A stretch of 64,000 nt of DNA from Roseinatronobacter thiooxidans (GTDB lineage Bacteria; Pseudomonadota; Alphaproteobacteria; Rhodobacterales; Rhodobacteraceae): assembly GCF_001870675.1 (NCBI RefSeq), contig NZ_MEHT01000009.1, forward strand, positions 248,001-312,000, in the 5' to 3' direction. Below the pieces are notes generated by a model, which was not told the origin of the DNA, searched no databases, and was given only the letters and a program-made list of their open reading frames with translations. The position numbers and the translations under genes were made by a program. Shown piece by piece: positions 1 through 64,000 of this stretch (its first letter is position 1; each line of letters begins with the position of its first letter).

Positions 1-1206
1 ATGATAAGCGCACGCGACATATGGCACGGCATGGACACGGGACAGAAAGTCTCGGGTGTTGCGCATGTTGGTCTGATCATCTGGGTGATGATTTTCGATA
101 TTTTTCAAGCCCCTGATCGCAGCACCGCTATTCCTGTCACCGATGTGTCGCTGATTTCGACCGAGGAATTTGCAGCGCTCAGCGCACCGCGCCCGGAACC
201 TGAACCCGCGCCAGTGCCGACGCCAGCACCCGCCCCAGAACCCACCCCCCCTGTTGTCGAGGCCCCAGCGCCAGAGCCGGAGATTCGCGCGCCCGAACCC
301 GTCCAGCCTGCGCCGCAGCCCGAACCCCAACCCGCGCCAGAGCCCGCGCCGCAGCCTGAACCCGTGGCACCCTCTACCGGCGTTATCTTCTCGCCCACCC
401 CTGCGCCCGGTGTCAGCGAGCGTCCGCGCCCGCGCCCTGTGGACCGCGTGGCCCCGACACCGACCGACACACCGCCCGAGGGCGCGCAGCTTGATATTGC
501 CGCACAACCTGCCGCCCAGCCGGATGCAGAGGCAGAGACACAACTTCCCGAGGAAGAACAGGCCGAAACCGCGCCGCCAGAGGCGACGACCGAAATCGTG
601 ACGGAAGCCACCGAAACCGATGACGGGGCGACCGAGCGCGCGGCCATGGCCCCCACAATCAGTTCCCGCCCGCGCACCCGGCCAGAGCGGCCAACCCCGC
701 CACCGCCTGCGCAAACAGCCGAAGCCCCACCGGCCCCCACGCCGGCCCCAGCACCCGCGCCCACCCCGACACCAGAACCGGAACCCGCACCGCAACCGCA
801 ATCAGACCCCGCAGATGCCATTGCCGAAGCGCTGGCAGCTGCCCTGTCGCAACAGCAATCCACCACATCTGCATCCGCCAGCGGTGGGCTAAGTTCGTCA
901 GAGGCCGATGCCCTGCGCCTTGCGATCCAGCAATGCTGGAATATCGGTGTGCTCTCGACCGATGCGCAGCAAGTGACAGTGACAGTCGGCTTCTCGATGA
1001 CGCCGAGCGCGCGGCACGAACAAGGCTCTATCCGGATTGTGTCTGCATCAGGGGGCACCGAGACGGCCATACAACAGGCATTTGACGCCGCACGCCGCGC
1101 TATCATACGCTGCGAAGGGGACGGCTATGGATTGCCCGCTGACAAATACGACGCGTGGCGCGATATTGAAATTACGTTCAACCCCGAAGGGATGAGGCTC
1201 AGATGA
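1..1206 (+). CDS. tolA: TolA-like Tol-Pal energy transducer
   Basis: This is the inner-membrane protein that spans the periplasm and links the TolQR motor to TolB-Pal, keeping the outer membrane attached during division. A single membrane helix lies at about residues 20-36. Residues 55-300 form a long Pro/Ala/Glu low-complexity arm in place of the helical lysine-alanine arm of enteric TolA. Residues 300-401 form a compact TonB/TolA-like C-terminal domain with two cysteines. It overlaps tolB by four bases (ATGA). The first ATG is the first base of the window, so an upstream start cannot be excluded. An internal ATG at 31 (Met-Asp-Thr-Gly) directly before the membrane helix is an equally likely start. 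The identification rests mainly on architecture and on the tolB-pal-cpoB neighbourhood, because the arm is too low in complexity to compare. Confidence 0.88.
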
Positions 1207-2528
1207 TCCGGCATTTTCACATTTTGCCTGCGCTGTTTTTGGTTTGGCTTGCGGCTTTTGCCGCAACCCTGCCCGCACAGGCCCAGCCCCTGCGCTTGCA
1301 GATCACCGAAGGCGTGATCGAACCCATGCCTTTTGCCATGCCTGCTTTCGTGCCGGAAAACAGTGCAGGCAGCCAGTATTCGGAAGCGCTGGCGCGCGTC
1401 GTTTCGGCCAACCTGACAAATACCGGCCTGTTTCGGGAAATACCCCGATCCGCCCATCTGGCGCGTATTTCCAGCTTTGATGCGGGGGTCAGCTTCTCGG
1501 ACTGGCGCGCGATCAACACACAAGCGCTGATTACGGGCGCCGTGTCGGTTTCGGGCAACCGCATGAATGTAAAATTCCGGCTGTTCGATGTGCTGTCGGG
1601 CCAGCAAATTGGCGAAGGACTGCAATTTGGGGGCAGCACCGACAACTGGCGGCGCATGGCGCATAAAGTCTCGGACGCGGTCTATAGCCGGATCACGGGC
1701 GAAGGCGGCTATTTTGACAGCCGTGTGGTGTTCATTTCCGAATCCGGCCCGCGCGGCAACCGCACCAAGCGCTTGGCGATCATGGATCAGGATGGCGAGA
1801 ATATCCAGTATCTGACCGATGGCCGCGCGCTGGTGCTTGGCCCCCGCCTGTCGGCTTCGGGGGACCGCGTGATCTATACGACCTATGAGACAGGCGCGCC
1901 GCGTATCGCGCTGATGAACACACAAACAGGCCAGCGCCAGCTGGTGGGCGACATTCCCGGCGCGATGACCTTCTCGCCGCGCTTCTCGCCTGATGGGCGC
2001 TCGCTGGTCTTCTCGGCGGCGCGTGGTGGGAATACCGACCTTTACCGCATGGATATTGGCTCTGGGCAGATCCAGCAACTGACCTCTTCCCCCTCGATCG
2101 CCACGGCACCCAGCTTCTCTCCCGATGGCCGGTTCATAACCTTTGAATCCGACCGTTCGGGCACCAGCCAGATTTATGTCATGCCCGCCACGGGCGGCGA
2201 GGCGCGGCGCATCAGTTTCGGGCAGGGGCGCTATTCCACACCTGTCTGGTCGCCAAGGGGTGATTTGATCGCATTCACCAAGTCCAATGCGGGGCGTTTC
2301 CATATTGGCGTGATGCGCACAGATGGCAGCGAAGAACGCCTGCTCACGGCCTCGTTTCTTGACGAAGGCCCGACATGGTCGCCAAATGGGCGGGTAGTAA
2401 AGTTCACGCGCGAAGCACAAGGCGGCGACCCGGCCCTGTTTTCAGTAGACATCTCGGGGCGCAACCTGCGCCGCGTACCAACACCCGGACCCGCCTCTGA
2501 CCCGGCTTGGGGTCCGCTTTTGCCGTAA
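1203..2528 (+). CDS. tolB: Tol-Pal system beta-propeller protein TolB
   Basis: TolB is a periplasmic protein that binds Pal and is released by TolA during outer-membrane constriction. The 441-residue product has the family's usual length. It starts with a signal peptide (hydrophobic core about residues 6-24, Ala-Gln-Ala cleavage region). An N-terminal domain (about 30-165) is followed by a six-bladed WD40-like propeller with recurring blade motifs such as FSPDGR and WSPRG. The start codon overlaps the tolA stop (ATGA), which implies translational coupling. pal follows after 47 bases. The family assignment is clear. Confidence 0.97.
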
Positions 2529-2575
2529 CTTGTGATACAGACATCCAAACACAAACCTCCTGAGGGACACATTCC

Positions 2576-3118
2576 ATGACCTTGACGTCAAAACTTCTTC
2601 TTGTGCTGGCAACGATTGCGCTTGCAGCCTGTAACAACCCCCGCGCTGGCGGCACTTTCGGCGGCGGCGGTGCCGACGGTTTCGGTGGTGCTGGGGGTGG
2701 CTTCAATGATGGCGGCATCTCTACCGGCAATCTGGGCGACCCGAATGACCCCAATTCCATTGCGCATTTCCAGCAGCGCATTGGCGATCGGGTGTTTTTC
2801 ACAGTGGACAGTTCCAGCCTGAATGACGAGGCGCGCTCGACCCTGAATGGTCAGGCGCGTTGGCTGTCATCCAACCCGCAATTTGCAATCGTCATCGAAG
2901 GGCATGCCGACGAACGCGGCACGCGCGAATATAACGTCGCACTGGGCGAGCGACGCGCCAATGCGGTCATGCAATATCTGGTCAGCCAAGGGATCAGCGC
3001 CAACCGCCTGCGCACAGTCAGCTATGGCAAGGAACGCCCTGTTGAAGCCTGCGCCGCGCAACGTTGCTGGGATGTGAACCGCCGGTCTGTAACCGCCGTT
3101 TCCGGCGTGTCAAGCTAA
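2576..3118 (+). CDS. pal: Peptidoglycan-associated lipoprotein Pal
   Basis: Pal is an outer-membrane lipoprotein that grips peptidoglycan. It has a lipoprotein signal peptide ending in a LAAC lipobox (Cys at about residue 19). A glycine-rich linker (about 23-50) follows, then an OmpA-like peptidoglycan-binding domain (about 70-178). The binding loop carries the motif GHADERGTREYN, including the Asp and Arg residues that contact diaminopimelate in this family. A good ribosome site (gagg) precedes the ATG. It lies between tolB and cpoB, as is usual. Confidence 0.97.
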   Translation: MTLTSKLLLVLATIALAACNNPRAGGTFGGGGADGFGGAGGGFNDGGISTGNLGDPNDPNSIAHFQQRIGDRVFFTVDSSSLNDEARSTLNGQARWLSSNPQFAIVIEGHADERGTREYNVALGERRANAVMQYLVSQGISANRLRTVSYGKERPVEACAAQRCWDVNRRSVTAVSGVSS

Positions 3119-3122
3119 GCCG

Positions 3123-3914
3123 ATGCGCCTGATCCGCATCATAGCATTGAGCTGTTTTGTGTCGGGGCCAGCTTTGGCCCCGGCACAGGCCGAGTCGGTG
3201 GCCGATTTGCGCGCAGAACTGACAGCGCTGAGCAGTGTTGTCGCGGATCTGGCGCGCGAACTCTCTTCGGGCAGTGCCGCGTCACAGCCCGATTTCGACG
3301 GCGCGCTGATTGATCGGGTTGAACGCATCCGCGAAGAACTCGCACGCCTGACCGGCCGCACCGAAGAACTGGAATTCCGCATCCGGCGCACGATTGACGA
3401 GGCGTCCAACCGCTTGGGCGATCTGGAATTTCGCATGACGGAACTGGAAGGCGGCGATACATCCGCGCTGCCCCCCGCGCGCCCGCTTGACAGCGGGTCA
3501 GGGGTTGCAGATGGCGACACACCGCAATTCGCCGCCGGAGAGCAGACCGCCTTCGACTCGGCCCGCGCGCTGGCCGATGATGGCGATTATGACGCCGCCG
3601 CCGATGCCTTGCAGCAATTCCTTGAATTCTACCCCGGCAGCCCGATTGGTGCAGATGCCAGTATGCTATTGGGCGAAATGCACCGCGCACGCGGCGCTGA
3701 ACCCGATGCGGCGCGCGCCTATCTGAACCTGTATCTGGCCGACCCTGACGGGGCTGATGCGCCCCGCGCGCTGCTGGCCTTGGGCGAAAGCCTTGGGCGG
3801 CTGGACCAGCGCGAGGAAGCCTGCGTCATGTTTGACGAATTGCTGGACCGTTTCGCCACAACCCCGCAAGCCTATGAGGCGACAGAGGCGCGCGCGCGTC
3901 TTGCCTGCCCTTGA
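3123..3914 (+). CDS. cpoB: Tol-Pal system coordinator CpoB (YbgF)
   Basis: This is a periplasmic coiled-coil and TPR protein that in E. coli couples cell-wall synthesis to Tol-Pal constriction. A signal peptide (residues 1-20) precedes a coiled coil rich in Leu, Glu and Arg (about 22-105), a short Pro/Ser linker, and tetratricopeptide repeats (about 140-263). The TPR part contains typical A-L-x-x-Y-P-x-S features such as FYPGSPIGADAS. It starts four bases after the pal stop. Its stop overlaps the following tilS start. Confidence 0.93.
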   Translation: MRLIRIIALSCFVSGPALAPAQAESVADLRAELTALSSVVADLARELSSGSAASQPDFDGALIDRVERIREELARLTGRTEELEFRIRRTIDEASNRLGDLEFRMTELEGGDTSALPPARPLDSGSGVADGDTPQFAAGEQTAFDSARALADDGDYDAAADALQQFLEFYPGSPIGADASMLLGEMHRARGAEPDAARAYLNLYLADPDGADAPRALLALGESLGRLDQREEACVMFDELLDRFATTPQAYEATEARARLACP

Positions 3915-5164
3915 TCGCGCCTGACACGGATCTGACCGCGCGATTTGCGCTTGCTATGGAAGGTTTGGCACCCGACCGCCCTGCCCGCTTGGGGCTTGCC
4001 GTGTCGGGTGGGGGCGATTCCATGGCGCTGATGCATCTGGCACAGCACTGGGGCGGGGCTTCGCTGCATGTCGCCACTGTGAACCATAACCTGCGGCCAG
4101 AGGCCGCGCAGGAAGCCGCCTTTGTCGCGCAAACCGCGCGGGAACTGGGGCTGTCGCATGATACGCTGGTTTGGGATGGCTGGGACAAGCACGGCAATCT
4201 GCAAGACGCAGCAAGGCAAGCACGGCGCGCGCTGCTGGCAGACTGGGCCACGCGCCAAGGGGTGCAGGCCGTCTTGCTGGGCCACACGCAAGATGATCAG
4301 GCCGAAACTTTCCTGATGCGCCTTGCGCGCGGCTCTGGCGTGGATGGGCTGGCGGCAATGGCACCTGTGCGCGATGCCGCAGGCGTCAGATGGATGCGCC
4401 CGCTTCTTGAGATTACGCGCGCAGACTTGCGCGACTGGATGCGCGCCAATGAACTGGCTTGGGTCGATGACCCCGGCAATGAGGACAGCCAGTATGACCG
4501 CATCAAGGCACGGCAAGCCCTGGACCTGCTGGCCCCCCTTGGACTGACCCGCGCGCGCCTGTCACAGACGGCCGCGCATATGGCGCAAGCCCGCACAGTC
4601 CTGAACGAGGCGGCCGCAACCGCCGCGCGCGATATTTGCCGCTTCGAGCATGGGGATATTGTGTTTGACGCCAGCGCCCTTGACGCTTTGCCCGCGGACA
4701 CGCGCGACAGGCTGGTTGCACGCGCGCTGTGCGAAGTTGCCTCGAACAGCTACCGCCCGCGCCTGTCTGCCTTGCGCGCGGCGCAGGCGGCCCCATCCGC
4801 AACCCTGCATGGCTGCCGGATCACCCGCAACAGCCGCGAATTGCGCATTACCCGCGAAGCACATGCCGTGCGCGATCTGCGCGCGCCCTTGGACAGCCTG
4901 TGGGATGGCCGTTGGCGCATCTGCCCGCCCGCAGGTCTGGACAGGCCCAGCCGGTTTGACATCGCGCCCCTTGGCGAAGCGGGGCTGGCACTTTGCCCCG
5001 ACCGCGCAGGCTGGCGCCTGCCCCGCCTTTCACTTCTGGCCAGCCCCGCAATCTGGCATGGCGCGCGGCTGATTGCCGCGCCATTGGCAGGATTCGCGCC
5101 CGAATGGCAGGTTTGCGCCCGCGAACCGCAGGAGTCTTTGCCTCTCGCCCCGTATTCGCATTGA
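3911..5164 (+). CDS. tilS: tRNA(Ile)-lysidine synthase TilS
   Basis: TilS attaches lysine to C34 of tRNA-Ile(CAU) using ATP, changing its decoding from AUG to AUA. The N-type ATP-pyrophosphatase PP-loop SGGGDS lies near residue 32 and is followed by the family motif with N-H-N-L-R-P. The likely start is a TTG at 3911 that overlaps the cpoB stop. An in-frame ATG at 3956 (Met-Glu-Gly-Leu) is the alternative. The C-terminal part beyond about residue 230 is weakly conserved, as in other alphaproteobacterial TilS proteins. The position between cpoB and ftsH is typical of this family of bacteria. Confidence 0.94.
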   Translation: MIAPDTDLTARFALAMEGLAPDRPARLGLAVSGGGDSMALMHLAQHWGGASLHVATVNHNLRPEAAQEAAFVAQTARELGLSHDTLVWDGWDKHGNLQDAARQARRALLADWATRQGVQAVLLGHTQDDQAETFLMRLARGSGVDGLAAMAPVRDAAGVRWMRPLLEITRADLRDWMRANELAWVDDPGNEDSQYDRIKARQALDLLAPLGLTRARLSQTAAHMAQARTVLNEAAATAARDICRFEHGDIVFDASALDALPADTRDRLVARALCEVASNSYRPRLSALRAAQAAPSATLHGCRITRNSRELRITREAHAVRDLRAPLDSLWDGRWRICPPAGLDRPSRFDIAPLGEAGLALCPDRAGWRLPRLSLLASPAIWHGARLIAAPLAGFAPEWQVCAREPQESLPLAPYSH

Positions 5165-5244
5165 TCGCACGGGTATAATTGCTATGTATATGTGGAAGCA
5201 CTGGTGCACCCGCGCCATGGCATAGATGACAAGAGGAGACGCCC

Positions 5245-7164
5245 GTGGGTAACGCACGGAATTTTGCTTTCTGGATCGTGCTGTTTCTGCTGATGATCAT
5301 GCTCTTTAACATGTTCAGCACAGGCCAGAACACATCCTCGGCCCGAAGTGTCAACTACTCGGAATTTATTGACCGTGTAGACGCCAATGACGTAAGCCGC
5401 GTCACAATAGACGGTGAGCGCATCGTTTTTGTGGGCAGTGATGGCCAACAATATTCAACAGTCCGCCCCGATGATGCCGGACTGACCCAGCGCCTGCTGG
5501 ATGCCGGTATTCCGGTCGAAGCACGCCCGCAGCAGCAATCGGGCTTCTTGTCCACGCTGATGCTGTGGTTGCCTTTCCTGCTGCTGATCGGTGTGTGGAT
5601 CTATTTCATGAACCGCATGCAGGGTGGCGGCAAGGGCGGTGCCATGGGCTTTGGCAAATCCAAGGCCAAGCTGCTGACCGAGAAAAGCGGTCGCGTCACC
5701 TTTGACGATGTCGCAGGCATTGACGAGGCCAAGGACGAGCTGGAAGAGATCGTGGAATTTCTGCGCAACCCGCAAAAATTCTCGCGCCTTGGCGGCAAAA
5801 TCCCCAAAGGCGCGCTGCTGGTAGGCCCTCCGGGCACAGGTAAAACACTTCTGGCGCGTGCCATTGCGGGTGAAGCGGGTGTGCCCTTCTTCACCATCTC
5901 CGGTTCCGACTTTGTGGAAATGTTCGTGGGTGTCGGTGCAAGCCGCGTGCGCGACATGTTCGAGCAGGCCAAGAAAAACGCGCCCTGCATCGTCTTTATC
6001 GACGAGATTGACGCCGTGGGCCGGTCGCGTGGCGTGGGCTATGGCGGCGGCAATGACGAGCGCGAACAGACGCTGAACCAGTTGCTGGTCGAAATGGACG
6101 GGTTCGAAGCCAATGAGGGCATCATCATCGTTGCGGCCACAAACCGCCCCGATGTGCTGGACCCTGCCCTGCTGCGCCCCGGCCGCTTTGACCGTCAGGT
6201 TCAGGTGCCCAACCCCGACATCAAGGGACGCGAGCGTATTCTTGGGGTGCATGCCCGCAAGGTGCCGCTTGGCCCGAATGTGGACCTGCGCATCATTGCA
6301 CGCGGCACGCCCGGTTTCTCGGGCGCGGACCTTGCCAACTTGGTGAATGAAGCCGCCCTGATGGCCGCGCGGTCCAACCGCCGTTTCGTGGTGATGGATG
6401 ACTTCGAGAATGCCAAAGACAAGGTCATGATGGGCGCCGAGCGTCGGTCTATGGTCATGTCCGAGGATGAGAAGAAACTGACCGCCTACCATGAGGCAGG
6501 ACACGCTGTTGTAGGCCTTCATGTGCCGGAACATGACCCGATCCATAAGGCAACCATCATCCCGCGCGGTCGTGCGCTGGGTCTGGTCCTGTCCTTGCCA
6601 GAGCGGGACCAACTGTCGGTCAGCTATCGCAAATACAAATCCAAGATCGCCATGGCGATGGGTGGACGTGTGGCAGAAGAACTGGTGTTTGGCGAAGATG
6701 CCGTGACATCAGGGGCGGCAAGCGACATTCAGCAAGTGACCAAGATCGCCCGCGCGATGGTAACGCAATTCGGCTTTGACGAAGAATTGGGATATGTCGA
6801 CTACGCCAATGAACAGCAAAGCTATCTGGGCAATTATGGTGGTGGGTCGAATCATTCCAGTATCACCCAGAAGATGATTGACGACAAAGTGCGTCAGCTG
6901 GTCAATGAAGGCTATGAAACTGCCAAGAAAATCCTGACCGAGCGTCGGGAAGAGTTGGAAAATCTGGCGCAGGGCTTGTTGGAATATGAAACACTGACAG
7001 GGCCTGAAATTGCCCGCGTCATGCGCGGTGAAGCGCTTGATCGTGGCGATGATGACGGGGATACACCCACCAGCGGCACCCCATCTGTTGCGACAGTGCC
7101 GAAAACGCGGGGCCGCAAGCGCGGCGACGAAGATGGCGGGCTAGAGCCAGAACCAAGCGCCTGA
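5245..7164 (+). CDS. ftsH: ATP-dependent zinc metalloprotease FtsH
   Basis: FtsH is a membrane-anchored AAA+ protease that degrades misfolded membrane proteins and regulators such as LpxC or RpoH in characterised species. The product has two N-terminal membrane helices (about 7-26 and 105-123) around a small periplasmic domain. The AAA module carries Walker A GPPGTGKT and Walker B VFIDEID with the second region of homology. The zinc protease site is HEAGH. The start is a GTG at 5245 behind a strong aagaggag site. The tail beyond residue 600 is charged and variable. A strong terminator follows, shared with the convergent mfd gene. Confidence 0.98.
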
Positions 7165-7186
7165 ACAGGCACATTGCACAAAAACC

Positions 7187-7215
7187 AAACGCCCCGGCAT
7201 CCAGCCGGGGCGTTT
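7187..7215. terminator. Bidirectional terminator between ftsH and mfd
   Basis: A perfect 12-bp stem (AAACGCCCCGGC and its complement) encloses a five-base ATCCA loop. The A and T ends supply a short U-tract in both directions, so it can end both ftsH and the convergent mfd transcript. Confidence 0.9.
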
Positions 7216-7249
7216 TGCGTTCCACTGCTGCGCAGTTGCGCAAAAGGGG

Positions 7250-10200
7250 CTATTTGCTGGCCTGCACCGCCAGATCGCGTGCAATTGTGAAAGCGCCGCG
7301 CACACGCTCTTTCTCTGTGCTCCAGTCACGGCGCACAACGATCTTGTTGTCGCGGATTTTCGCCAGCCCGTTCTGTTCCTGCACAAAGGCCACAAGCCCT
7401 GCGGGATTGGCGAATTTGTCATTGTGAAACTGGATCGTCGCGCCCTTTGGCCCTGCGTCAAACTTGGCAATGCCCGCGCGCTTGCATTCGGCCTTGATGC
7501 GCATCACCGCAAGCAGCGTATTCACTTCGCGCGGCAGTTTGCCGAAGCGGTCGATCAACTCGGCGGCAAACCCTTCCAGATCGACTTTGGTTGTCAGGCT
7601 TGAAAGGCGCCGATACAGGCCCAGACGGACATCCAGATCGGGCACATAATTTTCTGGAATCAGCACAGGCACGCCCAGATTGATCGTAGGCGCCCATTGC
7701 CCGTCAAGGTCCGAGACATCGGCAATCTCGCCCGAGCGGATTTTGGCAATCGTTTCCTCCAGCATCTGCTGGTACAGCTCATACCCCACTTCCTTGATAT
7801 GGCCCGATTGTTCCTCGCCCAGGATATTGCCTGCGCCGCGCAAGTCCATGTCATGGCTGGCAAGGTTGAAGCCAGCGCCCAGACTGTCGAGGCTGGCCAG
7901 AAGTTTCAGGCGGCGCCGCGCCTGCGGGGTCAGGGGCGTGCGGGGTTTGGTGGTCAGGAAGCAATAGGCCCGCGTCTTGGCACGGCCCACACGGCCCCTG
8001 ATCTGATAAAGCTGCGACAGCCCGAACATATCGGCGCGGTGCACGATCATCGTATTCGCGCGCGGAATATCAAGGCCGGATTCGACAATGGATGTGGCCA
8101 GCAGCACATCATATTTGCCATCGTAAAAGGCATTCATCCGCGTGTCCAATTCGCCCGCAGGCATCTGGCCATTTGCGATGACGAAGCTCAGTTCCGGCAC
8201 ATGGGTGCGCAGAAAATCCTCGACCTCGGGCAAATCCGAGATTCGTGGCACCACGAAGAACGACTGCCCCCCGCGATAATGTTCGCGCAACAACCCTTCG
8301 CGCAAGGTAAGTGCGTCAAATTCGCTGACATAGGTGCGGATCGCCAATCGGTCCACGGGCGGGGTCTGGATGATGGACAGATCGCGTACACCTGTCAGCG
8401 ACAGTTGCAGCGTGCGCGGGATTGGCGTGGCGGTCAGCGTCAGCACATGTATGTCGCTGCGCAATTCCTTCAGCCGTTCCTTGTGGTTCACACCGAAATG
8501 CTGTTCCTCATCAATGACCAGCAGGCCCAGATTGGCGAATTTCACGCCCTTGGCCAGCAGTGCATGTGTACCGATACAAATATCGACTGTGCCCTTGGCC
8601 AAGCCCTCGCGCGTGGCGGTTGCCTCTTTCGCGCTGACAAAGCGCGACAAGGGCCGCACATTGATCGGGAACCCCCGAAAACGGTCGGCAAAGGTCTTGT
8701 AATGCTGGCGCGCCAGCAATGTGGTGGGGGCAATCACCGCAACCTGCACGCCTGACATGGCCGCGATAAAGGCCGCGCGCATCGCCACCTCGGTTTTGCC
8801 AAACCCCACATCGCCCACAACAAGGCGGTCCATGGGCCGCCCGCTGTCGAAATCATCCAGCACATCTTCAATGGCGCGCAACTGGTCTTCGGTTTCGGCA
8901 TAGGGGAAGCGGGCCAGAAATTCCTCCCACATGCCATCGGGGGCGGTGAAATGGGGCGCTTTGCGCAACTGGCGCTCGGCGGCAATACGGATCAGCTTGT
9001 CCGCAATCTCGCGGATGCGTTGTTTCAGCTTTGCTTTCTTCGCCTGCCATGCACCGCCGCCCAAACGGTCCAGCAAGCCTTCCTCATGGCCATAGCGCGA
9101 GAGCAATTCGATATTCTCGACCGGCAAAAACAGCCTGTCGCCGCCGGCATATTCCAGCGCGATGCATTCATGCGGCGCGCCCATGGCGGTGATCGTTTCC
9201 AACCCCGTATAGCGGCCCACGCCGTGATCGACATGCACGATCAGATCACCGGGCGAGAGGGTCTGCGCCTCGGTCAGGAAATTCTCGGCCCGTTTGCGCC
9301 GTTTGGTGCGGCTCACCAGCCGGTCGCCCAGCACATCCTGTTCAGAGATGACAGTCAGGCCGGGTGCTTCAAACCCTGCATCCAGCGGCCAGATCGCAAG
9401 GTACAGCGCGCCCTGCCCGTCTTTCATGTCGCGCGCGGTGCCGATCATCTGCGCGCCGGGGGCGCCATGATCTTCCAGCAGCCCCGACAAGCGGTCGCGC
9501 GCACCCTCGGAATGGCTGGCAATGACCACTTGCGAGGTTTTGCGCCGCTCTGCCAGATGGCTGGCCAAGGCGTCAAACACATTGTCACCGGCCAGCCGTT
9601 CGGGGGCAAAACTGCGCCCTGCGCGCCCGCCCGCATCCAGCACCCCCGGCCCCGGCGCGGTTTTCATCGGGTTCAGCTGGATCACGCGGCGGCCTGCAAC
9701 AGCACCCTGCCAGCCGGTATCATCCAAGTATAACAGCCGCGGCGGGCAAGGTTTATAGACAGTATCCAACCGGCCCTTGGCGCTCATCGCCTCGCGCCGC
9801 GCGTCATATTGGTCTGCAATCCCTTCCCACCGCGCAGCGCGCGCCGCTTCCAACTGGTCATCCAGCATGACAGAGGCAGCGGGCAGGTAGTCAAACAGCG
9901 TCTCCATCCGGTCATGGAAGAACGGCAGCCAATGTTCCATCCCCTGATGTTTGCGCCCTGCGCTGACAGCCTCATAGAGCGGGTCATCGCTGCCGGCTGC
10001 GCCAAATTCGATGCGGTAATTCTGGCGAAAGCGTGTGATCGCGGCCTCGTCCAAGATGATCTCGGAGACGGGCGCAAACTCGACCGCCTGCAATTTCTCA
10101 AGGCTGCGCTGGGTGGCAGGGTCGAAGCGGCGCGCGGCGTCCAGCACATCGCCGAACAGATCCAGCCGCACAGGGCCAGTTTCGCCGGGCGGGTAGATAT

Positions 10201-10690
10201 CGAAAATGCCGCCGCGAATGGCGAAATCGCCCGGCTCTGTTACTGTGGAGGATTGCGAAAAGCCCATGCGCACCAACCAGTTGCGCAGCGATCCTTCATC
10301 AATCCGCCGCCCGACCGCGGCGCGAAACGAGGCGCGCGCCACCACATCGCGCGCAGGCACGCGCTGCTGTGCTGCTGAAAGGGTGGTCAGCAAGATGAAC
10401 GCCCCCGGCACCCCATGCGCCAGCGCCGCCAGCGTGGCCATCCGGTTCGAGGCAATCTCGGGGTTGGGCGAGACACGGTCATAGGCCAGACAATCCCAAG
10501 CAGGGAACCGTAAAACACTGATATCAGGCGCAAAAAAGGCAAGGGCCTGCGCCATTGCCTCGGCGCGTTTGTCATCGCGCGCAACATGGATCACGCACTG
10601 ATCGGCGCGCGCAACTTCGCGCGCCAGCAATCGCGCATCATAGCCCTCGGGCGCACCGCCCAAAATGACTTTTTCATGTGCCAGTGTCAT
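7250..10690 (-). CDS. mfd: Transcription-repair coupling factor Mfd
   Basis: Mfd is a DNA translocase that removes RNA polymerase stalled at lesions and recruits UvrA. At 1146 residues it is full length. The order is a UvrB-like N-terminal region (about 1-340), the RNA-polymerase-interaction domain (about 480-560) and the RecG-like helicase module. That module has GDVGFGKT (Walker A), a DEEQ box and the TATPIPRTLQ motif. A C-terminal TRCF domain ends the protein. No frameshift is present. The small membrane-protein gene lies 55 bases upstream on the same strand. Confidence 0.98.
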   Translation of the reverse strand: MTLAHEKVILGGAPEGYDARLLAREVARADQCVIHVARDDKRAEAMAQALAFFAPDISVLRFPAWDCLAYDRVSPNPEIASNRMATLAALAHGVPGAFILLTTLSAAQQRVPARDVVARASFRAAVGRRIDEGSLRNWLVRMGFSQSSTVTEPGDFAIRGGIFDIYPPGETGPVRLDLFGDVLDAARRFDPATQRSLEKLQAVEFAPVSEIILDEAAITRFRQNYRIEFGAAGSDDPLYEAVSAGRKHQGMEHWLPFFHDRMETLFDYLPAASVMLDDQLEAARAARWEGIADQYDARREAMSAKGRLDTVYKPCPPRLLYLDDTGWQGAVAGRRVIQLNPMKTAPGPGVLDAGGRAGRSFAPERLAGDNVFDALASHLAERRKTSQVVIASHSEGARDRLSGLLEDHGAPGAQMIGTARDMKDGQGALYLAIWPLDAGFEAPGLTVISEQDVLGDRLVSRTKRRKRAENFLTEAQTLSPGDLIVHVDHGVGRYTGLETITAMGAPHECIALEYAGGDRLFLPVENIELLSRYGHEEGLLDRLGGGAWQAKKAKLKQRIREIADKLIRIAAERQLRKAPHFTAPDGMWEEFLARFPYAETEDQLRAIEDVLDDFDSGRPMDRLVVGDVGFGKTEVAMRAAFIAAMSGVQVAVIAPTTLLARQHYKTFADRFRGFPINVRPLSRFVSAKEATATREGLAKGTVDICIGTHALLAKGVKFANLGLLVIDEEQHFGVNHKERLKELRSDIHVLTLTATPIPRTLQLSLTGVRDLSIIQTPPVDRLAIRTYVSEFDALTLREGLLREHYRGGQSFFVVPRISDLPEVEDFLRTHVPELSFVIANGQMPAGELDTRMNAFYDGKYDVLLATSIVESGLDIPRANTMIVHRADMFGLSQLYQIRGRVGRAKTRAYCFLTTKPRTPLTPQARRRLKLLASLDSLGAGFNLASHDMDLRGAGNILGEEQSGHIKEVGYELYQQMLEETIAKIRSGEIADVSDLDGQWAPTINLGVPVLIPENYVPDLDVRLGLYRRLSSLTTKVDLEGFAAELIDRFGKLPREVNTLLAVMRIKAECKRAGIAKFDAGPKGATIQFHNDKFANPAGLVAFVQEQNGLAKIRDNKIVVRRDWSTEKERVRGAFTIARDLAVQASK

Positions 10691-10745
10691 GCGTTACACG
10701 TCCTTTTTCACGGAAATTCTGGCAAGTTTGATCCTGATGCCGTGG

Positions 10746-11273
10746 TCAGAAACTCAGGGCAGAGCGCGACAAGACATATAGCATGCCCCAGACCGCTGTG
10801 ACGAAAATCGCAATCACACCCACCAACTGCACCCAGAACCGATGCCGCAACAAGGCCCGACACAGCTTGTCCCCCTGCAACGATTCGCGCTCGATCCGGA
10901 AGGACATACGCAATTCCATCAGCCGCACCAGCGTCATGGGGAACACCAGAAGGAAAACCGCCTGCGCGAATTCCAGCCAGTACACGAAGGCAAGAAGCAC
11001 GATCAATGTCAGGACTGCGGCTGTGAAGGCCACAATCCAATGGCCCGCGCGGCGCATCAGCGACAGTTTGCGGCGGACATGAATGCCAACAAGCATCTCA
11101 AGATCATGCAGGTTTTGCCCTTGGTCCCTGCGCGCGCGCATGATCAGATCGAAGGATGCGCCCATCACAAACTGACTGGCTGCGGACCAATACAGCGCAA
11201 GCACAATCCAGAACCAGACCGACGAGAAGGACCGCATATTGATAAGGCTGAATATGTTTTCCAGAAAAGTCAA
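10746..11273 (-). CDS. Four-helix membrane protein upstream of mfd
   Basis: The 175-residue product has about four predicted membrane segments (near residues 18-40, 78-98, 100-118 and 145-168). Basic loops and an RRDQGQ patch lie between helices 1 and 2. I recognise it as a type conserved next to mfd in Rhodobacteraceae. Some databases name it a component of the SufBCD complex, but nothing in the sequence supports a role in iron-sulfur assembly. It may be cotranscribed with mfd. Function is unknown. Confidence 0.75.
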   Translation of the reverse strand: MTFLENIFSLINMRSFSSVWFWIVLALYWSAASQFVMGASFDLIMRARRDQGQNLHDLEMLVGIHVRRKLSLMRRAGHWIVAFTAAVLTLIVLLAFVYWLEFAQAVFLLVFPMTLVRLMELRMSFRIERESLQGDKLCRALLRHRFWVQLVGVIAIFVTAVWGMLYVLSRSALSF

Positions 11274-11394
11274 AATGCCCGCGCCCTGATGATGCTTGTG
11301 CTGTCCCTACATGCAACGCAGCGCGGGGCAGCGCAAGCGGACAAAACCTTTCACACAGCCCGACAAAGCGCCAAAAGGTGGCGCTACCATGTGA

Positions 11395-11408
11395 AGATTG
11401 CGCTAACG
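11395..11408. promoter_or_regulatory. Degenerate LacI-type half operator before gap1
   Basis: The 14 bases match 10 positions of the LacI-family consensus TGTTAGCGCTAACA. The right half GCGCTAAC is intact and the left half is poor. It lies about 90 bases before the first GAPDH gene. Alone it would be weak evidence, but better matches precede the second GAPDH gene and zwf. Confidence 0.35.
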
Positions 11409-11450
11409 ACCATATATGTGACTGATTTCGCCCTTTTTTTGACAGCTTGT

Positions 11451-11466
11451 GCTGGGTATACCCAGC
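11451..11466. promoter_or_regulatory. Perfect 16-bp palindrome before gap1
   Basis: GCTGGGTATACCCAGC is a perfect inverted repeat ending 28 bases before the GAPDH start. A TTGACA hexamer lies just upstream at 11439-11444, so the palindrome would sit in the spacer and -10 region of such a promoter. That is a standard repressor-operator position. The binding protein is unknown. Confidence 0.5.
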
Positions 11467-11494
11467 GTAACAGCACAGGCGCGGAGTAGACGTT

Positions 11495-12499
11495 ATGACA
11501 ATCACCATCGGCATCAACGGTTTCGGACGTATCGGGCGCTGTACCCTGGCCCATATCGCTGAAAGTGCGCGCAATGATGTCGAGGTTGTCAGGATCAACG
11601 CGACCGGACCTATTGAAACGAATGCGCATCTGCTGAAATACGATTCCGTGCATGGGCGTTTCCCCGGCACCATCCGCGTTGACGGCGACACGCTGGATCT
11701 GGGGCGCGGGCCGATCAAGGTCATGTCCACTTATGACCCAAGCGAGTTGGATTGGGATGGCGTCGATGTGGTGCTGGAATGCACCGGCAAATTCAATGAC
11801 CGCGACAAGGCAGCAGTGCATTTGGGCCGTGGTGCCAGCCGTGTGCTTGTGTCCGCCCCTGCCAAAAATGCAGATGCAACCATCGTTTATGGCGTAAACC
11901 ACCGTCTGCTGCGCCCCGAGCATCTGGTCGTGTCGAACGGGTCTTGTACCACCAATTGTCTTGCCCCGCTGGCCAAGGTTCTCAATGATGCGATCGGTAT
12001 TGAATCGGGCATCATGACGACAGTGCACAGCTATACGGGCGACCAGCCGACACTGGACCGCCGCCACAAAGACCTGTACCGCGCCCGCGCCGCTGCAATG
12101 GCAATGATCCCCACATCGACCGGCGCTGCGAAAGCACTGGGCGAGGTGTTGCCAGAACTGGCAGGCAAGCTGGATGGCACCGCCCTACGCGTGCCCACCC
12201 CAAATGTCAGCGCTGTGGACCTGACCTTTCAAGCCGCGCGCGATGTGACTGTGGCCGATGTAAACGAGATTATGCGCGAGGCCGCCGCCGGTCCAATGGG
12301 TGCCGTATTGTCCTATGATCCAGAGCCGAAAGTCTCGATCGATTTCAACCACACGCCATATTCTTCGATCTTTGCGCCTGACCAGACCAAAGTTGTGGGC
12401 CGCCGCACTGTGCGCGTTTTGGCATGGTATGACAATGAATGGGGCTTTTCGTGCCGCATGGCAGATGTCGCCGCCGCAATGGGCCGCCTGATCCACTGA
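11495..12499 (+). CDS. gap: Type I GAPDH, predicted NADP(H)-preferring
   Basis: Glyceraldehyde-3-phosphate dehydrogenase interconverts glyceraldehyde 3-phosphate and 1,3-bisphosphoglycerate. The Rossmann motif NGFGRIGR (residues 8-15) and the catalytic segment SCTTNCLAP are intact, and length (334) is normal. Where NAD enzymes carry an acidic residue after strand beta-2, this protein has Ala36 (INATG). At the Leu-Pro pair that closes on the adenosine ribose in NAD enzymes it has Arg189-Arg190. Both changes favour NADP(H), so an anabolic, GapB-like role is inferred. It is a paralogue of the GAPDH 0.9 kb downstream, which keeps Asp36. A gcggag ribosome site precedes the ATG. Confidence 0.95.
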   Translation: MTITIGINGFGRIGRCTLAHIAESARNDVEVVRINATGPIETNAHLLKYDSVHGRFPGTIRVDGDTLDLGRGPIKVMSTYDPSELDWDGVDVVLECTGKFNDRDKAAVHLGRGASRVLVSAPAKNADATIVYGVNHRLLRPEHLVVSNGSCTTNCLAPLAKVLNDAIGIESGIMTTVHSYTGDQPTLDRRHKDLYRARAAAMAMIPTSTGAAKALGEVLPELAGKLDGTALRVPTPNVSAVDLTFQAARDVTVADVNEIMREAAAGPMGAVLSYDPEPKVSIDFNHTPYSSIFAPDQTKVVGRRTVRVLAWYDNEWGFSCRMADVAAAMGRLIH

Positions 12500-12567
12500 T
12501 CCTAACGAGTGTTCCGCGCCTGACACAATAGCCCGCCATGCGCGACCAAGGTCAGCTTTGCGGGACT

Positions 12568-12779
12568 TTTCAGCCGTTCGCGCGGAGTCGAGGCGCGTAG
12601 CGCCGCCGCGCATCGCCGGGCCGTCCCCCGGCACGGCGATTTGGCTTGGCTACGCGCAAAGCCCTGATCTTCCGCGGATTTGGCTGGCATAAAGTTATCC
12701 AGCATAGATCGGGGATCGCCGCACCACGGCCCGACGCTGCGCAGCTTGGGTCACGTCTTCAATGTCCGCCAAACCCTCA
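12568..12779 (+). repeat. Dispersed structured repeat, copy 1
   Basis: About 212 bases closely matching copy 2 (14903-15113) on the same strand and copies 3 and 4 (42834-43046, 62365-62576) on the opposite strand. The core hairpin (12612-12640) has arms ATCGCCG and CGGCGAT extended by GCCG/CGGC, with one G-A mismatch. A motif reading GGATTTGGCTGGCATAAAG follows. The outer ends are rough inverted repeats of each other (GCGTAGCGCC against GACGCTGCGC). No reading frame is conserved. It lies between gap1 and the rhodanese gene. Confidence 0.85.
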
Positions 12780-12833
12780 AAGCAATCATTGCGAATCCTT
12801 TGTCAGGGGTCTGACACCAGTCAAAACGAGTAT

Positions 12834-12867
12834 GCAAAACCCGCCGGCCCGCTGGCGGGTTTTGCAT
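12834..12867. terminator. Intrinsic terminator downstream of gap1
   Basis: A 13-bp perfect stem (TGCAAAACCCGCC and its complement) encloses GGCCCGCT. It lies about 330 bases after the gap1 stop and beyond repeat copy 1. The gap1 messenger therefore probably carries the repeat in its 3' untranslated region. Confidence 0.8.
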
Positions 12868-12939
12868 TTGTGATATTTTGTCGCCTTTCATCCGCATGGC
12901 AAAACGAGTACACATTCAAAAAATCATAAGGGTCTATTC

Positions 12940-13353
12940 ATGTTCCGCCTTATCGCCTCACTGCTGGCCACAGTCTTGCTCATCACCCCTGTCGCGGCGC
13001 AACAGGTCTACACCGCCCAGCCATCTGCGCAGCAATTGCAAGAGGCACCTGTTCTGCTGGTCGATATCCGCCAGCCGCATGAATGGGTCGAAACTGGCGT
13101 CTTGCCCAATGCGATTTTGCTGCCCTTCAACGATCCGGCCAGTTTTCTCAAAGCCTTGCAACCCCATCTGCAAGCCGGCCAACCCGTTGCGCTGATCTGC
13201 CGGACAGGCAACCGCACCGCGCGCGCCGCGCAGATCATTGCGCCTGAACTGGGTGTTCCGGTCATTGACGTGGCTGGCGGTATCTTCCGGCTGATGGGCG
13301 CTGGATATACCCCTGCCCAGCCCACGCGTGCCCAGGGCTGCACAATCTGCTAG
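12940..13353 (+). CDS. Periplasmic single-domain rhodanese
   Basis: The 137-residue product has a signal peptide (about 1-21, ending Val-Ala-Ala-Gln) and one rhodanese domain. The active-site loop is CRTGNR, with the catalytic cysteine near residue 87 that would carry the persulfide. The last residues contain a second cysteine pair (GCTIC), which may be redox active. Rhodaneses transfer sulfane sulfur, but the donor and acceptor here are unknown. It sits alone between the two GAPDH genes, separated from the first by the repeat and terminator. Its ribosome site is weak. Confidence 0.85.
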   Translation: MFRLIASLLATVLLITPVAAQQVYTAQPSAQQLQEAPVLLVDIRQPHEWVETGVLPNAILLPFNDPASFLKALQPHLQAGQPVALICRTGNRTARAAQIIAPELGVPVIDVAGGIFRLMGAGYTPAQPTRAQGCTIC

Positions 13354-13402
13354 ACTGCCTGCGATGGCTTGCGCAACGCACTTGAAAAGCCTTGCCGTGA
13401 TG

Positions 13403-13416
13403 TGTTAGCGCAAACA
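13403..13416. promoter_or_regulatory. LacI-type operator before gap2
   Basis: TGTTAGCGCAAACA matches 13 of 14 positions of the LacI-family consensus TGTTAGCGCTAACA. It ends 23 bases before the gap2 start, where a bound repressor would block transcription. In Rhodobacter sphaeroides the LacI-family regulator CceR controls central carbon genes. Assigning this site to a CceR orthologue is inference. Confidence 0.6.
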
Positions 13417-13439
13417 CAAATTCATGCGAGGAGATGACG

Positions 13440-14441
13440 ATGACCACACGTCTTGCAATCAACGGGTTTGGCCGGATCGGGCGGCTTGTGCTTCGCGCGC
13501 TGGTCGAACAGCAGCGCGATGATCTGGAGATCGTCGCCATCAACGATCTTGGCCCGGTCGAAAGCAACGCCCATCTGCTGCGCTTCGACTCGATCCATGG
13601 CAGATTCCCCACTGATGTAACCGTAGACGGCACCAGCATCGATGTCGGGCGCGGCCCCATCATGGTCACTGCAGAACGCGACCCAGCCAACCTGCCTTGG
13701 AATGACATTGACATCGTGCTGGAATGCACCGGCATTTTCACCGATGCCGACAAGGCCAAGCTGCATCTGGGGCGCGCGGGCAAGGTTCTGGTCTCGGCAC
13801 CCTCAAAAGGGGCGGATAAAACCATTGTATATGGCGTGAACCATGGCACCCTGACGGCAGGCGACAGGATCGTGTCAAACGGGTCCTGCACCACCAATTG
13901 TCTGGCGCCTGTGGCAAAGGTGCTGAATGACGCAGTGGGCATTTCGCGCGGGTTTATGACCACGATCCACAGCTATACCGGCGACCAGCCCACGCTGGAC
14001 ACAATGCACAAAGACATGTACCGCGCCCGCGCCGCCGCCATGAGCATGATCCCCACCAGCACTGGTGCTGCCAAAGCTGTGGGGCTGGTGCTGCCGGAAC
14101 TCGACGGCAAGCTGGACGGGGTCGCCATCCGCGTGCCCACGCCCAATGTCTCGGTCGTGGACCTGACATTTGAAGCCGCGCGCGATGTGACAGTGGACGA
14201 GATCAATGCCGCAATGCGCGCCGCCGCCAGTGATGGCCCGCTCAAAGGCGTGCTTGGCGTGACCGACCAGCCCAATGTGTCGATGGATTTCAACCATGAT
14301 CCGCGCTCGTCCATCTTCCATCTGGACCAGACCAAAGTTCTGGAGGGGCGCATGGTGCGCGTGCTGTCATGGTACGATAATGAATGGGGCTTTTCAAACC
14401 GCATGCTGGACACGGCAGCGGCCATGGCACGCGCAAAGTAA
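13440..14441 (+). CDS. gap: Type I GAPDH, NAD-type
   Basis: This is the glycolytic glyceraldehyde-3-phosphate dehydrogenase. Like its paralogue it has NGFGRIGR at residues 8-15 and the catalytic SCTTNCLAP segment. It keeps Asp36 (INDLG), the acidic residue that binds the adenosine ribose hydroxyls of NAD and excludes NADP. I chose the ATG at 13440 because gaggag lies six bases before it. The in-frame ATG at 13434 directly abuts that site. The predicted length is 333 residues. A LacI-type operator lies 24-37 bases upstream. Two hairpins (14466-14491 and near 14628-14660) follow the stop. Confidence 0.96.
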
Positions 14442-14465
14442 GGCGCGCGGCGGTGAAGGTTGTAA

Positions 14466-14491
14466 AGGGGCCGCAGCTTCGGCTGTGGCCC
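14466..14491 (+). terminator. Hairpin after gap2
   Basis: GGGCCGCAG and its near complement enclose CTTCGG, a very stable tetraloop context. It lacks a real U-tract, so it may stabilise the 3' end or cause only partial termination. Confidence 0.4.
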
Positions 14492-14663
14492 ATAGCGATA
14501 CGGTGGCCAGTGCAGGCGCCGTTACATTAAAGCGTGCTGTTACCGCTCACATATGCGCCCACCGCAAGGCGGGCTTGCAACTCTGAATATTGTGCTGCGC
14601 TGCGGCATACCCCATCTTCGGGGGGAAGGGGCCATTCCGGCCCCACCCCAGATGGAGGTTGCC

Positions 14664-14828
14664 ATGACAACACTTCTTGCACGTATCCAAGACCGCCTGC
14701 GCAAGCGCGCAGCCTATGTCCGTACCAAATCAGCGCTGGAAAATATGCCGCTAGAGGTGGCGATTGATCTGGACCTGTACAAGCCAGATGCCGACAAGAT
14801 CGCGGCACGCGCGGTATATGGGCACTAA
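14664..14828 (+). CDS. Small basic protein, 54 residues
   Basis: The ATG is preceded by a strong gatggagg site seven bases away, which argues for real translation. The N-terminal half is a basic amphipathic helix with repeated Arg and Lys. The C-terminal half is acidic and ends in Ala-Arg-Ala-Val-Tyr-Gly-His. The layout recalls the short arginine-rich DUF1127 proteins of alphaproteobacteria, but the match is too loose to assert. It follows the second GAPDH gene on the same strand. Function is unknown. Confidence 0.7.
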   Translation: MTTLLARIQDRLRKRAAYVRTKSALENMPLEVAIDLDLYKPDADKIAARAVYGH

Positions 14829-14902
14829 TTTCTGCCGCCTGCCCCTTTGTTCCAGCGCGCACATGTGACGCGCGGTGTCTCAAAGGGCGGCTATGTGGCA
14901 CT

Positions 14903-15113
14903 CTTCAGCAGTTCGCGCGGAAACAAGGCGCGTAGCGCCGCCGCGCATCGCCGGGCCGTCCCCCGGCACGGCGATTTGGCTTGGCTATGCGCAAAGCCGT
15001 GATCTTTCGCGGATTTGGCTGGCATAAAGTGCTGTAGCATAAAGTCACGCTCGCCGCGCCACGGCCCGACGCTGCGCGGGTTGATCCACTTCCCCACTGT
15101 CCGAAAAGCCCTC
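14903..15113 (+). repeat. Dispersed structured repeat, copy 2
   Basis: This is the closest relative of copy 1. From the GTTCGCGCGG start through the core hairpin (14947-14975) to the GGCATAAAG motif the two differ at only a few positions. It then continues through the shared CACGGCCCGACGCTGCGC segment. It lies in the convergent gap between the 54-residue gene and coaD. Confidence 0.85.
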
Positions 15114-15163
15114 GAAACCGTCCATCAAGTTCTAGAGCCACAAGCCGACCACCGCCCCCTGCT

Positions 15164-15661
15164 TCAGCTTGCCCCGAATTTCGCCAGCAGCGCCTCGCGG
15201 ATCGGGGCTGAGACAAATTTGGACACATCCCCCCCCAAACGCGCAATTTCCTTGACCAGTTTTGACGCAATCGCCTGATGGCGGGCCTCTGCCATCAGAA
15301 ATACGGTTTCGATACTGTCATCCATCGCGCGGTTCATGCCAACCATCTGGAATTCGTATTCAAAATCTGTCACCGCGCGCAATCCACGGATGATGATGGA
15401 CGCGCCCACATCATGCGCGCAATCGATCAGCAGATTCTCGAACGGGTGGGCGACAATATCCACCCCTGTGCTGGTGCGAAGGTCGGCCACTTCCGCCTCG
15501 ATCATCGCCACACGCTCCTCCAACGTGAAGAGCGGCCCCTTGTCACGGTTTATCGCAACCCCGATCACCAGCCGGTCCACAAGCTGGGCCGCACGGGTGA
15601 TAATATCACGATGCCCCAGCGTCAGCGGGTCAAAAGTCCCCGGATACAGTCCGATGCGCAT
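15164..15661 (-). CDS. coaD: Phosphopantetheine adenylyltransferase CoaD
   Basis: CoaD joins AMP from ATP to 4'-phosphopantetheine, the penultimate step of coenzyme A synthesis. The nucleotidyltransferase motif TFDPLTLGH lies near the N-terminus, with its HxGH-like histidine. Further landmarks are IIRGLRAVTDFEYE and a C-terminal VSAPIREAL helix. I chose the ATG at 15661 because the G-rich ribosome site sits about six bases upstream. The ATG at 15667 directly abuts it. The 165-residue length is normal. Confidence 0.96.
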   Translation of the reverse strand: MRIGLYPGTFDPLTLGHRDIITRAAQLVDRLVIGVAINRDKGPLFTLEERVAMIEAEVADLRTSTGVDIVAHPFENLLIDCAHDVGASIIIRGLRAVTDFEYEFQMVGMNRAMDDSIETVFLMAEARHQAIASKLVKEIARLGGDVSKFVSAPIREALLAKFGAS

Positions 15662-15748
15662 AGGCATCCCCCCTCATGTCTTCCCTCGTGCGGGGACGCA
15701 ACAATATTGCGCGCGGATATGCAAGCCGCTTGCCGCAAAAACCTGCGC

Positions 15749-16183
15749 TTAATAGCCCATGATCATGCCGGTCAGCGCGTCTTTTTCCAGTTGCAGCTCG
15801 GACAGTTTCGCCGCGACCACATCCCCGATCGAGATGAGGGCGACCATCTCGCCCTCTTGCATGACCGGCAGGTGACGAAAGCGCTTTTGGGTCATGGTTT
15901 GCAACACCAGATCGGTACTGTCATCGGGGCTGCAGCCGAAAACGCTACGCGTCATCACGTCATCCACCTTGTCGCTCAGGCAGGCCGCGCCCCGCTTGCC
16001 CAACTCGCGCACGACATCGCGCTCTGACAAGATGCCCGCAACCGATTTGCCATCGGCCGATATCACAACCGCGCCGATTCGCTTGTCGGAAAGAATTTTG
16101 CTGGCCTCGGCCAAAGAAGTACCCGGCGGGACGGTCACAACACCTTGCTGCGGTTTGTTGCGGATGATCTGACTGACAAGCAT
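15749..16183 (-). CDS. CBS-domain pair protein
   Basis: The 144-residue cytoplasmic protein consists of two CBS domains (about 8-60 and 75-130). They have the usual pattern IGAVVISADGKSVAGILSERD and RHLPVMQEGEMVALISIGD. Such stand-alone pairs bind adenine nucleotides or NAD and act as energy sensors, but the partner is not evident. The start at 16183 (Met-Leu-Val-Ser-Gln) follows a strong aggaggc site. The reading frame extends further upstream without such a signal. Confidence 0.9.
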   Translation of the reverse strand: MLVSQIIRNKPQQGVVTVPPGTSLAEASKILSDKRIGAVVISADGKSVAGILSERDVVRELGKRGAACLSDKVDDVMTRSVFGCSPDDSTDLVLQTMTQKRFRHLPVMQEGEMVALISIGDVVAAKLSELQLEKDALTGMIMGY

Positions 16184-16462
16184 GAAACGCGCCTCCTGTT
16201 TTGTCGCTTGCGCAACCTGAACAGGCTGCGACACATTGGCCCAAGGTCCGCCAGTCAAGGCCCGTGTGTCAAGTGGAATAAAGCCTCGGCCCTGCGGGTT
16301 GGCGGCAGGGGGCGGGGGTGGTCGTGCAACAGGTGTATGTCCTGCACATGCCGCCTGCCTGCGTCAGCAGACGCTTGGCGCCAGCGCCCGACTTGCGACC
16401 GGGCAACCGCAGGTCTGCCCCGCCATGAGACCCCCCTCGATGGGGGGCGAATGGCGCCCCCA
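16184..16462. other. Intergenic gap without a gene
   Basis: No frame with a ribosome site or family resemblance is present in these 279 bases. A CCCCCC/GGGGGG hairpin near 16431-16448 lies just beyond the dgt stop and could slow leftward transcription, but it has no U-tract. Confidence 0.5.
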
Positions 16463-17671
16463 CTACAGGTAGCGCTCGGCCTGTGGCCGCTCGCCACGGA
16501 TCAGGCGCGCATGTTCCTGAATGGCAAACCTGTCGGTCATGCCAGATACATAATCCGCCACAATCCGGGCCAGTTCTGTGTCCCCATAGGCGGCATCCAT
16601 ATCGCGCCGCCACTCTGAGGGCAGCAATTCAGGCCGCGCCATGAATAACGGAAACAACTCGCGTACCATGGTTGTCACCTGCGCGCGCATTTCCACCACA
16701 GATGGCGCACGGTACATCCGGTTGAACAGGAATTGCCGGATCACCTTCAATTCCCGAAACAGCCGGTCTGAAAACCGGATGATCGTCAGATCAAGATCGC
16801 GGATATCCTGCGCATGGGTCAGATTGGCCGGCCCAAGCCGAGTCTCGGCCACCAGCAACACATCCTCGACCATCACCCCGAAGACGCGGCGCAGCGCCTC
16901 ATGCCGGCGGCGCATCACATCCAGCCCCGGATACAGACGGTCCACTTCGGCAAAGGCCGGGCCAGTGATCGGCAGGTCGATCAGATCAGCCTCGGTAAAC
17001 AGGCCAGAGCGCAACCCGTCATGCAGATCATGGTGGTTATAGGCAATGTCATCGGCAATCGCGGCCACCTGTGCCTCGGCGCTGGCATAACCGTTCAATT
17101 CCAGATCAAAGGCCGCGTTACATTCGACAAGCGCATAGGGCAGCGCCTCGCCCTTCAGGGGCGTGCCATCTGCGCGCGCCACAGGTCCGTTATGCTTGGC
17201 AATCCCTTCCAGCGTTTCCCATGTCAGGTTCAGCCCGTCGAAATCGGCATAATGCCGTTCCAGCAAGGTGACGATGCGCAGCGCCTGTGCATTATGGTCA
17301 AACCCGCCATAAGGGGCCATCAGATCGCATAGTGCATCTTCGCCCGTATGGCCAAAAGGCGGGTGCCCCAGATCATGCGCCAGCGCAATGGCTTCGGCCA
17401 GATCGGTATTCAGCCCCAACGCCCCTGCAAGCGTGCGCGCGACCTGCGCCACCTCAATGGAATGGGTCAGCCGCGTGCGATAGTAATCGCCCTCATGCTC
17501 GATAAACACCTGTGTTTTGTGCTTGAGCCTGCGAAAGGCGCTGGAATGGATAATCCGGTCGCGGTCCCGCTGGAAAGGCGAGCGGAAGGTGCTCATCGCC
17601 TCCGGGTGCAGACGCCCGCGCGAATCTTCGGGCCGTGTCGCATAGGGTTTGAGCATTTCATCTCCAGCCAT
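16463..17671 (-). CDS. dgt: dGTPase-like HD-domain triphosphohydrolase
   Basis: Enzymes of this family hydrolyse dNTPs to deoxynucleosides and triphosphate. The HD fold is recognised by RLTHSIEV, the AHDLGHPPFGHTGE motif and a later HHDLHDG motif, which together supply the metal ligands. The N-terminal segment contains RTRLTH and FRSPFQRDRDR. I place the start at Met-Ala-Gly-Asp (17671), with Met-Leu-Lys-Pro at 17656 as alternative. Longer starts would run into the divergent erpA gene. It is divergent from erpA with a gap of about 65 bases, so promoters must overlap. Confidence 0.93.
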   Translation of the reverse strand: MAGDEMLKPYATRPEDSRGRLHPEAMSTFRSPFQRDRDRIIHSSAFRRLKHKTQVFIEHEGDYYRTRLTHSIEVAQVARTLAGALGLNTDLAEAIALAHDLGHPPFGHTGEDALCDLMAPYGGFDHNAQALRIVTLLERHYADFDGLNLTWETLEGIAKHNGPVARADGTPLKGEALPYALVECNAAFDLELNGYASAEAQVAAIADDIAYNHHDLHDGLRSGLFTEADLIDLPITGPAFAEVDRLYPGLDVMRRRHEALRRVFGVMVEDVLLVAETRLGPANLTHAQDIRDLDLTIIRFSDRLFRELKVIRQFLFNRMYRAPSVVEMRAQVTTMVRELFPLFMARPELLPSEWRRDMDAAYGDTELARIVADYVSGMTDRFAIQEHARLIRGERPQAERYL

Positions 17672-17736
17672 CTTGCCGAACGCTATCGGTTTGCTTATAT
17701 CAGAGCAAAGTAATCGGAAATAAAGACAGGACCCCA

Positions 17737-18069
17737 ATGTCCCTGACCCTACCCCCCCGCGTAAGCGACCGCGCCTTTGCCCGTCTGGCCGAGATTGCCG
17801 AAGATACCGGAGAGGTCAAGGCCTTGCGCGTTGCCGTCGATGGCGGCGGCTGCTCTGGCTTTCAATATGATATCCGGTTTGACGCGCCCAATGCAGATGA
17901 TCTGGTGTTGGAAAAAGACGGTCATAAAGTGCTGATCGATCCCGTCTCGCTGCCCTTTCTGGAAAACGCAGTTGTCGATTTCACCGAAGAGTTGATCGGC
18001 TCGCGCTTCATCATTGACAACCCGAATGCGTCATCAAGCTGTGGGTGTGGCATCAGCTTCTCGATGTAA
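17737..18069 (+). CDS. erpA: A-type iron-sulfur carrier (ErpA/IscA family)
   Basis: The 110-residue protein delivers iron-sulfur clusters to apo-enzymes. The three conserved cysteines are present: one in GGGCSGFQYD (about residue 35) and two in the C-terminal SSCGCGISF. Length and spacing match the HesB/IscA/SufA family. Assignment to ErpA rather than IscA or SufA is from the isolated position outside an isc or suf operon. Confidence 0.92.
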   Translation: MSLTLPPRVSDRAFARLAEIAEDTGEVKALRVAVDGGGCSGFQYDIRFDAPNADDLVLEKDGHKVLIDPVSLPFLENAVVDFTEELIGSRFIIDNPNASSSCGCGISFSM

Positions 18070-18168
18070 CCTGCCTGAAAATCGGACATAACGGAAAGTT
18101 TGACCACGCAGGCATAGCCCACAGGTTGACCTTGGGGCAGGACTGGCCCACATCTGGCGCAAGCTGGG

Positions 18169-18801
18169 ATGGGAGGGCCAAGTTTGAAACCCGAAGCAAT
18201 TACGTCAAGCTACCGCCGTTGGGCACCGATTTATGACCTTACCTTTGGTCGCATCACCAATACCGGACGCCGCCATGCAACCAAAGTGGCCAATACAATT
18301 GGTGGCCGCGTGCTGGAAGTCGGCGTGGGAACGGGGCTTGCACTGCCCTTCTACAACCCGTCCCTTGACGTGACCGGGATCGATTTCTCCGACGATATGT
18401 TGACCCGCGCGCGCGCCAAGGTCGCAGAAGAGAAACTGACCCATGTGCGCGACCTGCGCCAGATGGACGCGCGCAAGCTGGATTTCCCCGATGCCAGTTT
18501 TGACACAGTCGTGGCGATGCATCTGATCTCGGTTGTCCCCGACCCCGAACAGGTCATGGCCGAGATGGCGCGCGTGTGCAAACCCGGCGGGCAAATACTG
18601 CTGGTCAATCATTTTGCCCGCGATGAAGGCTGGCTGGCATGGCTGGAACGCAAATTCGCCCCCTTCGCCGACTGGATGGGCTGGCATTCAAATTTCCCCA
18701 AAGATCGTGTGCTGGGCGTGTCTGACTTGCTGCTTGTCGAAGACACACCATTGACCAGTTTGGGGGTGTTTACCTTTTTGCGGATGGAAAAGGCCGCGTA
18801 A
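18169..18801 (+). CDS. pmtA: SAM methyltransferase, PmtA-like
   Basis: This is a class I methyltransferase with the SAM motif VLEVGVGTGLALP at about residues 45-57. The acidic motif II follows (GIDFSDDM), and the N-terminus reads YRRWAPIYDLTFG. This resembles the Rhodobacter-type phosphatidylethanolamine N-methyltransferase that makes phosphatidylcholine. Alternatives are other UbiE/COQ5-like enzymes. Start choice is open: the ATG at 18169 lies inside a GGGAGGG stretch that could serve a TTG at 18184. Confidence 0.75.
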   Translation: MGGPSLKPEAITSSYRRWAPIYDLTFGRITNTGRRHATKVANTIGGRVLEVGVGTGLALPFYNPSLDVTGIDFSDDMLTRARAKVAEEKLTHVRDLRQMDARKLDFPDASFDTVVAMHLISVVPDPEQVMAEMARVCKPGGQILLVNHFARDEGWLAWLERKFAPFADWMGWHSNFPKDRVLGVSDLLLVEDTPLTSLGVFTFLRMEKAA

Positions 18802-18972
18802 GGGCGCGTGGCCTGCCTTGACAGCATTGGCACAAACTGGCCGCTAAATTCGTGTTTTGGCATATATTCCGGCACCAAGGACCGGATTGCCAGAACACTG
18901 TGCCAATGCGGGGGGTTGCCCCCTTGCGATTGCTGACCTAAACCAAACGCGCAACAGCAAGAGCAAGTCCGC

Positions 18973-20760
18973 ATGACAGACACAAGTGCAGCGCAGCAAG
19001 ACCGCGCGAAATCCAGAAATATGGGCGCGCTGCAAGGGCTATGGCCCTTCATTCGCCCCTATAGGTTGTTGCTGGCTGTGGCCATGCTGGCGCTTGTCGC
19101 CACTGCGGCCATCACGCTGACCCTGCCCTTGGCCGTGCGCCGCGTTGTGGACGGGTTCGAAGCCCGCGAAATGGCGCTGCTGAACCAGTATTTTGCGGGC
19201 GCCTTCGGGCTGGCGGGGTTGCTGGCACTGGGCACAGGCTTGCGCTATTATTTCGTCACCCGTCTGGGCGAACGGATCGTGGCCGATATTCGCAAGGCGC
19301 TGTTTGCCCGCGTTATCGACCGCAGCCCTGCGTTTTATGAACGGATCATGACGGGCGAGGTGCTCTCGCGCCTGACGACAGATACCACGCTTATTCAATC
19401 GGTCATCGGGTCTTCCGTGTCGATCGCGCTGCGCAATGCGCTGATGCTGATGGGCGGTCTGATCCTGCTGGGGCTGACCTCGGGCAAACTGATGGGCTTT
19501 GTGCTGCTGATGGTGCCGGTCATCATCGTGCCGATTGTGGTGATGGGGCGCAAGCTGCGCAAACTCTCGCGCGAGAATCAGGACTGGATCGCGGCCAGTT
19601 CGGGCAATGCCTCGGAGGCGCTCAGCGCGGTTCAGACAGTGCAGGCCAACACGCATGAGGCCGCCAGTCGCGCAGCCTTTGACCGCGTGACAGAAACCAG
19701 CTTCGATGTGGCGCGCAGGCGTATCTTTACCCGTGCACTGTTGACCGTCATTGTCATATCGCTGGTATTCACCGGCATTCTGGGCACGCTCTGGGTCGGC
19801 GCGCGCGATGTGGCAGCCGGCGTCATGACACCGGGCGAACTGGCGCAATTCGTGATCTATGCGGTTATCGTTGCGGGTTCGGTGGGCGCGCTGTCGGAAA
19901 TCTGGTCGGAGTTGCAGCGCGCCGCTGGCGCGACCGAGCGGCTGATCGAGTTGTTGACCGCAGAAGATGCTGTGCAAGACCCCCCAGCCCCCAAACCCCT
20001 GCCCAAGCCCACACGCGGCGCGGTGCAATTCGATGCGGTCAGTTTTCAATACCCGACCCGCCCAGGCCAGCAAGCCTTGGAAAATGTCAGTCTAAGCGTG
20101 TCACCGGGCGAAACCGTGGCCCTTGTCGGCCCCTCGGGCGCGGGCAAGACCACGATTTTGCAATTGCTGATGCGCTATTATGACCCAAAATCAGGGTATA
20201 TCCGCATTGATGGCATGGACCTGCGCGACATGGCGCGCAGCGATTTCCGCCGCGCGATTGCGCTGGTGCCGCAAGACCCTGTCATCTTTGCCGCCTCTGC
20301 GATGGACAATATCCGCTTTGGCCGCCCCGATGCGTCTGACAGCGAAGTTCTTGCTGCCGCCCGCGCCGCACATGCCGATACCTTTCTGGGGCGCCTGCCC
20401 AATGGCTATGACACGGAACTGGGCGAACGCGGCGTCATGCTGTCTGGCGGGCAGAAACAGCGCGTGGCGATTGCGCGCGCGATCCTGCGCGATGCGCCGA
20501 TCCTGCTGCTGGATGAAGCGACCAGCGCGCTGGACGCTGAATCCGAGGCCGCTGTCCAGCGCGCGGTTGATCATCTGTCGAAAGGGCGCACCACCATCGC
20601 CATCGCGCATCGTCTGGCAACTGTGAAACAGGCCGACCGCATTGTGGTGTTTGATGAGGGGCGCATTGTCGCCACCGGCACGCATGACGAATTGGTGGCG
20701 CAGGGGGGCTTGTATGCGCGCCTTGCACGCCTGCAATTCACTGCCGAGCGCGTGGCCTGA
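18973..20760 (+). CDS. ABC exporter, fused membrane and ATPase domains
   Basis: A half-transporter of 595 residues. A six-helix exporter domain covers about residues 25-320. The nucleotide-binding domain has Walker A GPSGAGKTT, a Q-loop (PQDP), the signature LSGGQKQR, Walker B ILLLDEATSALD and a switch histidine in AHRL. It will act as a homodimer in the inner membrane. The sequence resembles the MsbA/ABCB10-like group. The substrate (lipid, drug or peptide) cannot be named. The oxidoreductase gene follows seven bases later. Confidence 0.93.
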   Translation: MTDTSAAQQDRAKSRNMGALQGLWPFIRPYRLLLAVAMLALVATAAITLTLPLAVRRVVDGFEAREMALLNQYFAGAFGLAGLLALGTGLRYYFVTRLGERIVADIRKALFARVIDRSPAFYERIMTGEVLSRLTTDTTLIQSVIGSSVSIALRNALMLMGGLILLGLTSGKLMGFVLLMVPVIIVPIVVMGRKLRKLSRENQDWIAASSGNASEALSAVQTVQANTHEAASRAAFDRVTETSFDVARRRIFTRALLTVIVISLVFTGILGTLWVGARDVAAGVMTPGELAQFVIYAVIVAGSVGALSEIWSELQRAAGATERLIELLTAEDAVQDPPAPKPLPKPTRGAVQFDAVSFQYPTRPGQQALENVSLSVSPGETVALVGPSGAGKTTILQLLMRYYDPKSGYIRIDGMDLRDMARSDFRRAIALVPQDPVIFAASAMDNIRFGRPDASDSEVLAAARAAHADTFLGRLPNGYDTELGERGVMLSGGQKQRVAIARAILRDAPILLLDEATSALDAESEAAVQRAVDHLSKGRTTIAIAHRLATVKQADRIVVFDEGRIVATGTHDELVAQGGLYARLARLQFTAERVA

Positions 20761-20767
20761 GGCTGGC

Positions 20768-22003
20768 ATGCACGCGCAGACAGAGGTTGCAGTTATCGGG
20801 GGCGGCATTGTCGGCCTGTGCTGCGCGCTTGTCCTGCGCGATCAAGGCCATGAGGTCACGCTGATTGCCCCGCAAGATGACGAGAGCGGCGCATCCTACG
20901 GCAATGCCGGTGTGATTGCCGATTACGCGGTCATGCCTGTTGGCACGCCAGATGTGCTGCGCAATCTGCCTGCGCTGTTGTTCAACCGCGACAGCCCGCT
21001 GGCCATCCGCCCCAGTGCCGCCCTGACCCTTGCGCCGTGGCTGGCCCGCTTTGCCCGCGAATGCCTGCCCCGCCGCGCCCAAGCCAATGCAAGCGCGATT
21101 GCCGCGCTGCTTGCCCCCACCGCCCAAGCGTGGCGCGATATGGCCGCGCAGATCGGGGGCAGTCGGTTGCTCAAACCCCTCGGTTCGCTATATCTTTTCG
21201 AGACAGAGGCAGAGCGCCGCGCCGCCGATTTCCGCCCCTACCGCGCCCTCGGGGTCGCGGTAGAGCAGATCACCCGCGATGAGTTGGGCCAGCTACAGCC
21301 CGGCCTGCCTGCGCATATTGGTGCAGGCGCCGCGTTTTTCCCCCGCACAGTCACGCTGGATGACCCCACTGCCATGCTGCGTCTGTTGCGCGACAGTGTC
21401 GATGCGGCAGGGGTGCAGCGCATAGAGGGGCATGTAAGCGGGTTGCAGCGCGACGCAGGCCGCGTGCGGCTGACGGGGCGCGGGTTGAACCTGTCTGCCC
21501 GCAAGGTGGTTCTGGCAGCGGGCGCATGGTCAAAGCAACTCGCCGCCATGGCGGGCAATCGCGTGCCGCTGGACACCGAACGCGGCTATCATCTGGAATA
21601 TGACTGCCCCACCCCGCGCCTGATCCGCCAGATGACGCCTGTGTCGCGCGGGTTTTATTTCTGCCCCATGGCGGGGCGGTTGCGCGTGGCGGGCACGGTA
21701 GAATTGGGCGGGCTGACAGCGCCCCCTTCTCCCCATCGCTGGGCGGTCTTGGAACGGGGCGCGCGCGCCATTCTGCCCGACCTGCCCGAACCTGACCGGC
21801 GCTGGATGGGCTTTCGCCCCTCGCTGCCGGATTCGCGCCCTGTCATTGGCCCTTCAAGCGCAGGCGCGGATGTGATCCATGCCTATGGCCATGGCCATTT
21901 GGGCCTGACGCTTGCCCCCATCACAGCGCGCCTTGTGGCCGATCTGGTGGGCGGGCGCGCGCCTGCGCTGGATATCGCGCCTTACCGCCCCGACCGGTTC
22001 TGA
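20768..22003 (+). CDS. FAD-dependent D-amino-acid dehydrogenase-like enzyme
   Basis: A DAO-family flavoprotein of 411 residues. The dinucleotide-binding motif GGGIVGLCCA is at about residues 9-18. KVVLAAGAWSKQL and the C-terminal AYGHGHLGLTLAP are hallmarks of the DadA-type subfamily. It probably oxidises a D-amino acid or a related imino acid and passes electrons to the membrane chain. The ATG at 20768 starts directly before the flavin fold. Its 3' end overlaps the convergent znuB stop by 22 bases. Confidence 0.88.
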   Translation: MHAQTEVAVIGGGIVGLCCALVLRDQGHEVTLIAPQDDESGASYGNAGVIADYAVMPVGTPDVLRNLPALLFNRDSPLAIRPSAALTLAPWLARFARECLPRRAQANASAIAALLAPTAQAWRDMAAQIGGSRLLKPLGSLYLFETEAERRAADFRPYRALGVAVEQITRDELGQLQPGLPAHIGAGAAFFPRTVTLDDPTAMLRLLRDSVDAAGVQRIEGHVSGLQRDAGRVRLTGRGLNLSARKVVLAAGAWSKQLAAMAGNRVPLDTERGYHLEYDCPTPRLIRQMTPVSRGFYFCPMAGRLRVAGTVELGGLTAPPSPHRWAVLERGARAILPDLPEPDRRWMGFRPSLPDSRPVIGPSSAGADVIHAYGHGHLGLTLAPITARLVADLVGGRAPALDIAPYRPDRF

Positions 22004-22785
22004 AGCACAGTCCCTGCAATCGTGGTGGCCAGAAAGATCAGGGCCGCAAACACCACGATTGACGGGCCAGAGGGGGTGTCCTGCATCAGCGACAGTTGCA
22101 ACCCGCCCCAGACCGACAGCCCGCCAATGACAATCGCCCCCAAGGCCATGCTTTCGGGCGAGCGGGCGAAATTGCGCGCCGCCGCTGCCGGAATGATCAA
22201 CAGCGCCGCGATCAGCAGCGCGCCTACGATCTTCAGCGCGACCGCCACCACCACGGCCAGCGCGATTGTCAGAACCAGCCGCTCATGCCCCGGATTGATG
22301 CCGGATGCATGGGCCAGATCCTCGTTCAACGTGGCCGTCAGCAATGCCGACCAGCGCCACAGAATCAAGCCCAGCACCAGCACCGACCCCGCCGCGATAA
22401 CAGCCAGATCAAAGCGCGACACCGCCAGAATGTCGCCAAACAGATAGGCCGACAGGTCCACCCGCACCGCAGGCAGGAACGACACCGCCACCAAGCCAAA
22501 GGCCAGCGCCGAATGCGCCAGCACGCCCAAGGTCGTGTCCATCGCCCAGCCCCGCCCCGCCAGCACCGAGACGATCATCGCCATAACCAGCGCCACAACC
22601 ATCGTGCCCACAAATATGCTGATCTGGAACCCCAGCGCCAAAGCGACACCCAAAATCGCAGCATGCGCGGTTGCATCGCCAAAATAGGCCATGCGCCGCC
22701 AGACCACGAAACACCCCAATGGCCCTGTGGCCATCGCCACCGCCAGCCCAGCAAGTGTTGCGCGAAGCATGAAATCATCCAGCAT
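21982..22785 (-). CDS. znuB: Zinc ABC transporter permease ZnuB
   Basis: This inner-membrane permease passes zinc from ZnuA into the cytoplasm. The 267-residue product has about eight hydrophobic segments and the family features GCFVVWRRMAYFGDATAHAA and, near the C-terminus, AAAARNFARSPESM. The ATG at 22785 lies inside the znuC coding end (11-base overlap), which implies coupled translation. The frame runs on upstream only through the histidine-codon tail of znuC. Confidence 0.95.
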   Translation of the reverse strand: MLDDFMLRATLAGLAVAMATGPLGCFVVWRRMAYFGDATAHAAILGVALALGFQISIFVGTMVVALVMAMIVSVLAGRGWAMDTTLGVLAHSALAFGLVAVSFLPAVRVDLSAYLFGDILAVSRFDLAVIAAGSVLVLGLILWRWSALLTATLNEDLAHASGINPGHERLVLTIALAVVVAVALKIVGALLIAALLIIPAAAARNFARSPESMALGAIVIGGLSVWGGLQLSLMQDTPSGPSIVVFAALIFLATTIAGTVLQNRSGR

Positions 22786-23545
22786 GATGCGCGTGGTCCT
22801 TTTCGTGGTCATGGTCGTGGTCATGGTCGTGGTCATGCGTATGGTCGTGGTCATGGCTGTGCTGATACAGCGCCAGCGCCCCGCCCGTTCCCAGACCAAA
22901 CAGCGCGCGGTATTCGGGGGCTGCGCGCACGACATGGGGTGCCCCTTCGCAACAGACATGCCCGTTGATGCAGATCACCCTGTCCGAGGCTGACATCACC
23001 ACATGCAAATCATGGCTGACCGACAGAACCGCACAGCCAAGCTCGCGGCGGACTTCGTCTATCAGGCGGTAGAAACTGGCCACGCCGGGCTGGTCCAGCC
23101 CTGCAGTCGGTTCATCCAGCATCAGAATATCGGGCTTGACCAGCAATGCGCGCGCCAACAGCACGCGCTGGAACTGCCCGCCCGACAGCGTGGCCATGTT
23201 CTGGCGCGCCACATCGGGCACGCCCACACGCGCCAGCACCTGCGCAATCTCAGCCGCGCTACGCCGCTTTGGCAGCGACAAAAACCGCGCGACAGGCAAA
23301 GGCAGGCCGGGGTCGATATGCAGGCGTTGCGGCACATACCCCACAGTGACGCCCTGCGCGCGTGTGATCCGCCCGCGCGAGGGCTGCACAACCCCCAACA
23401 GTGCGCGCAAAAATGTCGTTTTGCCAGACCCGTTGGGGCCGACAATGGTGACAATCTCGCCGCGTTCCATCTGAAAGTTGATGTCGAACAACACCTTGCG
23501 CCCGCCATAGCTGACGCCCAGCCCTGCCGCTGTAATCAGGCTCAC
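22775..23545 (-). CDS. znuC: Zinc ABC transporter ATPase ZnuC with His tail
   Basis: ZnuC is the ATPase of the ZnuABC zinc importer. It has Walker A GPNGSGKTT, the signature LSGGQFQR and Walker B ILMLDEPTAGLD. The last 30 residues are an unusual His/Asp tail of alternating HD pairs ending HAHHAG, a likely cytoplasmic zinc-binding extension. The most likely start is a GTG at 23545 that overlaps the zur stop (GTGA). An in-frame ATG at 23572 lies inside zur. Gene order is zur-znuC-znuB. Confidence 0.96.
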   Translation of the reverse strand: MSLITAAGLGVSYGGRKVLFDINFQMERGEIVTIVGPNGSGKTTFLRALLGVVQPSRGRITRAQGVTVGYVPQRLHIDPGLPLPVARFLSLPKRRSAAEIAQVLARVGVPDVARQNMATLSGGQFQRVLLARALLVKPDILMLDEPTAGLDQPGVASFYRLIDEVRRELGCAVLSVSHDLHVVMSASDRVICINGHVCCEGAPHVVRAAPEYRALFGLGTGGALALYQHSHDHDHTHDHDHDHDHDHEKDHAHHAG

Positions 23546-24042
23546 GCTTGGGCCCCCTGACAGGCGCGGCACAGGCCCACTGCCTCGATCGTGGCACGGT
23601 CAAGTGCAAAGCCCACCGCATCGGCAGCGGCATTCAGCGCAGCATTCACCCCCCCGGCCGCAGCTTCGGTCACACTGTCACACGCCTCGCAGATCAGAAA
23701 GGCGGCGCGGTGGTCCTCTGCGGGATGGGCGCAGGCGGTGAAGGCGTTTAGCCGCCTGATTCGATGCGCCATTCCGTTTTCGACTAGAAAGTTCAACGCA
23801 CGATAGGCGACAGGGGGCTGGGTGCCAAACCCCTCAACCGCCAGCCGCTCCAACACGTCATACGCGCCCAAAGCGCCATGCGCCTGTAGCAAAATCTCTA
23901 ACGTCCGGCGCCGCACGGGCGTCAGGCGGACATTGCGATCTTTGGCGCGCGCCTCGGCCAGATCCAGAATCGCTTGCGCATTTTCTGTGCCACTATGGCT
24001 TGAACAGCAAAAACCGCCCCGCCCCGCATGCTCTGTCATCAT
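23542..24042 (-). CDS. zur: Zinc uptake regulator Zur (Fur family)
   Basis: Zur represses zinc-uptake genes when zinc is bound. The winged-helix part (about 38-95) has the Fur-family pattern R-x-T-P-V-R-R-x-T-L. The structural zinc site is given by CEAC (about residue 116) and CRAC near the C-terminus. The N-terminus has an extra Cys-Cys-x-x-His stretch. It heads the leftward zur-znuC-znuB operon and is divergent from znuA. The operator in between allows autoregulation. Confidence 0.95.
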   Translation of the reverse strand: MMTEHAGRGGFCCSSHSGTENAQAILDLAEARAKDRNVRLTPVRRRTLEILLQAHGALGAYDVLERLAVEGFGTQPPVAYRALNFLVENGMAHRIRRLNAFTACAHPAEDHRAAFLICEACDSVTEAAAGGVNAALNAAADAVGFALDRATIEAVGLCRACQGAQA

Positions 24043-24055
24043 CGCCGCCTTGACT

Positions 24056-24068
24056 GTTATGATATAAC
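24056..24068. promoter_or_regulatory. Zur-type operator
   Basis: GTTATGATATAAC matches 12 of 13 positions of the palindromic pattern GTTATAnTATAAC found at alphaproteobacterial Zur targets. It lies 14 bases before zur and 42 before znuA, so one bound repressor could block both directions. Confidence 0.78.
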
Positions 24069-24109
24069 GTTAGATAGGTGTTGAGACTTTATAACACAAG
24101 GAGGATGGG

Positions 24110-25363
24110 ATGCGCTACTCACTCGCGCTTGCTTGCGCCATGATGGCCACACCGATTGCCGCAAAAGATTTGAATGTGGTCACGGATTTCGCGGTCACAC
24201 ATTCGCTTGTCTCGATGGTTATGGGCGATGTCGGCCAGCCCGACCTGCTGCTTGACCGTGGCGGCGACCCGCATTCGTTCCAGTTGCGCCCCTCTCAGGC
24301 GCGCGCGCTTGCGGATGCGAACCTGATCTTCTGGGTCGGGGAAGACCTGACCCCATGGATGGCCCGCGCCTTGTCCGGGATCGAGGCGCAGGGTGAGGTT
24401 GTGACCCTTCTCAAGGCAGAAGGTTTGCACCTGCAAGGCTTCGCAGCAGGCCACGGGCATGACGATCATGGGCACAGCGACCACGGGCATGATGACCACG
24501 GCCACGACGATCATGGCCATGCGCATGATGACCACGGGCATGATCACGACGACCATAGCCATGCGCATGATGATCACGGGCATGATCACGACGACCATAG
24601 CCATGCGCATGATGATCACGGGCATGATGATCATGGGCACAGCGACCACGGGCATGATGATCATGGACACGATGACCATGCACACGGCGACCAAGGGCAT
24701 GATGATCATGGACACGATGACCACGCCCACAGCGACCACGGGCATGATGACCACGCCCACAGCGACCACGGGCATGATGACCATGCACACGGCGACCACG
24801 GGCATGATGACCATGCGCATGATGACCATGGCCATTCGCACGATGGCAATGACCCGCATGCCTGGATGAACACCGGCAATGTGGAAATCTGGCTTGATCT
24901 GATTGCGGATGAGCTGGCCGAGAATGACCCCGACAATGCCGCCACCTACCGCGCCAATGCCGAAGCTGCGCGCGCCCAGATTGCAGAGCTTTCAACTGAG
25001 ATTGCCGAGATTCTGGCCCCTGTTGGGGATGCGCCGCTGGTCATGTTCCACGATGCCTATGGCTATCTTGTACACCAGTTCGGGGTTAATGTGGCAGGGA
25101 CAATCGCCTTGGGCGATGCCGCAGCGCCCGGTGCGCAACGTCTGGCAGAACTGCGCGCAGAATTGCAAGCCGATGGCGCTGTCTGCATCTTCCCAGAGGT
25201 CAATCACAGCTCGCGCTATATCGACACGGTGGTTGAAGGCACAGGCGTGCGTGTGGGTGCGGAACTGGACCCCGCAGGCGTGACGCTGGAACCCGGCGCG
25301 GCGCTGTATCCTGCGCTGATGCGCAACATGGCGCAGGCGATTGCCGATTGCGTAGCAGGATAA
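24110..25363 (+). CDS. znuA: Zinc-binding protein ZnuA with giant His-rich insert
   Basis: ZnuA captures zinc in the periplasm for ZnuBC. A signal peptide (1-18) precedes a cluster A-I binding protein. Zinc ligands appear as His55 (DPHSF), His250 (DPHAW), and the histidine of MFHDAYGY. Between the first two is a histidine loop of about 136 residues (115-250) holding some 54 histidines in HDDH, HAHDDHG and HSDHG units. Usual ZnuA loops span roughly 20-40 residues. This explains the 417-residue length. An aaggagg site precedes the ATG. It is divergent from zur. Confidence 0.95.
   Translation: MRYSLALACAMMATPIAAKDLNVVTDFAVTHSLVSMVMGDVGQPDLLLDRGGDPHSFQLRPSQARALADANLIFWVGEDLTPWMARALSGIEAQGEVVTLLKAEGLHLQGFAAGHGHDDHGHSDHGHDDHGHDDHGHAHDDHGHDHDDHSHAHDDHGHDHDDHSHAHDDHGHDDHGHSDHGHDDHGHDDHAHGDQGHDDHGHDDHAHSDHGHDDHAHSDHGHDDHAHGDHGHDDHAHDDHGHSHDGNDPHAWMNTGNVEIWLDLIADELAENDPDNAATYRANAEAARAQIAELSTEIAEILAPVGDAPLVMFHDAYGYLVHQFGVNVAGTIALGDAAAPGAQRLAELRAELQADGAVCIFPEVNHSSRYIDTVVEGTGVRVGAELDPAGVTLEPGAALYPALMRNMAQAIADCVAG
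24452..24859 (+). repeat. In-frame tandem repeats coding the His-rich loop
   Basis: The DNA consists of degenerate CATGAT, CACGGG and GACCAC units. One 42-bp unit (14 residues) occurs twice in tandem at about 24548-24631. Shorter 18-30 bp variants fill the rest. All units keep the reading frame, so length changes by slippage would leave ZnuA functional. Confidence 0.85.
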
Positions 25364-25433
25364 GCGGCGCAAAATACTGGACGTCATGGCCCGCAAGGGT
25401 TAGGTCTGGCCCATGGAAATCAAGGGCCAGACC

Positions 25434-26387
25434 ATGACCGAACTCCCCCCCCTCACCCTCTATCTGGCAGCGCCGCGCGGGTTTTGCGCAGGCGTGGACC
25501 GTGCGATCAAGATTGTCGAGTTGGCGCTCGAGAAATGGGGCGCGCCGGTCTATGTCCGCCACGAGATTGTGCATAACAAATATGTCGTCGACGGGCTACG
25601 CGCAAAAGGTGCGGTGTTTGTTGAAGAACTCGACGATTGCCCGCTGGACCGCCCGGTGATTTTTTCCGCGCATGGCGTGCCGAAATCCGTGCCTGCCGCC
25701 GCACAAGCCCGCGAAATGCTATATGTCGATGCCACCTGCCCGCTGGTCAGCAAAGTGCATATCGAGGCAGAGCGCCACCACGCCAATGGGCTGCAAATGG
25801 TCATGATCGGGCATGAGGGCCACCCCGAAACCATTGGCACCATGGGGCAACTGCCCGATGGCGAAGTGCTGCTGGTCGAGACGCCCGAAGACGTGGCGAA
25901 ACTGGATGTGCGCGACCCTGAAAAGCTGGCCTTCATCACCCAGACCACGCTATCGGTCGATGACACCGCAGGGATTGTCGCCGCGCTGAAAGCGCGCTTT
26001 CCCGCCATCATTGGCCCGCATAAGGAAGATATCTGCTACGCCACCACCAACCGGCAAGAAGCGGTCAAGGCCATCGCGCCCAAGATTGATGCGCTCTTGG
26101 TGATCGGTGCGCCCAATTCCTCGAACTCGCAGCGGCTGGTTGAAGTGGGGCGCGCCAAGGGCTGCGCCTATTCCCAACTTGTCCAGCGTGCCACCGAAAT
26201 TGACTGGCGCGCGCTGGCGGGGATTACATCGGTGGGCATCACAGCCGGTGCCTCTGCCCCTGAAGAGTTGGTAAACGAGGTGATCGACGCGTTTCGCGCC
26301 CGCTATGCCGTGACAGTTGAACTGGTCGAGACTGCGAAAGAGCGCGTTGAATTCAAGGTGCCGCGCGTGTTGCGCGAAACCGCATGA
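25434..26387 (+). CDS. ispH: HMBPP reductase IspH
   Basis: IspH makes isopentenyl and dimethylallyl diphosphate in the last step of the non-mevalonate pathway, using a 4Fe-4S cluster. The three cluster cysteines are in [10 protein letters not shown], in [10 protein letters not shown] and in [10 protein letters not shown]. An E-x-x-x-H-P and GHPET segment lies mid-protein. I prefer the ATG at 25434 (Met-Thr-Glu-Leu-Pro). An upstream in-frame ATG at 25413 adds seven residues. The DUF3429 gene overlaps its stop by four bases. Confidence 0.96.
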
Positions 26388-26830
26388 TCCCGCGTTCTGC
26401 GCTGGTTCTGGGCCTGTCTGGGCTGCTGCCGTTTTTCTGGGGCGTGGCCACGCTGCTGTCGCCCGCCCTGGCGCAACTCACGCTGGATGTGATTGGCCCG
26501 CGCTTCATCGGCCCATATGTGCTGATCGCGTATGGCGTGGTGATCCTGTGTTTCATGTCCGGCGTGCTGTGGGGTTTCGCCGCGCGCGGGGCAGAGATGG
26601 CATGGACAGGCTACGCGCTATCTGTCGGGCCAGCGCTTTGGGCATTTTTCTTTGTGGGCGGGGGCGCGACACAGGCACTGACCGCCTTGATCACCGGCTT
26701 TGTCGTGCTGCTGGTGATTGATCTGCAATTCAGCCGCTGGGGCCTGACCCCGCGCTGGTGGATGCAGCTTCGCCTGATTCTGACAAGCGGGGTCGTGCTG
26801 TGTCTGGCGGCGGGTCTCTGGCTGGGATAA
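26384..26830 (+). CDS. DUF3429 membrane protein
   Basis: The 148-residue product has about four to five predicted membrane segments and a conserved pattern near [15 protein letters not shown], typical of DUF3429. No catalytic motif is seen. Function is unknown. The start overlaps the ispH stop (ATGA). Confidence 0.85.
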
Positions 26831-26870
26831 AGCTGGTCCAAAGACGCCATTCAGCCAAGAAAGCCCTAGT

Positions 26871-27470
26871 ATGAAGCTTTATTCCATGCCCTCCTCTGGG
26901 AACAGCTACAAGGTTCGGCTGCTGCTGGCCTTGCTGGATCAGCCAGTACAGACAATCGATGTTGAATACGGGTCAGACACCCTGACACAGGCCAAGGCCG
27001 AAACCCGCCTGCCCTTTGGCAAGGCGCCTGTGCTGGAATTGGACGATGGCACGCTTTTACCCGAATCAAACGCGATTCTGGTCTGGCTGGGCCAAGGCAC
27101 GCGCTTTGTGCCCAAGGATGCGCTGCAACAGGCGCAGATGCTGTCCTGGATGTTCTGGGAACAAAACCAGCATGAAGGGGTGATCGCTGTGCGCGCCGCC
27201 CTGCTGAACTACCCCCACCGCAAGGCACAGGCCACGCCAGAGCGGCTGGCGGAGCTGTTGACCAGCGGCAATGGCCTGTTGCAGATCATGGACGATCACT
27301 TGCGCATGCGCGACTGGCTGGTGGGTGACGACGCAAGCCTCGCCGATCTTTGCCTTTATGCCTATACGCATACGGCAGAGGCACGCGGCGGTTTCGATCT
27401 TGCGCCCTTTCCGGCGCTACGCGACTGGCTGGACCGTGTGGCGGCCCTGCCCGGCTATGTGGCGCTGTGA
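26871..27470 (+). CDS. Glutathione S-transferase
   Basis: A 199-residue cytosolic GST. The thioredoxin-like N-terminal domain begins [17 protein letters not shown] and has the conserved cis-proline and Glu-Ser segment (LLPESNAIL) that binds the glutathione gamma-glutamyl group. A helical C-terminal domain follows (about 85-199). The substrate is unknown. The stop overlaps the rnhA start (TGATG), so the two are probably cotranslated. Confidence 0.9.
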
Positions 27471-27937
27471 TGCCTGATCTTGTCGCCTATACCGATGGGG
27501 CCTGTTCGGGCAACCCCGGCCCCGGTGGCTGGGGCGTGTTGATGCGCGCCATGCGCGGCGCGGAGATCCTGAAGGAGCGCGAATTGTCAGGCGGAGAGGC
27601 CGAGACGACGAATAACCGCATGGAACTGATGGCCGCCATTTCAGCGCTGGAAGTGTTGGAGCGGCCAAGCGAGATAACCATCGTTACCGACAGCGCCTAT
27701 GTGAAAAACGGGGTAACCGGCTGGATTCACGGCTGGAAGCGCAATGGCTGGCGCACCGCGAACAAAAAACCCGTCAAGAATGTCGAACTGTGGCAGCGGC
27801 TGGACGAAGCACAGGCGCGCCACAAGGTTGTCTGGGAATGGGTCAAGGGCCATGCGGGCCACCCGGAGAATGAGCGCGCAGATGAACTGGCGCGCGCAGG
27901 GATGGCCCCGTATAAGCCTGCGAAAAACACATCATGA
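27470..27937 (+). CDS. rnhA: Ribonuclease HI
   Basis: RNase HI cuts RNA in RNA-DNA hybrids, removing primers and R-loops. The four catalytic acidic residues are visible: Asp in [17 protein letters not shown], Glu in TTNNRMEL, Asp in VTDSAYV and Asp in NERADELA. The histidine of VKGHAGH lies before the last. The basic handle region ([16 protein letters not shown]) is complete. Length 155 is normal. The gene overlaps gst upstream and the TRIC gene downstream. Confidence 0.97.
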
Positions 27938-28557
27938 CCTTGCTGCAAGGGCTTGATTACGCGGCGGTTTTCATCTTCGGGCTGACAGGCGCGCTGGCCG
28001 CCAGCCGCGCGCAGCTGGATATTGTGGGCTTCGTGTTTCTGGCCTGCCTGACAGCGGTGGGCGGCGGCACATTGCGCGATGTAATCCTGAACCGCGATGC
28101 GGTGTTCTGGGTGGCTGATCCGGGCGTAATTCTGTCGGCCTGCGTTGCGGCAATTCTGGTTTTCTTCACAGCGCATCTGGTGGAATCGCGCCTGCGCACG
28201 CTGGAATGGCTGGATGCGCTGGCTTTGGCAGTGGCGGTGCCTGCGGGTGTGGGGGTCGCGCTTGGTATGGGGCAGGATTGGCCAGTGGTGCTGATTATGG
28301 GGGTTGTAACAGGCACATTTGGCGGGCTGATGCGCGACGTGGTTTGCAACGAAGTGCCCTTGGTTCTGAAAAAGGGTGAACTCTATGCCACAGCGGCGCT
28401 ATCAGGCGCGCTGGCGGCCGTGGTGGTTACACTCTTGGTCGATTCCGCCCTTGTGGCGCTTCTGACCTGCGGGGTGACCACTTTCGCCTTGCGCGCGGGG
28501 TCCATGCTGTTTGGCTGGTGCCTGCCTGTGTATAAAAGCCGCCCGCCAAAGGCGTGA
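27934..28557 (+). CDS. TRIC/UPF0126 family membrane protein
   Basis: The 207-residue protein has six to seven hydrophobic segments and two copies of the family motif, GGGTLRDVI and [16 protein letters not shown]. This internal duplication is typical of UPF0126. Prokaryotic TRIC members are monovalent cation channels. Its start overlaps the rnhA stop (ATGA). It converges on the small membrane-protein pair. Confidence 0.88.
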
Positions 28558-28568
28558 GCAGCTTGTCG

Positions 28569-28787
28569 CTATACACGTCCCGAGCTGCGCGACAAAAGAT
28601 GCGACAATGCAGCCGATGCACCCATCAACACCAAACCACCAAGGATAAGCCATGCCGAAACCAAGCCAATAACAGCGCCGTCAAACGCAAACGACATCGC
28701 GGCGCCTGTGGCCAACATGCCCCACGGAACGACAGTGCCGAAGATGAAGCACATAAAACAAACAACTTTCAACTTATCGTCTTTCAT
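28569..28787 (-). CDS. Small two-helix membrane protein A
   Basis: A 72-residue product with two hydrophobic helices (about 8-30 and 35-60) and a basic Arg/Ser tail. The base composition is clearly more AT-rich than the neighbouring genes. It overlaps the stop of the 70-residue gene upstream by four bases (ATGA), which supports both as genes. I recognise no family. The pair could be an accessory two-component membrane unit. Confidence 0.6.
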   Translation of the reverse strand: MKDDKLKVVCFMCFIFGTVVPWGMLATGAAMSFAFDGAVIGLVSAWLILGGLVLMGASAALSHLLSRSSGRV

Positions 28788-28996
28788 TGCTCATCATCCT
28801 TCCCGTGGACACAAAAATACTCCATCCCCCAAAAACCCGCAATGAAAAATGAAGCGATCAACCAGAAGGCCCCAGGCCCGAACAGATATTGTACAAGGTT
28901 ATCAACAGCTTGCGCTGTCAGCAAAAATGCCGATCCGGCGCAGCCCGCAGCCTTGACGATACAAAAACTTACATTCACAGGATACTTATCAGACAT
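28784..28996 (-). CDS. Small membrane protein B
   Basis: A 70-residue product with two hydrophobic stretches (about 10-35 and 42-60) and two N-terminal cysteines (Cys12, Cys19). It has an acidic end (GKDDEQ). It is AT-rich like protein A, whose start it overlaps. No family is recognised. The overlap and shared composition suggest one transcript. Confidence 0.6.
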   Translation of the reverse strand: MSDKYPVNVSFCIVKAAGCAGSAFLLTAQAVDNLVQYLFGPGAFWLIASFFIAGFWGMEYFCVHGKDDEQ

Positions 28997-29028
28997 TCAT
29001 CACTAAGCTGTTAATAGAAAATAAAAAA

Positions 29029-29268
29029 TCAACGCCGCCCCTGATATTGCTTCCAAAGCCAAGGCAGCACCAGCGACCCCAATAGGGCCAGAACAAAAAC
29101 GCCCACCCAACTGGCAGAAGTCAGCAGGAACCTGAACCCGAGCCCGCCCACGACCGCGCCCAGCACGCCAATGATCATGGCTGTGGGCAGATCGGTATTC
29201 ATGCGCATCAGCCGCGTGGCCAACACCCCTGCCAGCGCGCCCATGACCACCAGCAAGACAACGGGCAT
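29029..29268 (-). CDS. GlsB/YeaQ/YmgE family membrane protein
   Basis: The 79-residue product has three hydrophobic helices separated by glycine-rich turns such as GALAGVLATR and GVLGAVVGGLGF, the pattern of the transglycosylase-associated GlsB/YmgE family. Members are stress-induced in several bacteria, with no known reaction. It follows rlmN after three bases on the same strand. Confidence 0.88.
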   Translation of the reverse strand: MPVVLLVVMGALAGVLATRLMRMNTDLPTAMIIGVLGAVVGGLGFRFLLTSASWVGVFVLALLGSLVLPWLWKQYQGRR

Positions 29269-29271
29269 GGC

Positions 29272-30450
29272 CTAGCCCCCCGCCTGTGCAGCAATCTCGG
29301 CGCGCGACATCCGCCCGCGTTCTGTCGCGGATTTCAACTGGCCACAGGCAGCCATAATGTCTTCGCCGCGCGGGGTGCGGATGGGGCTGGCATAGCCTGC
29401 TTTGTGAACAATATCCGAAAATGCCTCGATCCGCGCCCAGTCTGACCGCTGATAGGGCGCGCCGGGCCATTCGTTGAACGGGATAAGGTTGATCTTGGCA
29501 GGAATGCCCGCAATCAGCTTGACCAGCCTGCGCGCATCGGCATCACTATCATTCACATCCTTCAGCATGACATATTCAAAGGTAATCCGCTCGGAATTCG
29601 ACAGGCGCGGATAATCACGAAGAACATCCAGCAATGTCTTGATATTCCAGCGTTTGTTGATGGGAACCAGTTTGTCGCGCACCTCATCTGTAGTGGCGTG
29701 AAAGCTGATGGCCAGAAGGCAGCCAATCTCGCTTGCCGTGCGCGCAATTTCGGGCACCACCCCAGAGGTGGACAGCGTGATCCGGCGGCGGGAAATCGAC
29801 AGCCCCTCGTTATCCATCACCACTTTCATGCCGTCGCGCACATTGTCGAAATTATACAGCGGCTCGCCCATGCCCATCAGCACGACATTGCTGACAAGGC
29901 GGGTTTCATCCTTGGGCGCGCCGGGAATGGGCCATTCCCCCAGATCATCGCGCGCGACCAGAACCTGCCCCACAATTTCTGCCGCAGTCAGGTTGCGCAC
30001 CAGTTTCTGCGTGCCTGTGTGACAGAATGAACAGGTTAGCGTGCAGCCAACTTGTGAAGAAATACAAAGGGTTCCACGGCTTTCTTCGGGTATGTAAACC
30101 GCCTCGACCTCATGCCCGCCTGCAATGCGCAGCAGGTATTTCCGCGTGCCATCCTCGGAAATCTGGCGGGTTACAATCTCGGGGCGGGAAATCTCGAACT
30201 GCTCGGCCAGTTGCGCACGGTAGCCTTTGGCAAGATTGGTCATCACCTCGAAATCCTGCGCGCCCCAATGGTAGATCCATTGCCAGATCTGGCCCACCCG
30301 CATTTTCGCCTGCTTCTCTGGTGTGCCCATCGCCACCAGCGCATCTGCCATCTGCGCACGCGTCAGGCCGACAAGATTGCGCTTGCCCCCCTCTGCCAGC
30401 TTGCGTGGCAGGGTCAGAACATCCTGTGTGATCGGAGCATCTAAGCGCAT
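29272..30450 (-). CDS. rlmN: 23S rRNA/tRNA adenine C2-methyltransferase RlmN
   Basis: A radical-SAM enzyme that methylates A2503 of 23S rRNA and A37 of some tRNAs. The cluster motif is CTLTCSFC (C-x3-C-x2-C). The methyl-carrying cysteine lies in the C-terminal [19 protein letters not shown], the SAM-contacting motif, is intact. Length 392 is normal. Confidence 0.97.
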
Positions 30451-30492
30451 TGCGGCCTCTTTTCGATATACCTATCTTTGGCATATAACAAA

Positions 30493-30520
30493 GCCGCCCG
30501 AGGTTTACAGCCCGGGCGGC
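30493..30520 (-). terminator. Terminator after the first IalB-like gene
   Basis: GCCGCCCG and CGGGCGGC pair across a 12-base loop. Read leftward the hairpin is followed by TTTGTT, so it would end the IalB-like transcript before rlmN. Confidence 0.75.
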
Positions 30521-30543
30521 ATGAATTTCTGCGAATGCGCCGA

Positions 30544-31083
30544 TTACTCAGCGCATTGACGCGCGGCTTCTTGCGATGCAGCCGTAAACCCGAACAGCGA
30601 GAACGTGTCGCGCGTATTGGTCCCGCGAGAGGAGCGCGCCGTCAAAGCGGCATCCGCGCCAGCCCGCATTGCAGCAAAGATACGCTGGTCTTCCTCGGGA
30701 GAGCCTGCCCATGCCCACTCTCCATCCACGAAAAGCTGAAACTCGTCAGTGCCAATTGTCAGACCAACCGTCGAATCGCCTGCAAACGGGTAACCGCCGG
30801 TAAAAGAGATTTCGGGCGTGCTGCGTCCGGGCCGATAGGTTGCGAAAAGCAAAATATTCCCCCGGCGCACCTGAACAGGCTGGCCGCCCCGCGTGTTGAC
30901 GGTTTCGCGCGGCGCTGAAACTGTCCAGCATTCCTTGGGGCTTTCTTCTACGAAAACACTCCAATCTGTTTCGGCTGCGACGCGGTTGCTGGATTCCTGT
31001 GCCTGCGCGGTTGCGGCAAACCCTGCCCCGTAAACACCTGCGACCAGCGCGAGTATCGATCCGAATTGCCTCAGTGACACCAT
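30544..31083 (-). CDS. Invasion-associated locus B (IalB) family protein
   Basis: A 179-residue exported protein. A signal peptide (about 1-28, Ala-Gln-Ala) is followed by an IalB domain with WSVFVEESPKECW and the paired C-terminal cysteine. The family is named after a Bartonella protein but is widespread in free-living alphaproteobacteria, where its role is unclear. A second, divergent paralogue is at 53340-53942. A terminator follows 24 bases after the stop. Confidence 0.85.
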   Translation of the reverse strand: MVSLRQFGSILALVAGVYGAGFAATAQAQESSNRVAAETDWSVFVEESPKECWTVSAPRETVNTRGGQPVQVRRGNILLFATYRPGRSTPEISFTGGYPFAGDSTVGLTIGTDEFQLFVDGEWAWAGSPEEDQRIFAAMRAGADAALTARSSRGTNTRDTFSLFGFTAASQEAARQCAE

Positions 31084-31258
31084 GTGCTGTCATGCCTCCA
31101 ATTGACCCGGCCCCGGTTTTGCGCCACGCATACCACAAACTCAGCATGGCGATTGGGCCTTCTACCTTCGTGTCTTATCGTCAACACTGCAGAAATTCAA
31201 AGCCCTCTTGGCAAGAAATCGCGCAGGCGTGAGCAACTGTGCATTGGAAGAGATGAAA

Positions 31259-32278
31259 ATGAGCAACAAAATGCCGAATACCCCCAGTGTCGATACCGGA
31301 TCGGTGCCACTGATAGAGTTATGGCGCGGCGATATTCTGGAAAGCCTGCATCGCGGCCATGCTGTTGTCATGCGCGACACTGGCGAGGTTGTCGAAGCCT
31401 GGGGGCGCGCGGATGCTGTCATCTACCCCCGATCCAGCTGCAAGATGGTGCAGGCGCTGCCCTTGCTGGAAACAGGCGCGGGGCGGGATTTAACGCCCGA
31501 GCATCTGGCGCTGGCCTGCGCCTCGCATCAGGGTGCCGCGATCCATGTCACCCGTGTGGCCAACTGGCTGCATGATCTGGGCCTGAGTGAAAGCGATTTG
31601 CGCTGTGGCTGTCAGGCAGCCGAAGACCTTGCCGAGCGTGACCGATTGATCAAGGCAGGCGAGACAGCGTGCCAGTTGCACAACAACTGCTCTGGCAAGC
31701 ATGCAGGCTTTCTGACACTGAACCGCCATCTGCGCGGTGATGCGGAATATACCTTGCCGGACCACCCCGTTCAGACAGAAATTAGGTCAGCATTCGAAGA
31801 GGTTACAGGCCTACCTTCGCCCGGCTTCGGAATTGACGGCTGCTCTGCGCCCAATTTCGCAACCCAACTGTCTGGGCTGGCTTTTGCGATGGCACAATTT
31901 GCCGCCGCGACGGAAGGGGGCGACACCCGCGCGCGCGCTATGGTCGCCCTAAGGGACGCGATGATCCTGCACCCCGACCTTGTTGCGGGCGAGACGCGCG
32001 CCTGCACCGACCTGATGCGCGCCATGGAAGGGCGCGCCGCGGTCAAGACAGGCGCGGAAGCGGTTTTCGTGGCGATCCTGCCGCAGCAGCGTCTGGGCAT
32101 CGCGCTCAAGATCGTTGATGGCGGCGTCCGCGCCGCAGAGGCCGCGATCACGGCCCTGCTGATCCGCCACAGGGCGTTAGAGGCCGCGCATCCGGTGGTG
32201 CAACGCTATCTGGGGCCGCTCCTAAGCCGGCGTGGCCTGCATGCCGGACATGTCTGCACTGCCCCCGGTTTTGCATGA
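31259..32278 (+). CDS. Asparaginase (Rhizobium etli type)
   Basis: The 339-residue protein belongs to the asparaginase II family exemplified by R. etli. It has CASHQGAAIH, a cysteine-containing LRCGCQ segment, NNCSGKHAGFL, LPDHPVQ and GIDGCSAPNF, which form the active site in that family. These enzymes hydrolyse asparagine to aspartate and ammonia and are unrelated to the E. coli type. I chose the ATG at 31259, eight bases after ggaag. ATG 31253 and a longer frame are alternatives. There is no signal peptide. Confidence 0.88.
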   Translation: MSNKMPNTPSVDTGSVPLIELWRGDILESLHRGHAVVMRDTGEVVEAWGRADAVIYPRSSCKMVQALPLLETGAGRDLTPEHLALACASHQGAAIHVTRVANWLHDLGLSESDLRCGCQAAEDLAERDRLIKAGETACQLHNNCSGKHAGFLTLNRHLRGDAEYTLPDHPVQTEIRSAFEEVTGLPSPGFGIDGCSAPNFATQLSGLAFAMAQFAAATEGGDTRARAMVALRDAMILHPDLVAGETRACTDLMRAMEGRAAVKTGAEAVFVAILPQQRLGIALKIVDGGVRAAEAAITALLIRHRALEAAHPVVQRYLGPLLSRRGLHAGHVCTAPGFA

Positions 32279-32380
32279 TGCAACAGCATGGGCAGAAATT
32301 GCGCTGCGTCGCAGCATAGCGGGTTTCACAAGAGATAAGCTTGGTTTATGCAGGATTACACAGAAGGAAGGAAAGCTGCC

Positions 32381-32614
32381 ATGTTCAAATTTCTGTTTGG
32401 AAACAAAGCCACCGCGCCGCAAATCGCGCGCGAAACACAGCGCCAGACTGTCGAGCGCGCGCAAAAAGAGTTGAATGAAATCCTCGCGGCGCTGACGCCA
32501 AAAGCACGGATCACGATCTACCCCGAAGAGGGCACGCTGACGATCGATCTGCCAGAACAGATGCCGGATGAGGCAAAAGCCCTACCAGCACCGACCACCG
32601 AAACTGTAAACTAA
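32381..32614 (+). CDS. Small conserved-looking protein, 77 residues
   Basis: The ATG has an excellent aaggaaggaaag site upstream. The N-terminus MFKFLFGNKA is hydrophobic and basic. A helical Arg/Gln/Glu section and a short beta-like segment follow, and the end is acidic and rich in proline. No family is recognised. It ends before the shared terminator at 32661-32694 and is therefore convergent with rpsI. Confidence 0.7.
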   Translation: MFKFLFGNKATAPQIARETQRQTVERAQKELNEILAALTPKARITIYPEEGTLTIDLPEQMPDEAKALPAPTTETVN

Positions 32615-32660
32615 ATTTACATTATTAAATATATGCTTATGCGCCAAACTTAATGCGATA

Positions 32661-32694
32661 AAAAACGCCCGCAACTGCTGTTGCGGGCGTTTTT
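32661..32694. terminator. Bidirectional terminator for rpsI and the 77-residue gene
   Basis: A 15-bp perfect stem (AAAAACGCCCGCAAC and its complement) encloses TGCT. It has A/T runs on both sides and serves both converging genes. Confidence 0.92.
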
Positions 32695-32713
32695 CTGTGG
32701 TTTTGTGTCGTGA

Positions 32714-33193
32714 TTAACGCTTCGAGAACTGGAAGCTGCGGCGCGCTTTCGCTTTGCCGTATTTCTTGCGTTCCACCACGCGGCTGTCGCGCGTCAGGAA
32801 GCCGGCAGCTTTCAAAGAGCCGCGCAATGCAGGGTCGAACAGTTGCAGCGCTTTCGAGATGCCGTGCTTGACCGCACCCGCCTGCCCCGACAAACCACCG
32901 CCCTTGACGGTTGCCTGAACATCGAACTGGTCAACAACGCCTGCGACCTGAAATGGCTGGCGCAGAATCATTTGCAGCACCGGACGGGCAAAATAGACGC
33001 CCATTTCCTTGCCATTCACAGTGACCTTGCCCGAACCGGGCTTGATCCAGACGCGGGCGACCGCATCCTTGCGCTTGCCTGTGGCATAGGCGCGGCCCAG
33101 ATCGTCGCGCACGGATTCGCGTACAGGGGCTTCGTCTGCAACCGGCGTAACCGCGGATTTCAGATCGTCGAGGGTTTTGAGATCTTCAGCCAT
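32714..33193 (-). CDS. rpsI: 30S ribosomal protein S9
   Basis: S9 sits in the 30S head, its C-terminal tail reaching the P-site tRNA. The C-terminal core shows [33 protein letters not shown] and the end [11 protein letters not shown]. The N-terminal acidic extension of about 30 residues is normal in alphaproteobacteria. The start at 33193 (Met-Ala-Glu-Asp) has better spacing than the ATG at 33199 that overlaps the rplM stop. Confidence 0.98.
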
Positions 33194-33195
33194 GA

Positions 33196-33657
33196 TCATG
33201 CACTCCGCGTGTTTTTCTTGTTCATCGCGCGCACATCCAGCACTTCGGGCTGCTGTGCCTCATGCGGATGCTCGGTGCCGGCATAGACGCGCAGATGCGT
33301 CATTTGCTGGCGCGTCAACGGACCACCGGGCAGCATGCGCTTGACAGCTTGCATGACAACGCGCTCTGGAAAGCGGCCTTCAAGAATCTGGCCAGTTGTG
33401 CGCGACTTGATCCCACCGGGATAGCCGGTGTGCCAGTAGTTGGGCTTGTTGCGCTTGTTGCCTGTCAACTGCACCTTGTCGGCATTGATGACAATAACAT
33501 TGTCGCCCATGTCCATATGCGGGGTGAAGGTGGCTTTATGCTTGCCGCGCAGGCGCATGGCGATGATCGAGGCGAGACGGCCCAGCACGATGCCTTCGGC
33601 ATCGATGATGATCCATTTCTTCTCGATCTCTCCGGCTTTGAGAGAATAGGTTTTCAT
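33196..33657 (-). CDS. rplM: 50S ribosomal protein L13
   Basis: An early-assembling large-subunit protein, 153 residues as usual. [17 protein letters not shown] and [12 protein letters not shown] are family landmarks. It precedes rpsI with overlapping stop and start, the normal order. Confidence 0.98.
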
Positions 33658-33830
33658 GACGAGACCCTTGAGAATGGGAAAAAGAACCGCATGACGCTTT
33701 CATGCGGGATGCCCGCTTTCTATAGACTTGGCCCATAAGGTCAAGCTGGAATATCCTGAAATACACCCATCTATTCAATGGGTTAAAAAATAGGTATTAT
33801 ATTACCCCAAAAGTTTGAAGCATTTCACGC

Positions 33831-34616
33831 TTACCGCAGGCGCGGTGGGCGCGACGGGTCCATGCCCGGCGCGGCTGTGGGCTCTGGCGCGGCGGCTGGC
33901 TGCGGCAGGTCAAAACGCAGCCCCACGCGCGCGCAATCGGCCGCGCGCGCATCGTCAGATGTCAGGAATGTCACGTCCAGCATCCCTGCCTCTATCCCGG
34001 AGAAGCTCAACGCGCCTTGCACAGCGCGCGCAAGCGTGGCCTCGGCCCCCTGTGCCACGTCAATGATGGCCAGCATATGCCCGCGCGTGCCATTCTCGTA
34101 TTCCGCCCCCGTCAGATAGGCCATGCGGGCCAACCCTTCCATGCGCGCAAGGCGCTGGTCCAGCGCCATCAGCAGCTTTTCGGGCAGCCCTTTGGGCGGG
34201 TGCAGCACCGTGACGCGCGATTGCAATTCCTGCGGGCGTTCCAGCAGCATCTGTGCCAGCCAGTCAATAATCTCTGGCGGCAGCAATCTGGACGACGGCG
34301 CCACACCCAAGTTCAACCCAAGCCCAAGCCCCTGCCCTGTCAGCATTTCAACCAGCACACGCCCCGACAGCGCCGCATAGGGGGCTGGCAGGCCCGTAAA
34401 TTCGGTCAGGCGCGATTCCGTATCGAAGGCCAGCACGATTGGCCCATCTTCCAGATCAAACACTTTGGGCAAGATAGCCTCGCCTTCGGCCTCGCGTTCC
34501 AGCAGCAGGAAAATTTCAGCCTCGACCAGTCGCGCATAGTAATGCAGGCGCAACGCGCCATCGTCGGGCGCGGCCTCTGCTTCGGTCCATGCAAGATCAA
34601 TCAGGGTTTCGGTCAT
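33831..34616 (-). CDS. SseB-family protein
   Basis: The 261-residue cytoplasmic protein has an N-terminal SseB-type domain (about 20-130, with ILPKVFDLEDGPIVLAFDTE). A C-terminal domain and a Pro/Ala tail follow. Function is not established for the family in these bacteria. The start at 34616 (Met-Thr-Glu-Thr-Leu) follows a short gggcgc stretch. Longer starts have no resemblance. Confidence 0.78.
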   Translation of the reverse strand: MTETLIDLAWTEAEAAPDDGALRLHYYARLVEAEIFLLLEREAEGEAILPKVFDLEDGPIVLAFDTESRLTEFTGLPAPYAALSGRVLVEMLTGQGLGLGLNLGVAPSSRLLPPEIIDWLAQMLLERPQELQSRVTVLHPPKGLPEKLLMALDQRLARMEGLARMAYLTGAEYENGTRGHMLAIIDVAQGAEATLARAVQGALSFSGIEAGMLDVTFLTSDDARAADCARVGLRFDLPQPAAAPEPTAAPGMDPSRPPRLR

Positions 34617-35025
34617 GTTGCGCCCTTTCCGGTATGATGCAGGAGCTAAAGCGCCCATCACCGCTTGGCAAGACCACAAGCCGCAATGGCTTGTCAGGGC
34701 TTCGGGCTATATGACCGGCAAGTTCGAGACCGAGGCGCGCAGCACGCAACATACGCCCACCAAGCGCCAGCGGCCCCAAAGGACAGTTTTCGCATGTGAA
34801 ACGGCAAACTGTGACAATAAGGCAGGTTTCGCCAAAAATGCCACCCATACAAGAACAGTTTTCCAAGCGGCTATCCAACAGGGTGATCCCTTCCCAAACG
34901 GCAGCACAAGGCGGAATATCTGCCGCGCCCTGTGACCCTACTACAGAATAGTGCCGCTTGCCACGCGACCGCGCCCTGCCTAAGTGGCTTTCAACACGCA
35001 CACTTCGACCGAAAGGAAAGTTCTG
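34617..35025. other. Intergenic gap without a gene
   Basis: About 400 bases separating the divergent SseB-like and double-rhodanese genes. Frames here show no ribosome site or recognisable product. Both promoters should lie here, but I cannot place them. Confidence 0.5.
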
Positions 35026-35958
35026 ATGCTGCGCACAACTGCCCTAAGCCTGTCACTCGTCGCCCTGCCCACGCTTGCTTTTGCAACACCGCAAGGCTGG
35101 AGCCCGCTGTTGGAACCGGCAGAGCTGGCCAGCATCATGGAAGCGGAAGAGAATATTCGCATCATCCATGTTTCGGGTGATTTTGCCGCCGGTCACATTC
35201 CCGGTGCCGCGCATTCACCTTATGCCAACTGGCGCGGCGGCCCCTCCAACCCCGGCGCATTGTTGCCAGAGCTGGAATATGAACTGGAGGCTGCGCGCGT
35301 GGGTGTCGAGGCCGATATTCCCACTGTGATCGTGCATTCCGGCGAAAGCCAAACCGACATGGGCACCGCCGCGCGGGTCTATTGGACGCTGAAATCGCTG
35401 GGGGTGCAGGATCTGGCGCTTCTGAATGGCGGGTTTGCCGCTTGGGCGGGCGCTGAACTGCCTGTCTCGACCACACCTGTCGAAATCGCCGAGACCGATT
35501 TCATGGCAGAGTGGAATGACGAATGGTACATCTCGACCACCGAAGTGGCCGATCTGGTAGAGCGCGGCGAGGCGCGCTTGCTCGATAGCCGCCCAAGCGG
35601 GTTCTTTGAAGGGATCGCATGGTCCATCGCACGCCCCGGCACAGTTCGCGGTGCAGAAAACCTTGAATATGGCGATTTCTTTGACGGCAACCGCATGGTC
35701 AGCCCAGAGCGTGCGCGTGAAGTGGCAGCCCAAAAAGACCTGCTCGAATCGCCGGTCACTGTGTCCTTTTGCAATACAGGCCATTGGGCTGCACTGAACT
35801 GGTTTGCCCTAAGCGAATTGGCAGGCGTCGAGAATACGCGCCTTTATGCCGAGAGCATGGCAGAATACACCATCCATGGCCACGAGCTGGACAATGAACC
35901 CACACGCGTTGCCTATCTGTGGCGTTCAACCAAGCGCTGGGTCGAGGGCTTGTTCTGA
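35026..35958 (+). CDS. Periplasmic double-rhodanese sulfurtransferase
   Basis: The 310-residue protein has a signal peptide (about 1-20) and two rhodanese domains. The first (about 35-150) lacks the catalytic cysteine, with Ser-Gly-Glu-Ser in its place. The second (about 165-300) has the active-site loop CNTGHW. Inactive plus active domains are usual in tandem sulfurtransferases. The aaaggaaag site supports the ATG at 35026. The next gene, 87 bases on, encodes a YeeE/YedE sulfur transporter. The pair could collect and import thiosulfate-derived sulfur (inference). Confidence 0.88.
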   Translation: MLRTTALSLSLVALPTLAFATPQGWSPLLEPAELASIMEAEENIRIIHVSGDFAAGHIPGAAHSPYANWRGGPSNPGALLPELEYELEAARVGVEADIPTVIVHSGESQTDMGTAARVYWTLKSLGVQDLALLNGGFAAWAGAELPVSTTPVEIAETDFMAEWNDEWYISTTEVADLVERGEARLLDSRPSGFFEGIAWSIARPGTVRGAENLEYGDFFDGNRMVSPERAREVAAQKDLLESPVTVSFCNTGHWAALNWFALSELAGVENTRLYAESMAEYTIHGHELDNEPTRVAYLWRSTKRWVEGLF

Positions 35959-35994
35959 TCCGCTATTTGCGGCACCTTGCATAACACCACGTTC

Positions 35995-36028
35995 GACGCG
36001 CGCAGCTTTGGCGCGCGTCCTCTTTTTT
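35995..36028 (+). terminator. Terminator between double rhodanese and yeeE-like gene
   Basis: GACGCGCGC and its complement enclose AGCTTTG and are followed by CTCTTTTTT. It should reduce read-through into the transporter gene, which starts 17 bases later and so needs its own promoter or read-through. Confidence 0.8.
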
Positions 36029-36045
36029 AGCGAAAGGCCATCAAG

Positions 36046-37161
36046 ATGTTCCTTCAGCGTGCCTCTGTGCTTCTGATCGTGCTGGGTTTTGCAGCATTTA
36101 CCTTTGTTATGGCAGGGCCGCGCGCAGGGCTTCTGGTGCTGGTGGGCCTTGGCTTCGGGCTGGTGCTGGAAGGGTTGCGTTTCGGCTTTGCCGGTCCTTG
36201 GCGAATGATTGTCACAGATCGTGACGGGCGCGGGCTGCTGGCGCAGTTGATCGCTATTGCCCTTGTTGCCGTGGTGGCCTTTCCGCTGATGGCAGGCAGC
36301 AGCGGCGAGTTGGTGCCTGCACATGCGCCCGTGGGTGTGGGCATGATTCTTGGGGCGTTTGTTTTTGGCGCAGCGATGCAGCTTGTCATGGGCTGCGGCT
36401 CTGGCACGCTGGTGAATGCGGGCAGTGGCAATCTGGTCGGGCTGATCGCACTGGCCGGTTTCATCGGGGGCAGCTTTGTGGGAACGCTGCATCTGGGCTG
36501 GTGGACCAGCCTTGGCAGCCTGCCGGTTTTGTCCGCTCAGGGCAGCTTTGGCGATATGGGCGGGCTGGCACTGACACTGGCGGGATTGGTGCTGGTCGGG
36601 GTGGTGACATTCCTGCGCAGCGCACCGGGCAAACGCATGCCCCCACGCCGCTTGTGGATCGCTGCGGCCCTGATCGCTGTGCTTGCACTTGCCAATCTGG
36701 TCATTGCGGGCCAGCCTTGGGGTATTGTCTACGGGCTTGGGCTGTGGGGGGCAAAAATCGCGCAAGCGGGCGGCGCCGACCTTGGCGCGACAGCGTTCTG
36801 GGCAGCAGAGGGCAACGCCGCGCGGCTGGCCGAATCGATCCTGACAGACGTCACCTCGCTGACAAATATCGGGCTGTTGATCGGGGCCTTTGCGGTCATG
36901 CGCTGGCGCGCTGACCCCGGCGCACAGACCCAAGCGCTGACACCCCTCTCCTATGCCGCAGTGCTGGCGGCGGCGGTGGTGCTGGGGTATTCTGCGCGCA
37001 TGGCTTTTGGTTGCAATGTTGGCGCGTTTTTCAGCGGCATATCGACCGGATCGCTGCATGGCTGGGTCTGGCTGGTCGCGGCCTTTGCTGGCTCGATCCT
37101 TGGCATTCGGATGCGTCCGGTGTTGTTGCGGCCAAGTCTTAATCAGGGGGCCTACGCATGA
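36046..37161 (+). CDS. YeeE/YedE family sulfur transporter
   Basis: The 371-residue inner-membrane protein has about nine to ten helices in two related halves. Each half carries a cysteine motif, MGCGSGTLVNAGSGN near residue 123 and FGCNVGAFFSG near residue 323. In the Spirochaeta thermophila homologue TsuA such conserved cysteines bind thiosulfate along the pore. Thiosulfate, or possibly selenium compounds, are likely substrates. The 57-residue gene overlaps its end (ATGA). Confidence 0.9.
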   Translation: MFLQRASVLLIVLGFAAFTFVMAGPRAGLLVLVGLGFGLVLEGLRFGFAGPWRMIVTDRDGRGLLAQLIAIALVAVVAFPLMAGSSGELVPAHAPVGVGMILGAFVFGAAMQLVMGCGSGTLVNAGSGNLVGLIALAGFIGGSFVGTLHLGWWTSLGSLPVLSAQGSFGDMGGLALTLAGLVLVGVVTFLRSAPGKRMPPRRLWIAAALIAVLALANLVIAGQPWGIVYGLGLWGAKIAQAGGADLGATAFWAAEGNAARLAESILTDVTSLTNIGLLIGAFAVMRWRADPGAQTQALTPLSYAAVLAAAVVLGYSARMAFGCNVGAFFSGISTGSLHGWVWLVAAFAGSILGIRMRPVLLRPSLNQGAYA

Positions 37162-37331
37162 GCGCGCGTCTTTCTCGCCCGGCCACAGGGTTCATGGCGC
37201 TGGCGCTGGTGCTTGCAATTCTGGCGCTGGACCTCTCGCGCAGTGGCGCGCCTGACCTGTTCAGCGCACCGCCCGCTTTCGCTCTAGGCTCTGGCGCGGC
37301 CCCCGAAGGGGCGCATTGCACAGGCGGATAA
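37158..37331 (+). CDS. 57-residue membrane-anchored protein coupled to the transporter
   Basis: The ATG overlaps the YeeE-like stop (ATGA) and the frame runs to a TAA at 37329. The product is MSARLSRPATGFMALALVLA at its start, one membrane helix (about 10-27), then a Pro/Ala/Ser-rich segment. It ends Gly-Ala-His-Cys-Thr-Gly-Gly. The terminal His-Cys could handle sulfur or a metal at the outer face. It is too short for many gene finders. No family is recognised. Confidence 0.6.
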   Translation: MSARLSRPATGFMALALVLAILALDLSRSGAPDLFSAPPAFALGSGAAPEGAHCTGG

Positions 37332-37407
37332 ATCAGGATTCGGGCTGGTGCAGATGGGATTTTTCTGTTCTCGTACAGATGATACGTTCCAGAGTCAGGA
37401 GAACCCC

Positions 37408-37986
37408 ATGCGCCGCCTTTTCCTTGCGCTTCCCGCAGCCCTTGCCTTGGCCGCCTGCGTTGAAGTTGACATGACAGTCGACGTGCTGAACGAAGATGAA
37501 GCGCGGCTGACAGGTTTTGTCCAGATGCAACGCCAGATGTTCGAGATGTCGGGCGAAGACGCGTCCTTTTGCTCTGCAGAAGATGGCGGCACGCTAGAGC
37601 TGACAGATACGCATGCGCGCTGCACATTCGATCAAACCGGCACTTTCGCAGAGTTGATGCGCCCGAATGCAGCAGAGGATGTGCCAAGCGATATACAGGG
37701 CGAGTTGACCTATCTGGGCGCAGACCGCGTGCGCGCGCTGTTCCCTTTGTCGGCAATGAATGAAGGGATGGACGAGATGATCGAAGACCCGCAGATGATG
37801 GCGATGATGCGCCAGATGTTTGCGGGCATGTCAATCAGCTTCACCGTTCAGGGGCGCGAGATCGAAAGCTCGACCGGCACGATTTCCGATGATGGCACGC
37901 GCGCCACGATCTTGCTGGGGGTGGATGATCTGATCTCACCCGATGCAGACCAATTGACCGATTTTGAAACAATCGTGCGCTTCTGA
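37408..37986 (+). CDS. Predicted lipoprotein, 192 residues
   Basis: The N-terminus MRRLFLALPAALALAAC is a clear lipoprotein signal with the lipobox Cys at residue 17. The mature part is acidic and has a methionine-rich stretch (EDPQMMAMMRQMFAGM) and two further cysteines that could form a disulfide. No recognised domain. The start is 37408, after a caggag site. Convergent with pgi. Confidence 0.82.
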   Translation: MRRLFLALPAALALAACVEVDMTVDVLNEDEARLTGFVQMQRQMFEMSGEDASFCSAEDGGTLELTDTHARCTFDQTGTFAELMRPNAAEDVPSDIQGELTYLGADRVRALFPLSAMNEGMDEMIEDPQMMAMMRQMFAGMSISFTVQGREIESSTGTISDDGTRATILLGVDDLISPDADQLTDFETIVRF

Positions 37987-38002
37987 GGGCGCCAAAAGCG
38001 GA

Positions 38003-38033
38003 TAGAAAGCACGGCAATCTGTGGCGCTTTCTA
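38003..38033. terminator. Hairpin between the lipoprotein gene and pgi
   Basis: TAGAAAGC and GCTTTCTA pair across 15 bases, with a further internal CAC/GTG match. It lies in the convergent gap and can act in both directions. Confidence 0.6.
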
Positions 38034-38052
38034 CGATTTCTAGGCGCAGTCT

Positions 38053-39660
38053 CTAGCCTTGATAGGCGCGCAAGAAGGCAACAAGCGCTTGTGTGGACGG
38101 GTCTTTGTCCGAGGCATCTGCCCCGTCCAGAACCGGCCCCAGGGCAGATGCGAGTTCCTTGCCCAGTTCGACCCCCCATTGATCGAAGGAATTGATGCCA
38201 AGCACCACCCCTTCCACGAAAACGCGGTGTTCATATAACGCAATGATCTGGCCCAGGACGAAGGGCGTAAGCTGCGGATAGACCAGTGTTGTGGACGGGC
38301 GGTTTCCGGGGAAGACGCGGTGGCGCGCCTGCCGGTCCAGTTCTGCACCCTCCAGCCCTTTGGCCGCCATCAGCGCGCGCGCCTCTTCAAGCGAGCGGCC
38401 ACGCATCAGGGCCTCTGACTGCGCCAGACAATTTGCGGCCAGCAACCTGTGCTGGTGGGCCAGTTCCGGTTCATGCCCTTTTGCGGCCAGCAGAAATTCG
38501 CATGGCACAATCCGCGTGCCCTGATGGATCAGCTGATAGAACGCATGCTGCCCGTTGGTTCCCGGCTCTCCCCAGACAATCGGGCCGGACTGGCGGTCCA
38601 GATCGCGCCCGTCCATGCCGACACGCTTGCCATTCGATTCCATTTCCAATTGCTGCAAATAGGCCGGAAGCCGCGCAAGCCGCTGGTCATAGGGCAACAC
38701 CGCGCGGGTTGCATGGCCGCAAAGCTGGTTGTGCCAGATGCCCACAAGCGCCAGCAATACTGGCATATTCTGGTCCAATGGCGCATCCATGAAATGCGCA
38801 TCCATCGCGCGGCCACCAGCCAGAAACCCATCAAACCCCTCCGCGCCGATTGCGATCATCAGGCTCAGCCCTATCGGCCCCCAGACCGAATAGCGCCCCC
38901 CCACCCAATCGGCAAAACCAAAGACGCGTTCAGGCGCGATGCCAAATTCCGCCGTCTTGTCCAGTGCGGTAGAGACGGCTGCGAATTGCGCCCCCGGATC
39001 GGCAACTTTTGCCGCCATCCAGTCGCGCGCGGTGCGCGCATTGGTCATCGTCTCGATGGTCGTAAAGGTCTTGGACGCAACAATCACCAAGGTCGTCTCG
39101 GGGGTCAACCCCTTCAGCGTATCGGCAATATGCGCCCCATCCACATTGCTGACATAATGCACGCGCGGCCCGTCGTGATAGGGGGCAAGTGCCAGTGTCG
39201 CCATTGCAGGCCCCAGATCAGACCCGCCAATCCCGATATTGACCACATCCGTGATCCGTCCGCCCTGCCCCTGAAAACGCCCCGCGCGCACGTCTTCTGC
39301 AAAGCCATAGGCGCGCGCGCGGATCGCGCGCAATTCCGGCATGACATCTGCGCCCGCACAGGCAATGACCGCGTCATCGCCCGCGCGCTGCGCGATATGC
39401 AGCACCGCGCGCCCTTCAGTCTCGTTGATCTGCGCACCGCCAAACATCGCCGCACGCTTTTCAACCAGCCCCGCTTCTTCGGCCAGCCGCACCAACAAGG
39501 CGCGCCCGTCCTCGTCGATATTGGTCTTGGAATAATCCAGTACCATCTCGCCTGCCTGCACCGCAAACTGCGCAGCGCGCGCCGTATCTGCGAAAAGTTC
39601 CCGAATATGCCGCGTTTCGGTTGCGCGTTGATGCCGCGCCAGATCGTTCCAGATGCTCAT
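38053..39660 (-). CDS. pgi: Glucose-6-phosphate isomerase
   Basis: Interconverts glucose 6-phosphate and fructose 6-phosphate. Family signatures are [26 protein letters not shown] and the C-terminal [13 protein letters not shown]. The 535-residue length from Met-Ser-Ile-Trp at 39660 is normal. It is the last gene of zwf-pgl-pgi, with a stem-loop before it that may lower its expression. Confidence 0.97.
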
Positions 39661-39700
39661 GCCGTGCCCCAAGTCATTTTCTTGCTCTAAATACTCAAAT

Positions 39701-39720
39701 CAGGGGGCGTCAGCCCCCTG
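39701..39720 (-). terminator. Intercistronic hairpin between pgl and pgi
   Basis: CAGGGGGC and GCCCCCTG pair perfectly around a four-base loop five bases after pgl. Leftward it is followed by ATTTGAGTATTT. It may partly terminate or protect the upstream message. Confidence 0.55.
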
Positions 39721-39724
39721 CCCT

Positions 39725-40399
39725 TTATTCTGCCCAATGCACCTGCGCCTGATCCAGCACGCAGGCAATCGGGGCTTCTCGCGGTGTCAGCTTCGCCGCG
39801 CGCTCGATTGCGGCGCGTTTGGACGCGCCTGTAATCAGCACATGCACCCGCAGCGCTGCGCGCAAGACAGGTGCCGTCAGGGTGATGCGCGGCTCGCCTG
39901 CCGCCTCGGCGCGCATGGCCATCAGGGGTGGCGCGCCCGGTGCAAGTGCCGCGTCCAGATTATCGGCCCCCGGAAACAGCGAGGCTGTGTGCATATCCTC
40001 GCCCATTCCCAACAGCAGCACCGAAATCGGCAGATGTGGCAAAAGCCCGTCGATCAACCCGTCAAGTGCCGCGTCCGGGTCCGGCAGATCAGCATAAAGC
40101 GGGATCAATTTCGCCTGCGCGGCCTTGCCATGCAGCAGACGCGCGCGCAGCAAGGCCGTGTTCGAGCGCGGATTGTCTTCCCCCACCCAGCGTTCATCAT
40201 TCAGCACGACCGAGACCTGTGACCAGTCCAGATCAACCCCGCTTAGCGTATCGAAAACCGGCCCCGGTGTGGTCCCGCCCGGCACAGACAGCGTGGCGCG
40301 GCCATGCGCGCGCAAGCTTTCGCCCAATTCGGATGCGATGCGCTGCGCCACGCGCAGCATCATCATTTCGCGGTCCGGATATTCGTGAAATTCCATCAT
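39725..40399 (-). CDS. pgl: 6-phosphogluconolactonase
   Basis: Hydrolyses 6-phosphogluconolactone, the step after Zwf. The 224-residue DevB/SOL-type protein has VPGGTTPGPVFDTL and VVLNDERWV, followed by the LLGMGEDMHTASLFPG motif. Its ATG overlaps the zwf stop (ATGA). Confidence 0.96.
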   Translation of the reverse strand: MMEFHEYPDREMMMLRVAQRIASELGESLRAHGRATLSVPGGTTPGPVFDTLSGVDLDWSQVSVVLNDERWVGEDNPRSNTALLRARLLHGKAAQAKLIPLYADLPDPDAALDGLIDGLLPHLPISVLLLGMGEDMHTASLFPGADNLDAALAPGAPPLMAMRAEAAGEPRITLTAPVLRAALRVHVLITGASKRAAIERAAKLTPREAPIACVLDQAQVHWAE

Positions 40400-41841
40400 C
40401 TGATCTCCCGCCAGCGTCGGCCGTCCTTATGCATCAGCATAAGCGCGCCTTCCGGCCCTGTCGATCCCGGCTCATAGGCCTCGGGGCGGTCATCGCGCTG
40501 CTCCCACCCCTCGATCACGGGGTCGACCCAAGCCCAAGCGGCCTCTACCTCATCCCCGCGCATGAACAGGGTCTGGTTGCCGCGGATCACATCCATGATC
40601 AGCCGCTCATAGGCATCCGGAATATCCAGATCATTGCCCAAGGCTTCGGCAAAGCTCATGTCCAGCGCCACATCCTTCAGACGCATACCCCCCGGCCCCG
40701 GTTCCTTGATCATAACGCGCAGATCCATGCCTTCATCGGGTTGCAGGCGGATCACCAGCACATTTTCGCGCCACTGGTTCGATTCGCCAAAGATCGAATG
40801 CGGGGGTTCCTTGAAGGTCACGGCAATTTCGGACACGCGCGATTTCAGGCGTTTTCCTGTGCGCAGGTAAAACGGTGTGCCCTTCCAGCGCCAGTTCGAG
40901 ATATGCAGCTTCATGGCGATGAAGCTTTCGGTGCGGCTGTCAGGATTGCCGCTGTCGATCAGATAATCCTCGCGCCCGCGCCCCCGATACTGGCCGCGCA
41001 CATATTCGCCCGGTCCCATAGGGTCCAGCGCGCGAATGACCTTCAGCTTTTCGTCGCGCATGGCGTCGGGTTCAAAGCAATGCGGCGGCTCCATTGCGAT
41101 CAGGCATAAAAGCTGCATCAGGTGGTTTTGCACCATATCGCGCATGGCACCCGAAGTGTCGTAATACTCGCCCCGTCCATCGACCCCCACTGTCTCGGCC
41201 ACGGTGATCTGGACATGGTCCACGAATTGCGAATTCCACAGCGGCTCGAACAGGATATTGGCAAAGCGCACGGCCATCAGGTTCTGGACCGTTTCCTTGC
41301 CCAGATAATGGTCGATGCGGTAAATCTGGTCTTCGTGGAAATACTCGGCCAAGGCGGCGTTCAGCGCGCGCGCGGTTGCCAGATCCTTGCCAAAGGGTTT
41401 TTCAACCACAATGCGCGAATTCCGGTCTGCAATGCCGCGCGTGTGCAGGCGTTTGGCAATATCGCCAAACAGGGCGGGCGCGACCGAGAGATAGAACGCC
41501 CGCACAATATCGGCGCGCATCATGTTGGACAGCACATCCCAGCCAGCATCGCCCTTGGCGTCGATGGTTACATAATCCAGCATGTCCAGGAAACTGGCGA
41601 TTGTGTCATCCACCAGTTCCTTGCGGTCCAGAAACTCTTGCAAGGCGGCGCGCACCATCTCGCGGAAATCGTCGCGTGCAACCTCGCTGCGGGCGGCCCC
41701 GATAATTTTCGAGCCTTCGGGAATTTGCCCTTCCTTCCAGCGCCGGTACAGGCCCGGCAGGATCTTGCGGCGTGCCAGATCGCCTGTTGCGCCGAAAATG
41801 ACAAGATCGAACTGTTCAACCGGAATAACGCGTGCAACCAT
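40396..41841 (-). CDS. zwf: Glucose-6-phosphate 1-dehydrogenase
   Basis: Oxidises glucose 6-phosphate with NAD(P), opening the Entner-Doudoroff and pentose-phosphate routes. The coenzyme motif GATGDLARRK and the catalytic RIDHYLGKETVQN are intact. Length from Met-Val-Ala-Arg at 41841 is 481 residues, as usual. No edd or eda gene follows in this window. A LacI-type operator lies 63-77 bases upstream. Confidence 0.97.
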   Translation of the reverse strand: MVARVIPVEQFDLVIFGATGDLARRKILPGLYRRWKEGQIPEGSKIIGAARSEVARDDFREMVRAALQEFLDRKELVDDTIASFLDMLDYVTIDAKGDAGWDVLSNMMRADIVRAFYLSVAPALFGDIAKRLHTRGIADRNSRIVVEKPFGKDLATARALNAALAEYFHEDQIYRIDHYLGKETVQNLMAVRFANILFEPLWNSQFVDHVQITVAETVGVDGRGEYYDTSGAMRDMVQNHLMQLLCLIAMEPPHCFEPDAMRDEKLKVIRALDPMGPGEYVRGQYRGRGREDYLIDSGNPDSRTESFIAMKLHISNWRWKGTPFYLRTGKRLKSRVSEIAVTFKEPPHSIFGESNQWRENVLVIRLQPDEGMDLRVMIKEPGPGGMRLKDVALDMSFAEALGNDLDIPDAYERLIMDVIRGNQTLFMRGDEVEAAWAWVDPVIEGWEQRDDRPEAYEPGSTGPEGALMLMHKDGRRWREIR

Positions 41842-41904
41842 GCTAACCCCTTGCCCGTAGGCCTGCCTTGCGCCGTGCCGGCTGTCTGCGCTGTGCCGAC
41901 TGTC

Positions 41905-41918
41905 CGTTAGCGCTATCA
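41905..41918. promoter_or_regulatory. LacI-type operator before zwf
   Basis: CGTTAGCGCTATCA matches 12 of 14 positions of TGTTAGCGCTAACA. Its central GTTAGCGCTA is intact. It lies between the HNH gene and zwf, in a good place to control zwf-pgl-pgi. Confidence 0.6.
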
Positions 41919-41974
41919 CCGCCTCATTTACAGTGTGGCGGACCACCTGTCCAGAGGGCAGGAATAGAGCGCGC

Positions 41975-42652
41975 TTACGCGTCCAGTTCGGTATCCCAAT
42001 ACAGGTAATCAAGCCAGCTGTCATGCAGATGGTTGGGCGGAAAGCGGCGGCCCAGATTGCGCAACTGCTCGGATTCGGGACGCGTGGGTTGGGTGCGCAG
42101 CTTCATGCCCGACTCGCGCAGGGTCTTGGACCCTTTGCGCAGATTGCACGGCGCGCAGGCAGCCACCACATTTTCCCAGCTTGTCACCCCGCCCAGTTTG
42201 CGCGGCAGAACATGGTCAAAGGTCAGATCATGTTTTGCGCCGCAATACTGGCAGGAAAATTCGTCACGCAAGAACAGGTTGAAGCGGGTGAAGGCCACGC
42301 GTTTGCGCGGCTTGACATATTCGCGCAGCACGACGACAGACGGCACCCGAATTTCCATCAACTGGCTGCGCACAACATGGTCATATTCGGCCAGAATATC
42401 GACCCTGTCCAGAAACACCGCCTTAACCGCATCCTGCCACGGCCAGAGCGATAGCGGGTAGTATGAAAGCGGCCTGTAATCGGCATTCAGCACCAAAGCG
42501 GGAAACTGACGCAGCGCGACAGGGTCGCGTACAAAATCTGTTCTGAAATCACCATCCACAAGTGCCGCCTCCGCTCTGGCGGCCCTTGGGGCGACATCTT
42601 GCGCGCGCCCCGCAGGGCCGAATGTATGCTGCGCCACAGCATTCCATGGCAT
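41975..42652 (-). CDS. HNH endonuclease
   Basis: The 225-residue protein ends in an HNH nuclease domain with CQYCG, LTFDHVLPRKLGG, ENVVAACAPCN and RKGSKT. The four cysteines form the zinc knuckle. An N-terminal domain (about 45-120) with NADYRPLSYYPLSLWPWQDAV is conserved among alphaproteobacteria. Such stand-alone genes are chromosomal and not linked to a phage. The biological role is unknown. The start may be further in, near Met-free residues 34-40. Confidence 0.88.
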   Translation of the reverse strand: MPWNAVAQHTFGPAGRAQDVAPRAARAEAALVDGDFRTDFVRDPVALRQFPALVLNADYRPLSYYPLSLWPWQDAVKAVFLDRVDILAEYDHVVRSQLMEIRVPSVVVLREYVKPRKRVAFTRFNLFLRDEFSCQYCGAKHDLTFDHVLPRKLGGVTSWENVVAACAPCNLRKGSKTLRESGMKLRTQPTRPESEQLRNLGRRFPPNHLHDSWLDYLYWDTELDA

Positions 42653-43187
42653 GGACTATATATAGCGCGAAGCATCTGGCAAGCATTTAGATCGCACCAA
42701 ATGTCGCATGATCATGTGCTAAGAGGGAACTGCGACACCCATATGACAGATCGCGGGACGCAGTGCTGCAACATTGGGCACTTGGCCGGAATAGCTAAAA
42801 GGGCGTGTGCCAGTTGGCAGAAGCTCTACAATGAGGGGTTGGGGGGTGTTGGAAAGCTGGCCCAAGCCGCGTAGCGTCGGGCCGCGGTGCGGCGATCCTC
42901 GATTTGGGCTATAGCACTTTATGCTTGCCAAATCCTCGAAAGATCAAGGCTTTGTACGGTGCCAAGCCAAATCGCCGTGCCGTCGGGGCGGCCCGGCGAT
43001 GCGCGGCGGCGCTACGCACATTGACTCCGCGCGTGGGGGCAACTGAAACGCTGCCACGTCTCGCGCTTGCAGCGTCCAAGCGCGAAGGCTTCATGGGGCG
43101 GCGACGTTGATGGCTGGCGGGATAAACAGTCGTCCAACACCCCAAACCGCCGCCAAACGCCTCCCCCCGATAAGCGCCAAGCGGGCC
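42653..43187. other. Intergenic region holding repeat copy 3
   Basis: 535 bases without a gene. Apart from the repeat, I see no ribosome site, RNA gene or strong terminator. The HNH gene promoter should lie in the left part. Confidence 0.5.
42834..43046 (-). repeat. Dispersed structured repeat, copy 3
   Basis: Inverse orientation relative to copies 1 and 2. The order of shared blocks is kept: GCGTCGGGCCG, GCACTTTATGC, AAATCGCCGTGCCG, core hairpin (42971-43000), GCGCGGCGGCGCTACGC. It differs more from copies 1 and 2 than they do from each other. It lies downstream of the alpha/beta hydrolase gene. Confidence 0.8.
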
Positions 43188-43853
43188 TTAGCCCGGCAGT
43201 TTCTCGCGCAGGAATGACAGCGCCAGCGACAGCCCGTCATGGGCGATACCATGCGCTGTCCCCTTCGAGATATGGCTATAGGTTTCAAACCCTGCGGCCA
43301 CCAGCGCATCAGCGGCTTCGGATAGGCTGGCAAGGGGCACAACATCGTCCTGATCACCATGAACCAACAGGATTGGCAGGGGTGACACCGCCTCGCCTTC
43401 CAGCCGTTCCGGCACCATCAACCGGCCTGAAAAGCCCACAAGCCCTGCAAGCGGGTCACCCCTGCGGGGTGCGATATGCAGGCTCATCATTGTGCCTTGC
43501 GAAAACCCCACCAGCGCAAGCCGGTCAGGGGTCAGCCCTTCATCGGCCAGAACCTTGTCAAGAAAGGCATTCAGATCCTGCGCCGCCGCTTCCAGCCCTG
43601 CAAGTGCCTGCTCCTCGCTGGACCCATCCAGCCAAGGGATCGGGAACCACTGAAACCCGAACGGGTTGCCAGTGCATTTCTCGGGCGCGTTGGGCGAATA
43701 GAACGCCGTGTCAGGCAGGTGCGGGCCAAGCGGGTCGGCCAGTCCAAGCAGGTCCGCGCCATCGGCCCCATATCCATGCACAAATATAACGGCGGATTTC
43801 GCCTTGCCCCCCGAAGCAGGCCCCCGGCGGTCAGAGTGCAGCGCGCGTGTCAT
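43188..43853 (-). CDS. Alpha/beta hydrolase (carboxylesterase/phospholipase type)
   Basis: The 221-residue cytoplasmic protein has the oxyanion segment FVHGYGADGADLLGL, the nucleophile elbow GFSQGTMMSLH (G-x-S-x-G), and acid and histidine near ILLVHGDQDDVVP and GTAHGIAHDG. It belongs to the small carboxylesterase/YpfH group. The substrate is unknown. Its ATG at 43853 overlaps the stop of the AlkA-like gene. Confidence 0.9.
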   Translation of the reverse strand: MTRALHSDRRGPASGGKAKSAVIFVHGYGADGADLLGLADPLGPHLPDTAFYSPNAPEKCTGNPFGFQWFPIPWLDGSSEEQALAGLEAAAQDLNAFLDKVLADEGLTPDRLALVGFSQGTMMSLHIAPRRGDPLAGLVGFSGRLMVPERLEGEAVSPLPILLVHGDQDDVVPLASLSEAADALVAAGFETYSHISKGTAHGIAHDGLSLALSFLREKLPG

Positions 43854-44503
43854 ATGATTCCTTCCCTCTCGGTTTCGACGCGGTAATAAGCCCACAACAG
43901 CCCCGCCGCAACTGTGCGCCAAGGGGTCCAATCTGCTGCCATACGCCGCATGGCGGCTTCTCGCGGGCGGTCGGGCAGATGGAACAGCCGCTTGGCGGAT
44001 TCCTGCAAGGCAAGATCGGCAGGCGCAAAGACATCGGCGCGGCCAAGGCTGAACATGGCGTAAATCTCGGCCGTCCAGCGCCCGATGCCCGACACTTCGG
44101 TCAGGATGCGGGTGATCTCTTCATCGGGCAGAACGCGCAAAGCGTCGAAATCTATGCCCGCGCTGGCAAGCGCGCGCGCATAGCGCATTTTCTGCATCGA
44201 CAGGCCGGGCGCGCGCAGGGTTTCATCATCGGCGGCCAGCACCGCCTCTGGCGTGGTCAGCCCTGCCCCCTCCATCCGGCCCCAGATGGCGCGGGCGGCA
44301 TGGGTGCTGACCTGCTGGCTGACAATGGCCGACAGCAGGTGCGCGAATCCGTCCGGCCTGCGCCGCAGCGGTGGCGTGCCCGTCAGGCGAAGGGCATGGG
44401 CAAAACGCGGCTCATGCGCGGCCAGCCATTCGGCCCCTTCGGCCATGCAATCCTCACTGGTCAGGATGCGCCCGACCATCACGCCTGCGCCGTTTTGTTG
44501 CAC
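43850..44503 (-). CDS. DNA-3-methyladenine glycosylase (AlkA-like)
   Basis: A base-excision glycosylase of the HhH-GPD superfamily that removes alkylated purines. The helix-hairpin-helix is SGIGRWTAEIY and the catalytic aspartate lies in DVFAPADLAL. SAIVSQQVS is the usual substrate-pocket helix. At 217 residues it lacks the N-terminal domain of E. coli AlkA, as short bacterial forms do. The start may instead be Met at 44482. Confidence 0.9.
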   Translation of the reverse strand: MQQNGAGVMVGRILTSEDCMAEGAEWLAAHEPRFAHALRLTGTPPLRRRPDGFAHLLSAIVSQQVSTHAARAIWGRMEGAGLTTPEAVLAADDETLRAPGLSMQKMRYARALASAGIDFDALRVLPDEEITRILTEVSGIGRWTAEIYAMFSLGRADVFAPADLALQESAKRLFHLPDRPREAAMRRMAADWTPWRTVAAGLLWAYYRVETEREGII

Positions 44504-44553
44504 ATGTAAAAGACCCCTTCCCCAAGCCAGATATTCCGTCTAATCCTGCGCGC

Positions 44554-45771
44554 ATGAATGATACAGTTGCAACCCCCGATAACGCCCGCGCCAAACGCAA
44601 TGTGATGGTCCTTGTCGCTGCGCAGGCAGTGGTGGGCGCGCAATTGCCGATCCTGTTCATCATTGGCGGGCTTGCGGGGCAGATGCTGGCCTCTAACCCC
44701 TGCTGGGCCACGCTGCCCATCTCGCTGATCGTGCTGGGGTCTATGGCGGCGGCCACGCCGCTGTCCAGTTTCATGCAGGCTTACGGGCGGCGCGCGGGGT
44801 TCTGGGTGGCCTGCGGCGCGGGTGCTGTGGGGGCAGCGATTTCGGCCTATGCGCTGATGCTTGGCTCTTTCGAGTTGTTTCTTCTCGGGTCTTTCATCAC
44901 CGGCACTTACATGTCGGCCAACGGGTTCTACCGCTTTGCCGCGACCGACACAGCCACCCCCGAATTCCGCCCAAAGGCGATTTCCTATGTCATGGCAGGC
45001 GGGCTGCTCTCGGCAGTATTCGGCCCGCAACTGGTCTCGTTGACGACTGATGCAATGCCGGTGCCGTTTCTGGCAACCTATCTGACCGTGATCGCGCTGA
45101 ATATCGCAGGCGTGGCGCTGCTAAGCGCGCTGGACATTCCCACCCCCCCCAAGCCCACCAGCACCAGCATTGCAGGCCGGTCGCGCAGAGAGTTGCTGAG
45201 TGTCCCTGTTATTGCAGTGGCCGTGATTTGCGGCACAGTCGCCTATGCGCTGATGAACCTTGTCATGACCTCGACCCCGCTGGCGGTGGTGGGTTGCGGC
45301 TTTGCCACATCGGATGCGGCCAATATCGTCTCGGCGCATGTGCTGGCAATGTATGCGCCATCCTTCTTTACCGGCCATCTGATCGCGCGGTTTGGCGCGC
45401 GGGCCATTGTGGGCACTGGGCTGGTCATTCTGGCCGCCTCGGGCGCGGTGGCGATGACGGGGGTAGAATTGGAGCAGTTTTATATCGCCCTGATCCTGCT
45501 GGGTGTGGGCTGGAATTTCGGCTTTATCGGGGCCACAACCATGCTGACCGCCAACCATACCCCCGAAGAACGCGGGCGGGTGCAGGGCATGAATGACATG
45601 ATCGTTTTTGGCGGTGTTTTTGTCGCCTCGCTCAGTTCCGGCACGCTGATGAATTGCTCTGGGGGCAATGCCGAGACGGGCTGGCAACTGGTCAATATGG
45701 CGATGCTGCCTTTCCTTGTGCTGGCAGGCTCTGCGCTGATTTGGCTGGCCCTGCGCCCGCGCGAGGCCTGA
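44554..45771 (+). CDS. MFS transporter
   Basis: A 405-residue protein with about 12 hydrophobic helices. The loop between helices 2 and 3 has a weak MFS signature (FMQAYGRRAGFW). Substrate unknown. I start at Met-Asn-Asp-Thr, just before the first helix. The upstream frame covers the divergent AlkA-like gene. Confidence 0.87.
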   Translation: MNDTVATPDNARAKRNVMVLVAAQAVVGAQLPILFIIGGLAGQMLASNPCWATLPISLIVLGSMAAATPLSSFMQAYGRRAGFWVACGAGAVGAAISAYALMLGSFELFLLGSFITGTYMSANGFYRFAATDTATPEFRPKAISYVMAGGLLSAVFGPQLVSLTTDAMPVPFLATYLTVIALNIAGVALLSALDIPTPPKPTSTSIAGRSRRELLSVPVIAVAVICGTVAYALMNLVMTSTPLAVVGCGFATSDAANIVSAHVLAMYAPSFFTGHLIARFGARAIVGTGLVILAASGAVAMTGVELEQFYIALILLGVGWNFGFIGATTMLTANHTPEERGRVQGMNDMIVFGGVFVASLSSGTLMNCSGGNAETGWQLVNMAMLPFLVLAGSALIWLALRPREA

Positions 45772-45875
45772 CGCCTGCCCTGAACACGCGCCTTTGAACG
45801 GGCACCGGCCTGCCTGTGGCTTGCGTGGCGGGGCTATCAATGCTCTGCTGGGTGCATTGGGAAGGGAGGCCCGCC

Positions 45876-47759
45876 ATGCATCCATTCAAGACCGGCGCCG
45901 ATCTGCGCGCGATCGAGGCTGAAAGCAGTTGGGACGCGCGCGAAATGCCTGTCTCGGTCTATCGGGCGCTGCAACAAACTGCCAAACGCCACGGCGCGCG
46001 CAAGGCCATCAGCTTTCAGATGTTCGCCGCCCCCGGTGCGAAAGCGCAAACGCTGACATGGGCGCAACTGCTGGCGCGCGTCACCCAAGCGGCCAATCTG
46101 TTTCGCAGCCTTGGTGTGGGGGAAAGTGACAGTGTCGCCTATATTCTGCCCACGCTGAATGAAACCGCCATCACGCTGCTGGGCGGGATGACAGCGGGGC
46201 GCGTGTCGCCCATCAACCCGCTGTTGGAGCCGGAGAAAATTGCAGCGCTTTTGCGCGAGACGGGCGCGAAAGTTGTCGTCACGCTGCGCGCCTTTCCCAA
46301 AACCGATGTGGCGCAAAAAGTGGCGCAGGCTGTGGCACTTGCGCCAGATGTCCAGACAGTGCTGGAATTGGACATGCTGCCCCATCTCAGCCCGCCCAAA
46401 GCTTGGATCGTGCCGTTCATCCGCCCCAAGAACCCGCATAACCACCCCGCGAAAGTGCTGGATTTTCACCGCGAACTTGACCGCCAGCCAAGCGATGCAC
46501 TGACCTTTGACGCACCAAAAACCGACCGGATTGCGGCCTATTTCCACACGGGCGGCACCACAGGCATGCCCAAAATGGCGCAGCACCGCTATGGCGGGAT
46601 GATCTATAATGGCTGGCTGGGGGCAGAGCTGATCTTCACGGAAAAGGACGTGCTTCTCTGCCCTCTGCCGCTATTCCATGTGTTTGCGGCCTATCCCATT
46701 TTGATGTGCTGCATCATGTCGGGCGCGCATGTCGTCTTTCCCACCCCCCAAGGCTACCGCGGCGAGGGGGTGTTCGACAATTTCTGGAAACTGATCGAGC
46801 GTTGGGGCGTCACCTTCATGATCACAGTGCCCACAGCCCTGTCGGCCCTGATGCAGCGCAAGGTGGATGCCAATATCACAACCCTGCGCACCGGCATTTC
46901 GGGTTCTGCCGCGCTGCCGCGCGAGACGTATAAGCGTTTCGAGCAAGCGACCGGCGTGCAGATTGCCGAAGGCTATGGCCTGACCGAAGCGACCTGCCTT
47001 GTGTCCTGCAACCCTGTGGACGGGATGAAAAAAATCGGCTCTGTCGGGTTGCCGCTGCCCTATACCAAGGTCAGGATCATGCGCACAGATAATGGCGCCA
47101 TGGTAGACTGCGCCACGAATGAGGTGGGTGAAATTTGTATCAGCAGCCCCGGCGTGACCCCGCCAACCTATACAGAAGAAAAGAAAAACCATGATCTGTA
47201 TGTCGCAGGGGATTTTCTGCGCACAGGCGATCTGGGGCGCGTTGATGAAGATGGCTATCTGTGGATCACAGGCCGCCAGAAAGACCTGATCATTCGCGGC
47301 GGCCACAATATCGACCCCGCCGAGATTGAAGAGGCACTTCTCAGCCACCCCGATGTGGCCTTTGCCGGTGCCATTGGCCAGCCGGATGCGCGTTCGGGCG
47401 AGTTGCCTTGCGCCTATGTCGAACTTGTCACCGGCGCGCGCACCACGCCAGATGCGTTGCTGGCGCATGTGACGGACCTTATTTCGGAACGTGCCGCCAT
47501 CCCCAAACATATCGAGGTTCTGGACGAATTGCCCAAAACCGCTGTTGGCAAAGTGTTCAAGCCCGATTTGCGGCGCTTGGCGATTGCGCGCGTGCTGGAT
47601 GCGGCACTGAGCGATGCAAAGCTGGCCGCGCGCGTGTCAGAGGTGGTTGAAGACAAGCATCGCGGCCTTGTCGCGCGGATCGACGCCAAGGATAGCGCCA
47701 GCGACAGTGACCTTGCACAAGTGCTGGACAAGTTCACCATCGCCACCGAACGGGTTTAA
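45876..47759 (+). CDS. Acyl-CoA synthetase (AMP-forming)
   Basis: A 627-residue member of the ANL superfamily that activates a carboxylic acid with ATP and joins it to CoA. Motifs are HTGGTTGMPKMAQH (P-loop), GYGLTEATC, RTGDLGRVDEDGY and LPKTAVGKVFKPDL, which holds the catalytic lysine. It resembles fatty-acyl or aryl-CoA ligases. The specificity is unknown. The start at 45876 follows ggaaggagg. Confidence 0.9.
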   Translation: MHPFKTGADLRAIEAESSWDAREMPVSVYRALQQTAKRHGARKAISFQMFAAPGAKAQTLTWAQLLARVTQAANLFRSLGVGESDSVAYILPTLNETAITLLGGMTAGRVSPINPLLEPEKIAALLRETGAKVVVTLRAFPKTDVAQKVAQAVALAPDVQTVLELDMLPHLSPPKAWIVPFIRPKNPHNHPAKVLDFHRELDRQPSDALTFDAPKTDRIAAYFHTGGTTGMPKMAQHRYGGMIYNGWLGAELIFTEKDVLLCPLPLFHVFAAYPILMCCIMSGAHVVFPTPQGYRGEGVFDNFWKLIERWGVTFMITVPTALSALMQRKVDANITTLRTGISGSAALPRETYKRFEQATGVQIAEGYGLTEATCLVSCNPVDGMKKIGSVGLPLPYTKVRIMRTDNGAMVDCATNEVGEICISSPGVTPPTYTEEKKNHDLYVAGDFLRTGDLGRVDEDGYLWITGRQKDLIIRGGHNIDPAEIEEALLSHPDVAFAGAIGQPDARSGELPCAYVELVTGARTTPDALLAHVTDLISERAAIPKHIEVLDELPKTAVGKVFKPDLRRLAIARVLDAALSDAKLAARVSEVVEDKHRGLVARIDAKDSASDSDLAQVLDKFTIATERV

Positions 47760-47775
47760 CCCCGCAATTGGGGTT
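47758..47775. terminator. Terminator between acyl-CoA synthetase gene and proA
   Basis: AACCCC and GGGGTT pair around six bases at the end of the acyl-CoA synthetase gene, followed by TATTT. It overlaps the proA stop region and may serve both genes. Confidence 0.55.
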
Positions 47776-49027
47776 TATTTCCGCACTGTGCCATCGCCTG
47801 TGACCAGATATTTGAAGCTGGTCAACTGCTCTGCCCCCACTGGCCCGCGTGCATGCATCTTGCCGGTGGCAATGCCAATCTCGGCCCCCAGCCCGAATTC
47901 GCCCCCATCGGCAAACTGGGTCGAGGCATTGTGCATCAGAATGGCCGAATCCAGCCCCGCAAAGAACCGCGCAGCGACCCCCGCATCTTCCGCAATCACC
48001 GCCTCGGTATGTTGCGAGCCATAAGCACGAATATGCGCCATTGCGCCCTCGACATCTTCGACCACCGCCGCCGCCATGATCATGTCGAGAAACTCATAGC
48101 CGAAATCCTCCGGGCGCGCAGCCACAACACCGGGCAGATGCTGCAAGCCGTCGCCCACGCGCATCTCCACCCCTGCGGCGACCAGATCGGCAATAATCTG
48201 CGCGCCAAGCCCGCCCACAATGTCGCGGTGGATCAGCAGGCATTCCGCCGCCCCGCAAGGGCTGGTGCGGCGTGTCTTGGCGTTCAGGACCACGCGGCGC
48301 GCTTTCTCTGCATCGGCGCTGGCATCGACAAAGACATGGCAAATGCCTTCGAGATGCGAGAATACCGGCACCCGCGCCTCGCGCTGCACCAAGCCCACCA
48401 GCCCCTTGCCCCCGCGTGGGACGATCACATCAATATGCTCGACCATGCGCAGCATGTCCGATACAGCCGCGCGGTCGGTGGTCTGGACAAGCTGGATCGC
48501 ATCTTCGGGCAGCCCTGCCGCCTGCAATCCGGCCACCAGCGCGCCATGGATCGCGCGCGAGGAGTTGAAACTCTCCGACCCACCGCGCAGGATCACGGCA
48601 TTGCCGGATTTCAGACACAGCGCGCCCGCATCCGCCGTGACATTCGGCCGCGATTCAAAGATCACGCCGACCACGCCCAGAGGCGTGCGCACGCGCTGGA
48701 TATGTAGCCCGTTTGGGCGATCCCATTCCGCGATGACCGCGCCCACAGGATCGGGTTGCGCCGCAATCTCGCGCAAGGCGCCCGCAATTCCCTGCAAACG
48801 CGCCGCGTCCAGCATCAGTCGGTCCAGCATCGGAGCCGACAGCCCCTTGTCGCGCCCCGCTGCCATATCAAGGGCATTGGCCGCAAGGATCGTCTCCTGC
48901 GCCGCGATCAGCGCCTCGGCGGCGGCGTTCAGCGCCTGCGCCTTGGCCTCGGGCGGGGTGGTGGCAAGCACTGTAGCAGCAGCACGGGCGCGCGCGCCCA
49001 TCTCAAACATCTGGGGACTGATTTCGG

Positions 49028-49031
<4 letters not shown>
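47775..49031 (-). CDS. proA: Gamma-glutamyl phosphate reductase
   Basis: Second enzyme of proline synthesis. At 418 residues it is full length. It has [21 protein letters not shown], the nucleophile region [15 protein letters not shown] with catalytic cysteine, and [12 protein letters not shown] at the C-terminus. The start overlaps proB (ATGA). Confidence 0.97.
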
Positions 49032-51192
<2,161 letters not shown>

Positions 51193-51222
51193 CTACAGGC
51201 AAATGACGGCCGCCTCAAGCGC

Positions 51223-52767
51223 TCACCGTCCTCTCAGAAGCCCGCCAAGCACACCGCGCACAAGCGCCTGCCCAGAGCGCGTGCCCAATTGCCGCGCCAT
51301 AGATTTGGCAAACACATCCACAGCCGAGTCGCCACGCCGCGCCGGGCTTCGACCCGGCGCCTCCCGGCTGGCCCCGCGCGCGGGCGGCTGATAGCGGCGC
51401 GCAGCGGTGAATTCACGCTCTTTTTCCGCCTCGGCCTGCTGCAATACCGCTTCGGCCTCTTTCGCCGCCTGCTCTGCGCGGCGCGCCAGCATTTCATGCG
51501 CGCTGTCGCTGTCGATCATCACCTCATACTTGCCCGCAACCGGCGCGCGCAGCATCAGCATCCGGCGCGCGCCCTCTTCTATCGGCCCCATCTGCGAGGA
51601 CGGCGGGCGGATCAGCGTGCGTTCGGCAATTCCCGGACTGCCCTTATCTTCCAGAAACGAGGTCACCGCCTCACCCACGCCGACATCGCGGATGGCATCG
51701 CCAATATCAAACCGCGCATTGGGCCTGTAGGTCTGCGCGGCGCGGCGAAGCGCCTGCTGGTCGCGCGCAGTGAAAGCGCGCAACGCATGCTGGATACGAT
51801 TGCCCAACTGGCCCAAGACGGACTCGGGCACATCATCGGGGTTTTGTGTCACGAAATAGACCCCCACCCCCTTGGACCGGATCAGCCGCGCCACGCGTTC
51901 CACCTTTTCCACCAGCGCGCGGGGGGAATTGTTGAACAGCAAATGCGCCTCGTCAAAGAAGAACACCAACACAGGCTTGTCCGGGTTTCCAACCTCTGGC
52001 AATTCCTCGAACAGTTGCGACAACAGCCAGAGCAGGAAGGTCGCATATAGCTGCGGGGTGCGCATCAGCCGTTCGGCATGCAAAATGCTGACATAGCCGC
52101 GCCCGTCAGGGGCAATGCGCATGAAATCCGCCAGTTCCAGCGCGGGTTCCGAGAAGAAATGCGCCGCCCCCTGATTTTCCAGCACCAGCAGCTTGCGCTG
52201 GATGGCCCCGATGCTTTGTGTGGTGACATTGCCATATTGCAGTGAAATTTCGCGCTGGTTCTCGCCCAGAAAATTCAGGATCGCGCGCAAATCTTTCAGG
52301 TCCAGAATCGGCAAGCCTTCATCGTCGGAAATGCGAAAGGCCACATTGATCACGCCTTCCTGCGCCTCGGTCAGATCCAGCATGCGCGACAGCAAAAGCG
52401 GGCCAACTTCGGCAATGGTCGCGCGCACAGGGTGGCCATGCTCGCCAAAGAAATCCCAGAAAATGACCGGCGTTTCACGGTAGCCAAACCCCTCCAGCCC
52501 GATTTGTTCGGCGCGCCGTTCGAGCCCCGCACGCGGGGTGCCGGGCATCGCCATGCCGCCCACATCGCCCTTGATATCGGTCAGGAAGACCGGCACGCCC
52601 GCCGCCGAGAATTCTTCGGCCAGAACCTGCATGGTGATGGTCTTGCCTGTGCCGGTGGCACCCGCAATCAAGCCATGCCGGTTGCCATAATCCAGACGCA
52701 ACACCTGCGGGTCGCGCTGCGTCTCGCCCCCGCCCCCCACGAAGATTGCTTTTTGCGAAATCGACAT
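51223..52767 (-). CDS. HerA-like ATPase (DUF853)
   Basis: The 514-residue protein has Walker A GATGTGKT near residue 40, a Walker B segment VLVFFFDEAHLLF and YFVTQNPDDVPE. These identify the HerA/FtsK-type DUF853 family. The C-terminus is a coiled Ala/Glu/Gln segment (about 420-455) and a basic tail. The natural function is unknown. Unlike phage-defence HerA genes, no nuclease partner lies beside it. The start is Met-Ser-Ile-Ser at 52767. Confidence 0.88.
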   Translation of the reverse strand: MSISQKAIFVGGGGETQRDPQVLRLDYGNRHGLIAGATGTGKTITMQVLAEEFSAAGVPVFLTDIKGDVGGMAMPGTPRAGLERRAEQIGLEGFGYRETPVIFWDFFGEHGHPVRATIAEVGPLLLSRMLDLTEAQEGVINVAFRISDDEGLPILDLKDLRAILNFLGENQREISLQYGNVTTQSIGAIQRKLLVLENQGAAHFFSEPALELADFMRIAPDGRGYVSILHAERLMRTPQLYATFLLWLLSQLFEELPEVGNPDKPVLVFFFDEAHLLFNNSPRALVEKVERVARLIRSKGVGVYFVTQNPDDVPESVLGQLGNRIQHALRAFTARDQQALRRAAQTYRPNARFDIGDAIRDVGVGEAVTSFLEDKGSPGIAERTLIRPPSSQMGPIEEGARRMLMLRAPVAGKYEVMIDSDSAHEMLARRAEQAAKEAEAVLQQAEAEKEREFTAARRYQPPARGASREAPGRSPARRGDSAVDVFAKSMARQLGTRSGQALVRGVLGGLLRGR

Positions 52768-52838
52768 AAAAAACCTTTCCTGCTCAAACCTGCAATACAC
52801 ACAAACGCCGCGCCAAGCCTAGAACAGCGCAGGCTGCT

Positions 52839-52944
52839 TTGGAAAGGCATTCTTAATCTTTCCAAGGCAGAGTGGAAGGGCAGGCATGCCCTGTCTGCAT
52901 TTCCTCCCTGTCAGACTCGCTGCGCCACTGGCGCAGCGTTTTTT
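52839..52944 (+). ncRNA. Candidate small RNA with UCCUCCC loop
   Basis: Four stem-loops lie in series: TTGGAAAG/CTTTCCAA (52839-52865), AGGGCA/TGCCCT (52877-52892), GTCTG/CAGAC (52893-52916), and a terminator with a perfect nine-base stem CGCTGCGCC (52918-52938) followed by six T. The third loop displays TTTCCTCCC, complementary to the Shine-Dalgarno sequence. This layout is typical of alphaproteobacterial trans-acting small RNAs. No coding gene ends here on this strand. I could not place a promoter. Confidence 0.5.
52918..52944 (+). terminator. Orphan intrinsic terminator 1
   Basis: CGCTGCGCC-ACT-GGCGCAGCG and six T. There is no rightward gene within 5 kb upstream, so it should end a non-coding transcript. 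Confidence 0.85.
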
Positions 52945-53040
52945 GGGCGCATGGCTGCCTGTGCGCTGGCCTGTCCGCTGGCCTGTCAACGCATGTAAAC
53001 CTGTACGCGCAATGCAGAAAATCTGGCAAAGGTTTTTCTG

Positions 53041-53069
53041 TTGACGGACCCAAGATTTAATTCTAACGT
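53041..53069 (+). promoter_or_regulatory. Sigma-70-like promoter before second candidate RNA
   Basis: TTGACG and TAACGT are 17 bases apart, a good match to housekeeping promoters. Transcription would start near 53076 and meet the terminator at 53118. Confidence 0.45.
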
Positions 53070-53075
53070 CTTGTC

Positions 53076-53150
53076 AATTCGTCGGCCGGTCCGGCAGGGA
53101 GATAAAAAAATTAAACGAATAAGGGCCTTTGGGCCCTTATTTTAATTTTT
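53076..53150 (+). ncRNA. Candidate short RNA or leader before the IalB gene
   Basis: A transcript of about 75 bases would run from the promoter above to the terminator. It has a GGCCGGTCCGGC-type segment and GGGAGAT. It could be an independent RNA, or a leader that attenuates the IalB gene starting at 53340. Confidence 0.35.
53106..53150. terminator. Orphan terminator 2, two-tier stem
   Basis: AATAAGGGCC-TTTG-GGCCCTTATT forms a perfect ten-base stem. An outer pair AAAAATTAA and TTAATTTTT adds nine bases beyond a three-base bulge. It can work in both directions. Confidence 0.85.
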
Positions 53151-53339
53151 GCGCAGCGCGGCCTTCGTGCGCGTGTTGGCAGTTTGGGGCACTGGCTGCC
53201 AGTCTTTGGCCGGGATCGGTGGCGCTGCTGCTGGCTCACAGATGTTCAAATGTCTCGCAAATCTCGTTTTTCTGCCTGACTCTTGATTTGACACATGTTA
53301 CCAGTTCCCCAATCCAGACCATGATTTTAAGGAACCAGA

Positions 53340-53942
53340 ATGGCACAGTGGACTGTTGGCATTATCAAAACAACCATGGCCGCCGCGGCCTTTACATTAA
53401 GCGCATCAAGTCTGTTCGCACAGACATCCGAAGCGGCCGACTCGCCCCTGACAGGCTTGTCTACGGGTGAAATCATCACTCAGGAAAATGACGAAAGCTA
53501 TGTTGGCAACACGCATGGCGATTGGGAACTTGTCTGCGTGCGCATTCCTGATGAACAAGACCCTTGCCAGATGTACCAGCTTCTGCGTGACGGCGAAGGC
53601 AACGCCACTGCGGAAATCACTGTATTCCCCCTGCCCCCGGGCCAAGAGGCAGCGGCAGGCGCAACCATCCTGACACCGCTTGACACGCTGCTGACGGCGC
53701 AGTTGGTCATGCAGGTCGATAATGGGGATGCAAAACGCTACCCTTTCACATTCTGCACCGCCATCGGCTGCATTGCACGGGTGGGCTTCACGGCTGCCGA
53801 AGTTGATGCATTTCGTCGTGGCGCAACTGCGACATGGTCGCTGGTACCTGTTGCGGCACCAGATCAGGTTGTGAACCTGAATATGTCCCTGATCGGCTTC
53901 ACTGCCGCTTTCGCCGAATTGAACGAGCAACTGGGCGAATAA
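53340..53942 (+). CDS. Invasion-associated locus B (IalB) family protein, second
   Basis: A 200-residue exported protein: signal peptide (about 1-28), then an IalB domain with WELVCVR, DPCQMYQLL and FTFCTAIGCIARVGFT. The four cysteines fit the two disulfides of the family. It differs strongly from the gene at 30544-31083. The long 5' region with two orphan terminators is unusual. A terminator follows. Confidence 0.9.
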   Translation: MAQWTVGIIKTTMAAAAFTLSASSLFAQTSEAADSPLTGLSTGEIITQENDESYVGNTHGDWELVCVRIPDEQDPCQMYQLLRDGEGNATAEITVFPLPPGQEAAAGATILTPLDTLLTAQLVMQVDNGDAKRYPFTFCTAIGCIARVGFTAAEVDAFRRGATATWSLVPVAAPDQVVNLNMSLIGFTAAFAELNEQLGE

Positions 53943-53963
53943 AACCGCTGAAATTCTGTCTTG

Positions 53964-53988
53964 GCCCGGCCATTGTGCCGGGCTTTTT
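53964..53988 (+). terminator. Terminator after second IalB gene
   Basis: GCCCGGC and GCCGGGC pair around CATTGT, then TTTTT. Confidence 0.85.
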
Positions 53989-54034
53989 CATGCCCGCAAG
54001 CTTGGTGGTTGTTGTTGCAAGCCGTTCAAACGGG

Positions 54035-54511
54035 TCAGAACCCCGCCGCATCGAAATTGGGATCATATGTGCGCGCCAGTCGCAATGCGGCCTGCCGCGC
54101 GAACCCCTGAAGCACCGCCCTCCGCCGCGCTGGCGCCAAAGGCATGGCGTCGGGCATACGCAAGATTTCAGCGCCATATCCATCCCCCAGCAACAGGCCA
54201 GAGGGCTCGGGCAAAATCTCGGTCGGGAATTCGGGGCCGACAGCCCAGAAAAACCTGTCGCACCACTCCAGATAGCCCTGCCATTTCTGGTCTGACATGA
54301 AATCGCTGCGGCTGGATTTGCATTCGATTACCCAGATCTCGCCCTTCGGACCAAGCCCCATGACATCGACACGCAGCCCGCGCGCGGGCACAAATTCGGT
54401 CAATGGCGCAAACCCCAGACTGCTGAGGCAGCGGCTAACACCGCGCGCCAGCACCATGCCGGGGGCCAATGGCTGTTGGTCTGGGGGTAAGGGCTGCATC
54501 GGGGTAAACAT
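54035..54511 (-). CDS. mmcB: MmcB-type DNA repair nuclease
   Basis: A 158-residue PD-(D/E)xK-fold protein: DVMGLGPKGEIWVIECKSS has the catalytic Asp and Glu-x-Lys. It is conserved in alphaproteobacteria, and in Caulobacter MmcB is a damage-induced repair protein. The start is uncertain: Met at 54511 is chosen. Met at 54541 adds ten residues. Neither has a ribosome site. Confidence 0.85.
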   Translation of the reverse strand: MFTPMQPLPPDQQPLAPGMVLARGVSRCLSSLGFAPLTEFVPARGLRVDVMGLGPKGEIWVIECKSSRSDFMSDQKWQGYLEWCDRFFWAVGPEFPTEILPEPSGLLLGDGYGAEILRMPDAMPLAPARRRAVLQGFARQAALRLARTYDPNFDAAGF

Positions 54512-54541
54512 GAACACATCATGAACTTGCGTCAAGTGCAT

Positions 54542-54851
54542 GTTTGATCTTGCACCACTGCCAGACGCAACCTATCTGTATGGCAGGCAGGTGCTGCTCT
54601 TCGCGTGCGTGGCCCTTTTCCAGTGGCCGATAAGTACATCCGAGGGAGCTGGCTCTGACAGGGTCCTGGCCTTGTTATCTGGCGCCCACCTGAATTTTCA
54701 GGCTCTCGGGAAATTCACGCCACCACGGTTGCTGCGGGCCTGCCGCCCTTTAAAGCGTTCCGGTTTTTCTGTTGAAACTGCCGAAACGCTTTTGTTTTAT
54801 GCTGCCAGCAGCTTGAACCAGAAAAACCCGCCAGCTTTCCCTGAGATTGCC
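54542..54851. other. Intergenic gap with one hairpin
   Basis: No gene is supported. A hairpin at 54753-54793 (AAAGCGTT-CGG pairing CCG-AACGCTTT) is followed rightward by TGTTTTA. It lies downstream of no rightward gene. Confidence 0.5.
54753..54800 (+). terminator. Orphan hairpin with T-rich tail
   Basis: The stem pairs eight plus three bases with one mismatch. Its orientation is opposite to both flanking genes. Confidence 0.5.
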
Positions 54852-55172
54852 TTAGCGCAGGCCGTCCCTGTCGCGTGTAGAAATGCGGATCGGAATCAGC
54901 TTGCCGTTCCAGATGGGCATGCCGCGGTCGTCATCATCGTCATCATCGTCTTCATACCCCATCCGCATGATGCGAATGGCAAACTGAACTGCCGCAAAGA
55001 CAAGCCCGTTGAAGAAGAAGATAAGAAAAAGCCCCAGCAACCCGTCGCTGGAGCCAAGCAGCAATCTCTGAAGATTGCCGATGTCGAAATATATCAGAAT
55101 GGCGGTAAAGACCGCAGACAGACCAAAGCCTATGAAAATCTGCTGGATATAGAGCTTGATCAGTTTCGGCAT
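54852..55172 (-). CDS. Two-helix membrane protein with Asp run
   Basis: The 106-residue product has two membrane helices (about 10-30 and 42-68), followed by an acidic run of eight Asp residues after MGYE. The C-terminal part is positively charged. No family is recognised. The Asp run is coded by repeated gatgac-type units, a possible slippage tract. Confidence 0.75.
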   Translation of the reverse strand: MPKLIKLYIQQIFIGFGLSAVFTAILIYFDIGNLQRLLLGSSDGLLGLFLIFFFNGLVFAAVQFAIRIMRMGYEDDDDDDDDRGMPIWNGKLIPIRISTRDRDGLR

Positions 55173-55279
55173 ATCTGGCCCCCTGGCGTTAGAAGATACA
55201 GATAGGCATCACGCACCGAAATACAACCTGTTATCGCACAGACTGGCGAGATGTCGCACACAGACAAAACTTCAGAAGA

Positions 55280-55356
55280 TGGTCGGGGCGATAGGATTCG
55301 AACCTACGACCTACGGTACCCAAAACCGTCGCGCTACCAAGCTGCGCCACGCCCCG
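55280..55356 (-). tRNA. tRNA-Pro (anticodon TGG)
   Basis: Read leftward it has acceptor arms CGGGGCG and CGCCCCG, a D-loop with AGCTTGGTAGC, anticodon loop TTTGGGT, and T-loop GGTTCGAATCC. The 3' ACCA is encoded (55283-55280). A 77-base tRNA with all arms. Confidence 0.97.
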
Positions 55357-55428
55357 ACTGAGAGTGTCTTTAGCGGGGTTGTCGGACAGAGAAAAGAGCG
55401 AATTGAACTTTCGGCAAAAGAAAAATGC

Positions 55429-55905
55429 TCACTCGCATGGCCAGAGCGCGGCAGCCTGATCCAGCCGCGGGTGGCGCATCTCGCTGCCCGTGACCATGCC
55501 CAGCATCTGCGACAAACCGCCGTTGATTTCCAGCACCATCAAAACATTCGGGCCACCGGGAATCGGCGTTATGTCATGCGGAATCGCGTCGCGGTGAATG
55601 CGCGTCACCTGCCCTGTCGGATCAACAAAAATCATGTCCAGCGGGATCAATGTGTTGCGCATCCAGAACGAGGGTTCTGTCGGCGCGTCATAGATGAACA
55701 GCATTCCAGCAGACCGCGGCAGGCTTTCGCGGTGCATCAGCCCGCGTGCCCGCGTTTCTTCGGTATCGACAATCTCGACAGAGAAACGCGCCTGCCCCCA
55801 TGGGCCGCGCAGATCGACATATTCCTCTGCGCAGGCGGCAAAAGCGCCATTCGCCAGCAGAGACAGTACACCCGCCACCAGCACTATGTGCAAGGCGCGC
55901 ATCAT
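55429..55905 (-). CDS. DUF192 exported protein
   Basis: The 158-residue product has a signal peptide (about 1-23) and a DUF192 domain with RGLMHRESLP and FWMRNTLIPLDMIFVD. Its function is unknown. The ATG at 55905 overlaps the stop of the cold-shock gene (ATGA), a conserved pairing in these bacteria. Confidence 0.9.
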   Translation of the reverse strand: MMRALHIVLVAGVLSLLANGAFAACAEEYVDLRGPWGQARFSVEIVDTEETRARGLMHRESLPRSAGMLFIYDAPTEPSFWMRNTLIPLDMIFVDPTGQVTRIHRDAIPHDITPIPGGPNVLMVLEINGGLSQMLGMVTGSEMRHPRLDQAAALWPCE

Positions 55906-56456
55906 TCTTGTGCCGCCCCGCTTTCGGCCTTGCGCGGCACGATACCTGCCTCCCACGGTTCGATCGAGACGGCCATGCGCCCCCGCTCTCCCGCGACGGC
56001 GCGCAGGGCGATGGCTTCGCCCGGTTGCAGATCGGCCATGCCAGACCGGCGCAGGGTTTCCATGTGAATGAACACATCCTCGGACCTGCCAAAGACATTG
56101 GCGAAGCCAAATCCCTTGACCTTGTCAAACCACTTCACCCGCCCGGGCTCTATCGGGATAGAGGTGTCGATCGGCATGGCCTGCCCGTCTGCATCATCGG
56201 TTGACGCGGTCTCGTCTTCGGGGGGCAGCACTTCCAGCACTTCATGGGTCTGCAACCCCCGCGCGGTGCTTTGCACCGATACGCGGATGCGCGCGCGGTC
56301 GCAGACAGAACTCAGACCGAAATTGCGCAGCGCATTGGCATGCAGCAGAATATCCGTCTCTGCCTCATCCGACAAGATAAAGCCAAAACCCTTGGCCGGA
56401 TCAAACCATTTAACCACCCCCGCGATGATTTCGACGGAGCTTTCGTCAGAGGCCAT
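55902..56456 (-). CDS. Double cold-shock domain protein
   Basis: The 184-residue protein has two cold-shock domains: VVKWFDPAKGFGFI (about 13-26) and RVKWFDKVKGFGFANV (about 105-120). Each has a nearby RNP2-like segment (DILLHANAL, DVFIHMETL). These bind single-stranded RNA or DNA. An acidic linker joins them. The start is 56456. Confidence 0.93.
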   Translation of the reverse strand: MASDESSVEIIAGVVKWFDPAKGFGFILSDEAETDILLHANALRNFGLSSVCDRARIRVSVQSTARGLQTHEVLEVLPPEDETASTDDADGQAMPIDTSIPIEPGRVKWFDKVKGFGFANVFGRSEDVFIHMETLRRSGMADLQPGEAIALRAVAGERGRMAVSIEPWEAGIVPRKAESGAAQE

Positions 56457-56564
56457 TCTTACTGTCTCGCCTGTTCTGGGGTGATCTAGCGGATCGCGGA
56501 CCACAGTCTTTGGATTAACACTCGGAACACAGAATACAAACGCAGATATCAGCTTTTTCAGGAC

Positions 56565-57194
56565 TTAGGGCGACAATCTCAATATGGTCCAACCCGTCTC
56601 TGAAGGCGCTTTACGCCAGCATATCCTGTCATGCAATCGAAACGCACCATCGGCCCAGAATTCAATTTCGACAGGGGTAATCTTGAACCCGCCCCAAAAA
56701 GGCGGGCGCGGCGGGTTGGTGCCATGGCGCGCGGTCTGGCGCGCAACTTCGGCCATCAGTTCCGCCCGCGACCCCAAAGGTTGCGACTGGCGCGACGCCC
56801 ATGCCCCAAGGCGGCTTTTCAGCGATCTTGACGCGTAATATGCATCGGCTTCTGGCCCATCCAGCTTGCTGACATGCCCGCGCACGCGCACCTGACGCCT
56901 CAACGACTTCCAATGCATGACAAAAGCAGCCTTGCCGCCGTATTCCAATTCCTGCGCCTTGGCACTCTCGAAATTTGTGTAGAATGTAAAACCGTCGGGT
57001 GCGATATCTTTCAGCAGCACCATCCGCGCATTCGGCATGCCTGTGCTATCGACAGTCGACAGGGCGATTGCATTGGGGTCATTGGGTTCGGAAAGTTCCG
57101 CCTCGTCAAGCCAACGCTTCACAATCTCGAACGGGTCTTGCCCGGCAAATATTCCGCTTCGCTCGCTCAAGGTCATTCCTTTTTGCATGGACAT
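56565..57194 (-). CDS. pdxH: Pyridoxamine 5'-phosphate oxidase
   Basis: Makes pyridoxal phosphate with [35 protein letters not shown] and the C-terminal DRICWRK with the end LRLSP are family signatures. The start is uncertain: Met at 57194, 57188 or 57176 are in frame. Confidence 0.95.
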
Positions 57195-57417
57195 GATCAC
57201 ATCACAAAGTGACAGGTTTCGCCACAGCACCCAACAGGAAACTATTTTAATTCACAAGTGTTAACAACTCTGTCAGATGACGCAACCCCGCATAAAGGGT
57301 TTCAACCGCCGCGCCCCTGCCGCGCCTTGGCGCATCCTGTGTTTCACCCCGGACAATCTTGCCCTTGTGCATGGCTTGGCATAGAACACCGTAACGTCAT
57401 CTTGGGGTAGACATAAA

Positions 57418-58239
57418 ATGAGCGGTTTGATGAACGGCAAGCGTGGCCTGATTATGGGCCTTGCGAATGACAAATCCATCGCATGGGGAATTGCCAAGGC
57501 ACTGGCCGAACATGGCGCGGAACTTGCGTTCTCGTATCAGGGCGAAGCGCTGAAAAAACGCGTGCTGCCGCTGGCGGAACGTCTTGGCACGCCGCAGGTT
57601 TTTGAATGTGACGTGGCCGACATGGCCTCTCTCGACCAGCTGTTTGCAGACCTCGAAGCGCTCTGGGGCAAGATAGATTTTGTCGTCCACGCCATCGGCT
57701 TTTCCGACAAGAACGAATTGCGCGGCCGCTATGTCGATACCAGCCGCGACAATTTCAACATGACAATGGACATCTCGGTCTATTCCTTCACCGCCGTATG
57801 CCAACGCGCGGCCCGCATGATGAATGATGGCGGCAGCCTGCTGACCATGACATATTACGGCGCAGAACAGGTTATGCCGCATTACAATGTGATGGGCGTG
57901 GCAAAAGCGGCGCTGGAAGCATCGGTCAAGTATATTGCCGAAGACCTGGGCAAAGACGGCATTCGCTGCAATGCCATCAGCGCGGGGCCGATCAAGACGC
58001 TTGCGGCATCCGGCATTGGCGATTTCCGCTATATCATGAAATGGAACGAGCTGAACTCTCCCCTGCGGCGCAATGTTACGCAGGAAGAAGTTGGCAAGGC
58101 CGCGCTGTATTTGCTGTCAGACCTCGGCTCTGGCACAACGGGCGAGAACCTGCATGTCGATGCAGGCTATCATGTCGTCGGCATGAAAGCCGTAGATGCG
58201 CCCGATATTGATGTTGTGACCGGCAAGAAAGAGGCTTGA
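57418..58239 (+). CDS. fabI: Enoyl-ACP reductase FabI
   Basis: Reduces enoyl-ACP in each fatty-acid elongation cycle. A divergent SDR with [13 protein letters not shown] and the YNVMGVAK catalytic Tyr-x6-Lys. At 273 residues it is usual. gpt follows after two bases. Confidence 0.97.
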
Positions 58240-58241
58240 GA

Positions 58242-58745
58242 ATGACCGAGCGCCTGCCCCATGAAAAAGGCTTCCACATCAGCTGGGACCAGATCCACCG
58301 CGACAGCCGCGCGCTTGCGTGGCGGTTGGAACAGCAAGGCCCCGGTGGCGGGCAATGGCGGGCGATTGTTGCCATTACGCGCGGCGGGCTGGCGCCTGCA
58401 ATGATCATCGCGCGCGAATTGGACATTCGTGTGGTCGATACGATTTCCGTGAAATCCTATGACAACCAGACTCAGGCCGAAGCCGTTGTCCTGAAAGCCC
58501 CGCAAGCCGAGATCATGGGCGATCAGGGCGAAGGCATTTTGGTGATCGATGATCTGGTAGATACCGGCAAGACGCTGGATCTGGTGCGCAAACTCTACCC
58601 GAAAGCGCATTTCGCCACTGTCTATGCAAAGCCGATGGGCCGCGACATGGTGGACAGCTTCATCACCGAAGTCAGTCAGGACACATGGATTTTCTTTCCA
58701 TGGGATATGGCACTGCAATATGTGGAACCCTATCGCGGGCGCTAA
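58242..58745 (+). CDS. gpt: Xanthine(-guanine) phosphoribosyltransferase
   Basis: Salvages xanthine or guanine with [21 protein letters not shown] and the PRPP motif [13 protein letters not shown] are clear. Length 167. It is cotranscribed with fabI. Its stop overlaps the convergent cmk stop. Confidence 0.93.
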
Positions 58746-59344
58746 GGCCGCGATACCCGCCCCAGACGTTCGGCGATCACTGCTTGGGCCTGCGCAATAG
58801 CCTGCTCGATGCTCAGATCGGTCGTGTCCAGCACCACGGCATCTTCTGCCGGACGCAACGGCGCATCTGCGCGTTCCATATCGCGGGCGTCCCGAATGCG
58901 CACCTGCTCCAGCACCTCGTCATAGCTGCCTTCGCCCGTTTCTTGCCAACGGCGCATGGCGCGCGTCTCGGGGCTGGCGGTGACAAACAGTTTCACTTCG
59001 GCCTGCGGGCAGATGACAGTTCCAATATCGCGCCCGTCAAGAACCGCGCCGCCCTCGCGGCGGGCAAAGTCGCGCTGGAACGCAACCAGTGCGGCGCGCA
59101 CCTGCGGGTTGACGGCCACACGGCTGGCAGCCTCACCCGCCGCAACTGTGCGCAACCCCTCGCGCGCAAGATCCTGCGCCGAGAGCGTGCGCGCAATCTC
59201 GACCGGATCGCCCGTTTTCATGCCAACCGCGCGGTATAACAGCCCTGTATCCAGATGGGCCGCGCCCAGATGCTGAGCGATTGCGCGGCTGATCGTGCCT
59301 TTTCCGGCCGCTGCGGGACCATCGATAGCGATTGTGAACTGCAT
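58742..59344 (-). CDS. cmk: Cytidylate kinase
   Basis: Phosphorylates CMP and dCMP. P-loop [12 protein letters not shown] near residue 8, [11 protein letters not shown], and [11 protein letters not shown] (NMP binding) are present. The start is Met-Gln-Phe-Thr at 59344. 200 residues. Confidence 0.96.
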
Positions 59345-59512
59345 TCCGATTTCCTGTTTTTTCACCGCTCTGATGCCCGCTCTGTAACCAAATAACAAGA
59401 TTTCTGTGGCAGATTCATATTTCCAACTTGGACAGATGCAAATCCACACAAAAGGCCTTAAGTATAATCGAGACCACCACGACCTGAGTCGCTTTTAACG
59501 TTTGGGAGTATC

Positions 59513-60283
59513 ATGAAACACCGTCTTTGTGCCATTTCGACAGGTATACTTGCCGCAGCCTTGCTGTCACAGCCCGTGCTGGCACAGGATCGCGCGTTGT
59601 CGTTTTCGGTGACAGGTGGGGCGGGCGTTGCGCCCAGCTACTTCGGGGCGGATGATTACACCATCAGCCCGACGGGCAGTCTTGGCTTTACCGGCCTGCG
59701 CTTTGGTGCCGTGCAACTTGGCGACCCGGATGGGCCTGCGCGTTTTGTTCCCGGCACACGGCTACGCGGCGCGTTTCGCTATATCTCCAAGCGCGAAGGC
59801 AAGGACGAGCTTGCAGGATTGAACGATGTAGATGCCGCGCTGGAAATCGGTTTGGGCCTGCACCACTCTGCCGAATGGTGGGAAGTTTATGGCGACCTGC
59901 GCTATGGGGTGATTGGCCACAAGGCTTTCGCGGGCGAAATTGGGACGAACCTGATCTACCGCAGCGAAACAGGACTGGTTTTATATGGGGGGCCGCGCGC
60001 CGAATTTGGCGATGCCCGCTTTATGCGGACATATTTTGGCGTGACGGGGGCGGAAACTGGTCCGTCCTTTCCCACTGCTTACACCCCCAGCGGTGGCCTG
60101 TATTCGGTCGGGGCCGAACTTGGCGGCTATCAACCCTTGAACGCCGATTGGGGCGTGACCGGCAGGCTGCGCTATGACCGGTTGCAAGGCGACGCGGCGG
60201 ACTCTCCCATCGTGCAACAAGGCAGCCGCAACCAGATTTCAGCCCAGATCGGCCTGACACGGCATTTTAACCTGCGGTTCTGA
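59513..60283 (+). CDS. MipA/OmpV family outer-membrane protein
   Basis: The 256-residue protein has a signal peptide (1-24) and alternating beta strands rich in Tyr and Gly. It ends in an aromatic (HFNLRF), as outer-membrane barrels do. GGAGVAPSYFGADDY is the MipA-type N-terminus. The role is unknown (scaffold for murein enzymes in E. coli). Confidence 0.9.
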   Translation: MKHRLCAISTGILAAALLSQPVLAQDRALSFSVTGGAGVAPSYFGADDYTISPTGSLGFTGLRFGAVQLGDPDGPARFVPGTRLRGAFRYISKREGKDELAGLNDVDAALEIGLGLHHSAEWWEVYGDLRYGVIGHKAFAGEIGTNLIYRSETGLVLYGGPRAEFGDARFMRTYFGVTGAETGPSFPTAYTPSGGLYSVGAELGGYQPLNADWGVTGRLRYDRLQGDAADSPIVQQGSRNQISAQIGLTRHFNLRF

Positions 60284-60390
60284 AGGCCGCCAGACAGACA
60301 GCGACGGGAATTAAACCTTGGCATGAAACCAGCATGGCCTTTCTGCCTTAGTCGCGCTACCTCTGGGCTGAACCAACACCCGGAGGCCAT

Positions 60391-61854
60391 ATGACCCGCA
60401 GCTTGCTGACCGAAGCCAAGCCTTTCACACCTGACGCGCTTGCCACTCATACAGGGCAGGTCATTCTGTTCGCGGATGTAGGCAGCCCCCTGCCCCGTGC
60501 CACCCAGCATGCGGACCAACTGACCCATGGCGCGATTGCGCGCGCGGTTGCGAGCGAAGCATTCGCCAAGCTGAAATCCGGCGCGGGGCTGAAACTTGGC
60601 TTTCCATCGGGGATGCTGGCCGAATCTGTTCATCTTATCCGCTTGTCACACACCCCTGCTGAAACTGAGTTGCGCGCCGCAGGCCTGACAATCGGCAAGG
60701 TTCAGGACAAAAGCGCGACGCTCATCTGCGCCGACAGCCTGCCAGTGGGCGAGATGGCACAGGCCGCCATGCTGCGCGCCTATCAGTACGAATCCCAGAA
60801 ATCCGACCCGAAGCCCGAATTCGGCCCCCTGCATCTGATGGTTGCTGACGCGCCTGCGGCCACCGAAGCGCTGGAACTGGCAACAAGCATGGCGCGCGCG
60901 GTCCACCTGACGCGCGATCTGGTCAATGCCCCGGCCAATATCCTGACCACCACCAGCTTTGCCAAACAGATCGAAGGGATGGCCGAACTTGGCCTGAAAA
61001 TCGAGATTCTGGATGAGGACGCGTTGGAGCAGCTTGGCATGCGCGCGCTTCTGGCTGTAGGGCAAGGGTCTGAAAGCCCATCCAAGGTGGCGATCATGAA
61101 ATGGCAAGGGGCAAGCGGCGCGCCTGTGGCCATTGTGGGCAAGGGCGTGATGTTCGACACAGGCGGCGTGTCATTGAAGCCGGGCGCAGGCATGGAAGAG
61201 ATGACCATGGACATGGGCGGCGCGGCGGTCACTGTGGGGCTGATGCACGCCTTGGCCGAACGCAAGGCACGCGCGCATGTCATCGGGCTGGTTGGTCTGG
61301 TCGAGAATATGCCAGATGCCCGCGCGCAACGTCCCGGCGATGTGGTGAAATCCATGAAGGGCGACATGATCGAGGTCATCAACACCGATGCCGAAGGGCG
61401 CATGGTGCTGGCCGATGTGCTGTGGTACGCGCAAACCCGATTCAGCCCCCGCGCGGTGATCGATCTTGCCACACTGACAGGGGCCATCATCGTCGCCCTT
61501 GGGCATGAAAAGGCAGGTGTGTTTTCCAATAATGACGATCTGGCCGAAAGCGTGCTGACAGCGGCCGCTCAGGTTGGCGAGGGGGCGTGGCGCATGCCGC
61601 TGGACCCTGGCTATGAACCGCTGATCAAATCGCGCATCGCCGATATAAAGAACACAGGCGGGCGGCCTGCAGGCTCCATTACCGCTGCGCAATTCCTGCA
61701 ACATTTCATCAAGCCGGATATGCCTTGGGTGCATCTGGACATTGCAGGCGTGGCGTTGACAAAAACCGACAGCGCCCATGCCCCCAAAGGTGCGTCAGGA
61801 TGGGGCGTTCTGACGCTTGACGCCCTGATCCGCGCCAAATTCGAGGACGGTTAA
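60391..61854 (+). CDS. pepA: Leucyl aminopeptidase (M17)
   Basis: A cytosolic hexameric metallo-aminopeptidase. The C-terminal domain has the family signature NTDAEGRMVLAD and metal ligands in GKGVMFDTGG. 487 residues is normal. holC follows after six bases. Confidence 0.97.
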   Translation: MTRSLLTEAKPFTPDALATHTGQVILFADVGSPLPRATQHADQLTHGAIARAVASEAFAKLKSGAGLKLGFPSGMLAESVHLIRLSHTPAETELRAAGLTIGKVQDKSATLICADSLPVGEMAQAAMLRAYQYESQKSDPKPEFGPLHLMVADAPAATEALELATSMARAVHLTRDLVNAPANILTTTSFAKQIEGMAELGLKIEILDEDALEQLGMRALLAVGQGSESPSKVAIMKWQGASGAPVAIVGKGVMFDTGGVSLKPGAGMEEMTMDMGGAAVTVGLMHALAERKARAHVIGLVGLVENMPDARAQRPGDVVKSMKGDMIEVINTDAEGRMVLADVLWYAQTRFSPRAVIDLATLTGAIIVALGHEKAGVFSNNDDLAESVLTAAAQVGEGAWRMPLDPGYEPLIKSRIADIKNTGGRPAGSITAAQFLQHFIKPDMPWVHLDIAGVALTKTDSAHAPKGASGWGVLTLDALIRAKFEDG

Positions 61855-61860
61855 CGCCAG

Positions 61861-62349
61861 ATGGGCAAGGCTATGTTCTACCACCTGACGCAGAACCCGT
61901 TGGAGGTGACAGCCACCAACCTGCTGACACGCGCCTATGGTCAGGGGCTGCGTGTGGCCGTGCGCGCGCGCGATGCCGCGCGGCTGGACTGGTTGGACGC
62001 GGCGCTGTGGCTTGGGCATAAAGCAAGCTTTCTGCCCCATGGGCTGGCCGGTGGCCCGCATGATGCCGCCCAGCCCATTTTGCTGACCACACAGACCACC
62101 AGTCCGAATGCGGCCCGGATTGTCATGGCAATCGATTCCGCCGAAGCGCAGCCCGAGGAAGTCGCCCAACTGGAACGGCTTTGGGTGCTGTTCGATGGCA
62201 ACGACTCCGATGCCGTCGCGCATGCGCGCCTTCAGTGGAAAGCAATGGTGGCGGCAGGGGTGTTGGCGGAATACTGGTCCGAAGACAGCGGACGCTGGGA
62301 GATGAAAGCGCAAACTGCCACCCAGAGTTCGTCACCTGACGCAAGATAA
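61861..62349 (+). CDS. holC: DNA polymerase III chi subunit
   Basis: Links the clamp loader to SSB. The 162-residue product begins MGKAMFYHLTQNPLE and has WLGHKASFLPHG. It is often next to pepA. A strong hairpin spans its stop. Confidence 0.9.
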   Translation: MGKAMFYHLTQNPLEVTATNLLTRAYGQGLRVAVRARDAARLDWLDAALWLGHKASFLPHGLAGGPHDAAQPILLTTQTTSPNAARIVMAIDSAEAQPEEVAQLERLWVLFDGNDSDAVAHARLQWKAMVAAGVLAEYWSEDSGRWEMKAQTATQSSSPDAR

Positions 62350-62358
62350 CAGGTGACG
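62330..62358. repeat. Stem-loop across the holC stop codon
   Basis: CGTCACCTG and CAGGTGACG pair around an 11-base loop containing the TAA, with an outer CCCAG/CTGGG. There is no T-run. Possible mRNA stabiliser. Confidence 0.6.
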
Positions 62359-62364
62359 GCTGGG

Positions 62365-62576
62365 AAGGGCTTCGGGGACATTGAAGAGGTGACCCAAGCC
62401 GCGCAGCGTCGGGCCGTAGTGCGGCGATGCTCGCTTCCTGCTACAGCACTTTATGCCAGCCAAATCCGCGTATGAACAAGGCTTTGCGCGTAGCCAAGCC
62501 AAATCGCCGTGCCGGGGTACGGCACGGCGATGCGCGGCGGCCTACGGCCTGTACTCCGCGCAGGCGAATGGCTGAG
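62365..62576 (-). repeat. Dispersed structured repeat, copy 4
   Basis: Same orientation as copy 3. Its core hairpin (62503-62531) has a perfect twelve-base stem, ATCGCCGTGCCG. The position mismatched in copies 1 to 3 is a T-A pair here. It lies between holC and doxX. Confidence 0.82.
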
Positions 62577-62775
62577 TTGTCCCGCAGAGCTAACCTTCGT
62601 AACTGAGGGCCATTTTACACAGGACACCTGTCTTTCAGGTGGCGACTGAACGGGTATGCGGCGCAGTTCCTGGCAGGTGTCGTTTATTGCACAGCTGCTG
62701 TGGCCTGATGCGGAATGGCGCTGCTTGGGGGTGAAAAGCTATGTGTCTGTCATCACTGACAAAGGATATATCATC
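62577..62775 (+). promoter_or_regulatory. Upstream region of doxX
   Basis: A CACCTG/CAGGTG hairpin at about 62624-62640. I cannot place -35/-10 boxes with confidence. A frame starting at 62656 has no ribosome site. Confidence 0.35.
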
Positions 62776-63168
62776 ATGACTAACACAACCTTTCTTCTTG
62801 CCGCGCGTATACTGCTGGGGCTTCTCTTCGTTGTCGCAGGGCTTGGCAAACTTGGCGATGTCGCGGGCTTTGGCGGCTTCATGGCAACAGGCGGAATTCC
62901 CGCAATACTGGCCTGGCCTGTCGTCCTGTTTGAAATCATCGCCGGTCTGGCGCTGATTGCAGGGTTCCAGACACGCATCACCGCGCTTGCGCTGGCGGGG
63001 TTTTGTGTGCTGTCGGGGCTGCTCTATCATTTCGACCCTGCCGACCAGATGCAGATGACACAGGTGCTGAAAAACCTTGGCCTTGCAGGCGGGTATCTGG
63101 CGCTATGGGTTACAGGCGCGGGCGCGTGGTCGCTGGATGCGAAACTGGGCCGCACGGCAACAGCTTAA
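62776..63168 (+). CDS. DoxX family membrane protein
   Basis: The 130-residue protein has four helices: RILLGLLFVVAGLGKL begins the first and FEIIAGLALIAGF the second. DoxX proteins are quinol- or redox-linked in a few cases. The function here is unknown. Confidence 0.9.
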   Translation: MTNTTFLLAARILLGLLFVVAGLGKLGDVAGFGGFMATGGIPAILAWPVVLFEIIAGLALIAGFQTRITALALAGFCVLSGLLYHFDPADQMQMTQVLKNLGLAGGYLALWVTGAGAWSLDAKLGRTATA

Positions 63169-63179
63169 ACCGCGATATT

Positions 63180-63205
63180 AGGGCGAGGGGTTCCCCCCTC
63201 GCCCT
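63180..63205. terminator. Hairpin between doxX and mutase
   Basis: AGGGCGAGGGG and CCCCTCGCCCT pair around TTCC in the convergent gap. Confidence 0.75.
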
Positions 63206-63216
63206 GATGCAATCTT

Positions 63217-64000
63217 TCAAGACTTGTCGGACAGGCCACGCGCTGCGCGCACCAGATCCAGAATTTTCTTTGCCGCATCTGGAATATTCGTGCCCGGCCC
63301 GAAAATGGCCTTCACGCCTGCATCGTAAAGAAACTGGTAATCCTGCTGCGGAATAACGCCCCCGCAGATAACCAAAATATCATCCGCACCTGCCTTTTTC
63401 AGCGCTTTCACCAGTTGCGGTGCAAGCGTCTTGTGGCCAGCGGCCTGACTGGAAATGCCGATCAGGTGCACGTCATTGTCGATCGCATCCTGCGCGGCCT
63501 CGTCCGGGGTCTGGAACAGAGGGCCGACATCGACATCGAACCCAATATCGGCGAATGCGGTGGCAATCACTTTGGCCCCGCGATCATGCCCGTCCTGCCC
63601 CATCTTGACCACCAGCATGCGCGGGCGGCGGCCCTCTACCTCGGCAAAGGCTTCGACATCGGCTTGAATGGCGGCGAAGCTGTCATCGCCCTCATAGGCG
63701 GCACCATAGACACCTGCCAAAGTCTTGACCTCGGCGCGGTGGCGGCCGAACACTTTTTCCATAGCCATGCTGATCTCTCCGACAGAGGCGCGGGCGCGCG
63801 CGGCATCAACAGCCGCTTCAAGAAGGTTGCCGCCCTCGGTGGCGCGGCGGGTCAGTTCTTCAAGGGCGGCATCGCACGCGGCCTGATCGCGGGTTGCACG
63901 AATTTTCTCAAGTCGCGCAATCTGGCTGTCGCGCACTTTGGCATTGTCGATATCGCGGAAATCGATCGGGTCTTCGCTGTCCTTGCGGTATTTGTTGACG
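63217..64000 (-). CDS. Methylmalonyl-CoA mutase, C-terminal part (partial)
   Basis: The gene runs off the right edge. The 261 visible residues include the end of the catalytic barrel and the B12 domain with DGHDRG (D-x-H-x-x-G, base-off cobalamin binding), then SSQAAGH and GGVIPQQDY. It converts methylmalonyl-CoA to succinyl-CoA, in propionate and ethylmalonyl-CoA pathways. The name mcmA/scpA or bhbA is undecided. Ethylmalonyl-CoA mutase is possible. Confidence 0.92.

Follow-up and report, generated by a model that had tools for sequence, protein, structure and literature searches.

Insertion-sequence MITEs such as Correia and RUP carry no gene and have inverted ends. Correia, RUP and others are named among the insertion-sequence MITEs in an excerpt of PMC10969869, which also gives a placement in 3′-UTRs for QMITE2. 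ERIC (RU-1) and YPAL (RU-2, 168 bp) are, in the excerpts available, short foldable intergenic repeats that are treated as non-autonomous, occur in tens to hundreds of copies and are confined to one bacterial group, the enterobacteria (PMC2759123, PMC10969869); TA at the ends and TA duplications are described for them in an excerpt of PMC2759123. REP/BIME sequences are palindromic, intergenic and located mainly between convergent or unidirectional genes, the REPs having 20–40 bp and being tagged GTAG or CGTC (excerpt of PMC3733652), and REPs go together with RAYT genes (excerpt of PMC2817692).

The repeat described here works like the ERIC and MITE elements, membership among them being unproven. 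Compared by description with the excerpts on ERIC and YPAL, it is likewise short, foldable, intergenic, regarded as non-autonomous, present in tens of copies and limited to one bacterial group, but this group is the Rhodobacterales instead of the enterobacteria, and in place of the TA ends and duplications given there it has no duplication at the borders of its core and outer ends with CTAG, which contains TA. With REP/BIME as excerpted it shares the palindromic sequence, the intergenic position and the placement at gene ends, whereas its length of about 167 nt and a RAYT domain that did not exceed the cut-off in the same-genus genomes tested distinguish it from the REPs. Like insertion-sequence MITEs, it contains no gene and has inverted ends in part of the copies, and its 3′ placement is that of QMITE2 as excerpted; unlike them, it is conserved in an internal core and not in its ends, and no parent insertion sequence was found (DDE_3 searched). 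A conserved, covarying fold of near-constant length is shared with the structured RNAs of Rfam, none of whose families matched the core (up to E 5, 4 loci), and the difference to an intrinsic terminator is that no conserved T-run follows a stem at either border. The explanation preferred here, with a probability of roughly two in three, is that Rhodobacterales harbor a small selfish mobile element, non-autonomous and copied behind stop codons by an enzyme from elsewhere.

The window, i.e., the whole stretch of 64,000 nucleotides of Roseinatronobacter thiooxidans that was analyzed, contains four copies at the places and on the strands claimed by the initial annotation, with the same blocks and a mean column identity of 81% over an alignment of 286 columns. 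Each of them lies between called genes, as had been claimed. The following features were assigned:

12580–12747, plus strand: copy 1, conserved core of 168 nt (alignment and own-genome search)
14915–15082, plus strand: copy 2, conserved core with convergent genes on either side (alignment and own-genome search)
42864–43032, minus strand: copy 3, conserved core (alignment and own-genome search)
62396–62561, minus strand: copy 4, conserved core (alignment and own-genome search)
12510–12816, plus strand: copy 1, inserted unit in full, outer arms included, with TGTTCCGCGCCTGACAC as left end and an inverted right end (exact ends inferred by eye)
12504–12509, no strand: AACGAG, possible but unproven target duplication, repeated at 12825–12830
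12605–12624, plus strand: copy 1, 5′ arm of the long-range stem, pairing with 12726–12745 (inverted repeat and covariation)
12726–12745, plus strand: copy 1, 3′ arm of the long-range stem (inverted repeat and covariation)

The copy 1 unit sits between the stop codon of a GAPDH gene and a terminator-like hairpin that is also present in relatives. The rough inverted ends that had been noticed belong to this larger unit of roughly 307–330 bp, which is recognizable in some copies only. The statement that no reading frame is present stands for the one strand tested, which was chosen for its conserved ATG and on which no frame is conserved. A small peptide starting at the conserved CATAAAG (minus-strand ATG) was rejected, as the start is missing in 33 of 188 copies, many frames run into a stop after 6–10 codons and a 3-base periodicity is absent in the copies with a start-like ATG.

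The core starts with GCGCGGA, finishes with GGCTT and comprises 165–169 nt in most copies, some being shorter and some containing inserts. In 186 copies reaching both core ends, the information drops from 2.0 bits to 0.1–0.6 bits at the left border and from 1.0–1.8 bits to 0.1–0.6 bits at the right border. The own genome (3.50 Mb) contains 42 BLAST matches with E-values from 1.5e-139 to 1.3e-7, the last two being short fragments. At least 41 distinct copies cover at least 120 of the 168 profile positions, matches below this coverage being left out of the copy counts, and the own-genome counts are lower bounds with 40 of 70 first-look candidates scored. The few hundred copies per genome extrapolated previously are too high all the same, and the four copies in 64 kb represent a local excess compared with one per about 85 kb genome-wide.

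The covariance model R1 was built from 54 cores. One search for the core covered 100 of 109 loci. With a covariance-model search of relatives, proposed in the initial annotation, the core was found in at least 113 of 296 genomes of the family, own genome counted, the matches listed being full-length, and in at least 2 of 337 genomes of a class-wide draw, namely the own genome and one other member of the family; both searches used the best 8–9 candidates per genome and stricter filters, and absence holds at that sensitivity only. When copy 1 was used for BLAST, at least 26 of the 35 further genomes from the genus gave a match and none of 24 genomes outside it (at most 12 candidates per genome). 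Several weak same-genus matches are partial and comprise the arm alone in L054 and L055. An exact 31-letter pattern of the 3′ end occurs in 70 stretches among the named records, from Roseinatronobacter, Natronohydrobacter, Pseudaestuariivita, Pseudosulfitobacter, Alkalilacustris and other Rhodobacteraceae. Among 72,556 plasmid records, 92 carry the element (91 Pseudosulfitobacter, 1 Salipiger). Carriage by phages or viruses was rejected, with 0 of 50,697 phage records matching the element and 0 viral contigs containing one exact pattern of it.

The only Rfam family match at gathering score in the window is a tRNA gene on the minus strand (55283–55356), and nothing was found inside the core up to E 5 (4 loci). 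The titles and abstract starts of the openly licensed papers searched include no description of the repeat, and the passages of the structured RNA surveys PMC2864571 and PMC8632094 and of the stem-loop families PMC2267715 that were available do not contain it. The earlier remark that no name has been described is in agreement with this, although an older description may exist. The element is a widespread Rhodobacterales repeat that is missing from Rfam and apparently unnamed in the literature searched.

In the predicted fold, GCCGCGC....GGGCCG[T/C] near the 5′ end pairs with [A/G]CGGCCCGACGCTGCGCGGC at the 3′ end to form a long-range stem, inside which CGGCGAT pairs with ATCGCCG. The arms of copy 1 are an inverted repeat of 20 nt with 85% complementarity. 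Folded alone, copy 1 is moderately stabler than shuffles (z −2.2, −2.3), so that the case for the conserved hairpin core reported initially is carried by covariation. In alignment A2, 94.8% of the cells are paired compared with a shuffled mean of 94.3%, which is barely above the shuffles (12 of 500 as high), but its covariation score, 0.066, was reached by none of the 500 shuffles (mean 0.054). With the partners shifted by 1–3 columns, 32–45% remain paired and the scores do not go beyond 0.038. The top pair by corrected mutual information is 40–150, which is G-C, C-G or A-T and always paired in 183 cores reaching both core ends; it is followed by 44–146, and 41–149 and 59–136 rank high too. 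Column pairs that cannot pair, e.g., 32–37 and 52–150, also score high, so relatedness contributes to the signal.

The same scan backs a competing local pairing (41–51, 38–54). CCGCGC at 26–31 can pair with the GCGCGG of the 5′ or of the 3′ side, and CGGCGAT with either ATCGCCG copy, so that one middle segment permits two alternative folds, and we infer that both actually form. For the A-T class of pair 40–150 only the long-range pair is possible, because columns 40 and 52 hold A and G there. It was also considered that the arms are kept complementary copy by copy; this is unsupported, as the arms of one copy pair no better together than with the arms of other copies (p 0.095–0.59 in four groups). 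Some cores have an additional hairpin, roughly 24 nt long, in their 5′ arm, namely those in L191, L207, L221 and NZ_CP054608.1 (near 6748 and 31880).

Variants found in one copy (private) were compared with variants found in two or more copies (shared) in the three genomes G000, G021 and G007. The stem columns contain 66 private and 16 shared variants, the other columns 168 private and 278 shared (odds ratio 6.8, p = 6e-13), in a comparison that is limited by the relatedness of the copies and by the unequal base composition of stems and loops, and whose pattern could also arise by gene conversion. The direction is the same in all three genomes (G000 p = 4.5e-5, G021 p = 0.012, G007 p = 2.8e-8). 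Of 72 private events in pairs of the long-range stem, 48 break the pair, 20 lead to G-T and 4 stay Watson-Crick. This suggests that the structure is needed for being copied and decays once the copy is inserted, i.e., that the fold is kept for making new copies and not for use by the host. Two stem definitions were used; with the wider stem set, private changes are rarer in the stems of G021 (p = 0.004) and not different in G000 or G007, and the depletion in G021 hints at selection on single copies there, which counts against the copying reading. Mismatches that are shared or present in other genomes comprise 24 A-C and 10 G-T, private ones 18 and 19, respectively. This bias, which counts related sequences, weakly hints at the minus strand as the functional strand, and the assignment was set aside. 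Contrasting private with shared variants is a simple test that can be applied to other repeat families of any kind to decide whether the host or the element benefits from a fold.

For the analysis of the placement, 202 distinct copies were available, of which 191 have two called neighbors and one lies inside a called gene; the 11 copies lacking two called neighbors or lying inside a called gene were dropped. The neighbors are convergent for 111 copies, tandem for 78 and divergent for 2, compared with 15, 62 and 17 of 94 background gaps called in the same way (Fisher p = 6e-12), the background being small (three stretches) and possibly including element-bearing gaps in stretch L236. Tandem copies have no strand preference (34 and 44 in the two orientations), and in 62 of these 78 the upstream stop codon is closer than the downstream start codon. 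The distance to the stop codon peaks at 60–80 bp, about the length of one outer arm. TAG makes up 89 of 218 stops that face the element within 130 bp and 15 of 62 in neighbors facing away (p = 0.017). No conserved T-run is present in the consensus of 186 copies beyond either core border.

Empty sites were found as well. Between the anchors 12490 and 12940, the copy 1 site has 449 bp in the window and 137–153 bp in relatives, and all nine alignable relatives possess a similar terminator-like hairpin and no element. For the copy sites, 12 loci of relatives were given, with both anchors present in nine for copy 1 and in two for copy 2. R1 detected no core in eight of the nine copy 1 loci, and the ninth (L246) matches only at the copy 2 site. 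At the latter site, the relative G021 has convergent genes 3 bp apart and no element (TGACCCTTA, by eye), and G020 contains a divergent copy (76.5 bits).

These data bear on the explanation that the element is functional for the host, as a bidirectional transcription terminator or a 3′-UTR RNA maintained at gene ends. The preponderance of convergent neighbors with only 2 divergent pairs, the conserved and covarying structure and the occupation of the same gene ends in several species would be expected from it. However, the T-run is missing at both borders, copy 1 precedes an intact terminator-like hairpin, nine relatives manage without the element, the copy 2 genes of G021 do so at a spacing of 3 bp (by eye), private mutations break the stems and the tandem copies show no strand preference. 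A host function is consequently regarded as quite improbable.

The selfish mobile element is also favored by the re-use of sites. The own genome and G021 have 17 gene 3′ ends facing an element in common, compared with about 0.9 expected for random draws from 3,300 genes; these are 20 facing ends minus 3 5′ ends, and both ends of one gap are not independent. Behind these shared 3′ ends and the three 5′ ends are 14 copy pairs, 10 of which are oppositely oriented. If only vertical inheritance were at work, orientations should agree; it does not account for these opposite copies, which are therefore counted for the mobile element. Opposite orientation fits an independent insertion into favored gaps or an inversion in place. 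For gaps with both neighbors orthologous, 8 opposite and 3 same orientations were obtained over all genome pairs (ten of the cases aligned), and 8 of 11 is not different from 1:1 (p = 0.23).

A second element type was found on Pseudosulfitobacter plasmids. At site C, the gap behind the gene for CoA-transferase subunit B, strain H46 carries the known core in minus orientation, and SC33-90 and DSM 107133 carry the second type in plus orientation; in the anchors, H46 shares 97–99% identity with SC33-90 and 92% with DSM 107133. At a neighboring site, SM26-46 has the second type, and H46 and SC33-90 have mosaics of both (by eye). The order of parts is that of the first type, with different stems, GCCCGG/CCGGGC in the 5′ hairpin and a predicted long-range stem of 17 bp (z −3.5), and the two alternative pairings are present in both types. 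R1, which was built without the second type, gives such copies 45–60 bits at full length:

L375, 729–892: second-type copy matched by R1
L376, 493–656: second-type copy matched by R1
L374, 6804–6967: second-type copy matched by R1
L374, 15378–15541: second-type copy matched by R1

A search with the second type yielded 138 plasmid records (129 Pseudosulfitobacter, 8 Leisingera, 1 Paroceanicella); among the matches listed, those from Leisingera extend over roughly one quarter of its length. There are named marine strains that differ in their state at one site. In SM26-46, a segment at about 13783–15358 of CP069022.1 is 92% identical to a Paracoccus record of an IS1182-family transposase and adjoins an element copy. 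At a site occupied by oppositely oriented cores in the own genome and G021, another GC-rich hairpin sequence is located in G026:C46 (L129 / L148), which may be a third type of element.

The outer ends were searched by mismatch counts. Allowing up to 3 mismatches, GTGTTCGCCACCTGACA was found 31 times in the own genome, compared with 8 times for a reversed control, and TGTTCGCCACCTGACA with at most 5 mismatches in 73 element flanks, compared with 29 control windows located 500–700 bp away. In the 18 best flanks (at most 3 mismatches), CTAG-like bases precede TGTTCGCCACCTGACA (C 14, T 13, A 12 and G 13 of 18). The outer ends are recognizable in a minority of the flanks and are also found in another genus (G091). 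Equal 4-mers on both sides are present in two copies (L038 CTAG, L235 CTAT); in other copies with two outer ends, the flanking 4-mers do not match (both by eye). Within the grid searched, the core borders of 186 copies give no prominent target-site duplication.

These ends argue for a classical MITE derived from an insertion sequence of the cut-and-paste (DDE) kind, in which the outer CTAG inverted ends move and the core is a passenger. The inverted arrangement of the TGTTCGCCACCTGACA ends beside the CTAG-like bases in 18 flanks, their occurrence in another genus, the equal 4-mers of L038 and L235 and the enrichment of TAG stops agree with it, but conservation is far higher in the core than in the ends, whereas a MITE should show the opposite. 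Moreover, DDE_3 (IS630-type), the only DDE family searched, is without a match in G000, G007, G019, G008 and G020, and none of 10 own-genome regions inspected contains an inverted pair of ends around a gene. An IS630 MITE was rejected, as DDE_3 is missing in these five element-bearing genomes, including G000 and G007, and a MITE of this class in general is unlikely. In kind, the MITE likeness noted at the outset is supported by a short, non-coding, dispersed repeat with empty sites and some inverted ends with CTAG, the duplication being unproven and no partner transposase being found.

The likeness to REP/BIME, also put forward initially, is not supported as far as membership is concerned. Movement by a RAYT (Y1 tyrosine transposase) would match the palindromic sequence, the intergenic position at gene 3′ ends and the tandem arrays in G007, but the unit greatly exceeds a REP in length. 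In addition, the RAYT domain Y1_Tnp is without a match in G000, G007, G021 and G019, four genomes of the genus that are rich in copies, and yields a fragment below the cut-off in G020. Y1_Tnp exceeds the cut-off in 2 of 13 element-bearing genomes. With no Y1_Tnp over the cut-off in the five genomes of the genus, RAYT was rejected, and a REP/BIME system is very improbable.

Mobility as a selfish element is backed by dispersed copies with sharp ends, empty sites, different types at one site of closely related plasmids and a strong preference for gene 3′ ends with both orientations occurring. Counted against it are the lack of a mobilizing enzyme in the searches for Y1_Tnp and DDE_3, the lack of a duplication at the core borders and the presence of outer ends in a minority of flanks. 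Mechanistically, an enzyme supplied from elsewhere would copy the element into the space just behind stop codons. What the copying machinery recognizes may be the fold, either of RNA or of single-stranded DNA, and the complete unit probably ends with the outer arms that terminate in CTAG-TGTTCGCCACCTGACA. The mutation pattern shows that both the 5′ hairpin and the long-range stem are kept in spreading lineages and decay in single copies. A more detailed version of the selfish element is tentative and rather doubtful: it would be copied via a folded single-stranded intermediate (RNA or ssDNA), with the three competing segments as a recognition switch, would re-enter the same gene ends in either orientation and would need neither a DDE insertion sequence nor a RAYT. 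If the fold is indeed the substrate for copying, these genomes are a place to find a new mobilization mechanism.

Further observations concern single genomes. The window contains two GAPDH genes with a gene for a rhodanese-domain protein between them (11495–14441). An arm-only left remnant without a core is present in L079 at about 1459–1531 (G000:C45:12959-13030) behind a frame ending with TAG and is probably a truncated copy. In the Natronohydrobacter genome G007, 76 R1 matches occur in 2.9 Mb, and direct tandem arrays of the core comprise 2–3 units with a period of mostly about 250–265 bp (L224, L213, L205, L203, L219, L191). G021 has 86 matches to IS630-type DDE_3 transposases on several contigs. 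All 34 element matches listed for G021 are located on the contig of 3.77 Mb, the other contigs of this 4.7 Mb genome having none (p = 6e-4), and none of the 42 matches listed for the own genome, with 40 of 70 candidates scored, is located on the large contigs C44 (335 kb), C10, C7 and C2. The element may therefore avoid secondary replicons in this genus, though it is common on Pseudosulfitobacter plasmids.
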